Shown in pieces: positions 1 through 64,000 of a stretch of DNA of 64,000 nt. Under the pieces are notes generated by a model. It had not been told where the DNA came from. It worked only from the letters and a program-made list of their open reading frames with translations, and searched no databases. The first letter of the stretch is position 1. Every line of letters starts with the position of its first letter. This DNA is from Halarcobacter bivalviorum (GTDB lineage Bacteria > Campylobacterota > Campylobacteria > Campylobacterales > Arcobacteraceae), in the NCBI RefSeq assembly GCF_003346815.1, contig NZ_CP031217.1, forward strand, positions 1,984,001 through 2,048,000, read 5' to 3'. Position numbers and translations under genes: made by a program.

Positions 1-41
1 ACTTCACCTAATAATTCTCCAAGTCCTCTACCTAATGCCAT
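1..41 (-). CDS. parB: ParB chromosome partitioning protein (N-terminal fragment)
   Basis: Only the first 13 codons lie in the window; the rest is beyond position 1. The start reads MALGRGLGELLGE, the usual opening of ParB/Spo0J proteins. It sits 24 bp downstream of parA on the same strand, the normal parA-parB order. ParB binds parS sites and works with ParA in segregating the chromosome origin. The call rests on this short peptide plus its neighbour. Confidence 0.85.
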   Translation of the reverse strand, partial: MALGRGLGELLGE

Positions 42-65
42 ATTAAAATCCTACTTTATTTAAAA

Positions 66-842
66 TTATCCAGCAATTGCTTTTGCTAAGTTTGTATATG
101 CTTTTGTTCCAGCTGCCATTTCATCATACAACATGATAGGCTTACCAAAACTTGGGCTTTCTGCCAGTTTAATATTTCTAGGGATAACTACATATGAGCT
201 TTCATCAACTTTAAAAAGTTTACTCTCAAAATGTTGTGCTAAATCTGCAAAAACTTGTTTTGAAAGATTATTTTGAGCACTATACATTGTAGGAAGAAAA
301 CCTCTGATTTGTAGTTGTCTATTAATTGTTTGCTTAACTAATTTAATAGTATTTAATAACTGTGCTAAACCCTCTAATGCAAAAAACTCACATTGAATTG
401 GTATTAGTACAGAATTAGCTGCACTTAATGTATTAATAGTGATTGGTCCTAATGCTGGTGGTGAATCAATAATTATATAATCATAATCTTTTTTTACAGG
501 GTCAATTTTTCTTTTTAAAACTAACTCTCTATCTTTGACATTTTTATAAAACTCTTTTTCAATTCCAACTAATCCAATATTTGATGGTGCTACTTTTAAG
601 TTTTCAATTTCAGAATCAAGAATAATTTCATTTAACTCTTTTGTTCCTAACATTACATGATAAATATTATACTCATATGTATCTCTATGAAAACCTAATG
701 ATGTAGTAGCATTAGCTTGTGGATCTGCATCTATTAATAATACTCTTTTACCTTCAAGTGCTAATGCAGCACTTAAATTTACGGCAGTGGTAGTCTTTCC
801 TACACCACCTTTTTGATTTGCAATTGCAATAACCTCAGTCAT
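66..842 (-). CDS. parA: ParA/Soj chromosome partitioning ATPase
   Basis: This is a 258-residue ParA-type ATPase of normal length for chromosomal Soj. The deviant Walker A motif KGGVGKTTT is at about residues 10-18, with LLIDADPQANAT following near residue 35 and the Walker B region IIIDSPP near residue 125. ATP-dependent binding to DNA and interaction with ParB drive origin segregation. Its ATG overlaps the stop of birA in an ATGA arrangement, so the two are translationally coupled, and parB follows directly. The order birA-parA-parB matches Campylobacter jejuni as I recall it. Confidence 0.96.
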   Translation of the reverse strand: MTEVIAIANQKGGVGKTTTAVNLSAALALEGKRVLLIDADPQANATTSLGFHRDTYEYNIYHVMLGTKELNEIILDSEIENLKVAPSNIGLVGIEKEFYKNVKDRELVLKRKIDPVKKDYDYIIIDSPPALGPITINTLSAANSVLIPIQCEFFALEGLAQLLNTIKLVKQTINRQLQIRGFLPTMYSAQNNLSKQVFADLAQHFESKLFKVDESSYVVIPRNIKLAESPSFGKPIMLYDEMAAGTKAYTNLAKAIAG

Positions 843-1474
843 CTTAAACTAAAAACCTTTTTATCGTCAATTTGGATAGAACCATCACCATTTAAAACAG
901 CATTTTCTAATGAAACTTTGTTGTTTTCAACTGTAGCTTTAAATTTTCTACTCTTTTGGAATTCTACCTTAAAAGAGTTAAAAATTTCCTTCCAAGAAAT
1001 TTTTTTTTCTAAACTTCTAAAATATAATTTTAATATATACATTTTATCGATTTTTATATCTAAATACCCAAAATCACTATTTACATGGGATAAATTTAAA
1101 CCTATTCCACAATATATTAAATCTTTTGTAACTGAGGTAATTGTTCCCCCAATTTTTTTTTCATCTACATAAAAATCATTTGGCCATTTTAACCAAATTT
1201 TTGAACCTTGACTTTTTAGTACTTCTTTTAAAAGATATGAAAAATATATAGAGGCACTTTGTATTTGTAAATCATTAGGTAATCTATTTTTGTCAAGAAC
1301 AAAAGAGAAAAAAAGATTTCCTTCTTTTCCTTGCCAAGAGTTTCCTCTACTTCCTATACCATTTGTTTGATAATTTGCTGTTACACATAAAGGAGTTGTA
1401 AAACTATTTTTTTTTATCAACTCTTTGAGGTAGGTATGTGTTGAATCTACCTCTTCTAAATTTATTATTTCCAT
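839..1474 (-). CDS. birA: Biotin--[acetyl-CoA-carboxylase] ligase (short BirA)
   Basis: The 211-residue protein carries the biotin ligase signatures: a GRGNRxW-like loop read here as GIGSRGNSWQG, and KWPND followed by KIGGTI. It activates biotin to biotinyl-AMP and transfers it to carboxyl carrier proteins. It starts directly with the catalytic domain (EVDST near the N-terminus) and lacks the N-terminal helix-turn-helix of E. coli BirA, so it should be a plain ligase without repressor function. A reduced C-terminal domain remains (NGDGSIQI). It heads the birA-parA-parB run and overlaps parA by 4 bp. Confidence 0.93.
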   Translation of the reverse strand: MEIINLEEVDSTHTYLKELIKKNSFTTPLCVTANYQTNGIGSRGNSWQGKEGNLFFSFVLDKNRLPNDLQIQSASIYFSYLLKEVLKSQGSKIWLKWPNDFYVDEKKIGGTITSVTKDLIYCGIGLNLSHVNSDFGYLDIKIDKMYILKLYFRSLEKKISWKEIFNSFKVEFQKSRKFKATVENNKVSLENAVLNGDGSIQIDDKKVFSLR

Positions 1475-1543
1475 ATTTGATTATACATAATTAACTTACA
1501 AGAGATTATTAAATATAATTTTTTAAAAAGAGAAGATTGTCAC

Positions 1544-2437
1544 ATGCTAGATCCGGTTTTACCCATTGCTTTGTATTTAAGTTTTGGTTATTTATTTAAA
1601 ATATTTTTTAAAGATAATTCAAAAGAGTTAGTTGAGTTTATTATTTACTTTTCTCTTCCTGCTATTGTTTTTGCAAAAATCTATCCTCTAAATTTAACTT
1701 ATGAAACTTTAGAGTTAGTATTTATGTTTAACACCATAATCTTAGGTAACTTGCTATTAGCTTATTTTGTAGGAAAATTACTCAAACTAGAGAAGAAAAT
1801 ACTTGCTACTTTTATGATTGTTGCAACTTTTGGAAACACTTCATTTATTGGGCTTTCATACATAGATACTTTTTATGGTCAAGATTATGTAGTATACGCA
1901 CTTATTTATGATCTATTTGGTTCGTTTCTTTTATTAGTTAGTTTAGGAATGATTATTATAAATTGGGGAAGTGGTCAACATGTTAACTTTAAAGGTATAG
2001 TTAGAAGTGTAATATTTTTCCCACCAATTATTATGTTCTTTTTAACTGTATTTGCAAAAAACTTTGAGATGCCACTATTTGTTATGAATACAATGGAAAC
2101 TATTGGTGCAACTTTAGTTCCTATTGCTATGATTGCTATTGGTATGAAACTTGAGTTAAAAAATATTTTCTATAAGTTAAATATAGTTACAACTGCGATT
2201 ATTATTAAAATGTTTGTTATTCCTATAATTGTATTACTTGCTTTTTCTGCTTTTTATAATTTAGATGATACTTGGAGTAAAACAACAATTTTAGAAGCTG
2301 CTATGCCACCTATGACTATGGCTGTAGTATTAGCAATAAAAGGTGGTCTTGATGAAAGATTAGCAATTAATGCTTTAGTTATTGGAGTATTATTATCACT
2401 TTTAAGTGTTACAGGATTTTACTACTATTTAGCATAG
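1544..2437 (+). CDS. AEC-family auxin-efflux-carrier-like transporter
   Basis: A hydrophobic 297-residue protein with about ten predicted membrane segments. The pattern fits the AEC (auxin efflux carrier) family: an N-terminal helix with LPIALYLSFGYL, an early FSLPAIVF segment, a mid-protein FGNTSFIG, and a C-terminal AAMPPMTMA segment. Bacterial members export or import small organic acids, but the substrate cannot be told from sequence. It is on the plus strand between birA and fmt, which are neighbours on the minus strand in C. jejuni, so it looks inserted into a conserved block. The start is ATG with weak AAGAGAAG upstream. Confidence 0.9.
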   Translation: MLDPVLPIALYLSFGYLFKIFFKDNSKELVEFIIYFSLPAIVFAKIYPLNLTYETLELVFMFNTIILGNLLLAYFVGKLLKLEKKILATFMIVATFGNTSFIGLSYIDTFYGQDYVVYALIYDLFGSFLLLVSLGMIIINWGSGQHVNFKGIVRSVIFFPPIIMFFLTVFAKNFEMPLFVMNTMETIGATLVPIAMIAIGMKLELKNIFYKLNIVTTAIIIKMFVIPIIVLLAFSAFYNLDDTWSKTTILEAAMPPMTMAVVLAIKGGLDERLAINALVIGVLLSLLSVTGFYYYLA

Positions 2438-2445
2438 TAGTAAAA
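2417..2445. terminator. Stem-loop between convergent genes
   Basis: A perfect 12-bp inverted repeat (TTTTACTACTAT / ATAGTAGTAAAA) with a 5-nt loop spans the stop codon of the AEC transporter and lies against the end of fmt. It is AT-rich and lacks a clean T-run after the stem on either strand, so terminator function is only inferred. Confidence 0.45.
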
Positions 2446-3366
2446 TTACTCTAGAATATCGCCTAAAGAGACTCTTTTCCCTTTTATATATTCTACTGCA
2501 TTTAAAGCTTTTTTAGATGGTGCTTGTAGAGTTTGAACCTCTATTGAACCTTTTTTACAAGCAATTATAATAGAATCAGTTTTTATATCTAAGATTTCAC
2601 CTTCATTATTATTTGATGTTTCTTCAACTAATTTAATATCTTTTAGTTTTAGACCATTTTCAATAAATATTCCAGGCCAATAAGAGTAAGCTTTATATTT
2701 TAAATATAAACTTTTTGCATTTGAAAAATCAACTAGTCCATACTCTTTTTTAATCTTTTTACAAAAACTTACTTCTGTTTCATTTTGTTTTTTAGGTTCA
2801 ATTTTTTCAAAATTATCTAAAGTTGTGATTGTAAGTTCTGCTGCAATATCAGATAGTTTTGCAAAAGCTTCTGCAACTTCCATTGTAGGTGTAATTTTTA
2901 GATATTGTAAAGCTAAAATATCTCCACTATCTAATCCTTCTTCCATAAGCATAGAAGTAACACCTGTATATTCATCATCATTTAATAAAGATTCTTGAAT
3001 TGGACTTGCTCCTCTATATTTTGGTAATAAAGAAGCGTGAAGATTAATACAAGGAGCTATCTCTAAAATCTCTAGGGGTAAAATTTGTCCATATGCCGCA
3101 ACTATAATAAAATCTGGATTTAAAGCTTTTAGCTCTTCTTCTACTTCTTTATTTCCTCTTAGTTTTTCAGGTTGAAAAATTGGAAGCTCTATATTATTGT
3201 CTAAACAAAACTGTTTTATATGTGGTGGTGTTAAAAGCTGTTTTCTACCTACTGGTTTGTCAGGTTGAGTATAAAGAGCAACAACATCATAAGAGCTATT
3301 AATTAGTCTCTCAAATATTTTTGTTGCATAATCTGGTGTTCCCATAAAAACAATTCGTTTAGACAC
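2446..3366 (-). CDS. fmt: Methionyl-tRNA formyltransferase
   Basis: The 306-residue protein formylates Met-tRNAfMet using 10-formyl-THF, for initiation of translation. Visible features are the N-terminal RIVFMGTPDYA, the catalytic region with INLHASLLPKYRGASPIQ near residue 105 (Asn, His and the SLLP loop), and a C-terminal OB-like domain ending in KGKRVSLGDIL. Length is normal. It lies 14 bp downstream of proB in the rplU-rpmA-obgE-proB-fmt run. The cognate peptide deformylase is also in this window at the far end. Confidence 0.96.
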   Translation of the reverse strand: MSKRIVFMGTPDYATKIFERLINSSYDVVALYTQPDKPVGRKQLLTPPHIKQFCLDNNIELPIFQPEKLRGNKEVEEELKALNPDFIIVAAYGQILPLEILEIAPCINLHASLLPKYRGASPIQESLLNDDEYTGVTSMLMEEGLDSGDILALQYLKITPTMEVAEAFAKLSDIAAELTITTLDNFEKIEPKKQNETEVSFCKKIKKEYGLVDFSNAKSLYLKYKAYSYWPGIFIENGLKLKDIKLVEETSNNNEGEILDIKTDSIIIACKKGSIEVQTLQAPSKKALNAVEYIKGKRVSLGDILE

Positions 3367-3380
3367 AATATTATCCTTTT

Positions 3381-4148
3381 TTATGCGTTTTTAAAAAGTG
3401 TTCCACTTTTATGATTTTCATCAAGTAAAAAATCATATGCATTTGTTAAATCAAAACCTGAAGTTAAATACATCTTTCTATCTCTTTTTAATAGAAAATT
3501 TGCTGCTTTAAGTTTTGTTACAATACCACCTGTAGCAAATTCTGAATTAGGTGTATGTTTCATTTGTAATTCATCTTCTTCGATGTGATTTACAATTTTT
3601 CTCATTTTTGCCTCAGGATTCTCATGGGGATTAGAATCATATAAACCATCTACATCTGATAAAATTGTTAATAAATCTGCATCAAAAAAGTGTGCTGCAT
3701 GAGCTGCTAACTGATCATTATCTCCAAATAGTAACTCTTTATTTGCAATTACATCATTTTCGTTTAAAATAGGAATAATATCATTACTTAAAAGTATCTC
3801 CATTACACCTTTTGCATTTAATGATCTTTTTCTTGAATCAAAGTCCTCTTCTACTAGAAGCATCTGAGCACATTTTAAATCATGTTCTCTAAATCTTTTT
3901 TTATAGTGTTTCATTAAAAGAGGCTGACCAATTGCGGCAAGAGCTTGTCTGTTTAAAATTTGAGTTTTATCAAGATTTAAAGCAGTATTTCCTGCTGCAA
4001 CAGCTCCAGATGAAACTAAAATCACTTCTAGTCCCTTCTCTTTTTTTAATTTTGCTATTAAATCAACTAAATTATTTAATCTTTCAACAGCTAAAGCGCT
4101 TCCTTCTCTTAGAACAGCACTCCCTACTTTAATAACGATTCTTTTCAT
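3381..4148 (-). CDS. proB: Glutamate 5-kinase (short form without PUA domain)
   Basis: The 255-residue amino-acid kinase phosphorylates glutamate in the first step of proline synthesis. It begins RIVIKVGSAVL, has VSSGAVAAG near residue 46, and LSDVDGLYDSNP plus FATGGIVTKLKAA toward the C-terminus. It ends after the kinase domain; the PUA domain of the 367-residue E. coli enzyme is absent, as in Campylobacter. The ATG overlaps the stop of obgE by one base, so the two are coupled. The start is clear. Confidence 0.95.
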   Translation of the reverse strand: MKRIVIKVGSAVLREGSALAVERLNNLVDLIAKLKKEKGLEVILVSSGAVAAGNTALNLDKTQILNRQALAAIGQPLLMKHYKKRFREHDLKCAQMLLVEEDFDSRKRSLNAKGVMEILLSNDIIPILNENDVIANKELLFGDNDQLAAHAAHFFDADLLTILSDVDGLYDSNPHENPEAKMRKIVNHIEEDELQMKHTPNSEFATGGIVTKLKAANFLLKRDRKMYLTSGFDLTNAYDFLLDENHKSGTLFKNA

Positions 4149-5239
4149 TATTTATTTTGTCCTATTAATTCATATAAAGCAAATCTAATTGAATCTGTAT
4201 TTAAATGTGTAACAGAAGATATTGGTAAAATAAAAAATGGTTTATTTTCATCAAATTTAGAATAAGTTAAATCTTGCACAAAATAAGGTAACTTTTTATC
4301 AAAACCATAAGAATTTTCATTTGAAACTTCTAATCCTAAACCTTCAATAAAATCTTTTATATCACCTTCTAAATCTTCACCATAATAAGCATCAATTTTT
4401 GTTAATGCAATTGCAAAATTTCTACCACTTAACTCTTCAGAGAATTTTTTAACTTCCTCTTTTAGCACATCATATTGCTCTTTTGTAGTTCTATAGTTTG
4501 CAATATCAATCATAAACAGAAGTGTTTTAGTTCTTTCTATATGTCTTAAGAACTCTAATCCTAAACCTCTTCCATCACTTGCTCCATCAATAATACCAGG
4601 GATGTCTGCCATTACAAATGAATTATATTCTCCTACTTCTACCACACCTAATTTTGGAGTTAAAGTAGTAAATTCATAATTAGCAATTTCTGGAGCTGCA
4701 TTTGAAGTAGTAGAGATTAATGTTGATTTTCCAACATTTGGATATCCAACTAAACCAACATCTGCAATTAGTTTTAATTCAAGTCTAATCTCTTTTATCT
4801 CTCCTGGAAGTCCTGGCTGAGAATATGTTGGTCTTTGATTTCTTGAGTTTTTAAAGTGTGTATTACCTAACCCACCTTTTCCACCTTCTAAGAAAACTTC
4901 TCTTTGTCCTTCTTCTAAAAGATCTAATATTACTTCATCTGTCTCATTATCGATTACTTGTGTTCCTGGAGGTACAACTAATACAAGTGGTTGTGCTGAC
5001 TTTCCTGTTTTATTTCTACCTTCACCTTGTTTTCCATTTTCAGCTCTTAGAACTGTTCTTCCTTTATACCAAGATAGAGTATCTGTATTACTATCAACTA
5101 AAAATACTACATCCCCACCTTTTCCACCATCTCCACCGTCTGGTCCACCTTTGATAACAAACTTTTCTCTTCTAAAAGAAGAGCAACCTTGTCCACCCTT
5201 TCCAGATGATACAGTGAATTTAACACTATCTACAAACAC
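4148..5239 (-). CDS. obgE: Obg/CgtA ribosome-associated GTPase
   Basis: A 363-residue GTPase that acts in late 50S assembly and stress control. The glycine-rich Obg fold fills residues 1-160 ([20 protein letters not shown]), followed by the G domain with [10 protein letters not shown] (G1), DIPGII (G3) and TKID (G4). There is an acidic insert after G4 and no clear OCT domain at the C-terminus. It is in the usual place between rpmA and proB; a terminator-like hairpin separates it from rpmA, so it may also have its own promoter. Confidence 0.96.
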
Positions 5240-5282
5240 ATTAATTCCTTTATAAAAAGAGCTTTATACATAAAGCTTAAAT

Positions 5283-5319
5283 AAAAAAAAAGGGTGTAGG
5301 CAAAAGCACTACACCCTTT
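5283..5319 (-). terminator. Intrinsic terminator after rpmA
   Basis: An 11-bp perfect stem (AAAGGGTGTAG / CTACACCCTTT) with a 9-nt loop is followed on the minus strand by nine T residues. It lies between rplU-rpmA and obgE and should end or attenuate the ribosomal protein transcript. Confidence 0.88.
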
Positions 5320-5344
5320 GAGAAAATTAACTTATTAAAACTTT

Positions 5345-5599
5345 TTATGAAGCGTATACAGAAACTTTCTTTCTATCTTTATTCTTCACTTCAAATTTTA
5401 CAACACCATCAATTAGTGCATAAATTGTATGATCTTTACCGATTCCTACATTTTCTCCACAGTGTACTTTTGTACCTCTTTGTCTAATAATGATATTACC
5501 AGCTCTAACTTTTTCTCCACCAAACTTTTTAACACCAAGTCTTCTACCAGCTGAATCTCTATTATTTTGAGTACTTCCTTGACCTTTCTTGTGAGCCAT
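5345..5599 (-). CDS. rpmA: 50S ribosomal protein L27
   Basis: The 84-residue basic protein starts [16 protein letters not shown] and contains [12 protein letters not shown] and [11 protein letters not shown], the hallmark L27 sequence. The N-terminal tail reaches the peptidyl transferase centre. There is no Firmicutes-type cleavable N-terminal extension. It is 16 bp downstream of rplU. Confidence 0.98.
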
Positions 5600-5615
5600 T
5601 TCTTATCTCCTTAAA

Positions 5616-5933
5616 TTATGCAGCGATTTTAGTAATTCTAATTTTAGTGAAGCTTTTTCTGAAACCTCTTTTTAATTTAGAATCTTTTCTTCTTCTTTTT
5701 TTGTAAATGATAACTTTCTTAGCTCTATTTACACCAGTTCCATCTAAAACAACCTCTGCTTCAACTTTTGCAGAAGAAACAGCATCACCAGTTTTTAATT
5801 CACCATCATTAACAGCTAAAACATCAGTGATTTCAAGAGTTTCTTTAGCAGCTTTTCCAGTATAATCAATATCTAGGATATCACCTTCAGTTACTTTATA
5901 CTGTTTACCACCACACTTAATAATTGCGTACAT
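5616..5933 (-). CDS. rplU: 50S ribosomal protein L21
   Basis: A 105-residue L21: it starts [14 protein letters not shown] and has [20 protein letters not shown] near residues 75-95, the rRNA-binding basic region. It is the first gene of the L21-L27 transcript, with GAGG upstream of the ATG. About 100 bp separate it from ridA, with a promoter-like sequence in that gap. Confidence 0.98.
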
Positions 5934-5998
5934 ATTTATTCCTCTAACTTATCAATTCTTTATTAACTTTTTGCTTTAACGGGACGAAATACTACCTA

Positions 5999-6004
5999 AT
6001 TGTA
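5999..6004 (-). promoter_or_regulatory. Probable -10 of the rplU promoter
   Basis: Reading the minus strand, TACAAT lies about 66 bp before the rplU ATG in an AT-rich leader, with AT-rich runs rather than a clear -35 upstream. This style is common for sigma-70 promoters in Campylobacterota. No L21 regulatory fold was worked out. Confidence 0.5.
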
Positions 6005-6036
6005 GTTTAAAGTTTCTTTAAGCGAAAATCTTTATT

Positions 6037-6420
6037 TTAATAATAATCATATGGTTGTGCAATTGCATCTATTACAACCATCGAATTCATAGGTAAACCC
6101 TTCACAGAAACGGTACTTCTAACTGGTTTATGATCTCCAAATGCTTCTGCACAAAGTACATTTACAACTGCAAAATCTTCAATATTTTCTAAATAAATAG
6201 TAATTTTAATTACTTTATCCATACCACTTTGTGCATCTTCTAAAAGAACTCTTAAATTTTCAAATACTTGTCTTGTTTGAGTTTTAATATCTCTTTCTAC
6301 CATATCTCCATTTACATCTAATGGAACTTGTCCAGAAGTATAAATTAAACCATTTGCTTTTACAGCTTGTGAGTAAGGACCTATTGCTTGTGGTAATCTA
6401 TTAGAGTTTATTTTTTCCAT
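6037..6420 (-). CDS. ridA: RidA-family enamine/imine deaminase
   Basis: The 127-residue protein matches the YjgF/YER057c/UK114 (RidA) family: LPQAIGPYSQAVKANGL at the N-terminus, SGQVPLD, and a C-terminal GLPMNSMVVIDAIA. The arginine expected to bind the substrate carboxylate is present in VRSTV (about residue 100). RidA hydrolyses reactive 2-aminoacrylate released by PLP enzymes. It follows dnaG with a 58-bp gap on the same strand. Confidence 0.94.
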   Translation of the reverse strand: MEKINSNRLPQAIGPYSQAVKANGLIYTSGQVPLDVNGDMVERDIKTQTRQVFENLRVLLEDAQSGMDKVIKITIYLENIEDFAVVNVLCAEAFGDHKPVRSTVSVKGLPMNSMVVIDAIAQPYDYY

Positions 6421-6478
6421 ATATATTCCTAAGAATTAAAATTTACAAAAATTATATTGATTTTAGATAAATTTTTTA

Positions 6479-8113
6479 TTAAAGATTGTAACTTACAAGT
6501 TTACCTTGTTTTAATTGTCTTAAATTATCTTGAACTTTTCTTAATTTAAAACCTTTTTCTCTTAAATTTAAAGTTTGGTCATATTTTAAAGAAGTCAATT
6601 TCTTAGTATAAAATGTATATAATAAAACAATTAACTCTTCTTTTAATCTTTGTTCATCATAAACTTCAAGTTTATCATTTAATAATATTCCATTTAATAT
6701 GGTATTTGTAGGTTCGTTTATTAATAGTTCAAACTCATTTTTATGATACTCAAACATTGAGATATCAACAATATCAAGTACCATATCTAATCTTTTAGGA
6801 TTTTCTAATATTGCTCTAATAATACAAAGTTCTGCAATATCAATTTTAGTTAAATTAACTTCATTTCGTCTACTCATATCAGAACTTACTTTTATTAGAT
6901 TTTCTCTTACATTTAATTTTTGAGCTAAATATCTTTTGTATTCATCTTGATAGAGTTCATTTAAAGTTTTAAGATAATCATTTGTTTCTATTAAGGCTTT
7001 TTGTTTTTGACTTGGAATGTTTATATCATAGTTTGAAATAATATAATCAAGTGTATAGGAAATAAAATTTTGTGGATTTGAGAAAATCTTATTTAACTCT
7101 TCTATCTTTCCATCATTTACCATATCTGCTGGGTCTTTACCCTCTGTAAAGATTACAACTCCACCTTCAAAATCACTTTGAGAAAGCATTACTGAAGCTT
7201 TATAAGCTGCTGCTAATCCAGCTTTATCTCCATCATAAGCTAAGATAATTTTAGGTTCTCCTCGTCTAAGAAGTGGTAAATGCTCTTTCGTTAATGCTGT
7301 TCCAAGAGTTGCTACAGCAGTATCAAAACCTGCTTGATGAAGCATAATCACATCTAAATACCCTTCCGTAACAATCATTCTATTTTTTTTATAAATACTC
7401 TCTTTTGCTAAGTTATATCCATATAGTAATTTAGATTTATTAAATAGTTTTGTTTGAGGAGAGTTTATATATTTTGCACTATGTCCTGAGATAGTTCTTC
7501 CACCAAAACCTACTATCTTCCCGCTAATTGAATAAATAGGGAAAGTAATTCTTTCTATAAACCTTGCATATAAACCATTATGTCCTGTATCTATAAGACC
7601 TAACTCTTTTGCTTCTGCTAAATTTAATTGATTTGTTTTTAAAAAGTTAACTGTATCATTTGAAGTTGGAGCATAACCTATTTCAAATTTTTCAATTGAA
7701 AACTCAGAAATTCCCCTACTTTTAATATACTCTTTTGCTGTTTGATTATATACAAATAGTTTTTGATAATATTTATTAGCCTCTTCTAGAACTTTAGTAT
7801 CTTGTTTTTTTTGATTTGTATTATCATAAGATAGAGATACATTGTACATAGAAGCTAGCTTTTCTAAAGCTTCTGGATATGATAACTTTTCATATTCCAT
7901 TACAAATTTTATAGAATCACCACCAGCACCACAACCAAAGCAATGATAAATTTGTTTTTGAGGACTCACAACAAAAGATGGTGTATCTTCCCCATGAAAA
8001 GGACAACAAGCCTTGAAATTTGCACCACTTTTTTTAAGTTCCAAAAATTGAGATACTACATCTACTACGTCTAAGTGATTTTTTAAATTTTCTATTGAGT
8101 CTTTTGTTATCAT
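6479..8113 (-). CDS. dnaG: DNA primase
   Basis: This 544-residue primase makes RNA primers for replication. The CHC2 zinc finger is visible at about residues 38-63 (CPFHGEDTPSF ... CFGCGAGGD), the RNA-polymerase core follows, and the TOPRIM motifs appear as VTEGYLDVI near residue 245 and AYDGDKAGLAA near residue 293. The C-terminal helicase-binding region is short, as usual in Campylobacterota. It is divergent from the TPR-rnhA-rnc-aroC set, matching C. jejuni gene order as I recall it. Confidence 0.97.
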   Translation of the reverse strand: MITKDSIENLKNHLDVVDVVSQFLELKKSGANFKACCPFHGEDTPSFVVSPQKQIYHCFGCGAGGDSIKFVMEYEKLSYPEALEKLASMYNVSLSYDNTNQKKQDTKVLEEANKYYQKLFVYNQTAKEYIKSRGISEFSIEKFEIGYAPTSNDTVNFLKTNQLNLAEAKELGLIDTGHNGLYARFIERITFPIYSISGKIVGFGGRTISGHSAKYINSPQTKLFNKSKLLYGYNLAKESIYKKNRMIVTEGYLDVIMLHQAGFDTAVATLGTALTKEHLPLLRRGEPKIILAYDGDKAGLAAAYKASVMLSQSDFEGGVVIFTEGKDPADMVNDGKIEELNKIFSNPQNFISYTLDYIISNYDINIPSQKQKALIETNDYLKTLNELYQDEYKRYLAQKLNVRENLIKVSSDMSRRNEVNLTKIDIAELCIIRAILENPKRLDMVLDIVDISMFEYHKNEFELLINEPTNTILNGILLNDKLEVYDEQRLKEELIVLLYTFYTKKLTSLKYDQTLNLREKGFKLRKVQDNLRQLKQGKLVSYNL

Positions 8114-8194
8114 TTTGCGATTATACCTAAAAATTTATAATAGTATATGTGCTTTTATGATATGATAATTTATATTTTATATTTAAGGCATTTT

Positions 8195-9244
8195 TTGGAT
8201 AGTTTTGTAATTGAGTACAGAGACCCATTATTTGGTGTAATTATATTTTTCACTCTTATCTTTACCATCTCATTTTTAACTTATTCTTTCTCTTTATATA
8301 AAGAGAGAAAAGCAAGAAAAGACTATAGAGAACTACTTAAAAGATTTGAAATAGGAAAACTAAAAGAAGAGGATTATGTTCATCTATATAAGACATATAA
8401 CCTTCCTTTTGACTCAATAATTTTATTAGCTTCAACTTTTATTCATAAAGGAAACTACAATAAGGCTATTTCTGTATATTTAGCTCTTTTAGAACATGTA
8501 ACAGATAGGGTTAAAAAAGAGGAATTACTTGAGCTTTTAGGAACTACTTATTTTAAAGGTGGTTTTATGCAAAGAGCAAAAGATATTTTCTTAAGAATTC
8601 TAAAATTTTCACCTAGAAATACTCATGCTTTAAAATACTTATTAGTGATAAATGAAAAACTAAAAGATTATAATAATGCAAAAGAGATTATTGATTGTTT
8701 AGATGAAATAGGAGAAGAGACAACTAAAGATAAAATCTTTATTGAAACTCTTATTTTAATAAATGATCCCATTAAATCTTTCGAAAAGAAAAGTATTGAG
8801 TTATTAGAAACACTTAAAAATAATCCTAGTGTACAAAGACTAATTGCTAAATTTTATCTTTCATATAATAAAGAGTTTTTTTGGGAGAATATGGAACTTT
8901 TTGATGAGAAAAAACTTATTGATTTAATGTGGTTTTTAAATTTTGAAGATATTAATTTTGAGAAAGTTTCAAAAAGCAATTTTTTAACTGAATTGTATAA
9001 TGCCAAGGGGTATTTAAATAATTTAAATCATAGTGATGATTTTGTATTTGATATTTTAATTGCACTTAATACACATGATCATAAAATTCCAGCAACAATT
9101 GACTTTGAATTTATCTGTAAATCTTGTAAGCATATTCATCCTATGTTTGATACAAGATGTCCAAACTGCCAAAATATTCTAACTTTTGATGTAAAACATC
9201 ATCTTACAAAGGACTTAGTTGAAAGAAATCAATCTTTACAGTGA
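8195..9244 (+). CDS. Membrane-anchored TPR protein with C-terminal zinc ribbon (LapB-like)
   Basis: I place the start at TTG 8195 because AAGG stands 6 nt upstream; an ATG at 8147 would add 16 residues without a ribosome site. The protein then begins MDSFVIEYRDPLFG, followed by one membrane segment (about residues 12-32). TPR-like helices fill most of the rest, and the end holds a rubredoxin-like ribbon (CKSCKHIHPMFDTRCPNC). This layout is that of LapB/YciM, which controls LpxC turnover in E. coli. Function here is inferred from architecture. It overlaps rnhA by 26 bp. Confidence 0.7.
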   Translation: MDSFVIEYRDPLFGVIIFFTLIFTISFLTYSFSLYKERKARKDYRELLKRFEIGKLKEEDYVHLYKTYNLPFDSIILLASTFIHKGNYNKAISVYLALLEHVTDRVKKEELLELLGTTYFKGGFMQRAKDIFLRILKFSPRNTHALKYLLVINEKLKDYNNAKEIIDCLDEIGEETTKDKIFIETLILINDPIKSFEKKSIELLETLKNNPSVQRLIAKFYLSYNKEFFWENMELFDEKKLIDLMWFLNFEDINFEKVSKSNFLTELYNAKGYLNNLNHSDDFVFDILIALNTHDHKIPATIDFEFICKSCKHIHPMFDTRCPNCQNILTFDVKHHLTKDLVERNQSLQ

Positions 9245-9668
9245 TGGCTCTTCTTTAGGAAATCCAGGCCCTGGTGGTTGGGGTACTATCTTAGAGTATA
9301 AAGGAAAAGAGAAAGAGTTAAGTGGAGCTCAAGATAATACTACAAACAATCAAATGGAACTTAAAGGGGTAATTGAAGGACTTAAAGCTTTAAAAGAACC
9401 TTGTAAAGTTAATATTATTTCTGATTCTACTTATGTAGTAAAAGGAATAAATGAATGGCTAAGTGCTTGGATAAAAAATAATTGGAAAAATTCTTCAAAA
9501 AAACCTGTAAAAAATATAGAACTATGGCAAGAATATGTAGATGTTTCAAAAAAACACACTATAATAGCAAATTGGGTTAAAGGGCATGCAGGACATTTTC
9601 ATAATGAAAGATGTGATATACTTGCACGCACTGAAGCTGAAAAATTAAAAGGAGAAAATAATGAGTGA
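9219..9668 (+). CDS. rnhA: Ribonuclease HI
   Basis: The 149-residue enzyme removes RNA from RNA-DNA hybrids. Catalytic residues are visible in [16 protein letters not shown] (Asp), [13 protein letters not shown] (Glu), [11 protein letters not shown] (Asp) and [12 protein letters not shown] (His and Asp). The start is TTG at 9219, with AAAGGA six bases upstream, inside the end of the preceding TPR gene; the 26-bp overlap implies coupling. A second RNase H (type II) is encoded at 28.8 kb. Confidence 0.96.
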
Positions 9669-10338
9669 TTACTCAAAATTAGAAAAGTGTTTGGATTATC
9701 AGTTTAAAAACAAAGATCTGATAATCGAAGCACTTACTCATAAGAGCTATAAAAAGCCTTATAACAATGAAAGATTGGAGTTTTTAGGAGATGCTGTTTT
9801 AAACCTAATTGTAGGAGAATATCTATTTAAAAAATTTCCTCAATCAAATGAAGGGGAACTTTCAAAGATTAGAGCAAGTTTAGTAAATGAAACAGGTTTT
9901 ACTAAGTTAGCAAATGAGATTAAATTAGGTGACTATATTTTTATATCAAATGCCGAAGAGAGAAACAAAGGAAGAAGTAAAGCCTCTATTCTTTCAGATG
10001 CTTTTGAAGCCATTATGGGTGCTATTTATTTAGAATCAGGTTTAGAAGTTTTAAAACCAATAATCTTAAAACTTTTAGAAAACTCTTATGACAAAATCAA
10101 TTTAGATGTATTATTTAGTGATTATAAAACTGCATTACAAGAGATAACACAAGCACAGTTTGGAACTATTCCTGAATATAAAATAGAAGGTTCTTATGGA
10201 CCAGACCATAAAAAAGAGTTTGAAGTATCAATTTGGATTGATGGAAAATCTTATGGGAAAGCAATAGGAAAAAGTAAAAAGTTAGCACAACAAGCTGTTG
10301 CAAAAATTGCTATTGATAAATTAAAAGCAAATAACTAA
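9661..10338 (+). CDS. rnc: Ribonuclease III
   Basis: A 225-residue double-strand-specific RNase for rRNA processing. The RNase III signature [14 protein letters not shown] is near residue 37 and the second acidic cluster is in [15 protein letters not shown] near residue 110. The C-terminal 70 residues form a dsRNA-binding domain ([10 protein letters not shown] ... [16 protein letters not shown]). It overlaps rnhA by 8 bp, so they are coupled, with aroC 44 bp further on. Confidence 0.97.
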
Positions 10339-10382
10339 AAAAAAGTAGAAAATTATATGCTTTGAGCATAATGGGAGGGAAA

Positions 10383-11456
10383 ATGAATAGTTTTGGTAGT
10401 AAATTTAGATTTACAACATTTGGAGAGAGTCATGGTAGAGCATTAGGTTGTATCGTTGATGGTGTACCTGCTGGAATTACTGTTGATGAAGATTTTATTC
10501 AAGCAGAAATGGATAGAAGAAAACCTGGACAAAATGCTTATGCAACTCCAAGAAAAGAGTCAGATAAAGTTGAAATTCTAAGTGGAGTATTTGAGGGTAA
10601 AACTACAGGAACACCTATCTCTATGGTTATTTTTAATGAAAACCAAAAAAGTAGAGATTATACAAATGTAAAAGACCTATTTAGACCAGGTCATGCAGAT
10701 TTCACTTATTTTGAGAAATATGGAATTCGAGATTATAGAGGTGGAGGTAGAAGTTCAGCAAGAGAGACAGCAGCAAGAGTTGCAGCTGGTGCTATTGCAA
10801 AACTTTTATTAAAAGAACTTGGAATTGAAGTTTTAAGTGGTATTTGTGAAATAGATGGTATTAAATCTTCTAAAGAGGATTTTGATTTTGCTAAAACTTC
10901 AGAGATTTTTTCACTTGATAAAGATAAAGAAGAGTTTCAAAAAGATGCAATTACAAAAGCAAAGAAAGAGCATAACTCAGTTGGTGGAGTTGCTTTAGTA
11001 AAAGTAAAAAACTCTCCTGCTGGACTTGGTGAACCTTTATATCATAGACTAGATGCTCAAATTGCAAATGCTATGATGGGAATTAATGCAGTAAAAGCTA
11101 TAGAGATAGGAGATGGAACAGAAGCAAGTGCTAAAAAAGGTTTAGAAAACAATGATCAAATGAGAGCAGATGGCTTTAAAACAAATCATTGTGGTGGAAT
11201 TCTAGGTGGAATTAGTACTGGTGCTGATATTGATGTAAAAGTTTATTTTAAACCAACGCCTTCAATCTTCTTAAAGCAAGAGACAGTTGATATTAATAAT
11301 AATGAAGTTAATTGTGAGCTAAAAGGTAGACATGACCCTTGTGTTGCAATTAGAGGAAGTGTTGTTGCTGAATCTATGATGTCATTAGTTCTTGCAGATA
11401 TGCTACTTTTAAATATGAGTAGTAAGCTTGAAAATATAAAAAAAGTTTACAATTAA
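10383..11456 (+). CDS. aroC: Chorismate synthase
   Basis: The enzyme converts EPSP to chorismate with reduced FMN. The start at 10383 follows GGGAGGGAAA; a TTG at 10362 would only add seven residues and cover the ribosome site. It opens [18 protein letters not shown] and shows GRRKPGQ-like [27 protein letters not shown] near residue 120 and [13 protein letters not shown] near the end, all family signatures. Length (357) is normal. It closes the rnhA-rnc-aroC set and is followed by a strong terminator. Confidence 0.97.
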
Positions 11457-11533
11457 TAGGTAAATTTACTTAAGATTTAAGAATATTTCTGTAGTATTCA
11501 TCCAAGCCTTTACTTTGGTCAAGTTGAAAGGAC

Positions 11534-11557
11534 AGCGGAGTTTTCTCCGCTTTTTTT
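11534..11557 (+). terminator. Intrinsic terminator after aroC
   Basis: A GC-rich 7-bp stem (AGCGGAG / CTCCGCT) with a TTTT loop is followed by seven T residues on the plus strand. It lies between aroC and the convergent NifX-domain gene and is one of the clearest terminators in the window. Confidence 0.92.
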
Positions 11558-11891
11558 ATGCTCGTTTTAATTTGTCTTGAACAAAATCACTAAATGTATT
11601 TAAAACACTTTTGTTTTCTGAAGCAATAAAAACTGATGTACCATTTACTTTTAATTCATTAAGAGGCAGATTCTCTTTTTGAGGTAAAATTAAAATTCTG
11701 TAATGGTTATCTTTACACTCTTTTAAAATATCTTCTTTTGTATGAGGATGAGTGTTTTTAACTAATTCTACTTCAGTTATTTGTTGTCCTGTTACATGAA
11801 GTACTGTAAGATATTTTGAATCTTCGAAAGAGCTTTCTACTTTTGAGAGATAACTCATTTTTTCATTTGTTGGGAACACTATTCTATACAT
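11556..11891 (-). CDS. Small NifX-like (dinitrogenase cofactor domain) protein
   Basis: A 111-residue protein with the fold pattern of the dinitrogenase iron-molybdenum cofactor (NifX/NifB C-terminal) domain: it starts YRIVFPTNEKMSYLSKVE, has a central YLTVLHVTGQQI strand and a C-terminal helix FSDFVQDKL. Orphan members outside nitrogen fixation often bind metal clusters. It has AAGGAG before its ATG and is divergent from a DUF134 regulator that itself appears to end in the same kind of domain. The family call rests on pattern, not on strict motifs. Confidence 0.6.
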   Translation of the reverse strand: MYRIVFPTNEKMSYLSKVESSFEDSKYLTVLHVTGQQITEVELVKNTHPHTKEDILKECKDNHYRILILPQKENLPLNELKVNGTSVFIASENKSVLNTFSDFVQDKLKRA

Positions 11892-12260
11892 AGTAACTCC
11901 TTGAATTTAAATAGGGTTGGAAAAGAAAGATTTTCAAAACATCAGTACAAATTAGAAAGAGTGAAAAAAAAGTAATGACTAGGGAAAAGACAATTATATA
12001 TTTTGTTCCTAATTGTAACTGATGTTTAAAAATATATTCCATATAAGTAAATATAATATATTTAGTATGTAAAATAAGAAAACCATAATAGGTCACACTA
12101 AAAAAGAAGATCACACACACTTATTTTACAAACATGTAGGAATGAATGTTATATCACTTTATGAACATATGACCGAATTATAACAATTTTTTGAGCATAT
12201 GTCAAGTATATTTTAAACATTTTATGATAAAATTTCACTATATAAATTACAAGGTTATTA
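11892..12260. promoter_or_regulatory. 369-bp divergent intergenic region with repeats
   Basis: No convincing gene lies here. It holds the divergent promoters of the NifX-like and DUF134 genes. A long imperfect inverted repeat pairs 11937-11955 with 12009-12027 (10 and 6 matched bases around a 3-base mismatch). Two near-identical sites TGA(A/G)CATATG lie at 12162 and 12192, exactly 30 bp apart. The second sits just upstream of or over the -35 position for a TATGAT at 12223. Confidence 0.55.
12162..12204 (+). promoter_or_regulatory. Paired CATATG sites, candidate operator of the DUF134 gene
   Basis: TGAACATATGAC starts at 12162 and TGAGCATATGTC at 12192, in direct orientation and 30 bp apart, about three helical turns. 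Each has a palindromic CATATG core. The position close before the DUF134 start suggests autoregulation. This is inference from spacing and placement only. Confidence 0.4.
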
Positions 12261-12851
12261 ATGGCTAGAGAAAAACTTCAAAGAAAACTTGAATTAAAAC
12301 CAGTGTCCAAGTACTTTGGACCTAAAGATTTCAAAGCTACGCAAGATGTAATTTTACTTCATGAAGAGCTTGAAGCTATCCATTTGATGGATTCATTTTG
12401 TATGTATCAAGAAGATGCTGCAAAAAAAATGAATGTATCAAGAGCTACTTTTGCAAGAATTATCAAAAGTGCAAGAAAAAAAATCTCACTTGCTTTGATT
12501 ACTGGAAGTAATATCAAAGTACATGAAATTAAAAATGAATTTCATATTGCTGTATGTTCAAATAGCAATACAGAATTAGATTATGCAGATGCAACTGCAA
12601 AATATATCTGGATCTACTTCATTAAAGACTATAAATTAAAATCTTCTAACTGTATTAATAATCCAATGTATGAAAATGAAGAAGAAGCAGCTTGTAATGT
12701 TTTACCAGATATTTTGTATGATTATAAAACAAACTACTTTTTACTTGAAAATATTGATTATGATTTAAAAATTTCTTTAATTGCAAAAGGTATTTATCCT
12801 ATTTTACAAGAAGAAATCACTGAAGATAAACTTGTAGATATATTTCAATAA
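12261..12851 (+). CDS. DUF134 family regulator with C-terminal NifX-like domain
   Basis: Residues 1-90 match the DUF134 (sigma-70 region-4-like helix-turn-helix) family: a basic N-terminus, FGPKDFKATQDVILLHEELEAIHLMD, then MYQEDAAKKMNVSRATFARII and SARKKISLALITG. Residues 95-196 resemble a dinitrogenase cofactor domain (FHIAVCSNS ... DILYDYKTNYFLLENI ... GIYPIL). DUF134 genes often neighbour NifX-domain genes, as here. A ligand- or metal-responsive transcription factor is the likeliest role. ATG follows AAGGTTATTA. Confidence 0.75.
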   Translation: MAREKLQRKLELKPVSKYFGPKDFKATQDVILLHEELEAIHLMDSFCMYQEDAAKKMNVSRATFARIIKSARKKISLALITGSNIKVHEIKNEFHIAVCSNSNTELDYADATAKYIWIYFIKDYKLKSSNCINNPMYENEEEAACNVLPDILYDYKTNYFLLENIDYDLKISLIAKGIYPILQEEITEDKLVDIFQ

Positions 12852-12869
12852 GAGAAAACTCTCTTATTG
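12846..12869. terminator. Bidirectional terminator-like hairpin
   Basis: A 9-bp perfect stem (CAATAAGAG / CTCTTATTG) with a 6-nt loop lies across the stop of the DUF134 gene and against the stop of htpX, which converge here. It has no long T-run, so efficiency is uncertain. Confidence 0.5.
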
Positions 12870-13715
12870 AATTTCATATTTTAACTCTTCTAATCTAGCT
12901 ATTCTATCCTCAGTTGTAGGATGCGTTCTAAAGAAATCCCCAAATGAAGTCTTTTTACCTGAAAAAGGATTTACAATAAACATATGAGCTGTTTGCTCTG
13001 TTGCATTATGAATTTCATGCCCTCTTCTAGCATAATTTTCTAATTTTGCTAAAGCACTTTGTAAACCAGCAGGATTTTTAGTCATTCTTGCTGCACCCTC
13101 ATCTGCCATATATTCTCTACTTCTACTAACTGTCATTTGTATTATTGAAGCTGCTAAAGGTAAAATTATAGCCATAATAATCATCACAATTGGATGAGCT
13201 CCTTGTCTATTATTCCCTCCAAACATTGCACCAAATTGCATCATATTTGCAATCATTGCAATTGCTCCTGCAAAAACTGCAGCTATTGTACCAATAAGAA
13301 TATCATAATGTTTTATATGAGATAACTCATGGGCAATTACCCCTTCAAGTTCTTCCTCATTTAACATTTCATATAAACCCATGGTAACTGCAACTGCTGC
13401 ATTTTCATGGTTTCTTCCTGTAGCAAAAGCATTAGGTGTATGGTCTGGTATTAAATAGACTTTTGGCATTGGAAGATTAGCTTTTTGTACAAGTTTTTGT
13501 GTAATTCTATATACTGGATGAGAGCTATCTTCTATTGGCGTTGCATTATAATGCTTTAATACTTGTTTATCTGAATAGTAGTATGCATAAAAGTTCATTC
13601 CTCCTGCTAGTAAAAATGCAATTAACATTCCATTTGAACCACCAAAAGAGTATCCTATAAATACAAATAATACTGTTAGAAGAGTTAATAAAAATACTGT
13701 TTTAATTTGTTCCAT
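12864..13715 (-). CDS. htpX: HtpX-type membrane zinc metalloprotease (M48)
   Basis: A 283-residue membrane protease in the quality control of membrane proteins. Two membrane segments lie in the first 50 residues, the zinc motif [10 protein letters not shown] is near residue 129 and is followed by two more hydrophobic segments, and the third ligand lies in [13 protein letters not shown]. The C-terminal [14 protein letters not shown] is also typical. GGAG precedes the ATG. No heat-shock promoter element was recognised. It fits functionally with ClpB and YidC in the same window. Confidence 0.95.
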
Positions 13716-13773
13716 AATTCTCCTTTAAATTTTTTCTTAGTTTAACATCAAATAATTAATAGATGTTAAATAA

Positions 13774-14700
13774 TTATATCTTTTTTAGTATGGAATCATC
13801 GTGGTATGGTACTTTTGCACTTGGTGTTTTTTTAGAAGTACTCTCTAAATGAACATCTTGGTCATCAAAGAAAATATCAGCACCAAAAGCCTCCACAACC
13901 TCATACTTATCTACTCCTCCTAAAAAGAAAGATTCATCAAGTCTTACTCCCCATTGAGAAAGTGTTCTAATTACCCTTTCATGTGCAGGGGAGTTTCTTG
14001 CTGTAATTAATGCTGTTCTTATAGGTGTTTGCTCTTGAGGATATTTTGATTGAATATTAGAGATAACTCTTAATAATTGTGCAAAAGGTCCTGATTGTAA
14101 AGCATTACTTGCATTTTTCTTTTCATACTCTAAAAAAGCTTCTAACCCTTGAGTTTTATAGATAATTTCTGATTCTTCTGAAAAGAGTACGGCATCACCA
14201 TCAAATGCAATTTTAACTTGATTTGAATACTCATCTTCTTCATTTTTATAAGGCAAAATTCTTGCTGCTGCAATTCCTTCATTTATTGCATTTTGAACAT
14301 CTAACTCATTAGCTGATAAAAATAAATCTACTTTAAAAGGCTTTAAATATTTTGCAATATCATTACCCCCACTCCAAGCAGATCTAGCTATATCTAAGCC
14401 ATATTTTTCAATTGATTTTGTAATTCTTAATGAAGTTGCTGCATTATTTCTTGAAAGAATAATTACTTCAACTTGCTTATCATTTGGAAAATCTTCATTT
14501 ATTTTTAGTAAATTTTTAACAAGTCTAAAACCTGTTCCTTTTTCAATAAGCTCATCCTCTTTTTCAATTTGATGTTTATAATATTCATCAAGTCCTTTTT
14601 TCTCAAAAATTTCATTCTCGTTTTCTAAATCAAATAAGGCTCTTGAAGAGATTGCTATTACTAATTTTTTTTCTAAATCATAACCCAAATAAAACTCCAT
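13774..14700 (-). CDS. 5'-nucleotidase (cytosolic NT5C1-like family)
   Basis: The 308-residue protein resembles the bacterial 5'-nucleotidase family related to eukaryotic cytosolic 5'-nucleotidase I. Visible parts are LVIAISSRALFDLENEN near residue 13, VEVIILSRNNAATSLRI near residue 75, VKIAFDGDAVLFSEESE near residue 165 (acidic catalytic cluster), ALITARNSPAHERVIRTL and FFLGGVDK. It would dephosphorylate nucleoside monophosphates. It stands alone, divergent from sixA. Confidence 0.85.
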   Translation of the reverse strand: MEFYLGYDLEKKLVIAISSRALFDLENENEIFEKKGLDEYYKHQIEKEDELIEKGTGFRLVKNLLKINEDFPNDKQVEVIILSRNNAATSLRITKSIEKYGLDIARSAWSGGNDIAKYLKPFKVDLFLSANELDVQNAINEGIAAARILPYKNEEDEYSNQVKIAFDGDAVLFSEESEIIYKTQGLEAFLEYEKKNASNALQSGPFAQLLRVISNIQSKYPQEQTPIRTALITARNSPAHERVIRTLSQWGVRLDESFFLGGVDKYEVVEAFGADIFFDDQDVHLESTSKKTPSAKVPYHDDSILKKI

Positions 14701-14733
14701 TATTAATATCTTAAATAATTATACAAAAAAAGA

Positions 14734-14739
14734 TATAAT
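14734..14739 (+). promoter_or_regulatory. -10 element of the first sixA-like gene
   Basis: TATAAT preceded by GA lies 21 bp before the ATG at 14760. Transcription would start near 14746, which excludes the in-frame TTG at 14742 as a start codon and supports the ATG behind TAGGAGATAAG. Confidence 0.65.
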
Positions 14740-14759
14740 ATTTGTGCTTAGGAGATAAG

Positions 14760-15248
14760 ATGAAAAAGCTATATATAATAAGACATGCAAAATCTGATTG
14801 GTCAAATCCTAATTTAGATGATTTTGATAGACCTTTAAACAAAAGAGGTAAAAAAAATGCCCCTTTTATGGCTGATATTTTAAGACAAAAAAATGCTAAT
14901 CCTGATTTAATAATTGCAAGTCCTGCTTATAGGACCAAAAAAACAGCAGAAATCATAAAAAAACACATTGCTTATAAGTCTCCTATTCTTTATGATGAAC
15001 ATCTTTATGAAGCCTCTTTAAAGACTATTCTCGAAGTTATAAATTTTATAGATGATGATTATGATACAGTTTTTTTAGTAGGTCATAATCCAGGTTTAAA
15101 CATGCTTGGATTTTATTTAGTTGACTTTAATGAAAATATTCCAACTTGTGGAATATTAGAAATAGAATTTGATTGTGATAGCTGGCGAGAAGTAAATAAA
15201 AAAAGAGCAAAACTCCTCTCTTTTGATTATCCTAAAAAAAAGTATTAA
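14760..15248 (+). CDS. SixA-like histidine phosphatase family protein (copy 1)
   Basis: A 162-residue member of the histidine phosphatase superfamily. The catalytic RHA motif is in LYIIRHAKSDW at the N-terminus, ASPAYRTKKTAEII is near residue 60, and the second histidine is in VGHNPGLN near residue 110. SixA in E. coli dephosphorylates phosphohistidine on the nitrogen-PTS protein NPr. Phosphohistidine specificity is inferred. A paralogue follows 92 bp downstream on the same strand. Confidence 0.88.
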   Translation: MKKLYIIRHAKSDWSNPNLDDFDRPLNKRGKKNAPFMADILRQKNANPDLIIASPAYRTKKTAEIIKKHIAYKSPILYDEHLYEASLKTILEVINFIDDDYDTVFLVGHNPGLNMLGFYLVDFNENIPTCGILEIEFDCDSWREVNKKRAKLLSFDYPKKKY

Positions 15249-15340
15249 AAAAATTTTACTATTTTTTTATTTTTTATTACTTTACAAGTTAAAAGTACTT
15301 AAAATAATCTAAAACAATTACTTGCGTAGGTACATAATAA

Positions 15341-15820
15341 ATGAAAACACTTTTTATAATGAGACACGGTCAAAAAGATACTTCAAATCTAAATGTAGAT
15401 GATTATGATATTGAAGTTACAAAAAAAGGTCTTGAAGACGTAAAAAAAATATCAAAAGTATTAAAAGAAAAAAATATTTTACCTGATTTATTAGTTGCAA
15501 GTCCAGCAAAAAGAACAAAAACAACTGCTGAACTTGTAGCAAAAGAGCTTGGTTACTCAAAGAATATTATGTATAATGAAGTTTTATTCCAAGCTTTTGT
15601 AAATGAAGTTATTGAATCTATTACTTATACTTTTGATAATGTAGATACTCTTATGATTATAGGTCATAATCCTTCTTTAACTGCATTAGGAGTTACTTTA
15701 GCTGGATTAAAAGAGAAGATTTTAATGGGAGAAGTTGTAAAAATAGAGTTTGATTGTAACTCTTGGACTTCTATTGATAAATCAAATGCAAGGTTAATAG
15801 AGCATATAAAAGTAGATTAA
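15341..15820 (+). CDS. SixA-like histidine phosphatase family protein (copy 2)
   Basis: A 159-residue paralogue of the preceding gene with the same motif layout: LFIMRHGQKD at the N-terminus, ASPAKRTKTTAELVAKEL, IIGHNPSLTALG, and a shared C-terminal VKIEFDCNSW. It carries the standard RHG where copy 1 has RHA. The AT-rich gap between the copies could hold a promoter. Its 3' end overlaps the convergent baiN-like gene by 4 bp. Confidence 0.88.
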   Translation: MKTLFIMRHGQKDTSNLNVDDYDIEVTKKGLEDVKKISKVLKEKNILPDLLVASPAKRTKTTAELVAKELGYSKNIMYNEVLFQAFVNEVIESITYTFDNVDTLMIIGHNPSLTALGVTLAGLKEKILMGEVVKIEFDCNSWTSIDKSNARLIEHIKVD

Positions 15821-17055
15821 TCTAGCAATTTTCCTGCTAGATTTCCACTTGCAAAAGACCATTGTAAATTGTAACCACCACATGGTCCATCTAAATCAAC
15901 CACTTCTCCACAAAAATATAGACCTTTCACAAGTTTACTCTGCATAGTTTTTGGGTCAATCTGTTTTAAGCTAATTCCACCTCTTGTTATCATCGCTCTT
16001 TCAAAACCTAAATGGCCATTAATAGTTAAAGGAGTATTTACCAAAATTTTCACTAAATTTTGTCTTACTTCTCCTTTTAAATCTTTAAACTTCAATTCAC
16101 AATCTGCTTCTACTAAAAGGCAAAGCTCTTTTATTACAGATTGAGGTAAAAGTGTTTCTAAAGTTTGTAAGATATTAAAATCTATATTTTCACTTGTTCT
16201 TTTTTTTATATAAGAGAAAAGTTCTTCTTCATTCATCCCTTTTAACATATTTATTAAAATAGGTACTTCTTTATATTTCTCAAGCAAAGGTGTTATTTCC
16301 CTTGAAAAATCTAAAACAACGGGTCCTCTAATACCTTTAGTTGTAAAGATTAAATCCCCAGTTTTTTTAAGGTTTTTATATTTTTTTATATCAACCCTTA
16401 GTTGAGCTTTTGCAATTGTATCTGCACGGCATTGTGCAACCCAAGTATCTTTTGTAAGCAAGGGTATCATAGCAGGATGTAAAGAAGTAACTTTATGTCC
16501 AGAAGTTTTTGCAAAAGTATATCCATCTCCATTTGCTCCAAGTTTTGGATAACCTAAACCACCTGTAGCAACTACTACTTTTGAAGTTTTTATCTTACCT
16601 TTTGAAGTAAGTATTTCTTTTACAAGGTTCTCTTCAAAAATAATATCATCTGCTTTTGTTAAATATGCAATCTCTACACCAACATTTATAAGTTCTTGTT
16701 CTAAGGCATTTATAATAGTTGAAGAGTTATGCGTTACAGGAAAGACTTTAAAGCCATCGGGAATATGAGTTTCAACACCTATATTTCCAAGAAAAGAGAT
16801 TAAATCTTCATAATTAAAATCTCTTAATGCTTCATACATAAACTTACCATTTTTTCCAAAAGAGTTCATAAAGTCTTCATTTGAAAGAGTATTTGTAAGA
16901 TTACATCGACCACCACCTGTGGCTTTTAATTTAGGACCTAATTTTTCTTGTTGTTCTAAAATAATAACATCTAAAGAGTTTCTAGCAGCAACAATTGCTG
17001 CTATCATACCAGCAGCTCCTGCTCCTATGACTACTAAGTCATAACTTTCTTTCAT
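15817..17055 (-). CDS. BaiN/YhiN (HI0933) family FAD-dependent oxidoreductase
   Basis: The 412-residue flavoprotein has the dinucleotide-binding GAGAAGMIAAIVAARN near residue 11, a second conserved segment KATGGGRCNLTN near residue 43, ATGGLGYPKLGANGDGY near residue 163 and the C-terminal FCGEVVDLDGPCGGYNLQW, all typical of the HI0933/YhiN family. The biochemical role of most members is unknown; BaiN of gut bacteria acts on bile acids, which is unlikely here. It ends 4 bp into sixA copy 2 and is 6 bp after mnmE. Confidence 0.9.
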   Translation of the reverse strand: MKESYDLVVIGAGAAGMIAAIVAARNSLDVIILEQQEKLGPKLKATGGGRCNLTNTLSNEDFMNSFGKNGKFMYEALRDFNYEDLISFLGNIGVETHIPDGFKVFPVTHNSSTIINALEQELINVGVEIAYLTKADDIIFEENLVKEILTSKGKIKTSKVVVATGGLGYPKLGANGDGYTFAKTSGHKVTSLHPAMIPLLTKDTWVAQCRADTIAKAQLRVDIKKYKNLKKTGDLIFTTKGIRGPVVLDFSREITPLLEKYKEVPILINMLKGMNEEELFSYIKKRTSENIDFNILQTLETLLPQSVIKELCLLVEADCELKFKDLKGEVRQNLVKILVNTPLTINGHLGFERAMITRGGISLKQIDPKTMQSKLVKGLYFCGEVVDLDGPCGGYNLQWSFASGNLAGKLLD

Positions 17056-17061
17056 TCTTTA

Positions 17062-18405
17062 CTATTTTCCTAAGCAAAAAGAGCCAAACATTACATCTAA
17101 CATTTGGTCATGTTCATATGGTCTTGTGATATTTGAGATTGAGTGTAATGCTTCATTTATATGATATGCAAAGAACTCTAACTCTCCTGTTTCAAGAGGT
17201 AGTGTAGCTTGTTGTATATGATAATAAGTATTTTCAACTTCATCAACTTGTCGTTTAGATACTAAAGTCATATCATCACTATGAGTATTTGAGTCTAAAA
17301 TAGTCTCTATTTTTTTAATAAGAGGAGTTATTGTCTCTTTCGTACTTAAAGAGATGAATTCTTTATCTAAACTCTCTTTTTCAAAACTATTTTCTAAATC
17401 ACATTTATTTAAAACAGTTATAATCTCTTTTTGAGAGTTGTTTTCTAAAAGTTCTAATATCTTTTTATCTTCATTATCTAAAGCTTTACTATTATCAAAA
17501 AGAGCAATTACAATATCAGCTTCATTTACTGCTTCTATAGATTTTTCAATTCCTATTTTTTCAATAACATCATCAGCTTCTCTAATACCTGCTGTATCAA
17601 CTATTTTTATAATATGAGTTCCTATTTTAACAGACTCTTCTATTGTATCTCTAGTTGTTCCTGCAATATCAGAAATAATTGCTCTATCAAAATTAAGAAG
17701 TTTATTTAAAAGTGAAGATTTCCCAACATTTGGTTTTCCAACAATTGCTACTTTAAAACCTTCTATTAAACCTTCTCTTCTTTTACTTGCATCTAAAGTA
17801 TTTGATAGTTTATCTTTGATTTTATCTAGCTTATTTTGAATTTGCTCAAAAATATCGCTTGGTAAATCCTCTTCTGCATAATCAATATTTACCTCTGTAT
17901 AAGCAAGCATAAAAAGTAAATCTTCTCTAATATCATTTACAAACTCTGTTAACTCACCCTTTAACTGTTTTGCTAAAAGTTTAACAGCATCTTCACTTCT
18001 TGCTTCAATAATCTTAGCAATTGCTTCTGCTTTTGTAAGGTCAATTTTTCCATTTAAAAAAGCCCGTTTAGAGAACTCTCCAGGATTAGCAAGTCTTGCT
18101 CCACACTTTAATACTTCTTGTAAAATTATATTTGAAATTGCTACTCCACCATGACATTGAAACTCAACAATATCTTCCCCTGTGAAAGAGTATGGGTTTT
18201 TAAAATAGATTAAAAGAGCTTCGTCAATGATTTCATTGTTTGAATTGTAAATAGTCCCAAGAGTTGCTACTCTTGGTTTAAGTTCTTGTTTTTTTGAAAG
18301 TTTTAAAGCTATAGCTAGGGCATTTCTACCACTAACTCTTACAATAGAAATTGAGCCAATACCATTTGCAGTTGCAATGGCAACAATTGTATTATCATCC
18401 AACAA
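17062..18405 (-). CDS. mnmE: tRNA modification GTPase MnmE
   Basis: With MnmG this 447-residue GTPase modifies U34 in certain tRNAs (cmnm5U). The N-terminal folate-binding domain starts NTIVAIATANGIGSISIVR, the G domain has GKPNVGKSSLLN near residue 222, GTTRDT and DTAGIRE, and the C-terminus ends CLGK, a variant of the CIGK motif with the catalytic Cys. It is the last gene of the rpmH-rnpA-yidD-yidC-jag-mnmE run. Confidence 0.97.
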   Translation of the reverse strand: MLDDNTIVAIATANGIGSISIVRVSGRNALAIALKLSKKQELKPRVATLGTIYNSNNEIIDEALLIYFKNPYSFTGEDIVEFQCHGGVAISNIILQEVLKCGARLANPGEFSKRAFLNGKIDLTKAEAIAKIIEARSEDAVKLLAKQLKGELTEFVNDIREDLLFMLAYTEVNIDYAEEDLPSDIFEQIQNKLDKIKDKLSNTLDASKRREGLIEGFKVAIVGKPNVGKSSLLNKLLNFDRAIISDIAGTTRDTIEESVKIGTHIIKIVDTAGIREADDVIEKIGIEKSIEAVNEADIVIALFDNSKALDNEDKKILELLENNSQKEIITVLNKCDLENSFEKESLDKEFISLSTKETITPLIKKIETILDSNTHSDDMTLVSKRQVDEVENTYYHIQQATLPLETGELEFFAYHINEALHSISNITRPYEHDQMLDVMFGSFCLGK

Positions 18406-18406
18406 T

Positions 18407-19288
18407 TTATTGCTCTTTACTTCTATATTCGTTTACAAGTACGTATTTATCCCCTCTGATATTAGTTTTAACAGCAACATATTTATCAGGGAATTCTTCT
18501 CTTAATTTTTTAAGTGCAATATGAACTAAAATACCATCTAATGGTTTAGTTTTGAAATTACCTTTTTCTTTAATTGTTTCAATTACTGGTTCTAAGTATG
18601 TATGAATTGAAGCCTCTTGGTTTTTCAAAAACTCTGCTACTTCAAGTCTTAGCATAAGACCATATTTTTCATTTATCCAGTTAAATAAAATATATGATAA
18701 GGCTTTATATCTATACCCTTCTTTACCAATTAATAAAGCAGAATCAGTTCCTGTAAACTCTATATAAAGAGTATTTTCATCATAAAATTCTACTTTTATA
18801 TTATCAATACCATAACAAGTATCTTCAAATAAAGAGCGTAAACCTTCTTTTACTTCTGTAATAATCTCTTGTGCTTCTTTTTTTACAATAATTTTTGAGA
18901 TTTCATTTTTGTTATCAGCTTCAGAATAGAACTTATCAAAAATCTCTTCTTTTGATTCTACATTAGGAACAGAGTTTAATTTTTTTTCAGTTTTGTAAGT
19001 TTTTGAAGTGTATGTCTCTTCGTCTCTTCTATTTGAGTCTTCTATTTTTTTAGAAACATCTTCAATTTTAATATCTTTTTTTCTAAATTTTTGTTCTTTA
19101 GGTCTTCTATTATCTCTTCTTCGTCTTCTTGATGAAGCAGTAATAATAGCATTTTTCTTTCCAAAGCCAAGAAATCCTTTACTTGGCTGTTGGATAATAT
19201 CAATATCTAAGTCAGTTATAGAACATTCAAACTCTGATGTTGCGAGTTCGTAAGCTTCTTCTAAACACGTTGCTTCAAATTTTTTCAT
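18407..19288 (-). CDS. jag: Jag/KhpB-type RNA-binding protein
   Basis: A 293-residue protein with an N-terminal Jag domain (residues 1-50, with KGFLGFGKKNAII), a charged, Arg- and Lys-rich linker to about residue 140, and a KH-type domain with LIGKEGYRYKALSYILFNWIN near residue 195. The C-terminal R3H region is weakly conserved. Jag/KhpB proteins bind RNA and often follow yidC. It lies 11 bp after yidC and 1 bp before mnmE. Confidence 0.9.
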   Translation of the reverse strand: MKKFEATCLEEAYELATSEFECSITDLDIDIIQQPSKGFLGFGKKNAIITASSRRRRRDNRRPKEQKFRKKDIKIEDVSKKIEDSNRRDEETYTSKTYKTEKKLNSVPNVESKEEIFDKFYSEADNKNEISKIIVKKEAQEIITEVKEGLRSLFEDTCYGIDNIKVEFYDENTLYIEFTGTDSALLIGKEGYRYKALSYILFNWINEKYGLMLRLEVAEFLKNQEASIHTYLEPVIETIKEKGNFKTKPLDGILVHIALKKLREEFPDKYVAVKTNIRGDKYVLVNEYRSKEQ

Positions 19289-19299
19289 AATAGACTCCT

Positions 19300-20916
19300 C
19301 TATTTTTTAGCAGCTCTTTTTTTCTCAAACATTTGGTTTATATAGTATTGTTGTGCAATAGTAAATACGTTGTTTACAAACCAGTATAGAGTTAAACCAG
19401 CTGGGAACCATAAGAAGAAGAACGTAAAGATGATTGGTAACATTTGGAAAATCTTCTTTTGCATCTCATCTTGCATAGTATTAGGTGTAATTTTTTGTTG
19501 TAACCACATTGAAGCACCCATTAAAATTGGTAATACAAAATATGGGTCCATTTCTGCTAAATCGTGTACCCAGAAAATCCACTCTGCACCTTTTAATTCA
19601 ATTGCATTTAATAAAACTCTATAGATTGCAAAGAATACAGGAATTTGTAAAATTAATGGTAAACAACCACCCATAGGGTTTGCATTATGCTTTTTATAAA
19701 GCTCCATCATATGCATTGATTGTTTTTGTTTATCATTTTTATATTTTTCTTGGATCTCTTTCATTTTTGGAGCAAGTTCTTTTAACTTGTTCATAGATAC
19801 CATACCTTTATATGATAAAGGATATAAAACAAGTTTAATTAAAATTGTTAATATAACAATTGTCCAACCCCAGTTTCCAACATATGATTGAATAAATTGA
19901 AGTAATGTAAACATAGGTTTAGCAATAAATGTAAACCATCCATACTCAATTACATCTGTTAATTCAGGGTGTAAAGCTTTTAAATCATTAAAGTGCTTTG
20001 GTCCCATATAACCTGAGAATGAAATTTTTTCAGTAACATGAACAAAACCTTGTGGGTTATTGTTGTTATCTGGCATTAAAGATACTTGTAAAGAGTTATC
20101 AAAGTTATAAATAACTGTTGCATAATATCTATCAAAATTTGAAACAAATTTAATTCCAGTATAAGATTTAACTTTATCTAAATCTTCATCTGAAGTTAAT
20201 TCCATTGTTCCATCATTAAGTTTTAAATATAAACCATGGTCAGCATACATATCTGCTAATACATTTGGTCTAAAACCATTTGTAATAAAGTATTGCTCTT
20301 TTTTATCTGTTGAAATATCTAAATCGTAGTGTCCATTTGGATAAACAGTAAAGTTTTTAGTTAATGTAATATCTGATAGTTTTTGAACAAGTGTGAATTT
20401 TTGAGCCTCTTTAGTTGCATCAACATTTGTTGCAGTAGTTTCATAAGATACTTTAAAAGCTTCATCATTAATATTAGTATTTGCAAATCTAACTTCTAAA
20501 GGTCTTAGTTGATCAGCTTCAAAAAGTTTAATTTGATTTCCATCTTCATCTTTATATTTTGCTTCTAATAAAGTAACTTGTGCTACTCTACCTAACCTAT
20601 CAATTTCAATAATATTTCTGTTAGTTTTAATTGTAGTTAAAATATTTGAAGAACCAATTGCTTTTGATGATAAGGCTTGAATTGATTTATTCATATCATC
20701 TTGTGATTGTGCTACTGGAGCATTTGATACACTTGTTACATCAGGAGCACTATTTTGCTTTTGCTCTTTTGCAATTTCTTGCTGTTTTGCTTTCTCTTCT
20801 TGTTGAGGCTTTAATACTAAAAATTCATAAGCTATAAAAAATGCAAACACTACAAGTGTCATTATTAGCATTCTTTTTTGCATACCGCCATTGTCGTTCA
20901 TATTGTTATTCATCAT
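19300..20916 (-). CDS. yidC: Membrane protein insertase YidC
   Basis: The 538-residue insertase has a first membrane segment at about residues 15-32 (MLIMTLVVFAFFIAYEFLVL), a large periplasmic domain to about residue 340, then the conserved membrane core with WGWTIVILTILIKLVLYPLS, CLPLILQIPVFFAIYRVL and FPAGLTLYWFVNN, and a basic C-terminus (KKRAAKK). It inserts inner-membrane proteins with or without Sec. GGGAGTGG precedes the start by about 10 bases, and the gene overlaps yidD by 11 bp. Confidence 0.97.
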   Translation of the reverse strand: MMNNNMNDNGGMQKRMLIMTLVVFAFFIAYEFLVLKPQQEEKAKQQEIAKEQKQNSAPDVTSVSNAPVAQSQDDMNKSIQALSSKAIGSSNILTTIKTNRNIIEIDRLGRVAQVTLLEAKYKDEDGNQIKLFEADQLRPLEVRFANTNINDEAFKVSYETTATNVDATKEAQKFTLVQKLSDITLTKNFTVYPNGHYDLDISTDKKEQYFITNGFRPNVLADMYADHGLYLKLNDGTMELTSDEDLDKVKSYTGIKFVSNFDRYYATVIYNFDNSLQVSLMPDNNNNPQGFVHVTEKISFSGYMGPKHFNDLKALHPELTDVIEYGWFTFIAKPMFTLLQFIQSYVGNWGWTIVILTILIKLVLYPLSYKGMVSMNKLKELAPKMKEIQEKYKNDKQKQSMHMMELYKKHNANPMGGCLPLILQIPVFFAIYRVLLNAIELKGAEWIFWVHDLAEMDPYFVLPILMGASMWLQQKITPNTMQDEMQKKIFQMLPIIFTFFFLWFPAGLTLYWFVNNVFTIAQQYYINQMFEKKRAAKK

Positions 20917-21241
20917 TATTATTTTTCCACTCCCGATTTTTTACTATGAGGTATTTATCATCTGCCATTGGAACTAGCCAATATTTGATTTTGATTTTTT
21001 TAAAATTGATATTATTATGCTTTACTATTTTTACAACAGGATAGTCAAATCCACCAGCAAAAAGTTGATTACATCTTAATATGCGTGATATTGTAAAATA
21101 AGTTGCCTTAAAAAAAGTATTGTTCTCATATTGCCACAGGGCATAATTAGAACAAGATGGGTAATATCTACATGACCCAAAAGATATAACAGATAAATAT
21201 TTTTGATAAAACCTAATTAGGTATTTAGATATTCTATTCAT
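20906..21241 (-). CDS. yidD: Membrane protein insertion efficiency factor YidD
   Basis: A 111-residue protein with the YidD core: LIRFYQKYLSVISFGSCRYYPSCSNYA at residues 8-34 (three Cys), then LFAGGFDYPV. The C-terminal 40 residues are an extension beyond the core, rich in Lys and Asn. Its ATG lies inside the last codons of rnpA and its end overlaps yidC, so the genes are tightly coupled. Confidence 0.94.
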   Translation of the reverse strand: MNRISKYLIRFYQKYLSVISFGSCRYYPSCSNYALWQYENNTFFKATYFTISRILRCNQLFAGGFDYPVVKIVKHNNINFKKIKIKYWLVPMADDKYLIVKNREWKNNNDE

Positions 21242-21578
21242 CTGTCTTAAATAATTGAAGTTTTTTCATAGCATATAAAAAATCTTTTTCAAAAGATTTA
21301 TAATCTTTTTCAAAAATCATATCTTTTGCTACAAAAATATATTTGCCACTTAGTAGTCTATTTTCATATTTTAGACAAAGTGCTCTTAGTTTTCTTTTTG
21401 CCTTAGCTCTTTTAACAGCATTTCCTACTTTTTTTGAAGCAACAAATGCTAAGTTTAACTTTTCACTAGACGAAAAAAAAGCGACAAAAGTGTGGGTATG
21501 CCACTTTTTGCCGCTTTTATAAAGTTGATTAAAATCTTTTGAATTGTTAAGACGGTGAAGTTTACTTAAACAGCTAAT
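21234..21578 (-). CDS. rnpA: Ribonuclease P protein component with apparent ATT start
   Basis: Translation of the minus strand from 21578 gives a 114-residue basic protein with the RNase P signature [15 protein letters not shown] near residue 55 and KYIFVAKD near residue 84. The frame opens after a TAG only a few codons upstream and contains no ATG, GTG, TTG or CTG before conserved sequence. The best start is ATT at 21578-21576, inside rpmH, with AAGG nine bases upstream. The next ATG is near the C-terminus, far too late. It overlaps rpmH by 13 bp and yidD by 8 bp. Confidence 0.9.
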
Positions 21579-21700
21579 CTTTTTCTACCTTTAGCTCTTC
21601 TTGCTTTGATAACTTTTCTTCCGTTTTTAGTTTTCATTCTGATTCTAAAACCATGCGTTCTTTTTCTTGGCGTGTTATGTGGTTGATATGTTCTTTTCAT
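21566..21700 (-). CDS. rpmH: 50S ribosomal protein L34
   Basis: A 44-residue, very basic protein: it starts [19 protein letters not shown], continues [19 protein letters not shown] and ends KRLAV, a complete L34. It is the first gene of the rpmH-rnpA-yidD-yidC-jag-mnmE run and has GAGG before the ATG. There is no dnaA next to it, as is usual in Campylobacterota. Confidence 0.98.
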
Positions 21701-21734
21701 AATCTAATTCCTCTATTCACAAATTAAGTCGCGT

Positions 21735-21740
21735 ATTATA
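21735..21740 (-). promoter_or_regulatory. -10 element of the rpmH promoter
   Basis: TATAAT on the minus strand lies about 35 bp before the rpmH ATG, followed by GCG. Upstream is an AT-rich, near-palindromic AAGTATACTT (21745-21754) instead of a canonical -35. Confidence 0.6.
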
Positions 21741-21786
21741 TTTAAAGTATACTTAAATTTTGTTTAGTTTAAGAGTTTCCTTAAAT

Positions 21787-24363
21787 TTATTTAATATTTA
21801 CAACTACTTCATTATCTTTAATATCAAACTCAACAGACGAACCTTCGGCTATTTTATCCTCTAAAATTAAATCTGCTAACTTATCTTCTACTATTTCATA
21901 AATTGCTCTTTTAAGTGGTCTTGCTCCATATACAGGGTCAAAACCAATTTTAGCAATATACTCTTTTGCACTAGAAGTTAATGAAATTGTTATATCTTTT
22001 TGTTCAACTTTTCTTTTAATTGACTCAAACATAATATTAACAATATTTGTAATTGCTTCTAATCCTAATTGTTCAAAAATTATAATATCATCTAATCTAT
22101 TTAAGAATTCTGGTCTAAAATAAGCCTTTAGCTCATTTAATACCTCTTTTCTTCTACTTTCTTTATCTGAAATTTCAATAATCTTAGAACTTCCTATATT
22201 AGAAGTTAATATTATAATTGTATTTTTAAAATCTACAGTTACACCTTTATTATCTGTTAATCTTCCATCATCTAACACTTGTAATAAAATATTAAATACA
22301 TCAGGGTGTGCTTTTTCAATTTCATCAAATAAAATCACTGAATAAGGTTTTCTTCTAACCGCTTCTGTTAATTGTCCACCCTCTTCATAACCAATATATC
22401 CAGGTGCGGCACCAATAAGTCTTGATACTGCATGTTTTTCCATATACTCACTCATATCAAATCTTATAAGTGATTTTTCATCATCAAAAAGGAATCTTGC
22501 AAGTGTTTTTGCACTCTCTGTTTTTCCTACTCCTGTTGGTCCTAAGAACATAAATGAACCAATAGGTCTACTATCTTCACTTAATCCTGCTTTATTTCTT
22601 TTAATTGCTCTTGAGATAGCTTTTAAAGCTTCATCTTGTCCAATTACATCCTTTCTTAAAACCTCTTCTACTTTTAAAACTTTCTGTTTTTCAGAATCCA
22701 TCATCTTATTTACTGGAATTCCTGTCCATCTTGAAACAATACTTGCAATTGCCTCTTCATCAACTGAGTTTCTTAAAAGAGTTCCCTCTTCTTGCATTTT
22801 TGCCCATTTTGCTTCATTCTCTTTTATTTTTGCTTCTAATGTAGGTATTTCTCCATACTCTATTGAAGCTGCTTCTTCAAAGTTTGATTCTCTTTTTGCT
22901 CTTGCTGCTTTTGTTTTTAATTCATCAATTTTTGCTTTTAAAGAACTTGTTGCATTGAATGTCTCTTTTTCATTTTGAAATCTTGTCTCTAAAGATTGTT
23001 TCTCTTCATTTAAGTTTGCAAGCTCTTTTTCTATTGCTTGAAGTCTTTCTTCATTTTTCTTAGATTTTTCCATTTTAAGAGCTTCTTTTTCTACATTAAT
23101 AGTTTGAATCTCTCTTTTTATTTTTGATAAGGCAATTGGTTCACTCTCAATTTGCATTTTAAGTTCTGCTGCTGCCTCATCGATTAAGTCAATCGCTTTA
23201 TCTGGTAAAAATCTATCTGTAATATATCTATTTGACAATTTTGCTGCACTTACTAAGGCTGAATCATTTATAGTTACATTATGGTGAGTTTCAAGTTTCT
23301 CTTTTATACCTCTTAAAATTTGCAATGCCTCATTTACACTTGGCTCATTTACATTTACAGGTTGAAATCTTCTTTGCATTGCTGCATCTTTTTCAAAATA
23401 TTTTCTATACTCTTTTAAAGTAGTTGCACCAATTGTATGTAACTCTCCCCTTGCTAAACTTGGCTTTAAGATATTTGCGGCATCCATACTTCCTTCACTA
23501 GCTCCTGCTCCAATGATTGTATGAATTTCATCAATAAAAAGAATTATATTTCCAGCTTTTTTAACCTCATCTATAACTGATTTTAATCTATCTTCAAATT
23601 CACCTCTATATTTAGCACCTGCAATCATTGCACTCATATCAAGAGTCACAACTTTTTTATTTTGTAAAGAAGTTGGTACATCTTTATTTACTATTCTTTG
23701 TGCAAGACCTTCTGCAATTGCTGTTTTACCAGTTCCTGGTTCTCCTAATAAAATAGGATTATTTTTTGTTTTTCTTATTAGAATTTGCATCATTCTATTG
23801 ATTTGCTCATCTCTTCCAATTACTGGGTCAAGTTCACCATCAATAGCTTTTTTATTTAAATCTATTCCATATTTAGATAAAGCATCAAAATTTTCATCAG
23901 CACTTGCAGAATCAACTGTTGTACCTGCTCTCATAGCTTCAAGTTCTTTTGCTGCTTCTCTTAAGTCAAGATATTTTCCTAAAATCTCTTTTATCTCTTT
24001 CGTATCAAAGTTAGCAACCAACCAAGTATCAATAGCTATAAACTTATCACCTTGTTTTATTGCTTGACCTTCTGCTTTCTCTAAAGAGTTTGCAAAGTTT
24101 CTTGATAGTTTTATATTCTCTTTTGTCACTGAAGATACAGAAGTTAATTTTGCTGCAGCTGACTTTGCTTCTAATTCAATTGCAACCTTATCTATATTCA
24201 TTTTATTTAATAATTGATTTAAAACAGAATTTGTATTTGTTAATAATGCCCATAAAAAGTGTATAACTTCTACTTCTTGGTTTTTATTATGTAAAGCTAA
24301 TGCTACTGACGAATCAATAGTTTCAGCCATCTGATTTGTAAGTTTTTCAAATAATTTTTTCAT
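21787..24363 (-). CDS. clpB: ClpB disaggregase (AAA+ chaperone)
   Basis: The 858-residue Hsp100 chaperone resolves protein aggregates together with DnaK. It has the Clp N domain (1-145), AAA-1 with GEPGTGKTA near residue 205, a coiled-coil middle domain with heavy Glu/Lys content (about 400-520) and AAA-2 with [12 protein letters not shown] near residue 605, ending with [14 protein letters not shown]. It is a stand-alone gene with its own promoter overlapped by a HspR-type site, so heat-shock control by HspR is likely. Confidence 0.98.
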
Positions 24364-24395
24364 TTTAGCACTCCTAGTATTTAACTGCTAAAGAA

Positions 24396-24426
24396 ATTAT
24401 AGCAACTTGAGTGATAGTTTGTCAAG
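24396..24426 (-). promoter_or_regulatory. clpB promoter with overlapping HspR (HAIR) site
   Basis: On the minus strand TTGACA (24425-24420) and TATAAT (24401-24396) are separated by 18 bp, about 33 bp before the ATG. On the plus strand 24406-24426 reads CTTGAGT-N7-TGTCAAG. The HAIR consensus known for HspR is CTTGAGT-N7-ACTCAAG: the first half matches fully and the second in 5 of 7. The site covers the -35, as expected for repression. Confidence 0.8.
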
Positions 24427-24428
24427 AG

Positions 24429-26558
24429 TTATTTAGGTAAAGGTAACTCTATTCTAAAACAAGCCCCTTTATAAAACCTATTTTCAACTATTAAGTTACT
24501 ATTTTTAACTCTAATATTTCCACTCATATGATCAACTATTATTTGATGAGACATATAAAGCCCAATTCCTGTACCTTGAGATTTATGTTTTGTTGTAAAA
24601 TAAGGATCAAAGATTTTATCAATAATATCTAAAGGTATTCCTCCTGCATTATCTTTTATCTCTAAGATATAATTATTAAACTCAATTTTTTCATCAATTT
24701 GAATAACTCTTTTTTCAATATTATTAGAAATAAAGGCATCTTTAGAGTTATTAATTATATTAACAACAACTTGAATAAATTCATTTGATAAGCCTTCATA
24801 TAAAAGTTCTTCTTGTAAATAATTTTCTCTGATTTCAATTTCATGGCTCTTTAAACTTGCATCTAAAAGTTTTAACCCTTTTTTAATAATAGCTTTTATT
24901 TCAAAACTTTCTGCTTGTTTATTTGATTTAAAAAAGTTTCTAAAGTCATCAATTGTTTTAGATAAAAACTGAGTATTTTCAACAATAATATCCATAGTAT
25001 CAAATACTCTTTTATCATCTAAAATGCCAAACTCTTTTTCAAATTTTATACCACTTGCACAAGTACTAATTGTATTTAAAGGTTGTCTCCATTGATGAGC
25101 GATATTACCTATCATCTCTCCCATAGAAGCCATTTTACTTTGTTGGAAAAGAAGTTTATCTTTTTGTTTTAACTCTGTTATATCAATAATAGCTGTTAAT
25201 CTAATATCTTCTCCTTCAAACTCTATTATTTTTCCTTGTACTAATGCTTGAAGTTTTCTACCATTTGGTCTAACTAACTCTACCTCATAAGGTTCTGTAT
25301 TTTTAAATAAATTTATTTTAACTACTTCATGGTACTCTTTTTCTATGAAATCAAACATTGATTTATTTAAAAAATCCTTTTTATTTTTAGTCTCAAAAAG
25401 TTTCATTGTTATATCATTTACATCTATTATCTTTCCATTTTGAGATAAGACAATAGATTCCATTGTTGAGTTAAATAAAGATTTAAAACTAGCTAAGGAT
25501 TTTTCTAGATTATCTTCTCTTCTATCAATCTTTTCTTGCATTTTATTAAAACTATTTAATAAATTATTTAGCTCTTCATAATGAAGTTTATTGAGTTTAA
25601 TATTATAGTCTCCATCAGCAATTTTTGAAGTGATTGATTGCATTTCATCAAAAGACTTAAACACTTTTTTTGAAATTTTAATAGCTAAAAATATTGCAAT
25701 ATAAGAAAAGAATAGAACAATTAAAACTATTGAGACAATAATTGAAGTAAGTGATTTTAAAATATCATCATGACTTTGTCTTACAACAATACTCCAATCT
25801 GTCTTTTTAACTTTAATATATGCGCCTAATTGATTTTCATTTTTTGTAACTGAAGAAAAAATTACTTGTGTAAATGGTTTTTCTTTATTTATTAATTCAG
25901 TATATAAAGAAGTAGAACTTGCATTAAACCTTTGTAATACAAATTGTCTAGAATCTGGATTTAAAATCATAATTCCACTTCTATCAAAAATTCTTAGCAT
26001 ATGAGAACCATCTGTATTTTTAAATCTTTGAAGAAAGTTTGATAATTCTGTTAAATTAATCATAATTACACCAATTTTACTTCCCATTCTAAAACTATAA
26101 GAAATACTTGGTTCTTCATCAACTGAAGATAAAAAGACATTACTCCAAAAATATTTTTTATTGTTTTTTATTTCTTTAAAATAAGTTTTATTTGAATAAT
26201 CAAAACCTCTATAGATATTTAAATTTGAAATTGCATAAAAATCTTCAATTATTCCTTTATTGTCTAAAATCAAAATAGAAGAGATATTATTATTAGTTTC
26301 TACAATATTTTTTAAAAGTAAATAGTTATATGAATAGTTTTCTGAAATATAAAGAGCTATATTTTCTATATCACTAAGTAGTTTTTCTACTTCTTTATCA
26401 ACTTGCTTTAAAATTAAATTTTGATTATATTTTATTATTTCAATTTTTGAATCATATAATTTCCAAATAGTTAAAATACCAATAATTACAATTACAGAAA
26501 TAGAAAATAAAACTAATAGCTGTAATATCTCTTTTTTTAAACTTTTGATTTTATTCAT
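24429..26558 (-). CDS. Membrane sensor histidine kinase (periplasmic sensor, HAMP, PAS, kinase)
   Basis: A 709-residue kinase with a membrane segment at about residues 15-33, a periplasmic Cache-like sensor to about 275 (NKGIIEDFYAIS, FDYSNKTYF), a second segment near 280-300, HAMP, a PAS domain (about 355-460), the phospho-acceptor His488 in NIAHQWRQPL, and an ATPase domain with IINNSKDAF, DNAGGIP and GTGIGLYMSHQI. There is no receiver domain and no response regulator nearby. Its start overlaps the binding-protein gene before it by 8 bp, so it is the third gene of an SBP-SBP-kinase operon. Confidence 0.93.
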   Translation of the reverse strand: MNKIKSLKKEILQLLVLFSISVIVIIGILTIWKLYDSKIEIIKYNQNLILKQVDKEVEKLLSDIENIALYISENYSYNYLLLKNIVETNNNISSILILDNKGIIEDFYAISNLNIYRGFDYSNKTYFKEIKNNKKYFWSNVFLSSVDEEPSISYSFRMGSKIGVIMINLTELSNFLQRFKNTDGSHMLRIFDRSGIMILNPDSRQFVLQRFNASSTSLYTELINKEKPFTQVIFSSVTKNENQLGAYIKVKKTDWSIVVRQSHDDILKSLTSIIVSIVLIVLFFSYIAIFLAIKISKKVFKSFDEMQSITSKIADGDYNIKLNKLHYEELNNLLNSFNKMQEKIDRREDNLEKSLASFKSLFNSTMESIVLSQNGKIIDVNDITMKLFETKNKKDFLNKSMFDFIEKEYHEVVKINLFKNTEPYEVELVRPNGRKLQALVQGKIIEFEGEDIRLTAIIDITELKQKDKLLFQQSKMASMGEMIGNIAHQWRQPLNTISTCASGIKFEKEFGILDDKRVFDTMDIIVENTQFLSKTIDDFRNFFKSNKQAESFEIKAIIKKGLKLLDASLKSHEIEIRENYLQEELLYEGLSNEFIQVVVNIINNSKDAFISNNIEKRVIQIDEKIEFNNYILEIKDNAGGIPLDIIDKIFDPYFTTKHKSQGTGIGLYMSHQIIVDHMSGNIRVKNSNLIVENRFYKGACFRIELPLPK

Positions 26559-27657
26559 CTACTCGTACAAACTCCCCATTAATAACTTTAAAATTATAAT
26601 ATTTTCTAATTACATCTCCATATTCATCAAAGATTATTTTATCTTGAAGTCCTTCAAACTCTCTTTTTGCTAAAAGATTCTGCTTAATCTCAGTTTCATC
26701 TCCCACTTTTAATATTTCAATAATAATTTTACTTAATTCATAAGCTTTTGAAGCATACATTGATGGAGGAATACCATATTTTTTTACATATTTATTCACA
26801 AATTCTTTATAATTTGGATTAGAAGACTTCTCATCATAGTCGATATTAAAAATAACTCCTTCTGAAGCTTTTCCTGAGTTTTCTATAAAAGAAGGAGTTC
26901 TTGCCCATTCAGCAGAAGCAAAAGGAGTTGTTATTCCTTTTAATCTCACATATTGAATTATTCTTGCAAAGTCTACTGAGTTTGCACAAATCAAAATTAA
27001 ATCAGGATTTTTCTTTTTTATATTATCTACTAATAAATCTAAATTTATGTCTGTTTTTTCATAAGTAAGTAATTTATTCTCACCTTTAGAGACTAAACTT
27101 TTTTCAAAATTAATTAAATAGTCTTTTGCATAAGTTTCATTATAAGGATCATAAATCCCATATATTTTTTTGAAGTTGTTTTTGATTACATAATTAGTGA
27201 AAGAGTCAAATCTTTGTGCATTATTTGCAACATGAACTCTAAAGAAGTTATCATCTTTTTTTGAAAACTCATTACTTGCAGAAGAAGCTGAAATCATAAA
27301 AATATCATCATAATTATTAATTATTGACATTGAGACTTTAGACATAGAGCTTGTAACATTTCCTATGACAATTTTTGTATTATTTGCTATTAAGTTGTTA
27401 ATTATATTTTTATTTAAATCTTCATCTTGTTTATCATCTTTTAAAACAAAAGCTATTTTTCGACCATCTATTTCATAATTAATCTCTTCAAAAGCTAATA
27501 AAATACCATTTACCATTGCATTACCAAGTACTGAATATTTACCAGTTAAAGCACCTACAAAGGCTATTTTTATCTCTTCATCTTTTTTAGAAGAACTTAT
27601 AAAAATAGCTAAAAAAGCCAAAGATATTAATACAAAAATAAAAATCAACTTTTTCAT
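26551..27657 (-). CDS. Periplasmic binding protein, Leu/Ile/Val type (second of pair)
   Basis: The 368-residue protein has an N-terminal hydrophobic signal or anchor (about 4-22, no lipobox Cys) and the type I periplasmic-binding fold of branched-chain amino-acid receptors: IKIAFVGALTGKYSVLGNAMVNGILLAFEEIN, then IGNVTSSMSKVS, YGIYDPYNETYA and FASAEWAR. AAGGATTTTT precedes the ATG. It is closely similar to the upstream gene product and overlaps the downstream kinase. No permease or ABC ATPase is present, so sensing is more likely than transport. Confidence 0.9.
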   Translation of the reverse strand: MKKLIFIFVLISLAFLAIFISSSKKDEEIKIAFVGALTGKYSVLGNAMVNGILLAFEEINYEIDGRKIAFVLKDDKQDEDLNKNIINNLIANNTKIVIGNVTSSMSKVSMSIINNYDDIFMISASSASNEFSKKDDNFFRVHVANNAQRFDSFTNYVIKNNFKKIYGIYDPYNETYAKDYLINFEKSLVSKGENKLLTYEKTDINLDLLVDNIKKKNPDLILICANSVDFARIIQYVRLKGITTPFASAEWARTPSFIENSGKASEGVIFNIDYDEKSSNPNYKEFVNKYVKKYGIPPSMYASKAYELSKIIIEILKVGDETEIKQNLLAKREFEGLQDKIIFDEYGDVIRKYYNFKVINGEFVRVDE

Positions 27658-27665
27658 AAAAATCC

Positions 27666-28766
27666 TTAAATAGGTTCATAACGACCATTTTTAATAGTCA
27701 TTAAAATATAATCTCTTTTAATATCTCCATATTCATCAAATTCAATGGTACCTTGCAATCCTTCAAAACTCTTAATAGTCAATATTGTATCTTTAAATTT
27801 ATTTAAATCTTCATTATGTTTTAAAGCTTTTATTATAATTTTTGCAGTTTCATAAGCTTGTGAAGCAAAAACAGAAGGTATGGTTTTATATTTTTCTTCA
27901 TATTTTCTTACAAAGTCTAAATATTTTTTTTCTTGTGAGCTATTGTTATATGATGTTAGAAAAAGCATATTTTCTACATACTTTCCTCCATCTTCTAAAA
28001 GCTCAGAGCTTTTCGACCAACTTGAACCTATAATTAATTTTTCTAAACCATTTATTCTTAAATATTGAACTAACTTTGCAGTATCAATTGTATTTGCAAT
28101 AATAATTACAGCATCAAGCTCTTTTTTCTCTTTTATATCATTAAAAATAAATGAAAAATCTTTTGAAATCTCTTTTACAGAAACAAAAGGGTTTCCTCCA
28201 TGTAAAACAAAAGATTTTTCAAAATTGTTTGCATAACTTTCACTATAAGCTTTATTTTTTGAATCATAAATCGTATAGATATTTTTTATCTTGTTTTCTA
28301 TTAAATGCTTACTTAATTTTTCAAAACTCTCTATTGACTGAGAAACTTGCGTTCTAAAAAAATTATCATCTTTTTTTGAAAAAAGACTACTACTTGCAGA
28401 AGCAGAAATAAGAATAGGATTATAACTCTCATCTATACTCTCTAATGCAACTTTTGTCATAGAACTTGTACCACTTCCCAAAATTAAAGAAACTTCTTCT
28501 TTTTTAAACTCTTCCATTGCAAGTTTTACAAAAGTTGTTTTTTGTCTATCATCTTTAGAAATAATTTCTATTTCTTTTCCATTTATTTTATAATTTTCTT
28601 CTTCAAAAGCTAAAGTCATTCCATCTAATAAAGAGTGTCCTAAATTAGAATACTTACCACTTAAACCACCTAAAAATCCTATTTTAATACTATTTGAGTC
28701 CTCTTTCATCCCATAATAAAAACTTACTATTCCTAGAAAAATAACTCCTACTAAAACTTTAAACAT
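27666..28766 (-). CDS. Periplasmic binding protein, Leu/Ile/Val type (first of pair)
   Basis: I start at ATG 28766, directly behind GGGAAGAG; a TTG at 28805 would add 13 polar residues before the signal. The 366-residue product has an N-terminal hydrophobic segment, then IKIGFLGGLSGKYSNLGHSLLDGMTLAFEEE, SGTSSMTKVALES, YTIYDSKNKAYSESYA and a conserved C-terminal FEGLQGTIEFDEYGDIKRDY. It is a clear paralogue of the next gene (gap 8 bp). Ligand unknown; amino acids or small amides are typical for the family. Confidence 0.9.
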   Translation of the reverse strand: MFKVLVGVIFLGIVSFYYGMKEDSNSIKIGFLGGLSGKYSNLGHSLLDGMTLAFEEENYKINGKEIEIISKDDRQKTTFVKLAMEEFKKEEVSLILGSGTSSMTKVALESIDESYNPILISASASSSLFSKKDDNFFRTQVSQSIESFEKLSKHLIENKIKNIYTIYDSKNKAYSESYANNFEKSFVLHGGNPFVSVKEISKDFSFIFNDIKEKKELDAVIIIANTIDTAKLVQYLRINGLEKLIIGSSWSKSSELLEDGGKYVENMLFLTSYNNSSQEKKYLDFVRKYEEKYKTIPSVFASQAYETAKIIIKALKHNEDLNKFKDTILTIKSFEGLQGTIEFDEYGDIKRDYILMTIKNGRYEPI

Positions 28767-28832
28767 ACTCTTCCCACTTTTAATAAACAATCTACTATTA
28801 TACAAAAAACAATTTAATTATTTGGAGAATAG

Positions 28833-29396
28833 ATGTTATGTGGAATAGATGAAGCAGGACGAGGTCCAATTGCAGGGCCATTAGTTGTTGCTGGAGCTAT
28901 AATCAATGAAAAAGTTGAGGGCTTAAATGATTCTAAACAATTAAGTGAAAAAAAAAGAGAAAAACTATTTGATGAAATAAAAAAGAAGTGTTCGTATCAT
29001 ATTGTATTTACTGATGCAAAAACATTAGATGAAAAAGGTCTAAGTACTTGTTTAAAAAACTCTATTACAGAGATTATGGAAAAATTAAAAAATGAAGCAA
29101 GTGAGTTTTTAATGGATGGTAATACTTCATTTGGGATTTCAAATTTACAATATAAAATAAAAGCAGATGCAACTATTCAAGAAGTAAGTGCAGCTTCTAT
29201 TCTTGCAAAGGTCAGTCGAGATAGATATATGTGTGAAATTGCTTCAGATTATCCTAATTATTCATTTGAAAAACATAAAGGTTATGGAACAAAAGCTCAT
29301 ATTGAAGCAATTAAAACACATGGAAGATCTTTAGAACATAGATTTAGTTTTAAAGTAAAAGGAATTGATGACCAAAATCAAGCAACTCTATTTTGA
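28833..29396 (+). CDS. rnhB: Ribonuclease HII
   Basis: The 187-residue enzyme cleaves RNA in RNA-DNA hybrids and at single ribonucleotides in DNA. The catalytic DEAGRG is at the N-terminus (CGIDEAGRGPIAGPLVVAG), the third acid is in YKIKADATIQEVSAASILAKVSRDR and the fourth in CEIASDYPNY. Its ATG follows TTTGGAGAATAG. Its 3' end overlaps the convergent thiamine-binding gene by 9 bp. Confidence 0.97.
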   Translation: MLCGIDEAGRGPIAGPLVVAGAIINEKVEGLNDSKQLSEKKREKLFDEIKKKCSYHIVFTDAKTLDEKGLSTCLKNSITEIMEKLKNEASEFLMDGNTSFGISNLQYKIKADATIQEVSAASILAKVSRDRYMCEIASDYPNYSFEKHKGYGTKAHIEAIKTHGRSLEHRFSFKVKGIDDQNQATLF

Positions 29397-29702
29397 TACT
29401 TCCCCTATTTTCTTCTCTACAGATTCAATTTTAGTTTTAAGTCTATTTTCTTTACCTTTTCTAATATCAAAAGTTAAAGTAGAATAGACTCTATTACAAC
29501 CTAACTCTTCAAGTTTTTCATAACATTTTTGTACAATATTTAAAGCTTCTGATATTTTTTCTGTTTCAATTATAGTTGCCATTGAAGTTAACTGATAAGA
29601 AAAACCTGAATCTCTAATTACTTTAATAACTTCTGCCACATATTCACTTTTACTCTCTGTCTGATCTGTGGGAAACATTGCCATATTTAACAAAACACTC
29701 AT
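29388..29702 (-). CDS. MTH1187-family thiamine-binding protein
   Basis: This 104-residue protein matches the MTH1187/YkoF (DUF77) family: it starts VLLNMAMFPTDQTESKSEYV and has VIRDSGFSYQLTSMATIIE and TLTFDIRKG. Family members bind thiamine or a related pyrimidine and form tetramers. Genomic context gives no pathway link. It is divergent from the first ankyrin gene. Confidence 0.85.
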   Translation of the reverse strand: MSVLLNMAMFPTDQTESKSEYVAEVIKVIRDSGFSYQLTSMATIIETEKISEALNIVQKCYEKLEELGCNRVYSTLTFDIRKGKENRLKTKIESVEKKIGEVSK

Positions 29703-29735
29703 TATTTTCCTTTTACATTAAATTTTTTATGCTTT

Positions 29736-29758
29736 TTTTAGCTATTGATTATATAATA
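29736..29758 (+). promoter_or_regulatory. Promoter of ankyrin gene 1
   Basis: TTTTAGCTATTGATTATATAAT with TATAAT at 29752-29757 precedes the ATG at 29786. Nearly the same sequence stands before the second ankyrin gene, so the duplication included the promoter. Confidence 0.6.
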
Positions 29759-29785
29759 TTTATTATCGATATAAGAGAAATGACG

Positions 29786-31486
29786 ATGCTTAAAAATATT
29801 TTTAACAGAAAACAACCTTCTGTAGAAGGATTTAAAAATGCCTTATTTAATAAAATATTTAATCCTGATGAAATAAACTTTCATTATAGTGAAAAAGTAA
29901 ATTTATATAAAACAACTGAAAAAAAAGAGACTTTATTACACCTTTGTGCAAAATTTGCTTACATTGAATCAATAAAATGGCTACTAAATAAAGGCTTAAG
30001 TCTTGAAGCTCAAACAGAAGATAAAGAGACTGTATTATTTTATGCAGTTAAATCAAATAACATTGCTACTGTAAAATTCTTAGTTGAACAAGGTGCAAAT
30101 GTAAATCATAAAAACTTTTATCATCGTACAGCCTTACAAGAAGCTATTCTTTCAGGAAGTAAAACCTATAAATACTTATTAGAGAAAACAACAGATCTTA
30201 ATAATAGTGATTTTTACGGAAATAGTATAATCTTCCACGCAGTTTCTAGTGGAGACGATGAACTTTTAGATAATGTTTTAAAAAATGAAAATTTAAATAT
30301 AAACTGTGTAAATAAAAATAATGATACTGTATTAAACTATGCTGTAAATAACTATTTGAAAGAAAAAGAGTCTCCTAAATCTCTTTTTTATTTCAAACTT
30401 ATAAAAAAATTACTAGATTTTAAAATAGATATAAATAACTTAAATCAAAAAAAGGAGAATATTCTTTTTCAAGCTATAAAAGAAGAAGATATTAAACTTA
30501 TTAATCTTTTTTTATCTCAAGAAATAGATATCAAACAAAAAAACTATTTAGGTTATACTGTTTTAGAAGAGGCTTGTTTAAAAGGGTATAGAAATATAGA
30601 AGTAATTAAAGTCTTACTAGAATTAGGAGCAGATGTTAATCAAAGAGATAATGAAGGTTCAACTTTAATTGAAAAACTAATTGATTTAATTCTTTATTAT
30701 GAAAATAAAAAAGAGATAAGTTTTTATTTAGTTGAAAAAAGTTCTGATGAAAACAACTATTTTGAACTTCTTAAATATCTTTTACAAAATACAAAAGTAG
30801 ATTTAAATAAATATACTTCAAAATCAAAACCTCTGTTTTTTGATACTATAATCTATTATAATTTTAAGCTTTTTAAACTTCTTCAAAAAAGTGGAATAGA
30901 TATTAATCAAAATGATTTAGAACATAATAATGTATTAAGCTATTTAATTGAAAATGCAGATACTTCAACTACACAAAAACAAAAGCTATATTTAAATACT
31001 CTTCAAAGCCTAATAAACTTAGGAGTAAATATAAACAATAAAGATAATCTAGGTTCAACAGTAATTCACAAAGCTATTTTAAATAGTTCAATTTATACAA
31101 TAAAAGTTTTACTAGATGCTAAACCAAATTATAAAAGTGTAGATAACAATGGAAGAACATTTATTCATAATATAGTGTGGAAAGACTGTACGAAAACTTT
31201 TAAACTAGTACACTCTTATGATAATAGTGTACTTAATATTGCTGACAAATATGGGATATTACCTATTAACTATGCAGTTTTTATGGGGAAATATGACTTA
31301 GTAATCAACATGATTGATGAATTTGCTCATGTAAATAATACAAATCAAATTAGTCCAAAAATGAAAGATTTTTTCAAAAAATTTCATAATAATTTAAATG
31401 AACTTACAAAGTATGCAAAAAACAATGTAGATGTTAAAAATTTAAGAATTTTAAGTGATAATATGAAAAAAGAGTTCTCTATTTGA
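29786..31486 (+). CDS. Ankyrin-repeat protein, tandem copy 1
   Basis: A 566-residue protein without signal peptide. I chose ATG 29786 because its product MLKNIFNRKQPSVEGFKN aligns with the start of the second copy; ATG 29780 is an alternative. At least ten ankyrin-type repeats are visible, for example KETLLHLCAKFAYIESIKWLL, VLFYAVKSNNIATVKFLVEQGANVNH and STVIHKAILNSSIYTIKVLL. A cytoplasmic protein-binding role is likely; no catalytic motif is seen. Compared with copy 2 it lacks about 70 residues in the middle. Confidence 0.88.
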   Translation: MLKNIFNRKQPSVEGFKNALFNKIFNPDEINFHYSEKVNLYKTTEKKETLLHLCAKFAYIESIKWLLNKGLSLEAQTEDKETVLFYAVKSNNIATVKFLVEQGANVNHKNFYHRTALQEAILSGSKTYKYLLEKTTDLNNSDFYGNSIIFHAVSSGDDELLDNVLKNENLNINCVNKNNDTVLNYAVNNYLKEKESPKSLFYFKLIKKLLDFKIDINNLNQKKENILFQAIKEEDIKLINLFLSQEIDIKQKNYLGYTVLEEACLKGYRNIEVIKVLLELGADVNQRDNEGSTLIEKLIDLILYYENKKEISFYLVEKSSDENNYFELLKYLLQNTKVDLNKYTSKSKPLFFDTIIYYNFKLFKLLQKSGIDINQNDLEHNNVLSYLIENADTSTTQKQKLYLNTLQSLINLGVNINNKDNLGSTVIHKAILNSSIYTIKVLLDAKPNYKSVDNNGRTFIHNIVWKDCTKTFKLVHSYDNSVLNIADKYGILPINYAVFMGKYDLVINMIDEFAHVNNTNQISPKMKDFFKKFHNNLNELTKYAKNNVDVKNLRILSDNMKKEFSI

Positions 31487-31534
31487 CCCTTAAAAGTCAC
31501 AATTATAACTTTTTGGTCTATTTTTTAATAATTA

Positions 31535-31556
31535 TTTTAGCTATTAGTTATATAAT
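31535..31556 (+). promoter_or_regulatory. Promoter of ankyrin gene 2
   Basis: TTTTAGCTATTAGTTATATAAT with TATAAT at 31551-31556 lies 34 bp before the ATG. It differs from the promoter of copy 1 by only two bases over 22. Confidence 0.6.
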
Positions 31557-31589
31557 TTAGCTATGTAAATATTAGAAAAGTAAAAAACA

Positions 31590-33509
31590 ATGCTAAAAAA
31601 AATTTTTAACAGAAAGCAGCCTTCAAAAGAAGGTTTCAAAAATGCTTTATTTAACAAAGTCTTTAACCCTGATGAACTTGAGTTTAATTATACTGATGAT
31701 ATTAACTTAAATGAACTTACCGAAAAAAAAGAAACTTTATTGCATTTATGTGCAAAATCTGCACTTTTAGAATCAATTAAATGGCTTATAAATAAAGGTT
31801 TAAGTCTAGAATCATTAACCTCAGATAAAGAGAGTGTTCTCTTTTATGCTGTAAAATCAAATAATACTTCTGTAGTAAAATTCTTAGTAGAAAAAGGTGC
31901 TAATGTTAATCACAAAAATTTTTATCACCGTACTGCTCTACAAGAAGCAATTATTTCAGGAAGTAAAACCTATAAATACTTATTAGAAAAAACTGATGAT
32001 ATAAGAAACAAAGATTTCTATGGGAACAATCTAGTATTTGATGCTGTATCAAATGGAAGTAGTGAGATTTTAGATGCAGTTTTAAAAAATGAAAAAATTG
32101 ATATTAACTGTGTAAATAAAAATAAAAATATAATCTTACATAAAGACCCAGCTTTTAATAACTATGAATTAGCAAGAAAACTCTTAGAACATGGTGCAAA
32201 CCCTACTTTAGGGGATAAAAATGGTAAAAACTTCCTTTTTTATGCGATTGAAAAAGGAATTGAAAATATAAAACTAGTAGAAAAAGCTATAGAATATGGT
32301 TGTGAAGTAAATAATAAAGATTTTCAAAATAAAACTGTATTAAATTATGTTGTTGATAATTATATAAAAGCAAAAAACGAATTGAATGCTATACAAGCAC
32401 TTTCTCATTTTAAATTAATTCAAAAACTTATCTCTTTTGATATAAACTTAAATAGTTTAAATAAAGAAGAAGAGACTGTGTTATTTCAAGCTATAAGAAG
32501 TGAAGATAAAGAGTTAATTGAGCTTTTTTTAAATACAAATAAATTCAATATAAATCAAAAAAATATTCAAGGGCAAACTGTTTTAACAGAGGCTTGTTAT
32601 AGAGGTTTTGGAAATATTGAGATTATAAAATCTTTAATTGAATTAGGAGCTGATGTTAATATTAGAGATAATCATGATTCAACTATTATAGAAAAGCTTA
32701 TTGAACTGATTTTACACTATAGAAATCAAAAAATAATAAGTTACTCTTTAATTGAAAAAAGTTCATATGATAACAATTATTATGACTTACTCGAATATTT
32801 ATTAAAAAATACAAAGGTTGATTTAAAAAAATATAATTCTAAAGCTAAACCTCTATTCTTTGATACAATAATTTATTATAACTTTGAAGTTTTTAAACTT
32901 CTTAAAAAATATGGAATAAATATAAATCAAAAAGATTTAAATCATCATAATATTGTTTTTTATCTAATAGAAAAAGCAGATACTTCAACTGCCCAAAAAC
33001 AAAAGCTTTATCTAAAAACTTTACAAAGTCTTATTAATTTAGGAGTGGATATAAATGAGAAAGATGATTTAGGATCAACAGTTATTCACAAAGCTATTTT
33101 AAATAAATGTATTTATACTTTAAAACTTTTACTTGAAGCCAAACCAAATTTAAAAAGTGTTGACAAAAAAGGTAGAACATTTATTCATAATGTGGTATGG
33201 AGAGATTGTACAAGAACTTTTAAATTAGTTCACTCTTATGATAATAGTATTGTAAATATTGCAGACAATTATGGAGTACTACCAATTAATTATGCTGTAT
33301 TTATGGGAAAATTTGATTTAGTTGTAACTATGATTGATGAATTTGCCCATGTAAATAATACAAATAAAATAGATCCAAAGATGATTGATTTCTTCAAAAA
33401 ATTTCATAATAATGTAAAAAACTTAATAACTTATGCAAAGAGTAAGGTTGATGAAAAAAATTTAAAACTACTAAGTGAAAACATGAAAAAGGAATTTTTA
33501 ATTCCTTAA
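31590..33509 (+). CDS. Ankyrin-repeat protein, tandem copy 2
   Basis: A 639-residue paralogue of the previous gene, very similar at both ends (MLKKIFNRKQPSKEGFKNALF at the start, MIDEFAHVNNTNKIDPKM near the end). It carries about two extra ankyrin repeats around residues 195-265 (ARKLLEHGANPTLGDKNGKN, EKAIEYGCEVNNKD). No signal peptide or membrane segment is seen. The upstream and downstream flanks show no mobile-element features. Function unknown beyond protein binding. Confidence 0.88.
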   Translation: MLKKIFNRKQPSKEGFKNALFNKVFNPDELEFNYTDDINLNELTEKKETLLHLCAKSALLESIKWLINKGLSLESLTSDKESVLFYAVKSNNTSVVKFLVEKGANVNHKNFYHRTALQEAIISGSKTYKYLLEKTDDIRNKDFYGNNLVFDAVSNGSSEILDAVLKNEKIDINCVNKNKNIILHKDPAFNNYELARKLLEHGANPTLGDKNGKNFLFYAIEKGIENIKLVEKAIEYGCEVNNKDFQNKTVLNYVVDNYIKAKNELNAIQALSHFKLIQKLISFDINLNSLNKEEETVLFQAIRSEDKELIELFLNTNKFNINQKNIQGQTVLTEACYRGFGNIEIIKSLIELGADVNIRDNHDSTIIEKLIELILHYRNQKIISYSLIEKSSYDNNYYDLLEYLLKNTKVDLKKYNSKAKPLFFDTIIYYNFEVFKLLKKYGININQKDLNHHNIVFYLIEKADTSTAQKQKLYLKTLQSLINLGVDINEKDDLGSTVIHKAILNKCIYTLKLLLEAKPNLKSVDKKGRTFIHNVVWRDCTRTFKLVHSYDNSIVNIADNYGVLPINYAVFMGKFDLVVTMIDEFAHVNNTNKIDPKMIDFFKKFHNNVKNLITYAKSKVDEKNLKLLSENMKKEFLIP

Positions 33510-33522
33510 GTAAAACTCTCTA

Positions 33523-33577
33523 TATAATATATATTTTTTAATACAAATTTACATTTTTTTTGATAAGATTATCAAAA
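33523..33577 (+). promoter_or_regulatory. Promoter and 20-bp palindrome before the 112-residue gene
   Basis: TATAAT at 33523-33528 could be a -10. At 33558-33577 the arms TTTTGATAA and TTATCAAAA are perfect and separated by GA. This resembles an FNR-type half-site pair (TTGAT...ATCAA) but with 6 bp instead of 4 between half-sites, so it may belong to another regulator. It lies 19 bp before the ATG. Confidence 0.45.
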
Positions 33578-33596
33578 TTATAAAAAGGAAGAAAAT

Positions 33597-33935
33597 ATGC
33601 ATATAGAAGTATCACCTGAAGTTTTACTTTCACAATTAGGTTACTCAAAAAACGACTCTTCAATTAAACAAGCTGAAGAAGTTATCTCACAAACAAAAGA
33701 TTTTAATAAATTTTCAAAACATTTAATTAGTTTAAATGATCATCTAAAAAAAATGAATGCCTATGTTGGATTATCTAACTCAACTAAATACTTAAAAATT
33801 AAGTGTGATGAGAATGATGCTGATGAAATTTTAGAAGAGTTTCATGAAGAAGTTTCTCATTGGGCAAATAAATATAATATTCAACTACAAAAACTAGAAG
33901 GAAAAGAAGTTTACTATATTTTAGGAGCTCTATAA
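33597..33935 (+). CDS. Conserved-looking hypothetical protein, 112 residues
   Basis: I do not recognise the family. The product is small, soluble and acidic in its second half, starting MHIEVSPEVLLSQLGYS, with predicted helices (QAEEVISQTKDFNKFSKHLISLNDHL) and a basic/strand segment KYLKIKCDENDADEILEEF. AAAAGGAAG precedes the ATG and a near-perfect palindrome lies just upstream. A bidirectional hairpin follows. Good codon use and a strong ribosome site support a real gene. Confidence 0.75.
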   Translation: MHIEVSPEVLLSQLGYSKNDSSIKQAEEVISQTKDFNKFSKHLISLNDHLKKMNAYVGLSNSTKYLKIKCDENDADEILEEFHEEVSHWANKYNIQLQKLEGKEVYYILGAL

Positions 33936-33939
33936 TTCT

Positions 33940-33970
33940 AATAAAATAGAGATTTTCTCTCTATTTTATT
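33940..33970. terminator. Bidirectional terminator between the 112-residue gene and msrBA
   Basis: A 12-bp perfect stem (AATAAAATAGAG / CTCTATTTTATT) with a 7-nt loop stands between convergent genes and touches the stop codon of msrBA. The AT-rich flanks supply T-runs on both strands. Confidence 0.7.
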
Positions 33971-34823
33971 TAAATACCTTTCTGTAAGAGTGACAGTAAG
34001 GAACTTTTCCTGTCTTCTCATAATAATCTTGATGATAATCTTCTGCTTCATAAAACTTACTTGCCTCATGAAGAGAGGTAGCTACTTTATAGTTCATATC
34101 TTCTAACTCATCTATTAACTCTAAAGCTACATTTTTTTGTTTTTCATCTAAATAAAAAATTGCTGATAGATATTGACTACCTATATCGGGACCTTGTCCA
34201 TTTGTTTGAGTAAAATCATGTATCTCAAAGAATAATTTTGTTAACTCTTTATATGGAATTTGGCACTCATCATATTCAATTTTTACTACTTCTAAATGTC
34301 CAGTTGTTCCTGTACAAACTGAATGATAATCTGGGTTTTCCACATGTCCACCCATATATCCAGAAACAGCACTATGTACACCCTTTAGTTTTTCAAAATA
34401 ATACTCAACTCCCCAAAAACATCCAGCTGCAAAATATGCAACTGCGTGTTCTTGACATTCACAATTCTTACTTTCAAACTTTAAAGAAAGAGAGTTTACA
34501 CAATGTCTTGTATTTTTAGAAGAAAAGCCTTCTCCTTCAAATACATGTCCTAGATGTGCATTACAATTGGCACAAACTATTTCAACTCTTCTACCATCAG
34601 CATCAAGTACTCTTTTAATTGCACCACTTATTTCATCATCAAAACTAGGCCAACCACAACCTGATGAAAATTTATCATCTGATTTATATAAAGGAGCATT
34701 ACATTTTTTACATAAATAAATACCCTCTTCATAAAAGTCATTATATTTTCCACTAAAAGGTCTTTCTGTACCTTTATTCTCGATAACATAAGCCTCTTCA
34801 GCAGTTAATTCATTATATTTCAT
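33966..34823 (-). CDS. msrBA: Fused methionine sulfoxide reductase MsrB-MsrA
   Basis: This 285-residue enzyme repairs both epimers of oxidised methionine. Residues 1-125 are MsrB with zinc-site CxxC pairs (LCKKCNAPL, CANCNAHLGHVF), SGCGWPSF and the catalytic Cys in RHCVNSLSL. Residues 128-285 are MsrA with the catalytic AAGCFWGVEYYF, GYMGGHVENPDY and the C-terminal Tyr-rich EDYHQDYYEK. The B-then-A order is one of the two known fusion orders. No signal peptide, so it is cytoplasmic. Confidence 0.96.
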   Translation of the reverse strand: MKYNELTAEEAYVIENKGTERPFSGKYNDFYEEGIYLCKKCNAPLYKSDDKFSSGCGWPSFDDEISGAIKRVLDADGRRVEIVCANCNAHLGHVFEGEGFSSKNTRHCVNSLSLKFESKNCECQEHAVAYFAAGCFWGVEYYFEKLKGVHSAVSGYMGGHVENPDYHSVCTGTTGHLEVVKIEYDECQIPYKELTKLFFEIHDFTQTNGQGPDIGSQYLSAIFYLDEKQKNVALELIDELEDMNYKVATSLHEASKFYEAEDYHQDYYEKTGKVPYCHSYRKVFK

Positions 34824-34907
34824 ATTAGAGCCTCATTGAATTAATATTTGATGATTTTATCAAAATGAAAAAAATCTTTTAATAAAAAAACAAAATAGTT
34901 AAAACTC

Positions 34908-35522
34908 TTAAAGAACTTCAAATCTTTGTTCAACTATTACCTTCTCTTTATATAAAATTTTTCCTATAAAAATATCTCCTATTTTAAACTCTCCAACCCC
35001 TTTTGGAGTGCCTGACATCAATATATCACCATCTTCAAAACTAGAAAATGTTAAAAGTTCTTTAATAATCTCTTGTGGTTTGTTTATCATTAAAGATACA
35101 CCACCTTTTTGTTTTAACTCATCATTTATATAAAGTTCCACTTCCAGTTCATCTATATTTCCATTAAAACTTTCAAATCTTGAAAATACTGCTGAGTTAT
35201 TAAAACATTTTGCTCTCTCCCAAGGTAAACCTTTCTCTTTTAGCTTACTTTGTACTTCTCGTAATGTTAAATCTAAACCAAAAGCAACAGCAGAAATTTT
35301 ATTCTCTTCAATTAAAAAAGAGATTTCAGCTTCATAATGACAAGAACTATTTCCTTTAGGGAAAATCAACTCTTTTGAAACTGAAGAGTTTGGTTTAAAA
35401 AAGAATACCATTGAATCAGGAGTCTCATTATTTAACTCTTTTATATGGTCAACATAATTTCTTCCAATACATACTACTTTTGATGGAAAAATTTCACTTT
35501 GATTTATTAAGATTGAATTCAT
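34908..35522 (-). CDS. Fumarylacetoacetate hydrolase family protein
   Basis: A 204-residue FAH-fold enzyme: VVCIGRNYVDHIKEL near the N-terminus, FFFKPNSSV, the metal-binding region CHYEAEISFLIEE (Glu ligands) and ILMSGTPKGVGEFKIGD toward the end. It resembles YcgM-type acylpyruvases and oxaloacetate decarboxylases, but the substrate cannot be named. ATG 35522 follows AAAGGAATTTG; the in-frame TTG at 35525 is less likely. It is 10 bp downstream of the Nudix gene. Confidence 0.88.
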   Translation of the reverse strand: MNSILINQSEIFPSKVVCIGRNYVDHIKELNNETPDSMVFFFKPNSSVSKELIFPKGNSSCHYEAEISFLIEENKISAVAFGLDLTLREVQSKLKEKGLPWERAKCFNNSAVFSRFESFNGNIDELEVELYINDELKQKGGVSLMINKPQEIIKELLTFSSFEDGDILMSGTPKGVGEFKIGDIFIGKILYKEKVIVEQRFEVL

Positions 35523-35532
35523 CAAATTCCTT

Positions 35533-36186
35533 TTAAAATTTTTTAATTAAATCATTTATTATTACAGCTGTAAGTCCCCAAATAACTTCGCCTTTATATT
35601 GATATACCCAAACTTTATGCTTTTTATGTCCCCAAGGTTTATGATACATCTTTGGAAGATTTAGCTCTTCAACGGGAAAGTATACCTGTTTTTCGCCATT
35701 TTTATCGATAGAAAAAGGGTGTACTTCATATTTTAAAGTATATTCAATAGGAGGGTTATTTTTAAAGAACTCAATAGGTATTAATATTGTCTTTTCTACT
35801 TCATTCTTATCAATATGCATATGCATTAAAGCTTTTTTCTTTATTTTTGCTACAAAAGATTCTACTACAGCACCAATAGGAGCAACATAAGTATCTAATT
35901 GTCCTAAAATTTTAATATCTTTTGAATCTATTCCTAACTCTTCTTTAGTCTCTCTAAGTGCAGTATGTTTATATGATTTATCACTAGATTCATATCTTCC
36001 ACCAGGGAAACAAATATCCCCACCTTGTCTAATATGAGCTGCTCTTTTTTGAAATAAAACATAGTATTTTTTATCTATTTTAATCAAAGGAATTAATACA
36101 GCTGAATTAAAAAATCTATCCCTTGCCATTACACCTGGTTTTTTAGGTAGATTTTTTATAAGTTTTTTTAATTTTATCTTCTTCAT
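35533..36186 (-). CDS. Nudix hydrolase, CoA pyrophosphatase (NudL)-like
   Basis: The 217-residue protein has an extended Nudix box (CFPGGRYES ... ALRETKEELGI near residues 55-80), preceded by FQKRAAHIRQGGDI as in the UPF0035/NudL subgroup, which hydrolyses coenzyme A and its derivatives. The C-terminal WGLTAVIINDLI is also shared with that group. It is 11 bp after the hybrid sensor kinase gene and precedes the FAH-family gene; all three may be co-transcribed. Confidence 0.86.
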   Translation of the reverse strand: MKKIKLKKLIKNLPKKPGVMARDRFFNSAVLIPLIKIDKKYYVLFQKRAAHIRQGGDICFPGGRYESSDKSYKHTALRETKEELGIDSKDIKILGQLDTYVAPIGAVVESFVAKIKKKALMHMHIDKNEVEKTILIPIEFFKNNPPIEYTLKYEVHPFSIDKNGEKQVYFPVEELNLPKMYHKPWGHKKHKVWVYQYKGEVIWGLTAVIINDLIKKF

Positions 36187-36197
36187 AATATTTTCTA

Positions 36198-38813
36198 TTA
36201 ACTATAATTTGTGCTTAAAGTAATAATAAACTCTGCACCTTTATACTTCTTTTTCTCATGTTCAAATTCAATATTAGAAACAAATACTTCACCTTTCATA
36301 TGTTTTGTAATAATTTCTTGACACATAAAAAGTCCAATACCAGTACCTTGATATTGATGTTTTGTTGTAAAATAAGGATTGAAAATCTTATCTAAAATAT
36401 CTTCTGGTATTCCTCCAGCATTATCTTTTATTGAGATTAAAATCTTATTTCCTTCTAATTTTGTAGAGATAAAAATAATTCTATTTTCTATTTGTCTCTC
36501 CACAAAAGCATCTTTTGAATTACTTAAAATATTCATCATAACTTGAATTAATTCACTCTCATAATTTATTAGCTTAATATCTTTAATATCTTTTACAACA
36601 TTTATTTTTCCACTATGTAAATTATAATCAAAAATATTCAAGGTCTTATTTATTGTATCTTGAATATTAAAAACTCTTTTCTCTTCATTAGGTTTAAAAA
36701 AGTGCATAAAATCATCAATCGTTGTAGATAAATGAACAGAAGTCTCTACAATACTTGTCAAGGTATCTTCAAGAAGTTTATCATCAATTTTTCCATTCAT
36801 CTCTTTTTGAAGTTTTAAACCACTAGCTCCTGTTGAAATTACTGATAAAGGCTGTCTCCATTGATGAGCAATATTTTGTAACATTTCTCCTATTGCTGCC
36901 ATCTTTGATTGTTTTGTTAAAAGAGCATCTTTCTTTAAATTTTTATCTACTTCTTCTTTTATTGTTTTTTCTAAATCTTGATTTATTCTTTTTAACTCTT
37001 TTGTTTTTTCTTCTACAACTTGAGTTAACTTTGTATTCATCTTTTTTAGTAATAACTGTCTATAAAAAAAGATAATGAAAATTGTTAAGAATAGAAAAAT
37101 AATTTGATATAAAGTTTTATAATCAAACTCTTTTTTATACTCAATAGCAACCCACTTCGTAAGTAATCTCTCTTTATCTTCTTCACTAATACTTTTTACT
37201 GATTTTTGAAGAATCCTATTTAAATAAATTTTATTATTGTTTATTGCTATCGATAAAGGGACATTCTCTTCAAGTTTACTTGAAATTTTCAAATCAGGAC
37301 TATCTAAATCATGAATTTTATTCCAAGAAGAATATAAAAAGTCAACATGTCCAAAAACTTCATCATTTTCTACTTTTTCAATTCCTTCATCTATATTTTC
37401 AACATCTACAAACTCTAATTTTGGATATTTTTCTTTAAGTAACTTATTAAAAGAGTAACTTTTATAAATACTTATTTTTTTGTCTTTTAATATTGAAATA
37501 TCATCAATAAAATTTGTAGTATTTTTTGTAATTAAAACTAAAGAAGTTGTAAGAAAAGGTTCTGTAAAAGTCATAAACATTTTTCTTTCTTTTACATTTT
37601 GAGCAGAGGCTAAAATATCGCATTCACCATTTTTTACGTAATCTAATGAATTTTTAAAATTTTGAGTTTCTACAAGTTTAAAATTTAATCCTGATTTTTT
37701 TTCAATTAAAGCCAAATAATCTGCTACATATCCATGAAATTTTCCATCTTCAATAAAACTATAAGGTTTTAAATTAGGAAGAATACACATTTTTACTTCT
37801 TTATTATGCTGAATATAATTTCTCTCTGTTTTTGTAAGTTCAAGGTTTTCATTAAAATTATCATAAAGAACAAACTTATTTAAATCTATTTTTCTTGGAG
37901 CTAAGCCCATAACATTGTACAAGTCATAAATTCTTTGAATTTTTTCTGCTTTTATTAAACCTAATTCCTCTGTTTTTGAAAATGACAACCTTTTTAATAC
38001 TTCTGCTTCAAATTTTAATTCATCTTTTGACAAATTTTGTTCATTAAACTTATTATAAATTAAATCAACTGTTTCATCTATATGTGAATACGCATATTGC
38101 CACCCTTTTAAAGAAGCATGTTTAAAAGCTAGTACTGTATTTAATTGATTTTCTATCATATCTTCATTTGTAAATAAAAAATCACTATACATATCAAAGC
38201 CATAGTCTCTTGGATTAAATACTTTATAAGGTATATCTAACTTTTGCAATTCATATGGTGCTTTTGATAAATATGCTGACATAATATCTACTTTTGAATC
38301 TATTAAATCATTTATATTATGAGAGTGTTTTACAAAAATTAAATCACTTGCTTTTAAACTTTTTGAAAGAAGCATTGCTTTAATAGAAACTTCACTTGAG
38401 TCATCTATTGTCGTCATTATTTTCTTATCTTCAAAATCTTCTACACTATTTATTTTATTATCATCTTTTGAAATCAGAATAAGTGGAGAATCTTGAAAAA
38501 GAGCATAAAGAGCTACTAGCTTTCTACCTTGTACTCTTTGTAAAATTAGAGTTTCTCTATCTACTCCAAAATTAACCTCACCTCTATCAACTAACTCAGG
38601 AACATTTACTCCAAAATCAAAAGGTTTTATTTCTACATCTAAACCATAATCTTTATAAAAACCTTGCTCTTTTGCTACATAATAACCTGCAAATTGAAAT
38701 TGATTAAACCATGAGAGTTGAAGAGTTACCTTCTTCAACTCTTTTGAATATAAAGAGGAAGAAAGAAAAAAGAATAGTGTAAGAGCAAACACTTTAAAAA
38801 GCTTAATATACAC
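36198..38813 (-). CDS. Histidine kinase with two fused periplasmic binding domains
   Basis: This 871-residue protein has a signal peptide (1-23), an NMT1/THI5-like binding domain (about 25-320, with QLSWFNQFQFAGYYVAKEQG), a second binding domain of the SBP_bac_3 type (about 335-565, with LKPYSFIEDGKFHGYVADY and FTEPFLTTSLVL), one membrane segment (about 572-592), a coiled coil, a HisKA domain with His650 in IAHQWRQPL, and an ATPase domain (SNSKDAF, DNAGGIP, GTGIGLFMCQEI). It has no PAS or receiver domain. Ligands are unknown. No partner regulator is encoded nearby. Confidence 0.93.
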   Translation of the reverse strand: MYIKLFKVFALTLFFFLSSSLYSKELKKVTLQLSWFNQFQFAGYYVAKEQGFYKDYGLDVEIKPFDFGVNVPELVDRGEVNFGVDRETLILQRVQGRKLVALYALFQDSPLILISKDDNKINSVEDFEDKKIMTTIDDSSEVSIKAMLLSKSLKASDLIFVKHSHNINDLIDSKVDIMSAYLSKAPYELQKLDIPYKVFNPRDYGFDMYSDFLFTNEDMIENQLNTVLAFKHASLKGWQYAYSHIDETVDLIYNKFNEQNLSKDELKFEAEVLKRLSFSKTEELGLIKAEKIQRIYDLYNVMGLAPRKIDLNKFVLYDNFNENLELTKTERNYIQHNKEVKMCILPNLKPYSFIEDGKFHGYVADYLALIEKKSGLNFKLVETQNFKNSLDYVKNGECDILASAQNVKERKMFMTFTEPFLTTSLVLITKNTTNFIDDISILKDKKISIYKSYSFNKLLKEKYPKLEFVDVENIDEGIEKVENDEVFGHVDFLYSSWNKIHDLDSPDLKISSKLEENVPLSIAINNNKIYLNRILQKSVKSISEEDKERLLTKWVAIEYKKEFDYKTLYQIIFLFLTIFIIFFYRQLLLKKMNTKLTQVVEEKTKELKRINQDLEKTIKEEVDKNLKKDALLTKQSKMAAIGEMLQNIAHQWRQPLSVISTGASGLKLQKEMNGKIDDKLLEDTLTSIVETSVHLSTTIDDFMHFFKPNEEKRVFNIQDTINKTLNIFDYNLHSGKINVVKDIKDIKLINYESELIQVMMNILSNSKDAFVERQIENRIIFISTKLEGNKILISIKDNAGGIPEDILDKIFNPYFTTKHQYQGTGIGLFMCQEIITKHMKGEVFVSNIEFEHEKKKYKGAEFIITLSTNYS

Positions 38814-38895
38814 AGTAACCCTTTTTAAATTTAGATTATTATATTAAAATAACTAACTTATTTTACTTAAAAATTTTACTATGTTATAACATTAT

Positions 38896-39912
38896 TTATA
38901 AACTAAGCATCTTTATTATAAATAAACCCCCAAATATTAGCCATACAAAAAGTATTAAGGCTAAAAGAATAGGTTTAAACCCTGTTTGTTTTATACTTTT
39001 TAAATCTGTTTTTAATCCTAATGCCATCATTGCCATTGCTAAAAGAAAAGTATCTATTTTATTTATTGTAATAACTACTTCTTTAGGTAAAAAATCAAAT
39101 GAATTAAAAACTGCAACCAAGATAAAAAATAGTGCAAACCAAGGGATTACAACTTTACTTTTCTCTTTTTTTTCTTTTGTATTTATTAAAAATAGTGAAA
39201 CCACTATTAAAAATGGAGCTAAAAGCATAACTCTTAACATCTTTACAACAACAGAATTCTCTTCTATAAGTTCATTTTCAAAACCATTTGCAGCACCTAC
39301 TACATGAGCTACTTCATGTAAGGTTCCTCCTATATAAAGCGCAGTTTGCTCACTATTTAGGTTTATGAAACCTGCTTTTATTAAATATGGATATAAAAAC
39401 ATTGCAATAGTTCCAAATAGTACTACAGTAGAGACTGCAATAGCACTTTTATAAGCTTTGTTTCTTAAAGCACCTTCTGTAGCTAATACAGCAGCAGCTC
39501 CACAAATAGCACTTCCTGCACTTGTCAAAATAGTAATCTCTTTATCTAGTTTTAAAATCTTTGTTCCAAGGAAATATCCTAAAATAAAAGTTGTAAGAAC
39601 AATTAAAAAACTTACTATCACCCCATTAAAACCAATATCTAATATCTCATTAAAAGTTAATCTAAAACCATAAAATACAATTGCCATTCTTAATAATTCT
39701 TTTGTACAAAAAGCAATAGCACTATCAAAACTTTGTGGCAATCTGATTTTAAAAATATTAGTTATTATCATTCCAATTAAGATTGAGATAATTAGTAAAG
39801 ATAATCCAAGTTTATTAAAAAAATCAAACTGCGAAATATAGTTAGCAAGCAGTGTTAAAATAAAGATTATAAGGATTCCAATATAAAAGTTTTTTTCTTT
39901 AAATTTTTCCAT
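38896..39912 (-). CDS. YeiH/UPF0324 family membrane protein
   Basis: The 338-residue protein has about ten membrane segments and the YeiH signatures FYGFRLTFNEI, ILTSAGSAICGAAAVLATEG and LHEVAHVVGAANG. Members are annotated as putative sulfate or sulfonate exporters on limited evidence. It has AAAAGGAG before the ATG and is divergent from a LysR gene, the same arrangement as yeiH-yeiE in E. coli, so control by that LysR protein is likely. Confidence 0.9.
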   Translation of the reverse strand: MEKFKEKNFYIGILIIFILTLLANYISQFDFFNKLGLSLLIISILIGMIITNIFKIRLPQSFDSAIAFCTKELLRMAIVFYGFRLTFNEILDIGFNGVIVSFLIVLTTFILGYFLGTKILKLDKEITILTSAGSAICGAAAVLATEGALRNKAYKSAIAVSTVVLFGTIAMFLYPYLIKAGFINLNSEQTALYIGGTLHEVAHVVGAANGFENELIEENSVVVKMLRVMLLAPFLIVVSLFLINTKEKKEKSKVVIPWFALFFILVAVFNSFDFLPKEVVITINKIDTFLLAMAMMALGLKTDLKSIKQTGFKPILLALILFVWLIFGGLFIIKMLSL

Positions 39913-39931
39913 TTTTTCTCCTTTTTTTGAA

Positions 39932-39981
39932 ATTATAGTAATTTAGTAGATATTTGTAAAATTAATTATTTTTGATATAAT
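39932..39981. promoter_or_regulatory. Back-to-back promoters of yeiH-like and lysR genes
   Basis: The minus strand has TATAAT at 39937-39932, ahead of yeiH; the plus strand has TATAAT at 39976-39981, ahead of lysR. The 96-bp gap is very AT-rich and is the expected site for the LysR protein; no single T-N11-A site can be preferred by eye. Confidence 0.55.
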
Positions 39982-40008
39982 CATAAATATTTTTAATAAG
40001 GAAATTCC

Positions 40009-40890
40009 TTGATTACTTTTAAAGAACTAGATATCTTTTTTAAACTTTGTGAAGAAACAAACCTTTCAAATGTGGCTAAAAAACTTAATATGACACAATC
40101 AGCTATCTCTATTAGTCTTAATTCTCTAGAAAAAAAACTTGATGAAAAGCTTTTTGATAGAATAGGAAGAAAACTTATACTAAATGAAAGAGGAAGATTT
40201 TTTAAAGAAAAATCATATAAACCTTTCTTAGATTTAATCCATGCAAAAGAGAGTTTTAGTTCTGATAGATTAAAAGGTGATTTAAAAATTGCTGCAAGTA
40301 AAACCTTTAATAGTATAAACATATCTCAATGCATTTATAAATTTATCTCTAATCATGAAATACATATTACAAAACACTCTATAAATACAAAAGAGATTTT
40401 AGACTCTATTTTAAACTCAAGTATTGATATAGGTTTTGTGGAAAGTGATTTTAATGAAGCAAATATTATAAAAGAAAAAGTAGCAAATGACTCACTTATA
40501 ATTGTTTCATCAAATAAAGAGCTTACTAAAAAAGAGTACTATATCGACCAACTATATAAATATAATTGGCTATTAAGAGAAAAAGGCTCTGCCACAAGAG
40601 AAGTATTTTTAAGTAAACTAAAGTATCAAGATGAAATGAATATAATAATGGAGATATCAAATTTTGAAGAGATAAAAAATATTTTACTTAATAATAAAGA
40701 GACAATAACTTGTATCTCAAAACTTGCAGTAAAAGAGGAATTAGAAAAGAAAAAATTATTTGAAATTAAAATCAAAAATCTAAAATTTGAGAGAGAACTT
40801 TTTATGGTTTACCATAAGAATAAATATAAAAGTAAACTATTTTTAGAGTTTAAATCATACATAAAAAATTGTTTTGAAAACTTTAGTTGA
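40009..40890 (+). CDS. LysR family transcriptional regulator
   Basis: A 293-residue regulator. The N-terminal winged helix-turn-helix is clear (LDIFFKLCEETNLSNVAKKLNMTQSAIS, then LEKKLDEKLFDR), followed by an effector domain with LKIAASKTF near residue 88. The start is TTG with AAGGAAATTCC upstream. It is divergent from the YeiH-like gene, which it probably controls; E. coli YeiE, in the same arrangement, responds to sulfite. Effector here is not known. Confidence 0.93.
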   Translation: MITFKELDIFFKLCEETNLSNVAKKLNMTQSAISISLNSLEKKLDEKLFDRIGRKLILNERGRFFKEKSYKPFLDLIHAKESFSSDRLKGDLKIAASKTFNSINISQCIYKFISNHEIHITKHSINTKEILDSILNSSIDIGFVESDFNEANIIKEKVANDSLIIVSSNKELTKKEYYIDQLYKYNWLLREKGSATREVFLSKLKYQDEMNIIMEISNFEEIKNILLNNKETITCISKLAVKEELEKKKLFEIKIKNLKFERELFMVYHKNKYKSKLFLEFKSYIKNCFENFS

Positions 40891-40903
40891 TATTTAACCC
40901 TTA

Positions 40904-40919
40904 GTTACAAAATGGTAAC
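40904..40919. promoter_or_regulatory. Inverted repeat GTTAC-N6-GTAAC
   Basis: A short symmetric element lies between lysR and the 82-residue gene, about 72 bp before that gene's ATG and upstream of a possible -10 (TATACA). It could bind a dimeric regulator; nothing else supports it. Confidence 0.3.
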
Positions 40920-40990
40920 ATAAAAACTTATACATACTAAGAGTTTTTTTGTCATTATTCCATCGAAATTTATTTTGGAGAGTATTAATA

Positions 40991-41239
40991 ATGACATTTA
41001 TTCCTGCATCAACACAACTTTTACAAGCAATAAAAACAAACAATGCAACAAAAGTAGAAGAACTACTTTTAGATTCAGATACAAAAAGAGACCTAATAGT
41101 AAATCATATAAATGAACATGGTAAAGAGTCTTTAGTAAATTTAATTCCACAGTTTAGAAGCAAGGGTTTAATTTTAAGTATTAGTAGTTTAATTAGACAT
41201 TTAAAAGTAAGAGTTCTTACTTTTAAGGTTTACTCGTAA
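40991..41239 (+). CDS. Hypothetical protein, 82 residues
   Basis: I choose ATG 40991 because TTTGGAGAG lies eight bases upstream; a start at 40949 would place that site inside the gene. The product (MTFIPASTQLLQAIKTNN ... RHLKVRVLTFKVYS) is soluble and mainly helical with a basic end. I recognise no family. It has its own leader with an inverted repeat. The 3' end overlaps the convergent DUF3465 gene by 10 bp. Confidence 0.6.
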   Translation: MTFIPASTQLLQAIKTNNATKVEELLLDSDTKRDLIVNHINEHGKESLVNLIPQFRSKGLILSISSLIRHLKVRVLTFKVYS

Positions 41240-41631
41240 GTAATACCTTTATGCTTAATCCAACCATGGGGATGATTTCCTCTATAGTCCTTATGAGTCC
41301 AGTGAATTACTCCACCTTTGTTATTCCACTCATATTCACCATAAAACTCTATATAATCATTTACTCTTAAACTATTTATTCTAGGGGCTAAGTCTATATT
41401 ATGAGCAACGAGAAGTGTCATTTGATTTTTTAATTTTATTATAAATCTTTGATGTCTTGAACCTTTATTATCATCACTCAATATCTTGATAACTTTTCCA
41501 GAACCTTTTACTTGAACATCACTTTTAGAAGAGAAAAAAGCATTTTGAATTATGCTGTCATTTGAAAGTAAGAAAGTAGGAAAAAAAATCAAACCTATTA
41601 GTAAAATATATTTTAAAACTTTAGATTTCAT
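41230..41631 (-). CDS. DUF3465 family secreted protein
   Basis: A 133-residue protein with a signal peptide (about 1-23, ending LLSN) and the DUF3465 pattern: GSGKVIKILSDDNKGSRHQRFIIKL, VNDYIEFYGEYEWN and a C-terminal HWTHKDYRGNHPHGWIKHKG. The His- and Trp-rich end is the hallmark of the family. It is probably an OB-fold-like periplasmic protein of unknown role. It is 61 bp downstream of purH, beyond a terminator. Confidence 0.82.
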   Translation of the reverse strand: MKSKVLKYILLIGLIFFPTFLLSNDSIIQNAFFSSKSDVQVKGSGKVIKILSDDNKGSRHQRFIIKLKNQMTLLVAHNIDLAPRINSLRVNDYIEFYGEYEWNNKGGVIHWTHKDYRGNHPHGWIKHKGITYE

Positions 41632-41645
41632 TTTTTTCCTTTAAT

Positions 41646-41682
41646 AAAAAGAAAGAATTACCTTTTAAGTAATCTTTCTTTT
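41646..41682 (-). terminator. Intrinsic terminator after purH
   Basis: On the minus strand GAAAGATTAC and GTAATTCTTTC pair with one bulged base around a TTAAAAG loop, followed by TTTTTATT. It lies just after the purH stop codon. Confidence 0.75.
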
Positions 41683-41692
41683 ATAATATTAA

Positions 41693-43222
41693 TTAGTGTA
41701 AAAAGTGTCTAACACCCGTAAAATATAAAGCCATTCCATGTTCATTAGCAGCTTCAATAACTTCATCATCTCTAACTGAACCACCTGGCTCAATTACACA
41801 TTTAACACCAGCTGCTGCTGCATCAATTGAGTCTCTAAATGGGAAGAATGCTTCAGAAGCAAGAACTGAACCACTTACATCAATTCCCATATCTTCTGCT
41901 TTTCTAAGTGCTGCTTTTGCAGCATCAACTCTAGAAGTCATACCCATACCAATAGCAACAACTACAGAATCTTTTACATAAACAACACAGTTAGATTTAG
42001 TACCTGCTGCTACTTTTACAGCGATTTCCATATCTTTTTTCTCTTGCTCTGTTGCTTCTCTTGAAGTTTTTAATTCAGCATTTTTAACTTCATCAACTCC
42101 AACTGAATCTGAATCTTGATAAACAAATCCACCATCAACAATTTTAAAATTGAAATCATCATTTGCAAGGTCTAATTTAGCAGTTCCTTGTTTGAATAAT
42201 TTAAGTCTTTTCTTCTTACTAAACTCTTCAAGTGCTTCCTCAGTAAAATCAGCAGCAAATACAACTTCTAAGAAGATTTCATTCATTTTTTTAGCAAGTT
42301 CACCATCAACTACACCATTAACTGCAACTACTCCACCAAATGCAGATACAGGGTCACATTTTAAAGCTTCTGTATAAGACTCTAATAAAGTATCTTTAAT
42401 AGCAAAACCACAAGGGTTACCATGTTTTACAATACATACAGCATTATCATCACCAAAGTTAGCAGCAATTTTTGCAGCTCCTGAAATATCTCCCATATTG
42501 TTAAAAGATGCTTCACCTTTTACTGGAATAAATTTTTCAGATAAATGCTTATCAAACTCATATAAAGCACCTTTTTGGTGTGGATTTTCTCCATATCTTG
42601 TATCAAATACTTTTTCTCCAACGATGAACTGTTTTTCACCCATACCGTTGTTAAATCTTTTATTCATATAGTTTGCAATCATTGAATCATATGCAGCAGT
42701 ATGCTCATATGCTTTAATCATCATATCTCTTCTAAACTCTACAGTGTTAGTATTATTTTTTAGATTCTCTAATACTAAATCATAATCATGCGTATCAGTT
42801 ACAATAATTACAGAATCGAAATTTTTCGCAGCAGATCTAACCATTGCAGGTCCACCAATATCAATATTTTCAATAATCTCTTCAAAATCATCAGTTTTTT
42901 CAATTGTAGCTTTGAAAGGATAAAGGTTTACACATACTAAATCAATACCTTCTACACCTAACTCTTTTGCTTGGTCAAGATGAGATTGTTTATCTCTTCT
43001 ATGTAAAATTCCACCATGAATATATGGATTTAAAGTTTTAACTCTTCCTTCAAAACACTCTGGAAACTTAGTAACTTCATTTGCTTCGATTACTGCAATT
43101 CCTGCATCTTTAAGTTTGTTATATGTACCACCTGTTGAGATGATTTCATAACCTAATTCTACAAGCTCTTTTGCAAAATTTTCAACACCACTTTTATCAC
43201 TAACGCTGATTAATGCTCTCAT
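41693..43222 (-). CDS. purH: Bifunctional AICAR transformylase/IMP cyclohydrolase
   Basis: The 509-residue enzyme performs the last two steps of IMP synthesis. The N-terminal MGS-like cyclohydrolase domain has [19 protein letters not shown] and [10 protein letters not shown]; the transformylase has [25 protein letters not shown] and SAFGGVVA, ending [14 protein letters not shown]. Length is normal. It has its own promoter and terminator. purL lies 3 kb away on the same strand, separated by a plus-strand operon. Confidence 0.97.
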
Positions 43223-43268
43223 TTTAAGTTTTACCTTTTGATTATTTTTTTGATAGTTTAATAGTCGG

Positions 43269-43274
43269 ATTATA
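43269..43274 (-). promoter_or_regulatory. -10 element of the purH promoter
   Basis: TATAAT on the minus strand, followed by CCGAC, lies 47 bp before the purH ATG, with AT-rich sequence upstream in place of a clear -35. Confidence 0.55.
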
Positions 43275-43320
43275 CTTAAGTTTTGTTTATAGCTCGCTTT
43301 TTCACTATTACTTAAACTTA

Positions 43321-43334
43321 TTGATTGGCATCAA
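43321..43334 (+). promoter_or_regulatory. Perfect FNR/CRP-type box
   Basis: TTGAT-TGGC-ATCAA matches the FNR consensus (TTGAT-N4-ATCAA) at every fixed position. Its centre is 56 bp before the ATG of the DUF2249 gene. If it acts at -41.5, transcription starts near 43369, leaving a short leader with AAAGGATAT as ribosome site. The purH promoter lies about 50 bp further away on the other strand. Confidence 0.8.
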
Positions 43335-43383
43335 CAAATTAAATTACTAAAGAGGTTAAACTTCGAAAAAAAAAGGATATAAA

Positions 43384-43722
43384 ATGGAAAAAATAGAAGT
43401 TCAAGGTGCTACAGTTGATTTTTTCAAATCAATAGAAGATGGCTTAACTACTTATCATTTTGATACAAGTAGATGTGGACCACCAGAACCAATGGTAAAT
43501 GCAATGGCAGGATTACAACTACTAGATGAAAATAGTCAATTAGTTATGATTAATCATAAATCACCAGCAGGTCTATTTCCAAAAGTAGAAGAGGAGTTTA
43601 ACTATTTTGTTGAAGAGTTAGATAATGGTTTTGCAAGAATTATTTTTAGAAAAAAAGTAGGTTCAATAAATACTACTGATTTTACTCAAAATAGTTGTTC
43701 TGGTTCAGGGTGTAATCACTAA
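43384..43722 (+). CDS. DUF2249-like protein with Cys-rich tail
   Basis: A 112-residue soluble protein. The core, with CGPPEPMVNAMAGLQLLDEN, LVMINHKSPAGLFPKVEEE and NGFARIIFRK, has the sulfur-carrier-like DUF2249 pattern (PxPM, then a strand with H/K-P). The tail NSCSGSGCNH adds a CxxxxC-type metal- or thiol-active end. It is the first gene of a four-gene operon behind a FNR box; its stop overlaps the next ATG by one base. DUF2249 proteins often occur with NO-related genes. Confidence 0.72.
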   Translation: MEKIEVQGATVDFFKSIEDGLTTYHFDTSRCGPPEPMVNAMAGLQLLDENSQLVMINHKSPAGLFPKVEEEFNYFVEELDNGFARIIFRKKVGSINTTDFTQNSCSGSGCNH

Positions 43723-44972
43723 TGAATATTTCAACTGCTTTTGCACCACCTTTTAAACTTGTTGCCCCATTTTTTATTATAGGAGTAAGTACTTTTGTAG
43801 TAACAATTTTATTGATGTTTGGCTTTGAGTTTGAGAATTTACACTACTTTAATAGTTCTACATTAGCTTGGGTTCATATTTTTCTATTAGCTTTTGTAAT
43901 GCTTATTATCTTAGGAGCTATGGCTCAACTAATTCCAGTAGTTTTAGAAGTGGGACATCTTGCAGTTGATTTATATTATGCTATTTACCCTTTAATGATT
44001 TTAGGGACATTATTAATGGCTTTTGGCTTTTATAATTTACCTATTTTACTTCCCTTTGGAGGAGTTACAGTTCTTATTGCTCTTTTTATATTTCTAATAG
44101 AGACTTTTTTAACAATCTTAAAAGTTAAAAAAATAAATTTCATTATAAGTACAATTATCATCTCTAATATATTTTTACTCTTAGGAGTAATTATAGGGAT
44201 TGCTTTAGCCTTAAATTACTCTGGAATTTTCTCTTTTGACTCTTTTAAACTTTTAAAAGCACATATTTTTTTAGTTTTCTTTGGATATGTTGGAACTACA
44301 GTTATGAGTATGAGTTTAATACTTCTTCCAATGTTTTGGTTAAGTCATAGTTTTACTTGGGTTTATGTAAAAACAGCTTTTATTCTTTTATGTTTTAGTA
44401 TTTGTTTTATGCTCTTTTTTACTTTTTCTTCAATTACTCTTGTTGAGGATATTGCATATACACTTTGTATAAGTTCATTGTTTTTATATTTTCTTCAAAT
44501 CTTTGTGATTTATAAAAAAAGAGTTCGTGTTGAAGTAGATATCTATTTTAAAAGTATGCTGTTTTCTTATTTTAGTCTATTTACTTCATTATCTCTGTTT
44601 TTCATCTATTTTTTCTATTCTAAAGATAACTTATTACTTTGTGCATCATGGCTTCTTTTTGTAGGTTTTATTGGTTTTTTAATAAGTGGTCATTTATATA
44701 AAATTGTACCTTTTTTAGTTTGGTATGAAAGGTTTTCAATATTTGTAGGTAAAAAAAGAGTACCAATGTTAAATGATTTAATTCCTAAAAAAAGCTCAAA
44801 TTTTCAATTTTTAAACTCTTCTATTGGAGTGATAATAGTAAGTCTCTCTTTTCTTTTGGAGAGTGATACTCTTTATAAAAGTGGCTTATGCTTTTTAACT
44901 CTTGGTGTAATATTTTTATTAAAAGATATTTTATATATGGCAAAAATAAAGGAGGAAACATATGTATTCTAA
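43722..44972 (+). CDS. Polytopic membrane protein, NnrS/oxidase-subunit-I-like
   Basis: A 416-residue protein with about 12 membrane segments. Histidines sit in conserved-looking places: WVHIFLLAFVMLIILGAMAQLIPVV, LEVGHLAVD, LKAHIFLVFFGYVG and GHLYKIVPFLVWYERF. This layout recalls NnrS and the haem-copper oxidase subunit I fold, but the full set of haem ligands is not evident. Haem or copper binding is possible. It overlaps the genes on both sides (1 and 11 bp), so it is made together with them. Confidence 0.65.
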   Translation: MNISTAFAPPFKLVAPFFIIGVSTFVVTILLMFGFEFENLHYFNSSTLAWVHIFLLAFVMLIILGAMAQLIPVVLEVGHLAVDLYYAIYPLMILGTLLMAFGFYNLPILLPFGGVTVLIALFIFLIETFLTILKVKKINFIISTIIISNIFLLLGVIIGIALALNYSGIFSFDSFKLLKAHIFLVFFGYVGTTVMSMSLILLPMFWLSHSFTWVYVKTAFILLCFSICFMLFFTFSSITLVEDIAYTLCISSLFLYFLQIFVIYKKRVRVEVDIYFKSMLFSYFSLFTSLSLFFIYFFYSKDNLLLCASWLLFVGFIGFLISGHLYKIVPFLVWYERFSIFVGKKRVPMLNDLIPKKSSNFQFLNSSIGVIIVSLSFLLESDTLYKSGLCFLTLGVIFLLKDILYMAKIKEETYVF

Positions 44973-45267
44973 AGAAGAAATTTTTAAAGCAGTTTCAACT
45001 GTAATTGATCCTGAAGTTGGTTTTAACCTTGTAGAGATGGGGCTTATTTATGATGCAAGTTGTAATGAGAAAATGGAAGTTGTTGTAACAATGACACTTA
45101 GTACTAAAGCTTGTCCTTTACATCAATTAATTGTACAGTGGGTGGAAGAAGCCGTGCTAAGAGAACTTCCTAAAGTTCAAATAGCTAAAGTAGATTTAGT
45201 GTGGGAGCCAGCTTGGAATATCTCAATGGCAAATGAAAATGTAAAACAACAATTAGGTAGTTTTTAA
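44962..45267 (+). CDS. MIP18/PaaD-like (DUF59) iron-sulfur assembly protein
   Basis: The 101-residue protein has the DUF59 signature: IDPEVGFNLVEMGLIYDA at residues 17-34, then VVVTMTLSTKACPLHQLI with the reactive Cys, and WEPAWNISMA near the end. Such proteins (SufT, PaaD, MIP18) help insert Fe-S clusters or mature metal enzymes. GGAGG precedes the start. It is the third gene of the FNR-box operon and suggests that a partner in the system holds a metal centre. Confidence 0.88.
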   Translation: MYSKEEIFKAVSTVIDPEVGFNLVEMGLIYDASCNEKMEVVVTMTLSTKACPLHQLIVQWVEEAVLRELPKVQIAKVDLVWEPAWNISMANENVKQQLGSF

Positions 45268-45689
45268 TGAGTTTTTTACTTGTAAAACTTATTCATATTT
45301 TTTCAGTATTTATTTATGCAGGTTTTCTTTTTACTGATAATCTTATATTAATGAGAATGCAAAAAAGTCTAAGTGAAGAAAAGTATAAAGAAGTAAGAAG
45401 TTATTTTGCAAAATTAACAAGAGCAATTGTTCCAAAAGCTTTAGTTGTAGCTGTAATATCTGGAATCTACTTATTTCATATTAGTTTTGGAAACCTTCCA
45501 CCAGACTATAATTTCTCTTCTTTTCAAATCCTATTATCATTAAAAGCAGTTTTAGGATTATGGCTTGGGTTAAGGGGAGTTTTACAAGTATTTTTTGGAA
45601 TTCAACCTTTTGTATTTAAAGGTCATAGACTTCCATTTATTTTAGTTATTATGATTATATTTTTATCGCAGATAATGTATAGTGTTTAA
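45267..45689 (+). CDS. Four-helix membrane protein, CopD/DUF2269-like
   Basis: A 140-residue protein with four membrane segments. The first helix contains LVKLIHIFSVFIYAGFLFTDNL, a His-bearing pattern seen in CopD-like and DUF2269 proteins, and the second pair ends with the GLRGVLQ and PFILVIMIIFL helices. A haem- or copper-binding role is possible but unproven. Its ATG overlaps the preceding stop by one base, making it the last gene of the operon; a hairpin follows. Confidence 0.65.
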   Translation: MSFLLVKLIHIFSVFIYAGFLFTDNLILMRMQKSLSEEKYKEVRSYFAKLTRAIVPKALVVAVISGIYLFHISFGNLPPDYNFSSFQILLSLKAVLGLWLGLRGVLQVFFGIQPFVFKGHRLPFILVIMIIFLSQIMYSV

Positions 45690-45720
45690 TAGATAAAGCT
45701 TAGATAGCTTCATCTATTAA
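45686..45720. terminator. Hairpin between convergent operons
   Basis: TTAATAGATAAAGCT and AGCTTCATCTATTAA pair over 15 bp with one mismatch and a 5-nt loop, across the stop codons of the CopD-like gene and the DUF302 gene. It probably terminates both transcripts. Confidence 0.6.
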
Positions 45721-46080
45721 TTTATATAGAGTCTCTTGTGTTGTTTTTGCTAATGGTAATACAGACTGCTCAATTGGTCTAGCTAAATCCTCTACTGGAT
45801 TCATAACTACACTTGTTTGACCATCTTTGCTATACACAGAGATTTTACAAGGCATAATTGCAGATAGATTTCTATTTGCAGTTAAAAACTCTTTTGCAAC
45901 ACCAGGGTTACATACATCAAGAATTTGACACTCATCATCAAACTCTACACCCTTTGAGTTAAGAGTCTCTTTTACATTATGAATATGTAAAACACCAAAC
46001 TTATAGTTTGATGCTTTTTCACAAATTGTATCTACAACCTCTTGAACACTTTTTGAAGAATCTTTAATATATTGTTGCAT
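45700..46080 (-). CDS. DUF302 family protein
   Basis: A 126-residue protein of the DUF302 fold: GVLHIHNVKETLNSKGVEF near residue 29, ILDVCNPGVAKEFL, and LSAIMPCKISVYSKDGQTSVVMNP. I start at ATG 46080, preceded by AAAGGTTTTAAA; a start at 46110 would overlap purL. The two Cys (CNP and PCK) are typical of the family, whose role is unknown. It is 13 bp after purL. Confidence 0.85.
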   Translation of the reverse strand: MQQYIKDSSKSVQEVVDTICEKASNYKFGVLHIHNVKETLNSKGVEFDDECQILDVCNPGVAKEFLTANRNLSAIMPCKISVYSKDGQTSVVMNPVEDLARPIEQSVLPLAKTTQETLYKLIDEAI

Positions 46081-46093
46081 TTTAAAACCTTTA

Positions 46094-48307
46094 TTATAAG
46101 TCTTGTTCAATTACTTCTTTAAATCTATTGAAATATACTTTTTTAGCAGCATCTAACTCAACATAAATATCATTGATAGCAATTCTTCCACCACCAACTA
46201 ATCCAAGCTCAGTAAAACTCATACCTTTTGTTGTACAAAGTTTTTCAAATGCAGCTTTGTTTTCAGCACTTACTTCAACAACTGCTCTACTTAAAGTTTC
46301 AGAGAATAAATCTTTTTCATCAGCTAATTTAATATTTGCTTCTAAACCTTTGTTTCCAACAACTGCCATTTTTGCTAATGCAATTGCTAAACCACCAACA
46401 TTAACATCTTTTGCAGCTTTTAATAAACCTTGATTATTTGCTTCAATTACAGTATTCCATAAGTTAAGCTCTTTTGCAAAATCAACTTCTGGGTGAGTTC
46501 CTGCAACTTTTCCATATAGTTTTTTAAGATATAAAGATGCACCAAACTCAGATTTAGTATCACCTAAAAGATATAGAGTATTTCCATCTTCTTGTAAAGC
46601 TGATGGTAAAACTTTATTTTGGTCATCATTTACACCAACCATTGCAATTGCAGGTGTTGGGAATACACCAATTCCATTAGTTTCATTGTATAAAGATACA
46701 TTTCCACCAATTACTGGAGTATTTAACTCTTTACAAGCAGATTTAATACCTTCACAAGCTTGAGCAAATTGCCACATTACTTCAGGGTTTTGTGGGTTAC
46801 CAAAGTTAAGACAATCTGTAATTGCTTTAGGAGTAGCTCCTGTCATAGCAACATTTCTTCCAGATTCCATAACAGCTGCTGCTGCTCCAAGTTCAGGGTT
46901 AATATAACATTGTCTTGTATTACAATCAGCAGACATAGCTAAAGCTTTTCCTGTCTCTTTAATTCTAATTACAGAACCATCATTTTTACCTGGTCCTTTT
47001 ACAGTATTTGTTTGTACCATTGAATCATATTGATTATAAACCCAAGATTTATCCACTACTTCCATATCAGAGAATAATTTATCAAATGCTTCTTGATTTG
47101 AGATATTTTTATCTAAAGAGATTTCTGTAATATCATTTAAATATGCTGGTTTTGCAACTGGTCTATCTAAAACAGGTGCTTGCTCAGAAACTGGTTGAAC
47201 TGGAACATCAGCAACTTTTTCACCATGCCAGAATAGTTCCATATTTCCAGTACTTGTTACTTCACCAATTACAGCAACATCTAATTCCCATTTTTCAAAA
47301 ATTTCAATAATTTTTGGCTCTGCACCTTTTTTAGCACAAATTAACATTCTCTCTTGAGATTCTGATAACATGAAATCATAAGGAGTCATACCCTCTTCTC
47401 TAGCTGGTACTTTATCTAAATGCATAATCATACCTGAACCAGATCTTCCTGCCATCTCAAAAGAAGAAGAAGTAAGTCCTGCTGCACCCATATCTTGGAT
47501 ACCAACAATTAAATCCTCTTTAAATAGTTCTAAACAAGCTTCCAATAATAGTTTTTCAGTAAATGGATCTCCAACTTGAACAGTTGGTCTTTTTGATTCA
47601 GAATCTTCATCAAATGAAGCAGATGACATTACAGCTCCACCAAGTCCATCTCTACCAGTTTTACTTCCTACATACATAACTGGATTTCCGATACCTTCAG
47701 CTCTTCCATAGAAAATTTCATCAGCTTTTGCAATACCTAAGTTAAATGCATTAACTAGGTTATTTCCTGCATAACACTCTTCAAAGTTAGTTTGTCCACC
47801 AATAGTTGGAACTCCCATACAGTTACCATATCCACCGATACCAGCAACAACACCTCTTAATAAATATCTGTGTTTTTTAGCAGTTTCACTATCACCTTCA
47901 ATTCCAGCAAATTGAATTAAGTTCATACTTGCAACAGGTCTAGCACCCATTGTAAATACATCTCTCATAATTCCACCAACACCTGTTGCTGCTCCTTGAT
48001 ATGGTTCAATAAAAGATGGGTGATTGTGAGATTCCATTTTGAATACTGCTGCATAACCATCACCAATATCAATTACACCAGCATTTTCACCTGGACCTTG
48101 AATAACCCATGGTGCTTCTGTAGGGAAACCTTTTAAATATTTTCTACTTGATTTATAAGAACAGTGTTCAGACCACATTGCAGAGAAAATTCCAATCTCT
48201 ACATAGTTTGGTTCTCTTCCTAAAATTTCTTTGATATTTTCGAATTCTTCAAGTGTTAAAGAGTGTGCAAGTGCTATCTCTTCAAGATTCATCTCTTCTT
48301 TTTGCAT
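46094..48307 (-). CDS. purL: Phosphoribosylformylglycinamidine synthase subunit PurL
   Basis: The 737-residue small-type PurL catalyses the ATP-dependent FGAR-to-FGAM step with PurQ and PurS. It shows [14 protein letters not shown] near residue 43, [25 protein letters not shown] near residue 90, [18 protein letters not shown] near residue 265 and [10 protein letters not shown] further on. Length excludes the large fused form. AAGGCGGAAG stands before the ATG; an ATG five codons later is an alternative start. Confidence 0.97.
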
Positions 48308-48345
48308 CTTCCGCCTTAAATTATGGTAGTTTATAATTAGAGGCG

Positions 48346-48351
48346 ATTATA
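48346..48351 (-). promoter_or_regulatory. -10 element of the purL promoter
   Basis: TATAAT on the minus strand, followed by CGCCTC, lies 39 bp before the purL ATG. Confidence 0.55.
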
Positions 48352-48375
48352 CAAAAAAAGCTCTTAGTATTTGTT

Positions 48376-49335
48376 TTAACCCTCAGCTAAGATTTTTACT
48401 TTATTATCTTTTAGCTCAATATATAGCTCTTTTTTCCCTACAAAAGTATAAAATTTTGTTTTATAATCTTCATCCATTATAACCTTATACATTTGCTTAT
48501 TTAATGAGTTTGGATAAGGAGCAATATTAATATTTGTAAACTCAATCTTTTTCTCTTCTTTTTTATTAAAAATTCTCTCTTTATATTTTGCAAAATTTTC
48601 TAAAGACATTCCATCATGTCTTCTAAAAGAATCAGAATAAAAATTTAAATACTCGTCTATATCAGATCTTTTCCAAGCATCTCTCCATTTGTAGATTGCT
48701 GCTAAAATTGTGCTTATCTCTTCTTTTGTAGTCTTTTTAAGATGTTCATCACTTATTAATAAAATAGATTTATCATAAGCAATACTCTCATCAATAATCT
48801 CTAGTTTATCATTATCTAAAGCTATACAACCTTTTGTAAACTCTTCTCTTTTTTCATTTAATGGCATTCCATGAATCCAGATACCATGTCCATTTTTATT
48901 TAATGTTTTATCAAAAGTATTTGGATAAGAAGTTACAAGGGCTAATGGTCCGTAAAATTGGTCTAGTTTTGTAAGTTTTTTTGTTAAAACATAAGCACCT
49001 TCAGGTGTTTTTAAATCCCCTTCTATCTGCTTATCTCCCTCTTTTTCTCCAACAATAATATTATCTTTTAAAAGAAGATTATAATCATCTTTTTCTACTT
49101 TAAATACTTTTAATTCTTTTTTTTGTTTTTCTGCAACTATAAGATATTCTTTAGATTCATAGTAACCATACTCAACATTTTTATTACTTAAGTAATTTTC
49201 CCAATACTCTTTTTTTACTAACTCTTTTTCAAGCTCTGCTTTTACAGCATCTAAGCCCTGTGTTCGATAGATATCTACTAAATCAGCAAATAAAAAAGTA
49301 AACATAAAAAATAAAAAAAGTACCGTTTTTTTCAT
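48376..49335 (-). CDS. L,D-transpeptidase-fold cell-wall peptidase (Csd6/Pgp2-like)
   Basis: I start at ATG 49335 behind GGGGATTTTG. The 319-residue product has a signal peptide (about 1-18), a YkuD-type domain with the catalytic HG...GCI arrangement (IWIHGMPLN, then TKGCIALDN), and a C-terminal NTF2-like domain (about 205-319, with YKWRDAWKRSDIDEYLNFYSD). This two-domain layout is that of H. pylori Csd6 and C. jejuni Pgp2, L,D-carboxypeptidases that trim peptidoglycan tetrapeptides and set helical shape. It is divergent from an M23 endopeptidase gene. Confidence 0.87.
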   Translation of the reverse strand: MKKTVLFLFFMFTFLFADLVDIYRTQGLDAVKAELEKELVKKEYWENYLSNKNVEYGYYESKEYLIVAEKQKKELKVFKVEKDDYNLLLKDNIIVGEKEGDKQIEGDLKTPEGAYVLTKKLTKLDQFYGPLALVTSYPNTFDKTLNKNGHGIWIHGMPLNEKREEFTKGCIALDNDKLEIIDESIAYDKSILLISDEHLKKTTKEEISTILAAIYKWRDAWKRSDIDEYLNFYSDSFRRHDGMSLENFAKYKERIFNKKEEKKIEFTNINIAPYPNSLNKQMYKVIMDEDYKTKFYTFVGKKELYIELKDNKVKILAEG

Positions 49336-49378
49336 CAAAATCCCCAAAAATTTTATTAACTCTTCAAGTTGCGGATTG

Positions 49379-49384
49379 TATAAT
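49379..49384 (+). promoter_or_regulatory. -10 element of the M23 peptidase gene
   Basis: TATAAT preceded by TG lies 31 bp before the GTG start at 49416, inside the 80-bp gap between the divergent peptidase genes. Confidence 0.55.
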
Positions 49385-49415
49385 AATTTTTCTAATTTTA
49401 GTATAAAGAAGTCAT

Positions 49416-50606
49416 GTGAAGAAAATCATTTTATTAATTTTTGTGTTTTTAAGCTCTTTTGTTTTTGCAAAAGAGGTAAAAGAGTTAAGTTGGCCAAAAG
49501 GGGAAACCTTTTTAACATTTTTAGAACAATATAAAATCCCTCAATCTTTATATTTTGATCTACAAAAAGAGGATAAAGAGTTATGTTCTGAGATAAATGC
49601 AGGTATTTCATATCATTTACTTTTAGATGAAGATAATAGTTTAAATCAAGTTTTAATCCCTGTATCTGAAGATATTCAACTTCATATAGCTAAACAAAAA
49701 GATGGTACTTATAAATTCCAAACCTTACCTATTTCATATCAAGAGATTGAAGAGACTTTAGTTTTAGAAACTTCACACTCACCATACATTGATATTATGA
49801 AGAAAACAAATAATAGAAATCTTGCAAATGAACTTATTCGTGCTTTTAAATCAAGTGTTAACTTTAGAGGAATGCAAAAAGGTGATTTTGTTGTAATTAA
49901 ATATAAACAAAAAATAAGACTTGGGAAATATTTTGGACAACCTGAAATTATTGCTGCGATGGTTGAGATAAATGGAGATAATAACTTTATTTTTAGACAT
50001 GAAAGAGATGGTCAATATTATGATATAAATGGTAAAAGTTTGACAAATTTTACGTTTAAAACTCCAGTTACTTATTCAAGAATTTCTAGTAAATTTCAAA
50101 AAAGAAGATTTCACCCTGTTTTAAAAAGATATAGAGCTCACTTAGGAGTAGACTATGCAGCTCCTAGAGGAACAAAAATCTATGCTGCTGCTGATGGAAG
50201 AATCACTTTTAGAGGAAGAAAAGGTGGATATGGGAATACAATTATAATCCAACATAAAGATGGATTAAGAACACTTTATGCTCACCAACATAAATTTAAA
50301 GGTGGTTTAAGAAGTGGAAGCAAAGTTAAAAAAGGTCAACATATTGGATATGTAGGAAGTACAGGATTAAGTTCTGGACCACACTTGCACTTAGGTTTAT
50401 ATAGAAATGGACAAGCAATTGATCCTTTAAGAATCATAAAGGTTACGAAGAGTAAACTTAAAGGAAATGAGAAAAAAGTTTTTATAGAGTATGCAAAAAC
50501 TATGTCTAATAGATTAAAAGGTCATACAAAAGAGTTAAATGTGTTAATTCCAACTAAGCTTGAAGACCCTACTTTAAGCTCTCCAATTTCAATTAGGAAT
50601 ATTTAA
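49416..50606 (+). CDS. M23 family metallopeptidase (Csd3/HdpA-like)
   Basis: A 396-residue secreted or membrane-linked peptidase with a signal peptide (1-18, ending FVFA), an N-terminal region to about 220 that could hold inhibitory or LysM-like domains, and a LytM zinc domain: HLGVDYAAPRGTKIYAA near residue 245, YGNTIIIQHKDG, TLYAHQHK and HLHLGLYRNG. Start is GTG. Length and layout resemble H. pylori Csd3 (DD-endopeptidase/carboxypeptidase). mgtE overlaps its stop by one base. Confidence 0.88.
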   Translation: MKKIILLIFVFLSSFVFAKEVKELSWPKGETFLTFLEQYKIPQSLYFDLQKEDKELCSEINAGISYHLLLDEDNSLNQVLIPVSEDIQLHIAKQKDGTYKFQTLPISYQEIEETLVLETSHSPYIDIMKKTNNRNLANELIRAFKSSVNFRGMQKGDFVVIKYKQKIRLGKYFGQPEIIAAMVEINGDNNFIFRHERDGQYYDINGKSLTNFTFKTPVTYSRISSKFQKRRFHPVLKRYRAHLGVDYAAPRGTKIYAAADGRITFRGRKGGYGNTIIIQHKDGLRTLYAHQHKFKGGLRSGSKVKKGQHIGYVGSTGLSSGPHLHLGLYRNGQAIDPLRIIKVTKSKLKGNEKKVFIEYAKTMSNRLKGHTKELNVLIPTKLEDPTLSSPISIRNI

Positions 50607-51958
50607 TGTCAGAACAAAGAGTTATAACTGATGCTGTTGAACTTCTAAATAAGATAGAAGACCTTCATCCCAGTGATATAGCTTACTCTTTAAAAAAAAT
50701 TCACTCTGATAATAGTGCAACTTTCTTTGACACAATCAAAAAAATCCCAGAAGAGTTTCTAGGAGAAGTAATTCTTGAGCTTCCTGAATATCTAAGAGAA
50801 GATGTTTATGAAGAACTTTCTATTAAGCAACTTACAGAAGCTGTTGATGAACTAGATTCTGATGATGCAACAGATATTATTCAAGAGATTGAAGGTATTG
50901 ACCAAAACAAAGCAAAAGAGGTTTTTAAAGGTTTAGAAGAGGAAGACCAAGAAGAGATTAACTGGCTTAAAAGATATAACCAAGATGAAGCTGGTTCTTA
51001 TATGCAAACAGAGCTTTTCTCTGCAAATATTAAAGAGAGTATTCAAGACTCAATTAATAGACTAAAAGAGGGAAAAGAGAAAGATGAATTAGAGAATATT
51101 CACCAAGTTTTTATTATAAATGATGATAAAAAACTTCTTGCTTCTATTTTACTTGAAGACTTAATTATTTTTGATTTTTCAAAAACTTATGAAGAGATAC
51201 TTAATTCCCATGAAGAGAATAAATTTAGACCTTTTGTAGTACAAGATAAAGATGATATTGATGATGTAGCAAAACAGTTTGAAAAATATGACCTTTCTGT
51301 TGTTGCGGTTGTAGGTTATCAAGGTATGCTAATGGGTAGAATTACTTCGGATGATATCTTAGATGTAATCGAAGAAAATGCAACAGAACAAATGTACCAA
51401 TTAGCAGGGGTTGATGATGATTTCGAGCATGATGATAACCTATTTACAATTGCAAAAAAAAGAGGGTTTTGGCTATTTTTAAATCTTGGTACTGCCATTT
51501 TAGCTTCACTTGTAATTGGTCTTTTTGATGAAACAATTCAATCATATGTAGCACTTGCGATTTTAATGCCAATCGTTGCTTCAATGGGTGGAAATGCTGG
51601 AACTCAAACTCTTGCCGTTATGGTTAGGCAAATGGCTTTAGGAGATATTGATTTTGATAATAGTAAAAGTGCTATAAAAAAAGAAGTAGTTATCTCTTTA
51701 TTAAATGGTTTGGTTTTTGCTTTAGTTATTGGTCTAATTGCTTGGGTTTGGTTTGATAAAGCCTTACTTGGTTTAGTAATTGCAATGTCAATGATAATAA
51801 ATCTATTTAGTGCTGGTTTCTTTGGGGCTTCAATTCCTCTTTTACTTAAAAAGTTTAATATAGACCCTGCTATTGGAAGTACAGTATTACTTACAACAGT
51901 AACAGATATTGTAGGTTTTTTCAGTTTCTTAATGCTAGCGAAAGTTATCTTGCTATAA
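50606..51958 (+). CDS. mgtE: MgtE-type magnesium transporter
   Basis: The 450-residue channel has an N-terminal helical MgtE_N domain (to about 130, with LEEEDQEEINWLKRY), two CBS domains (about 135-260) and five C-terminal membrane segments containing PIVASMGGNAGTQTLAVMVRQ and FGASIPLLLKKFNIDPAIGS. It takes up Mg2+ and is gated by cytoplasmic Mg2+. The ATG overlaps the preceding stop, which would couple it to the wall peptidase gene. Confidence 0.95.
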   Translation: MSEQRVITDAVELLNKIEDLHPSDIAYSLKKIHSDNSATFFDTIKKIPEEFLGEVILELPEYLREDVYEELSIKQLTEAVDELDSDDATDIIQEIEGIDQNKAKEVFKGLEEEDQEEINWLKRYNQDEAGSYMQTELFSANIKESIQDSINRLKEGKEKDELENIHQVFIINDDKKLLASILLEDLIIFDFSKTYEEILNSHEENKFRPFVVQDKDDIDDVAKQFEKYDLSVVAVVGYQGMLMGRITSDDILDVIEENATEQMYQLAGVDDDFEHDDNLFTIAKKRGFWLFLNLGTAILASLVIGLFDETIQSYVALAILMPIVASMGGNAGTQTLAVMVRQMALGDIDFDNSKSAIKKEVVISLLNGLVFALVIGLIAWVWFDKALLGLVIAMSMIINLFSAGFFGASIPLLLKKFNIDPAIGSTVLLTTVTDIVGFFSFLMLAKVILL

Positions 51959-51982
51959 AAAGTAAGCTTTAAAGCTTACTTT
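51959..51982. terminator. Perfect palindrome between mgtE and folE
   Basis: A 24-bp perfect palindrome (AAAGTAAGCTTT followed by its complement) lies between convergent genes and covers the last codons of folE. It folds as a 9-bp stem and should act as a terminator on both strands, although T-runs are short. Confidence 0.65.
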
Positions 51983-52548
51983 CTTAATGATGAGTTTACA
52001 ATTGAAAGAAACTCATCTTTTGTTTTTTTATCTTTTTTAAATAATCCTCTTAGTGCAGAAGTTACAGTAGTAGAACAAATCTTTTCAACTCCTCTCATCT
52101 CCATACACATATGTCTTGCATCAATCATAACTGCAACACCTTTTGGATTTAATGCTTTATGTAAAGCATCACAAATTTGTTCTGTCATCTGCTCTTGTAT
52201 CTGTAATCTTCTAGCAAAAACATCTACAACTCTTGGAATCTTAGAAAGCCCAACTACTTTTCCATCTGGAATATAAGCCACATGTGCTTTTCCGATAATT
52301 GGTAACATATGGTGTTCACACATTGAATAAAATTCAATATCTTTTATTACAACCATTTCATCATTTGAGCTTGTAAATAGTGCTGAATTAATAATATCTT
52401 CAGGGTTTTGTTTATATCCCCCACACATAAATTCAAAAGCTTTTCTAACTCTACTTGGAGTTTTTTCTAAACCTTCTCTATTTACATCTTCACCAATATA
52501 CTCTAAAATATTTTTAACAGAGTTTTCAAACTCTAACTCTTTACTCAT
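51976..52548 (-). CDS. folE: GTP cyclohydrolase I
   Basis: The 190-residue FolE makes dihydroneopterin triphosphate for folate. It contains the zinc Cys and His in [33 protein letters not shown] and MEMRGV, all invariant family parts. It lies 11 bp after the GspF-like gene on the same strand, so it may be transcribed with the secretion cluster although unrelated in function. Confidence 0.97.
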
Positions 52549-52559
52549 AAAAAATCCTC

Positions 52560-53744
52560 TTAAGTTCTTAATATATCACCTATACTCCAAAGTGGAACAA
52601 ATATTGCTAATATTAACCAAACAATAAGTGCCATAATCAAAATAAAAAATATAGGTTCTATAAATATAGAAAAAATTTCTACTTTTTCATTAAATCTTTT
52701 TTTATAGATAGTTCTAATTTCATAGCTTGTTTTCTCTAAAGAGTTTGATATTTCAGCTGTTTTTATAATATTTAAAACAACCTCATCAAAGATATTTGCT
52801 TTTTTAAAACTTTGGTAAATAGATTTACCACTTTTAAGGGAACTATCAATTCGTGTAATTCTATCTAAAAAGTATTTGTTGTTTATTAAAGTTTTACACT
52901 TATTAATAGTTTCATTAAACTCATATCTTGAAAGAAGCAAACTATGTACAAGATAAAAGAATCTATACAAGATTCTATATCTATATATTTGACTTATTAA
53001 AGGCAAGGATAAAAACAGCTTTTTATCTAAAAAATATCTTAATTTTTCATTCCTTTTGTAAATTGTAACTATTAGAAAAACAATTAAAATAACTAATGAA
53101 ATAAGAAGAAAAAAATATTGTTCAAAAAGGCTTTTAATAAAAAATAGACTTTTTGTAGCAAGAGTTATTTTTATATCATTTTGAAGAAACATACTCTCAA
53201 ATTTTGGAACAACATAATTAAAAATTCCAATAAGTGCAAAAATAAAAGAGACAACAAGAATCAAAGGGTAAGCAAAAACCTTTTTTATACTTCTTTTTAG
53301 CTCTTCCTCTTCTTTTAATATCTCATATAAAATATTTATATGTTTCTTAGGATTTCCACTATCTTGAATAATTTTAAAAAGAGTTATAATAAAAGAGTCA
53401 AAAGCAAACTCTTTTAACTTATCACTTATATTTATATGATTTGAAAAGCTATATTTTAAACTCTTTAGAAATTGACTTATCTGCTCATTGCTTGCTGAAT
53501 TTATTAAAATATCAAAGGCTTCATCAAATAAGATATTAGCTTCCAACATCAAATTTAACTCATATAAAATATCTATTAAGACTCTATTATATATTTTCTG
53601 TTTGCTCTTAAAAATATTAAAAAAATCAAAACTCTTTTTTATACTAATTATATTTTTAGGAAGTTCTTTATTAAGGTACTGTTTTTCACTAAGATATTTT
53701 GTTTTAATCTTATTATTCTCTTGATATTTAACTATATATTTCAT
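52560..53744 (-). CDS. Type II secretion F-type inner-membrane protein (CtsF-like)
   Basis: A 394-residue GspF/PilC-family protein with three membrane segments (about 165-185, 215-235, and the C-terminal 365-390). Two repeated F domains are visible, with [17 protein letters not shown] in the first and [19 protein letters not shown] in the second. It anchors the ATPase in the membrane. By order it corresponds to C. jejuni ctsF, needed for DNA uptake. It is 1 bp after the E-type ATPase gene. Confidence 0.85.
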
Positions 53745-53745
53745 C

Positions 53746-55086
53746 TTAAGAACTTATTACTTTATATAACTCTTTTAGTGTAGTTTTTTGCTCTTCAACT
53801 TTTTTTAATCCATCATCTAAAATTCTTTTAAAGTTAAGTTTTTTTAAATAGTTTTCAATCTTGATTAAAAAGTCATCTTCCATCAAATATTTTTTTATCT
53901 TTTCATTAATTTTTAAACTCTCAGCAATACCTATTCTTCCTAAAAAACCTTTAAAATTACACTTTTCACACCCTTTTTCATTACAAGTACATAATTTTAG
54001 AACTAATCTTTGAGAGATAATATACCTTAAGGTACTTACCAATAAAAATTTGTCTGCTTTTAAATCTATTAATCTTGATATAGTTTCAATACTTGAGTTT
54101 GCATGAATTGAAGCTAAAACTAAATGTCCAGTTAAGGAAGCTTGTAATGCTATAGATAAAGAAAAAGCATCTCTTATTTCCCCGATGAGAATAATATCAG
54201 GGTCTTGTCTTAAAATATTTTTTAATACACTTTTAAAGCCTAAATCAATCTCTTCATTTATATTGATTTGTTGTACTTGTTCAATTTTATATTCAACTGG
54301 GTCTTCTATAGTTATGATTTTTCTATTTTGAGAATTCAATTGTTTGATTAAAGAATATAAAGTTGTACTTTTCCCACTTCCTGTAGGTCCTGTAATTAGA
54401 ATAAGTCCTTCTTTTAAACAAAGAATCTCTTTAAAACTTTTTATTATATGAGAAGAGAAATTTAAATTATCAAAACTATCTTTTACATTTAGGTTATCTA
54501 ATATTCTAATAACAATTGATTCTCCACTTATTGTTGGCATTGTTGAAACTCTAAAATCAATTTTCTCAAAACTAAATCTACCATCTTGAGGATTTCTTAT
54601 TTTTGTAATATCTAATCTTGATAACATCTTTATATAAGAACTTATACTTTTAAAGAACTCTTTTTCAAAAATATAAAAACTCTTTAGTTCTCCATCTATT
54701 CTAAAACGAATAAGCATACTTATTTCTAAAGTTTCAAAGTGAATATCACTAACTCTTAAGATAAGTGCTTTAGTTAATAGATGATTAAAAAACTCCTCCA
54801 TTTTTAAAGGATTAATCTCTTTTTGTCTTAACAACTCTTTACTTAGTTTAAAAAGTTTTATTCTGCTTTTTATATCACTTAAAAAAAACTCTATCTCTTT
54901 TTGCTCTATCTCTATTTCTTCAATAATTAAATTAAGTGCTAATAAAGAATGATCAGAGTTTTTACAAACAAAAAACTTACAATAAATTCCATCATTTGAG
55001 ATTGGTAAAACTAAGGCTTTTTTTAAACTACTTATTTCAAAACTATTTACATAATCATAATTTATTAAGTGTTTATAGAGATTCAT
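53746..55086 (-). CDS. Type II secretion/pilus E-type ATPase (CtsE-like)
   Basis: A 446-residue GspE/PilB-type ATPase with Walker A GPTGSGKSTTLYSL near residue 228, Walker B ILIGEIRD, the Asp box DPVEYKIEQV, and the four-Cys zinc knot CTCNEKGCEKCNFKGFLGR near residue 400. The N-terminal domain is shorter than in classical GspE. It powers pilin-like assembly. It overlaps the preceding membrane-protein gene by 14 bp. C. jejuni CtsE in the natural transformation locus is the likely counterpart. Confidence 0.9.
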   Translation of the reverse strand: MNLYKHLINYDYVNSFEISSLKKALVLPISNDGIYCKFFVCKNSDHSLLALNLIIEEIEIEQKEIEFFLSDIKSRIKLFKLSKELLRQKEINPLKMEEFFNHLLTKALILRVSDIHFETLEISMLIRFRIDGELKSFYIFEKEFFKSISSYIKMLSRLDITKIRNPQDGRFSFEKIDFRVSTMPTISGESIVIRILDNLNVKDSFDNLNFSSHIIKSFKEILCLKEGLILITGPTGSGKSTTLYSLIKQLNSQNRKIITIEDPVEYKIEQVQQININEEIDLGFKSVLKNILRQDPDIILIGEIRDAFSLSIALQASLTGHLVLASIHANSSIETISRLIDLKADKFLLVSTLRYIISQRLVLKLCTCNEKGCEKCNFKGFLGRIGIAESLKINEKIKKYLMEDDFLIKIENYLKKLNFKRILDDGLKKVEEQKTTLKELYKVISS

Positions 55087-55735
55087 TTTTATAAAGCCTT
55101 AACTCAAACTCTATTTTTTCTTTTTCTAAAATTACACTATCTTTATTTATTTTTAGAAGAGTAAAACTATTATTTATTTTTTCATCTATTGTAAGCCACT
55201 TATCATTTATCAAAACCATTTTGCCTACAATTGCTTTTAATTCAAGTTTCTTTGTATATTCTTCATACTCTTCTAAAAACTTCAATTGCTCTTCTATATT
55301 TTTATTCTCTTTTTTTACATATGATTGTTGAAAATTAAGATTTAGATAGACCTTTGTATTATCTATCTTTATACTTTCAATTTTTGAGAAGTTATTATAA
55401 TTTTCAATAAAATTAAGAAACTTTAAACTTTTAACAAGTTGGGAACTTAGTTCCATCTGAATTTTTTCATTAAAATTTGAAATATTTATTAGCTCTATTT
55501 GATTTTTTGAAAGATAATTTTCAATATCTTTAATTAGCTCAATATATGATTTATCCATCTGCTTTTTTTGAATAAAAATATTTCCACTAAAGGTATTGCC
55601 TGTATAATTATCTTCACTATTTTTTAAAATATAAAAAAATAAAAAAGCAAGAATTAAAGGAAATAAAAATAACTCTATTTTTACTTTTAAAGAAGATTTT
55701 TCAAAACTATCTTCTAAATGATTTAAAAGTTGCAT
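55073..55735 (-). CDS. Single-pass membrane protein of the secretion cluster
   Basis: A 220-residue protein with one membrane segment at about residues 22-42 (KIELFLFPLILAFLFFYIL), a predicted coiled-coil or helical stretch after it and a mixed C-terminal domain. I do not recognise the family. Position and topology recall GspM/PilO-type alignment proteins of type II secretion or pilus systems. It overlaps the genes on both sides (29 and 14 bp), so it belongs to the same translation-coupled operon. Confidence 0.7.
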   Translation of the reverse strand: MQLLNHLEDSFEKSSLKVKIELFLFPLILAFLFFYILKNSEDNYTGNTFSGNIFIQKKQMDKSYIELIKDIENYLSKNQIELINISNFNEKIQMELSSQLVKSLKFLNFIENYNNFSKIESIKIDNTKVYLNLNFQQSYVKKENKNIEEQLKFLEEYEEYTKKLELKAIVGKMVLINDKWLTIDEKINNSFTLLKINKDSVILEKEKIEFELRLYKNESL

Positions 55736-56504
55736 TTGCTTTATAACCTCCTTTTAACTCATCATAGCTGAAACTATTTATCACAGCTTTATACTTATTT
55801 AAAAATTCATAAATACTCTTCTTATTTAAAGAGTTTAATTCAATAACACAAGTATCATCTTTATACTCAAAAAAAGATATTGTGATTTTTTTCTCTTTTG
55901 CTAATATATATAAATTGATAAGTTCACTTGATATATAGTGAAAACTATTATTAGTTTTTTCTTTCTCTAGTTTTTCTTTTAAATTTTTAATAGTAAGAGT
56001 ATCTTCTTTTTTATCTTCCATGAAATATAAAAAGAAAAATATGATAATAAGGAAAATATAAATTAAAAAAATCATAAAAAGAGAACTATTTTTTTGTCTT
56101 ATAAAAAAGTATTGTTTCTTTACTTTTTCATCTATCTTAATAGCTTTTATTATCTTTATTTTTTCAATATTAAAACTACTTTTAATAAAGTCTAATAGTT
56201 GTTCTTCTTCTATATTTTCTTTTATTTCTTGATAAAAATAGACTTTTTTATTTTGAAAAACACAAAAATAGTTTTTAGTAAGTAGTAACTCACTACTGCT
56301 TTCACACTTATGTAAAAAAATCTCTGGAACTATTTTTTTATGAAAAATAATTATTTGATATTTTTTTAATGAAGATAAATAAGAGGCATAGATAAAATTC
56401 TCTTTAGCTATAAATATTTCATCTTTGTTTAGGTTTGTTAAAATATAACTTTTAAGATATTTGCCTGATATTTTTTCTGTAGATTTTATTTCATAAGTTT
56501 CTAT
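55707..56504 (-). CDS. First gene of the secretion cluster, no standard start codon
   Basis: A 122-residue stretch beginning at ATG 56075 is only the end of this gene. The same frame is open upstream to 56537, with no stop, through about 150 further codons of protein-like composition (GFDIETYEIKSTEKISGKYL, then KKYQIIIFHKKIVPEIFLHK, EEEQLLDFIKSSFNIEKIKII). The one membrane segment is then internal (MIFLIYIFLIIIFFFLYFM). The upstream part has no ATG, GTG or TTG. ATA 56504 has AAAGGA six bases before it. It stands where ctsX lies in C. jejuni relative to ctsE-ctsF; identity not proven. Confidence 0.65.
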   Translation of the reverse strand: METYEIKSTEKISGKYLKSYILTNLNKDEIFIAKENFIYASYLSSLKKYQIIIFHKKIVPEIFLHKCESSSELLLTKNYFCVFQNKKVYFYQEIKENIEEEQLLDFIKSSFNIEKIKIIKAIKIDEKVKKQYFFIRQKNSSLFMIFLIYIFLIIIFFFLYFMEDKKEDTLTIKNLKEKLEKEKTNNSFHYISSELINLYILAKEKKITISFFEYKDDTCVIELNSLNKKSIYEFLNKYKAVINSFSYDELKGGYKANATFKSFRR

Positions 56505-56593
56505 ATCAAATCCTTTAATAACAAAAGATAATTTATTTTATTATTAAAAAGATTTAATATAGTTTAATGAAAATGATATTTTATATTATTTAA

Positions 56594-57478
56594 TTAAAAA
56601 GTTACGTCGTATCCTAGCTCTTTTAGACCTTTTTTATCTTTCGTCCAACCTTTTCTAATAGAGACAAAAAGCTCTAAATAACACTTTCTTCCAGTAAGTT
56701 TTTCGATTTTGATTCTTGCATCTTTACCAATTCTTTTAATTGCACTTGCACCTTTACCAATAATCATTCCTTTTTGAGTTGATTTTTGAACAATAATTGT
56801 AGCTTTTACTACATCTAAATCTTTTTTCTCTTCAACTCTATTAACAATTACATCTGTTTCATAAGGTATTTCATCTGAAATATTTTCAAAAATTGATTCT
56901 CTAATAAACTCTTTAAAGATATCTCTTAAGTGCTCTGTAGTCATAATTTCAGGATCAAATAAATATGGATGTTCTGGTAAATGTTTTACTACAACATCTA
57001 ATATATCTGAATGTTTTGTTTGTTTTTTAATTGATACGGGAATTACAGCCTCATATTTATCTGAATACTCTTCATACTCTTTCATTTTCTCTAATACTTC
57101 ATTGTTTGATACATTATCAATTTTTGTAAGAAGTAAAATATGCTTTGTATTTTTTTTGTTTTTTTCTAAAAAATTTTCATAATGTGTTAGTTTATCTGTA
57201 ACAGGTGCTAAAAATAAAATTAAATCACAATCACCTATTGCTTTTAATGCTTCATCTAACATAAATTGATTAAGAAGTTTTTCTGTTTCATGAATACCTG
57301 GAGTATCTACAAAAACAATTTGATCATCTTCATGCATCACTATTATGTTTGATCTTTTTCTTGTTGCATTTGCTTTATGAGAAACCATTGCAATTTTTTC
57401 ACCAACTAACCAGTTTAAAAGTGAACTTTTCCCTGCATTTGGTCTTCCAACTACAGATACATAACCACATTTAGTCAT
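56594..57478 (-). CDS. era: Era GTPase
   Basis: The 294-residue GTPase binds 16S rRNA during 30S maturation. The G domain has GRPNAGKSSLLNWL near residue 10, DTPGIHETE and LTKIDNVS; the C-terminal KH domain has IIVQKSTQKGMIIGKGASAIKRIG. TATAAT at 57508-57503 on the minus strand, 25 bp before the ATG, is a probable -10. An 89-bp gap separates it from the secretion cluster downstream. Confidence 0.97.
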   Translation of the reverse strand: MTKCGYVSVVGRPNAGKSSLLNWLVGEKIAMVSHKANATRKRSNIIVMHEDDQIVFVDTPGIHETEKLLNQFMLDEALKAIGDCDLILFLAPVTDKLTHYENFLEKNKKNTKHILLLTKIDNVSNNEVLEKMKEYEEYSDKYEAVIPVSIKKQTKHSDILDVVVKHLPEHPYLFDPEIMTTEHLRDIFKEFIRESIFENISDEIPYETDVIVNRVEEKKDLDVVKATIIVQKSTQKGMIIGKGASAIKRIGKDARIKIEKLTGRKCYLELFVSIRKGWTKDKKGLKELGYDVTF

Positions 57479-57697
57479 ATAAATCCTTACTATTTTTTTT
57501 GGATTATAACATATCCATACTCAATCCTCATAAATTTCATAGGATTTCATATCAAATTTAAATGAACATATTCATATTTTTTTATTAATAGAACTAGAAA
57601 AACATATAGACTTTCTAAAATAGAATCAAAAGTTTTAGAGTCATTTATAAAAATCTTCAAGATAATCATCTTGAAGATTTAAGATAAATAATTTAAA
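57479..57697. other. Intergenic region, no gene seen
   Basis: This 219-bp stretch holds the era promoter (TATAAT on the minus strand at 57508-57503), a short symmetric ATGAACATATTCAT near 57560 and the terminator of the downstream-facing small gene. I find no open frame or RNA gene in it. Confidence 0.6.
57651..57680 (-). terminator. Intrinsic terminator of the small periplasmic gene
   Basis: A 13-bp perfect stem (AAATCTTCAAGAT / ATCTTGAAGATTT) with a 4-nt loop is followed by TTTTTAT on the minus strand, 18 bp after the stop codon at 57698. Confidence 0.85.
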
Positions 57698-57916
57698 TTA
57701 GCTTTCAGCTGCTTGATATAAGTCTGTAAGTATATTTTGAGGAGGAGTCCAACTACTTTGACTTACTTGATATTTTTTCATAAAAGCTTCACACTTTTGA
57801 ATATGATCTTTATTCATCTTTGAGTGTTCCATTCCTGACATTCCTTGATTACCTGCTGCAAATAGCGAACCAGCTAATAAAGTAGTTCCTAAAACTGAAG
57901 TTACAATTTTTTTCAT
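57698..57916 (-). CDS. Small periplasmic protein with Met/His-rich segment
   Basis: A 72-residue protein with a clear signal peptide (MKKIVTSVLGTTLLAGSLFAA), leaving about 51 mature residues. These begin GNQGMSGMEHSKMNKDH, with four Met and two His in 17 positions, and contain one Cys. I know no family. AAGGATTTAAAT precedes the ATG, TATAAT lies upstream at 57951-57946, and a strong terminator follows, so it is an independent unit. Metal binding (for example copper) is a guess from composition. Confidence 0.75.
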   Translation of the reverse strand: MKKIVTSVLGTTLLAGSLFAAGNQGMSGMEHSKMNKDHIQKCEAFMKKYQVSQSSWTPPQNILTDLYQAAES

Positions 57917-58019
57917 ATTTAAATCCTTTTGTTTTGATAAATAGCATTATAAAAGTCTAATATGGAGGGAATATGTAATATATGAGGAATTAATGTGGAA
58001 TTTTAAAGACTTAGTTAAT

Positions 58020-59897
58020 TCAATCAAAAATATCTTTATACTTATCTCTTATATATATTATCTCGTCAATATTCTCAAAAAGTAAGTCAACTAACTTAGG
58101 ATCAAAATGTTTTCCTTTTTCTTCTTTAAAAAGTTCTAATATTTTTTCTAAAGGCCATGCCTTTTTATAGCATCTATCGCTACCTAAAGCATCAAAGACA
58201 TCTGCTACAGCTGTTATTCTTCCATATATATGAATATCTTCACCTTTTAAACCTTCAGGATAACCACTTCCATCCCATTTTTCATGATGCTCTTTTGCAA
58301 CAATTGCAGCTGCTTTTAAAATCTTTCTATTTGAATGCTTTAACATCTCATAACCAAGTTGAGCGTGGGTTTTCATTATCTGCCACTCTTCATCATTAAG
58401 TTTTGCAGGTTTTTTCAATACAAAATCTGGAATTCCTACCTTTCCTATATCATGCATAGGACTTGCCTCTTTTAATAAGCTTGCTTCTTTTTCACTTAAT
58501 CCATATTTTATTGCTAATATTTTTGAATACTCAGCAACTCTTTTTACATGGTTACCCGTCTCTTTAGACCTAGTTTCACCTATTGCACCCATTGTAAGAA
58601 TAACTTCTTTTTGTGTATCTTCAATCTCCTTATTTAAATTTTGTATCTCTTTAATATTTTTATTTATAGTAGAAGTCATTGAATTAAAAGATTTAGAAAG
58701 TTTTCCAAATTCATCATTTATAACAATTGGCAGTTTAGATGAAAGTCCTGTTTTTTTACTCTTTATCTTTTCTATATAATTAATAATAAAATCTAAAGGG
58801 AAATTGATTCTATAAATTAATGTACTAGCAGCTAAAAAAAGTAAAAATAAAGAAACAACTCCAACAATAATAATTACAATAGTTGTAGTTTTTGATATAA
58901 AATCAGAATGAGATAAAATATCATTTTCAATTTTTTCTGAAATTTGATTTAAGTTCTTTATTTTTTCTACTAAATCTTTGTTCATTATTGTTCTTTCTGA
59001 TAATAAATCAAATAACTTTTTCTCTTCAAAAAGCATTTGTTCTTTAGCTGAAATAAAAAGAGTTAATAAATCCTTTATTCGATAAAACTCTTGATTTATA
59101 CTGTAAATGTTCTCTTCAAATCTCTTGTCAAACTCTTTATATTCAAATACTTTTATAGAACTATTTTCAAATAAACTTACTACCTGAGATAAACTATTTA
59201 ATTTTATTGAACGAATCACATTTAAATCATTTGTAGAATATATATTTGCTATTAAACCAGAAAGAATACTTGCCGAACTATCTAAATCTTTACTTAGACT
59301 CATAACTCTTTCAAATTTATATAAAAAGGCTAAGTCAATATTTTGTTTATTTCTTCTTGTATATCTTTTACTAAAAAGTGATGATTTACCATACAAACCT
59401 TCTGTTTCATCTATAATTTTTTTAATTGAACTATCAACTCTTTTCTTATAACTTTTTATCTCTTCTTTATAGAAAAGAACTACATATTTTTTTGAAAATA
59501 TATTTTGTTGAGCTTCTATTAAATCAAGTAAATTCTTTGAAACTTCTTCAACTTTTTTATTATAATTTACTAAATATGTTCCTTCTTTATAGATTAAATT
59601 TACACTATCTTTATTAATTAGTTCATTCTCTATTTTTTCTAGTTCATCTAAACTTTCACTAATAATAATCTTATTTTCTATATAGTTTATTTTTCGAATT
59701 ATTGTTAATACATTTTGATTTTGTTTTTCTAAATCTAAAATATTTTTTAAAGTCTTTTGATCATATTTGATGGTTGAAGAGAGATAAGTCATTGTTACTA
59801 CAAAGACTGTTATTATTAAAGCCATTACAATAACACCAAGTAAAACAATATTTTTTATAGATAGATTTTTGGTTAGTTTTTGAAAGATTTTTAACAT
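58020..59897 (-). CDS. Membrane HD-GYP domain signalling protein
   Basis: A 625-residue protein with a membrane segment at about 18-40, a long helical periplasmic sensor to about 340, a second segment (TTTVIIIVGVVSLFLLFLA), HAMP (about 370-420), a short coiled coil and an HD-GYP domain with HVKRVAEYSKILA, MHDIGKVGIPD, KEHHEKWDGSGYP. HD-GYP enzymes hydrolyse cyclic di-GMP; the key residues are present. AGGAG precedes the ATG. It starts 9 bp after a periplasmic binding-protein gene, which probably feeds its sensor domain. Confidence 0.93.
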   Translation of the reverse strand: MLKIFQKLTKNLSIKNIVLLGVIVMALIITVFVVTMTYLSSTIKYDQKTLKNILDLEKQNQNVLTIIRKINYIENKIIISESLDELEKIENELINKDSVNLIYKEGTYLVNYNKKVEEVSKNLLDLIEAQQNIFSKKYVVLFYKEEIKSYKKRVDSSIKKIIDETEGLYGKSSLFSKRYTRRNKQNIDLAFLYKFERVMSLSKDLDSSASILSGLIANIYSTNDLNVIRSIKLNSLSQVVSLFENSSIKVFEYKEFDKRFEENIYSINQEFYRIKDLLTLFISAKEQMLFEEKKLFDLLSERTIMNKDLVEKIKNLNQISEKIENDILSHSDFISKTTTIVIIIVGVVSLFLLFLAASTLIYRINFPLDFIINYIEKIKSKKTGLSSKLPIVINDEFGKLSKSFNSMTSTINKNIKEIQNLNKEIEDTQKEVILTMGAIGETRSKETGNHVKRVAEYSKILAIKYGLSEKEASLLKEASPMHDIGKVGIPDFVLKKPAKLNDEEWQIMKTHAQLGYEMLKHSNRKILKAAAIVAKEHHEKWDGSGYPEGLKGEDIHIYGRITAVADVFDALGSDRCYKKAWPLEKILELFKEEKGKHFDPKLVDLLFENIDEIIYIRDKYKDIFD

Positions 59898-59906
59898 AAC
59901 TAACTC

Positions 59907-61052
59907 CTACTTTATTAATATCTCTTCCCAAGAAACATTTTGAAGCTGACCATTTTTCATTTTTGTAAGCCAAACACGATTACTATATTGATGTTTTTTA
60001 TTATTAAAACTTGATTTAAAACCTAAACCAATATCTATATTATCAATAGTTAATAACTTTTTTTCAATACTTTTTTTATCTATTTCTTCAAATTTTAACC
60101 CTTTTATAACTTCATGAAAAAGTTTTGCAATGATATACCCTTCAAAAGAAATTAAATTAAATTTTTCGTTTGGATAAAGCTCTTTAAAATCATTTTTATA
60201 TTCATTTACAATATCAAGATTTTTATCTAACAAAGGAACAACTTGTGTTGAGTAAATATCATCTTCATACTTTTTAAGATTGTTTGAGATTGTAGAAATA
60301 TTCATAGCTGAGATTAAGAAAAACTTTGCATTTGGGAAATCTTCTTTTGCATATTCAATAAATTTTGTAGTTGCTTTATTAACACCTACTATGATAAAAG
60401 CTTTAAAATCTTTATTATAATCAAGTAACTTACTTAACCCAAACTCAATATTGCTAGTCTCCTTTGTATATCTTTCGTGAATAATCTCTTTCATCTCTAA
60501 GTTTTTACTTCGAAAGGCTTCTAAAACTCCAAGATATCCACTATCTCCATAAGTATCATTTTGAGAAAAAACTGCAAGTTCATCTGGCTTTAGACCTTGA
60601 TTCAAAAGATGTATTACTATTTGACTAACTTCATTATAATAACCTACTCTATAATTGAAGCTATATTTATTAGTTAAAGAATCCCTTAAAATTTTTCCTC
60701 CAGAATAAGGACCAATTAATGGAATTTTATTTTTATTTATTATAGGAAGAGTTACGGTTGTTGTCGGAGTTCCTGTATTTCCAAGTAAAGCAACAACATT
60801 ATCTTTATGTATTAATTGTTCAACATTTTGACTTGCTAAAACTGGATTATACTTATCATCATAAGCAATTAACTTATACTTAAAAGAAGAGGTCTTATTA
60901 ATATTATGAAAGTAAGATTCTATACCTTTTTTCATATTATTACCTAAATATGAAATAGAAGCAGAAAAGTCTGCACTCATTCCAATTTTAAGCTCATTTG
61001 AATACAAATTTAGAGTAATAAAAAATATAATTAGAATAAATTTTTTTTTCAT
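59907..61052 (-). CDS. Periplasmic binding protein paired with the HD-GYP gene
   Basis: I start at ATG 61052, right before the signal peptide (MKKKFILIIFFITLNLYSNE); a TTG at 61064 is less likely. The 381-residue product has the type I binding-protein pattern: LKIGMSADFSASISYLGNNMKKGIESYFH, LLGNTGTPTTTVTLPI, IGPYSGGKILRD and QNDTYGDSGYLGV. It resembles the branched-chain amino-acid receptor family but only distantly the pair at 26.5-28.8 kb. No permease or ATPase is nearby. Confidence 0.9.
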   Translation of the reverse strand: MKKKFILIIFFITLNLYSNELKIGMSADFSASISYLGNNMKKGIESYFHNINKTSSFKYKLIAYDDKYNPVLASQNVEQLIHKDNVVALLGNTGTPTTTVTLPIINKNKIPLIGPYSGGKILRDSLTNKYSFNYRVGYYNEVSQIVIHLLNQGLKPDELAVFSQNDTYGDSGYLGVLEAFRSKNLEMKEIIHERYTKETSNIEFGLSKLLDYNKDFKAFIIVGVNKATTKFIEYAKEDFPNAKFFLISAMNISTISNNLKKYEDDIYSTQVVPLLDKNLDIVNEYKNDFKELYPNEKFNLISFEGYIIAKLFHEVIKGLKFEEIDKKSIEKKLLTIDNIDIGLGFKSSFNNKKHQYSNRVWLTKMKNGQLQNVSWEEILIK

Positions 61053-61111
61053 AATTAATCTCAAAAATATTATTTATTTCAATTGTAGCATAAAATATTG
61101 CTTTTTTAGAC

Positions 61112-62614
61112 TTATCTTTTTCTATAATTTAAACTTTCTAAGATATGTTCTTTTTTTATATTTAATGAGCTTTCTAAATCAGCAATAGTTCTTGCAACTT
61201 TTAAAACTTTATTCATGCTTCTAAAAGAAAGATTAAAATTATTAGTTGCTTTATATAAAAGATCTCTTGATTCTTCATCTAAAATACAAAATTTATTTAC
61301 TTGTTTGTCATTTAATTTCCCATTTAATTCATCTTGTCCTCTTAAAATTTGCATTTTAAAAGCTTCAATCACTTTTTCATGTAGACTTTTAGAGTTAAAA
61401 CTTGGTTTATCTTCTATATTTGTTTCATTCATAATTACATATAAATCTATTCTGTCTAAAAAAGGCTCACTTAATCTATTTTTGTATCTTCTTATTTCTA
61501 ACTCATTGCATCTACAACTCTTATTTCTAGAGAGTAAATTTCCACAAGGACAAGGATTCATTGCTCCTATAAATAAAAATTTTGTTTTATATTTTACTTT
61601 AGAATTTGCACGGCTAATTAATAAAGAGTTATCTTCAAGAGGTTCTCTTAAAGATTCTAAAATAGAAGTAGGAAAATGAGGTAACTCATCAAAAAAAAGC
61701 ACTCCTGCATTGGCTAAGGCTATCTCTCCTAAACTATTACTGCTTCCAACAATAGATGCTTTTGTAGAAGAACAATGAGGAGATCTAGAGACTCTTAAAG
61801 GTCTAAAGTCAGGCTCTTTTAAATCCAAAGCTTGAAGTTTTGCTATCTCTAAAATCTCATCTAAACTCATAGGAGCCATTATAAAGGGTAATCTTTTTGC
61901 AAGCATTGACTTTCCACACCCTGGACTTCCTTCTAATAATATATTATGATTTCCAGCAGCAGCAATCAAAGCTGCTCTTTTTGCATTTTCTTGTCCTTTT
62001 ATATCTATAAAATCATTCTCATAAAAGTTTTCAAAATAGTACTCTTTTCCATTTATATTTAATTTTTCATATTTAAATATCTCTTTTTTATATAAATATA
62101 TTTTTTTATCTTCTGCATGGAAAAAAGCTATTGCTTCTAATAAGTTTTTTACACAATAGATATTTATATTTGGTATCTTACTTATCTTTTTTGCACTTTT
62201 ATTACAAACAAGTACATTTTTGATTTTGTTCTCTTTTGCAAGGGATAATATGATAGGAAAGATATTATTACTATCTTTTATTTCGCCATTTAAAGAGAGT
62301 TCTCCAAAGATATGAATATCATCAAATACTATTTTTTTATCTTCATATAATGAGATTAAAAGAGCAATAGGCAAATCAAAGTGAGTACCAGTTTTTTTTA
62401 TTTCACTAGGTGCAAGATTTATTGTAATTTTTTTAGGAGGGAATTTATATTCATTTGTTAATAATGCAGATTTTACTCTATCTTTTGACTCTTTTATTTG
62501 GTCAGAAGGTAACCCTACTATAGTAAAACTAGGAAGTCCTTTTGTAAAAGTTGCTTCAACATTTACTTCATTTGCTTCAATATTAACTAAAGTTGCTGAT
62601 TTAATGATTTTCAT
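61112..62614 (-). CDS. comM: ComM/YifB-type Mg-chelatase-like AAA+ ATPase
   Basis: The 500-residue protein has the N-terminal Lon-like domain (NVEATFTKGLPSFTIVGLPS), the AAA+ core with LLEGSPGCGKSMLAKRLP near residue 232, LFFDELPHFP, and GAMNPCPCGN followed by Cys-rich KSCRCNELEIRRYKNRLS. ComM is a helicase that aids integration of imported DNA in natural transformation in other bacteria. It lies downstream of def and the PAS gene; adjacency to def and clpP is also found in Helicobacter as I recall it. Confidence 0.93.
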   Translation of the reverse strand: MKIIKSATLVNIEANEVNVEATFTKGLPSFTIVGLPSDQIKESKDRVKSALLTNEYKFPPKKITINLAPSEIKKTGTHFDLPIALLISLYEDKKIVFDDIHIFGELSLNGEIKDSNNIFPIILSLAKENKIKNVLVCNKSAKKISKIPNINIYCVKNLLEAIAFFHAEDKKIYLYKKEIFKYEKLNINGKEYYFENFYENDFIDIKGQENAKRAALIAAAGNHNILLEGSPGCGKSMLAKRLPFIMAPMSLDEILEIAKLQALDLKEPDFRPLRVSRSPHCSSTKASIVGSSNSLGEIALANAGVLFFDELPHFPTSILESLREPLEDNSLLISRANSKVKYKTKFLFIGAMNPCPCGNLLSRNKSCRCNELEIRRYKNRLSEPFLDRIDLYVIMNETNIEDKPSFNSKSLHEKVIEAFKMQILRGQDELNGKLNDKQVNKFCILDEESRDLLYKATNNFNLSFRSMNKVLKVARTIADLESSLNIKKEHILESLNYRKR

Positions 62615-62677
62615 GTTAGCTCTTTAAATAATTTTATTAATTATATATAAAGCAACATAAAATAAATTTAAATATTA

Positions 62678-63181
62678 TTAAAATTCTATACTATCATCCA
62701 CATCAAGTATATCTTCAAAAATGTCATCAACTCTTTTAGAATCAGTTATATCAAATCTTATAGATTTAAATCCTTCAATCTCATCTTTTTGATTTAATAT
62801 AGGAAAAATAATAGAATCAACCCAATAAAAACCACCATCTTTTTTTTGATTTTTTATTTCACCTCTCCAAACTCTTTTTGCAGTAATAGTTTCCCACATC
62901 TCTTTAAAAACTTCACTGTTCATATCTGGATGTCTTACAATACTATGATTTGAGCCAATTAATTCTTCTTCAGTATATCCAGAAATATCTATAAAAGGTT
63001 GACTTACATATGTAATTTCCCCTTTTTTATTTGTTTCTGAGTTAATAGCATATTTATTAAAGAAGTTATATAAATATTCAATTTTAAATAATTGATTTTT
63101 TAAAGACTCGTTTTCTAAAGTAAGTTTTGAGATTTTTTCTTCTAATTGAAGTGTTTGTAGTTTTGAATTTTCATTACTCAT
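62678..63181 (-). CDS. Stand-alone PAS domain protein
   Basis: A 167-residue soluble protein with a short coiled coil (residues 8-40) and one PAS domain: GEITYVSQPFIDISGYTEEELIGSNHSIVRHPDMNSEVFKEMWETI, then KNQKKDGGFYWVDSIIFPI. This is the Aer-type PAS pattern of redox and energy taxis. There is no output domain, so it must act by binding a partner. The coding end is acidic (DILDVDDSIEF). It sits between def and comM. Confidence 0.88.
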   Translation of the reverse strand: MSNENSKLQTLQLEEKISKLTLENESLKNQLFKIEYLYNFFNKYAINSETNKKGEITYVSQPFIDISGYTEEELIGSNHSIVRHPDMNSEVFKEMWETITAKRVWRGEIKNQKKDGGFYWVDSIIFPILNQKDEIEGFKSIRFDITDSKRVDDIFEDILDVDDSIEF

Positions 63182-63235
63182 AATAATACTCCTAGCTAGT
63201 AGAGTATTATATTATGATTTTAATAAGAGAAGATA

Positions 63236-63751
63236 CTAGTTCTTATTTTTTAGTCTCTTTTTCCACTCTTTTTCAAATTTTTTTCTTTTTGTAATTGATA
63301 GATTTTCTATAAAAAGATGTCCTGATAAATGTTCCATTTCATGTTGCCATGCTACTGCTAAAAAATCTTCACACTCCATAGTTTGTTTTTCACCATCTCT
63401 ATTATAGTATTCAACAATTATATGTTGTGCTCTTTTAACTTCTTCATTAAAACCAGGAACACTAAGACAACCCTCTACAAAAATTTGTACTCCATCTTTA
63501 TGAGTAATTACAGGATTAATTGCTTCAATTAAATCCTCTTTTTCTTGTATGTCTTCCTCATTTGGTAAATTGATAATTAATACATTTAAAGGAATCCCAA
63601 CTTGAATTGCTGCTAAGCCTACGCCATTCTCAGCTATCATAGTATCATACATATCATCTAGTAATGTATGAAGTTCACTATCGAACTTCTCTACATCACT
63701 TGATTTTGTTCTAAGTAGTTTATTTGGATATGTTAAAACTTCTCTAATCAT
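63236..63751 (-). CDS. def: Peptide deformylase
   Basis: The 171-residue enzyme removes the N-formyl group from new proteins. All three motifs are present: GVGLAAIQVG near residue 43, EGCLSVPGF near residue 92, and QHEMEHLSGHLF near residue 135 (zinc HExxH). It is 4 bp after clpP on the same strand, so they form one transcript. Confidence 0.97.
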   Translation of the reverse strand: MIREVLTYPNKLLRTKSSDVEKFDSELHTLLDDMYDTMIAENGVGLAAIQVGIPLNVLIINLPNEEDIQEKEDLIEAINPVITHKDGVQIFVEGCLSVPGFNEEVKRAQHIIVEYYNRDGEKQTMECEDFLAVAWQHEMEHLSGHLFIENLSITKRKKFEKEWKKRLKNKN

Positions 63752-63755
63752 CTTT

Positions 63756-64000
63756 TTACTTATGACTTGAAATTACTTCATCAATTAAACCATATTTACA
63801 AGCTTCATCAGCACTCATAAAGTTATCTCTATCTGTATCTTTTTCTACAGTTTCAATATCTTGTCCTGTTTGCTCAGAAATCATCTTATTAAGCATTTCT
63901 TTCATTCTTTGAATCTCTTTTGCTTGAATCTGAATATCTGTTGCTTGACCTTGTGCTCCACCTAATGGTTGGTGAATCATAATTCTAGAGTTAGGTAAAG
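63756..64000 (-). CDS. clpP: ClpP protease subunit (C-terminal part)
   Basis: The gene runs off the right edge; its start is outside the window. The visible 80 residues read [19 protein letters not shown] at the start, with the catalytic His in IHQPLGG, and contain [19 protein letters not shown] with the catalytic Asp, ending VISSHK. ClpP is the proteolytic chamber used with ClpX and ClpA. It precedes def directly. Confidence 0.97.

Follow-up and report, generated by a model that had tools for sequence, protein, structure and literature searches.

What would a DUF2249-like protein, a twelve-helix membrane protein and a DUF59 protein be doing together behind a single operator of the Crp/Fnr superfamily? 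The question is raised by an operon in a 64,000-nucleotide stretch of DNA, the whole of which is referred to here as the window, and which belongs to a complete Arcobacteraceae-type genome of 2.68 Mb. The original prediction had described four overlapping genes (g1 to g4) behind a perfect FNR box, and had proposed that they form an undescribed redox or nitric oxide (NO) system. The features of the locus are collected in Table 1; transcription is predicted to start near position 43369. Genes g1 and g2 overlap by one base, as do g3 and g4, but the overlap of g2 and g3 is 11 bases and not one, and it is to be noted that such overlaps are no evidence of stoichiometry, fixed or otherwise, although they had been read in that way. 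Elsewhere in the window, a gene for a DUF302 protein is convergent with the operon (45700-46110), and two tandem, closely similar ankyrin-repeat-like proteins of 602 and 639 amino acids are encoded at 29678-33509.

Table 1. Features of the operon, in window coordinates, with the basis of each assignment
Feature	Position	Strand	Basis
Operator TTGAT-TGGC-ATCAA, Crp/Fnr superfamily, TTGATTGGCATCAA	43321..43334	+	Sequence; predicted centre -41.5
Predicted -10 hexamer TAAACT	43357..43362	+	22 bp past box; conserved spacing, TAnnnT
g1, DUF2249-like protein: TusA-like fold, flexible C-terminal tail with conserved Cys (C105)	43384..43722	+	PF10006, 25 bits
g2, 12-TM haem-copper-oxidase homology protein	43722..44972	+	AlphaFold2 pLDDT 91; VIA Z 33.9 to CcoN
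g3, MIP18/SufT-like DUF59 protein, conserved CPLH	44962..45267	+	PF01883, 49 bits; alignment
g4, small 4-TM protein	45267..45689	+	Weak DUF2269/UPF0093 similarity

The families of the first three genes do co-occur elsewhere. In 94 of 100 loci, of which 20 came from a sample of 200 genomes of the class and the other 80 from GTDB genomes scanned with a profile, g1, g2 and g3 were found adjacent and in this order, the remainder being mostly contig ends or broken genes; a single-sequence search of the genome contigs returned no match, whereas the profile search retrieved the 80 loci. Nearly all of the best 30 g2 loci in the 200 class genomes have g1 before and g3 after g2, and the same trio is present in Campylobacter- and Sulfurospirillum-type genomes, where g2 identity is only ~30-37%. 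As judged from these genomes, the trio is conserved in much of the phylum Campylobacterota. One genome (G044) has its g2 split into two ORFs by in-frame stop codons, with g1, g3 and the box intact (L018 / L070:10054-11286). The fourth gene is restricted to the genus of the window and a few other Arcobacteraceae, and on this comparison it is a genus-level add-on outside the conserved core, so that of the predicted four-gene operon it is the trio that stands. The description of g4 as a CopD-like four-helix protein had to be given up as well: the profile search gave no CopD match, and the matches to DUF2269 and to HemJ-type proteins (UPF0093) were weak and below cut-off. One congener has a gene for an HPP-family membrane protein (PF04982, 195 bits) between g3 and g4 (L264:3036-3623); some members of this family function in nitrite transport.

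The operator is likewise conserved in relatives. Of 96 loci, 78 have the pattern TTGA-N6-TCAA in the 180 nt before g1, where 0.027 would be expected, and the box is letter for letter identical in three of the four closest relatives in the genus. When 79 promoters were aligned on the box, a hexamer, TAtAAT, was seen to start exactly 22 nt after it, its first T, its A and its last T each being conserved at 99%; close relatives of the window also have TAAACT at the +22 position. A -10 element 22 bp after the box would place the centre of the box at -41.5, which is the position of a class II activator. Counts in the window genome by itself show no more than a roughly twofold enrichment of the pattern (19 sites vs 9 in a reversed control), and it is therefore the comparative evidence that carries the claim of a box. 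The same arrangement of box, 22-nt spacing and TAnnnT is also found in this genome upstream of napA and a divergent crp/fnr gene, nir-cluster genes, nrfH, the nnrS operon and a cytochrome c553 gene. Comparison between genomes shows that g1-g2-g3 are a conserved transcription unit, and that their promoter, of the class II Crp/Fnr type, is common to nap, nir-cluster, nrf and nnrS genes. A box with a -10 element at +22 also precedes a small gene, a 123-aa ORF at G000:C1:1869533 (L065), which may belong to the same regulon as the trio.

As to the regulator, the window genome encodes four small Crp/Fnr-type proteins of 201-220 aa with one or two cysteines each; the N-terminal 4Fe-4S cysteines of FNR are absent from all four, and thus none of them is an Fe-S FNR. 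According to a review, FNR orthologues are missing from the Campylobacterota (PMC6682613); for the Nss proteins, which respond to nitrate, NO or N2O, a consensus of TTGA-N6-TCAA has been published (PMC11539149). Considering these three points together, the box is most likely an Nss/Dnr-type site of a nitrate/NO regulon and not a site of the oxygen-sensing FNR. The box of the original prediction (TTGAT-N4-ATCAA) is therefore retained, with its centre at -41.5, but its control by FNR is not, and the idea of low-oxygen control gives way to the nap, nir, nrf and nnrS genes that are found behind the same promoter. The wider proposal of an undescribed system linked to redox or NO has fared better, since trio and box co-occur elsewhere and share their promoter with these genes.

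A Crp/Fnr gene is found near the trio in 30 of the 100 loci, napA in 18 and a gene for a DUF1858-DUF2249 (DrpB-like) protein in 12. By analogy, the trio could be a sensor that signals nitrate, nitrite or NO to a Crp/Fnr regulator, as proposed for DrpA/DrpB of Thermus; the resemblance of g1 to DUF2249 proteins such as these (PMC6282519), the adjoining Crp/Fnr genes and the DrpB-like neighbours would all fit such a role. However, an adjoining regulator is missing from most loci, it is hard to see where the DUF59 protein would fit into a sensor, and no DUF1858 protein is encoded in the window operon; we consider a sensor very unlikely. An FmdE-like protein (PF02663) is also encoded beside the trio in 22 of the 100 loci, often on the opposite strand (L077, L081, L085, L087, L178).

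The window copy of the membrane protein g2 has no match in Pfam or NCBIfam, but its AlphaFold2 model, made with 27 homologues, has a pLDDT of 91 and 12 long helices, and its best structural matches by VIA were CcoN (8smr_E, Z 33.9 over 385 residues, rmsd 3.1) and NorB (Z 32.7), at a sequence identity of ~10-14%. In addition, PF00115 matched 12 of the 27 homologues, with a best value of 3.4e-7. It was indeed found that g2 has the 12-TM, three-fold pseudo-symmetric fold of subunit I of the haem-copper oxidase superfamily; of the two resemblances first suggested for this twelve-helix protein, that to oxidase subunit I is upheld, while NnrS was rejected, since there was no PF05940 match and the hhalign probability against the NnrS of the window genome was 1.2. 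Three histidines, H52 (TM2), H181 (TM6) and H324 (TM10), are invariant in 109 homologues, and H209 is nearly so; Q69, K327 and a PFLxW motif are also conserved. The hmmsearch alignment places H52 on H347 of CcoN and H181 on H60 (the CcoN ligand numbering being counted from this alignment), which we take to be the two ligands of the low-spin haem b in cbb3 oxidase.

The alignment also placed the first four-helix unit of g2 on TM9-12 of CcoN and the second on TM1-4, which was the basis for considering a circular permutation. This was ruled out: each of the three units matches TM9-12 of CcoN best, so that a pseudo-three-fold repeat accounts for the permuted alignment. The unit profiles matched one another (units 1 and 2, E 1.2e-5; units 2 and 3, E 6.4e-5; units 1 and 3, weakly). 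H52 and H181 occupy equivalent positions in units 1 and 2, and unit 3 has no histidine there; H324 was ruled out as a third haem ligand, as the alignment puts it ~13 residues further along its helix than the ligand. Most likely, by alignment and model, one bis-His haem would sit between units 1 and 2, in a pore that is empty in oxidases. Catalytic haem-copper oxidases and NO reductases have six histidine ligands, including those of the high-spin haem and CuB/FeB; in the alignments, no counterpart was found of H345 of CcoN (high-spin haem) or of the CuB/FeB pair of TM7, H269-H270, and g2 most likely has no canonical O2- or NO-reducing site. Alignment and model together argue strongly for a membrane protein with one haem (bis-His, b-type) and the haem-copper-oxidase fold, and without a binuclear NO- or O2-reducing centre; g2 is probably not an oxidase or NO reductase.

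It may still be asked whether g2 is itself the working enzyme, i.e., a quinol-linked protein for NO or nitrite detoxification or for electron transfer (a low-spin haem shuttle), which g1 and g3 would build or feed. Its oxidase/NOR fold, the invariance of the two haem-type histidines in the 109 homologues and its co-regulation with nap, nir and nrf are consistent with such a redox role; nonetheless, the ligands of CuB/FeB and of the high-spin haem are missing and no cytochrome partner is encoded alongside g2, and we consider this role unlikely.

Related modules were also encountered. In a second g2-like family, H52 and H181 are kept, and position 324 is Met (once Leu); its module, paralogous to the trio, consists of a hemerythrin, a short DUF2249 protein and the HCO-like protein (L179, L180, L182, L185-L188), and in several loci a box and a Crp/Fnr gene lie close by. 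At one of these (L185), the module adjoins an Rrf2-type regulator, a 746-aa qNOR and a globin. A third HCO-like subfamily (410 aa) stands alone, with neither g1 nor g3 (L183, L184), and in L184 its gene lies upstream of thioredoxin and thioredoxin reductase-like genes.

The first gene product, g1, scores 25.0 bits against PF10006 in its window copy, which is below the cut-off of 29.5; the same profile matches 19 of 40 homologues at E 0.01. The protein is DUF2249-like, as predicted, and has the cysteine-bearing tail (CSGSGCNH). The AlphaFold2 model (pLDDT 84) gave no significant match by Foldseek alone, whereas by VIA the top four matches were TusA/SirA proteins with Z of 6.5-8.4, among them TsuB (Z 8.4), SirA-like 3hz7 (Z 7.6) and TusA (Z 6.9), placing g1 in the TusA fold. 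Sulfur-carrier chemistry, as had been suggested, does not follow from this fold: in the alignment the catalytic CPxP cysteine of TusA is absent from g1, which has PPEP instead, and C31 is not conserved. A cysteine near the C-terminal end is, however, conserved in ~90% of the aligned copies. The third product, g3, was correctly recognized as MIP18/PaaD-like: it scores 49 bits against PF01883 (cut-off 23.5), CP is conserved in all aligned copies, and a conserved histidine follows it, giving CPLH in most copies. The window genome encodes two further DUF59 proteins, one at a housekeeping sufS-sufE-DUF59 locus and the other Mrp-like, which makes g3 a dedicated copy.

The company that the trio keeps among N-oxide enzymes was then of interest. 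In the class sample of 200 genomes, a trio-type g2 is present in 69, and the trio is found in 47 of 51 genomes with NosZ, 24 of 26 with NirS and 23 of 25 with cNOR, all of these being raw counts in which kinship is ignored. NapA is near-universal in the sample, many NapA genomes having no trio, and its co-occurrence was therefore dropped as a signal. NirS, NOR and NosZ are all missing from about a quarter of the 69 genomes with the trio; conversely, two Arcobacteraceae (G008, G187) have NirS and NOR but no trio. The trio is thus neither dedicated to NirS/NOR nor required for them and, by gene content, is not essential for N-oxide respiration. The window genome itself has norCB, two cd1-type genes, haem d1 genes and a clade II nosZ (G000:C1:400190-409400 and 1856567), as well as nrfHA, and its host looks like a complete denitrifier.

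These distributions bear on the suggestion that the operon matures a metal enzyme, the idea being that the trio inserts the metal or Fe-S cluster of one of the N-oxide reductases (Nap, Nos, Nir or Nor, for example). Such a role would agree with the DUF59 family of g3, the strong co-occurrence with NosZ, NirS and NOR, the trio adjoining nap in several genomes, and the drpAB double mutants of Thermus, in which NarG is made but has little activity (PMC6282519). On the other hand, there are trio genomes that lack NirS, NOR or NosZ, and each of these enzymes is also found in genomes that lack the trio, while Nap is near-universal and the trio is not. Dedicated maturation of NirS or cNOR was therefore rejected as the general role, the service of any one enzyme being unlikely, and insertion into N-oxide reductases in the broader sense is decidedly unlikely. 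Since the drpAB mutants show altered regulation together with low nitrate reductase activity (PMC6282519), maturation and sensing are both kept as unlikely readings.

What best accounts for these findings, in our tentative view and with a likelihood that falls only slightly short of probable, is an N-oxide-regulated accessory module that protects or repairs iron and Fe-S enzymes during N-oxide respiration. In such a module, the haem of g2 would bind NO or take electrons from the quinone pool; g3, being of the SufT/MIP18 type, would hand over or rebuild Fe-S clusters; and g1, with its TusA fold and flexible Cys tail, would act as an adaptor between the two. The trio would thereby guard or repair iron and Fe-S enzymes while nitrate respiration yields nitrite and NO. 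Iron centres are repaired by the hemerythrin-type YtfE/RIC, and iron pools are protected from NO by NnrS. Considering such hemerythrin-type repair and NnrS protection, the DUF59 partner and the N-oxide regulation, protection or repair is the most economical reading. A more specific form of it, which we put forward as possible though doubtful, is an undescribed NO-defence or repair system in much of the Campylobacterota, in which an oxidase-fold haem protein, catalytically 'dead', would work with a dedicated factor for Fe-S assembly and with an adaptor of the TusA fold; the haem would lie between units, in the pore that true oxidases leave empty.

The operon is a well-defined target of three genes with a predictable inducer, and with it the role of oxidase-fold proteins without an active site in denitrifiers becomes testable. 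It also bears on the tolerance of free-living Campylobacterota, including Sulfurimonas of vents and sulphidic sediments, toward the NO that they make themselves.

Among known proteins, the closest to g2 are the HCOH proteins, which Pei and co-workers reportedly described in 2014 (Protein Sci 23:1220, as cited in PMC11218638) as having 12 TM, three homologous four-helix units and two haem-type histidines, and which are said to resemble TM9-12 of the oxidases most and to be linked in genomes to DUF2249 and denitrification. By this definition, g2 is a three-unit HCOH protein in its 12 TM, its homologous units, its two conserved haem-type histidines, its similarity to TM9-12 and its link to DUF2249 and denitrification; it differs in that neither Pfam nor NCBIfam has a name for the window copy, and in its setting, a fixed operon of the DUF2249-HCOH-DUF59 type whose Crp/Fnr promoter is at -41.5. 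Thus, the HCOH class and its link to DUF2249 were already known, but this operon appears to be unstudied, and an open-access full-text search for DUF2249 found no paper that describes it. With CcoN and NorB, g2 shares the fold over its whole length (Z 33.9 and 32.7), but its two kept histidines belong to units 1 and 2 instead of 1 and 3. NnrS, for which an oxidase-related fold has been proposed, is similarly a 12-TM, N-oxide-regulated protein, and nnrS lies behind the same promoter in the window genome; g2, however, has neither a Pfam NnrS match nor a significant profile match to it. Like DrpA/DrpB of Thermus (PMC6282519) and the DUF2249 proteins of haloarchaea (PMC11218638), g1 matches DUF2249, in its case below cut-off, and goes with nitrate respiration or denitrification, in which those proteins are expressed, but it has HCOH and DUF59 partners, and none has been reported for Drp (PMC6282519). 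Lastly, g3 resembles SufT, MIP18 and PaaD in its DUF59 family match and its DPE, GLIY, CP and PxW motifs, and is set apart from them by its score (81.5 vs 143.4 bits, below the equivalog cut-offs) and by being a dedicated second copy with CPLH.
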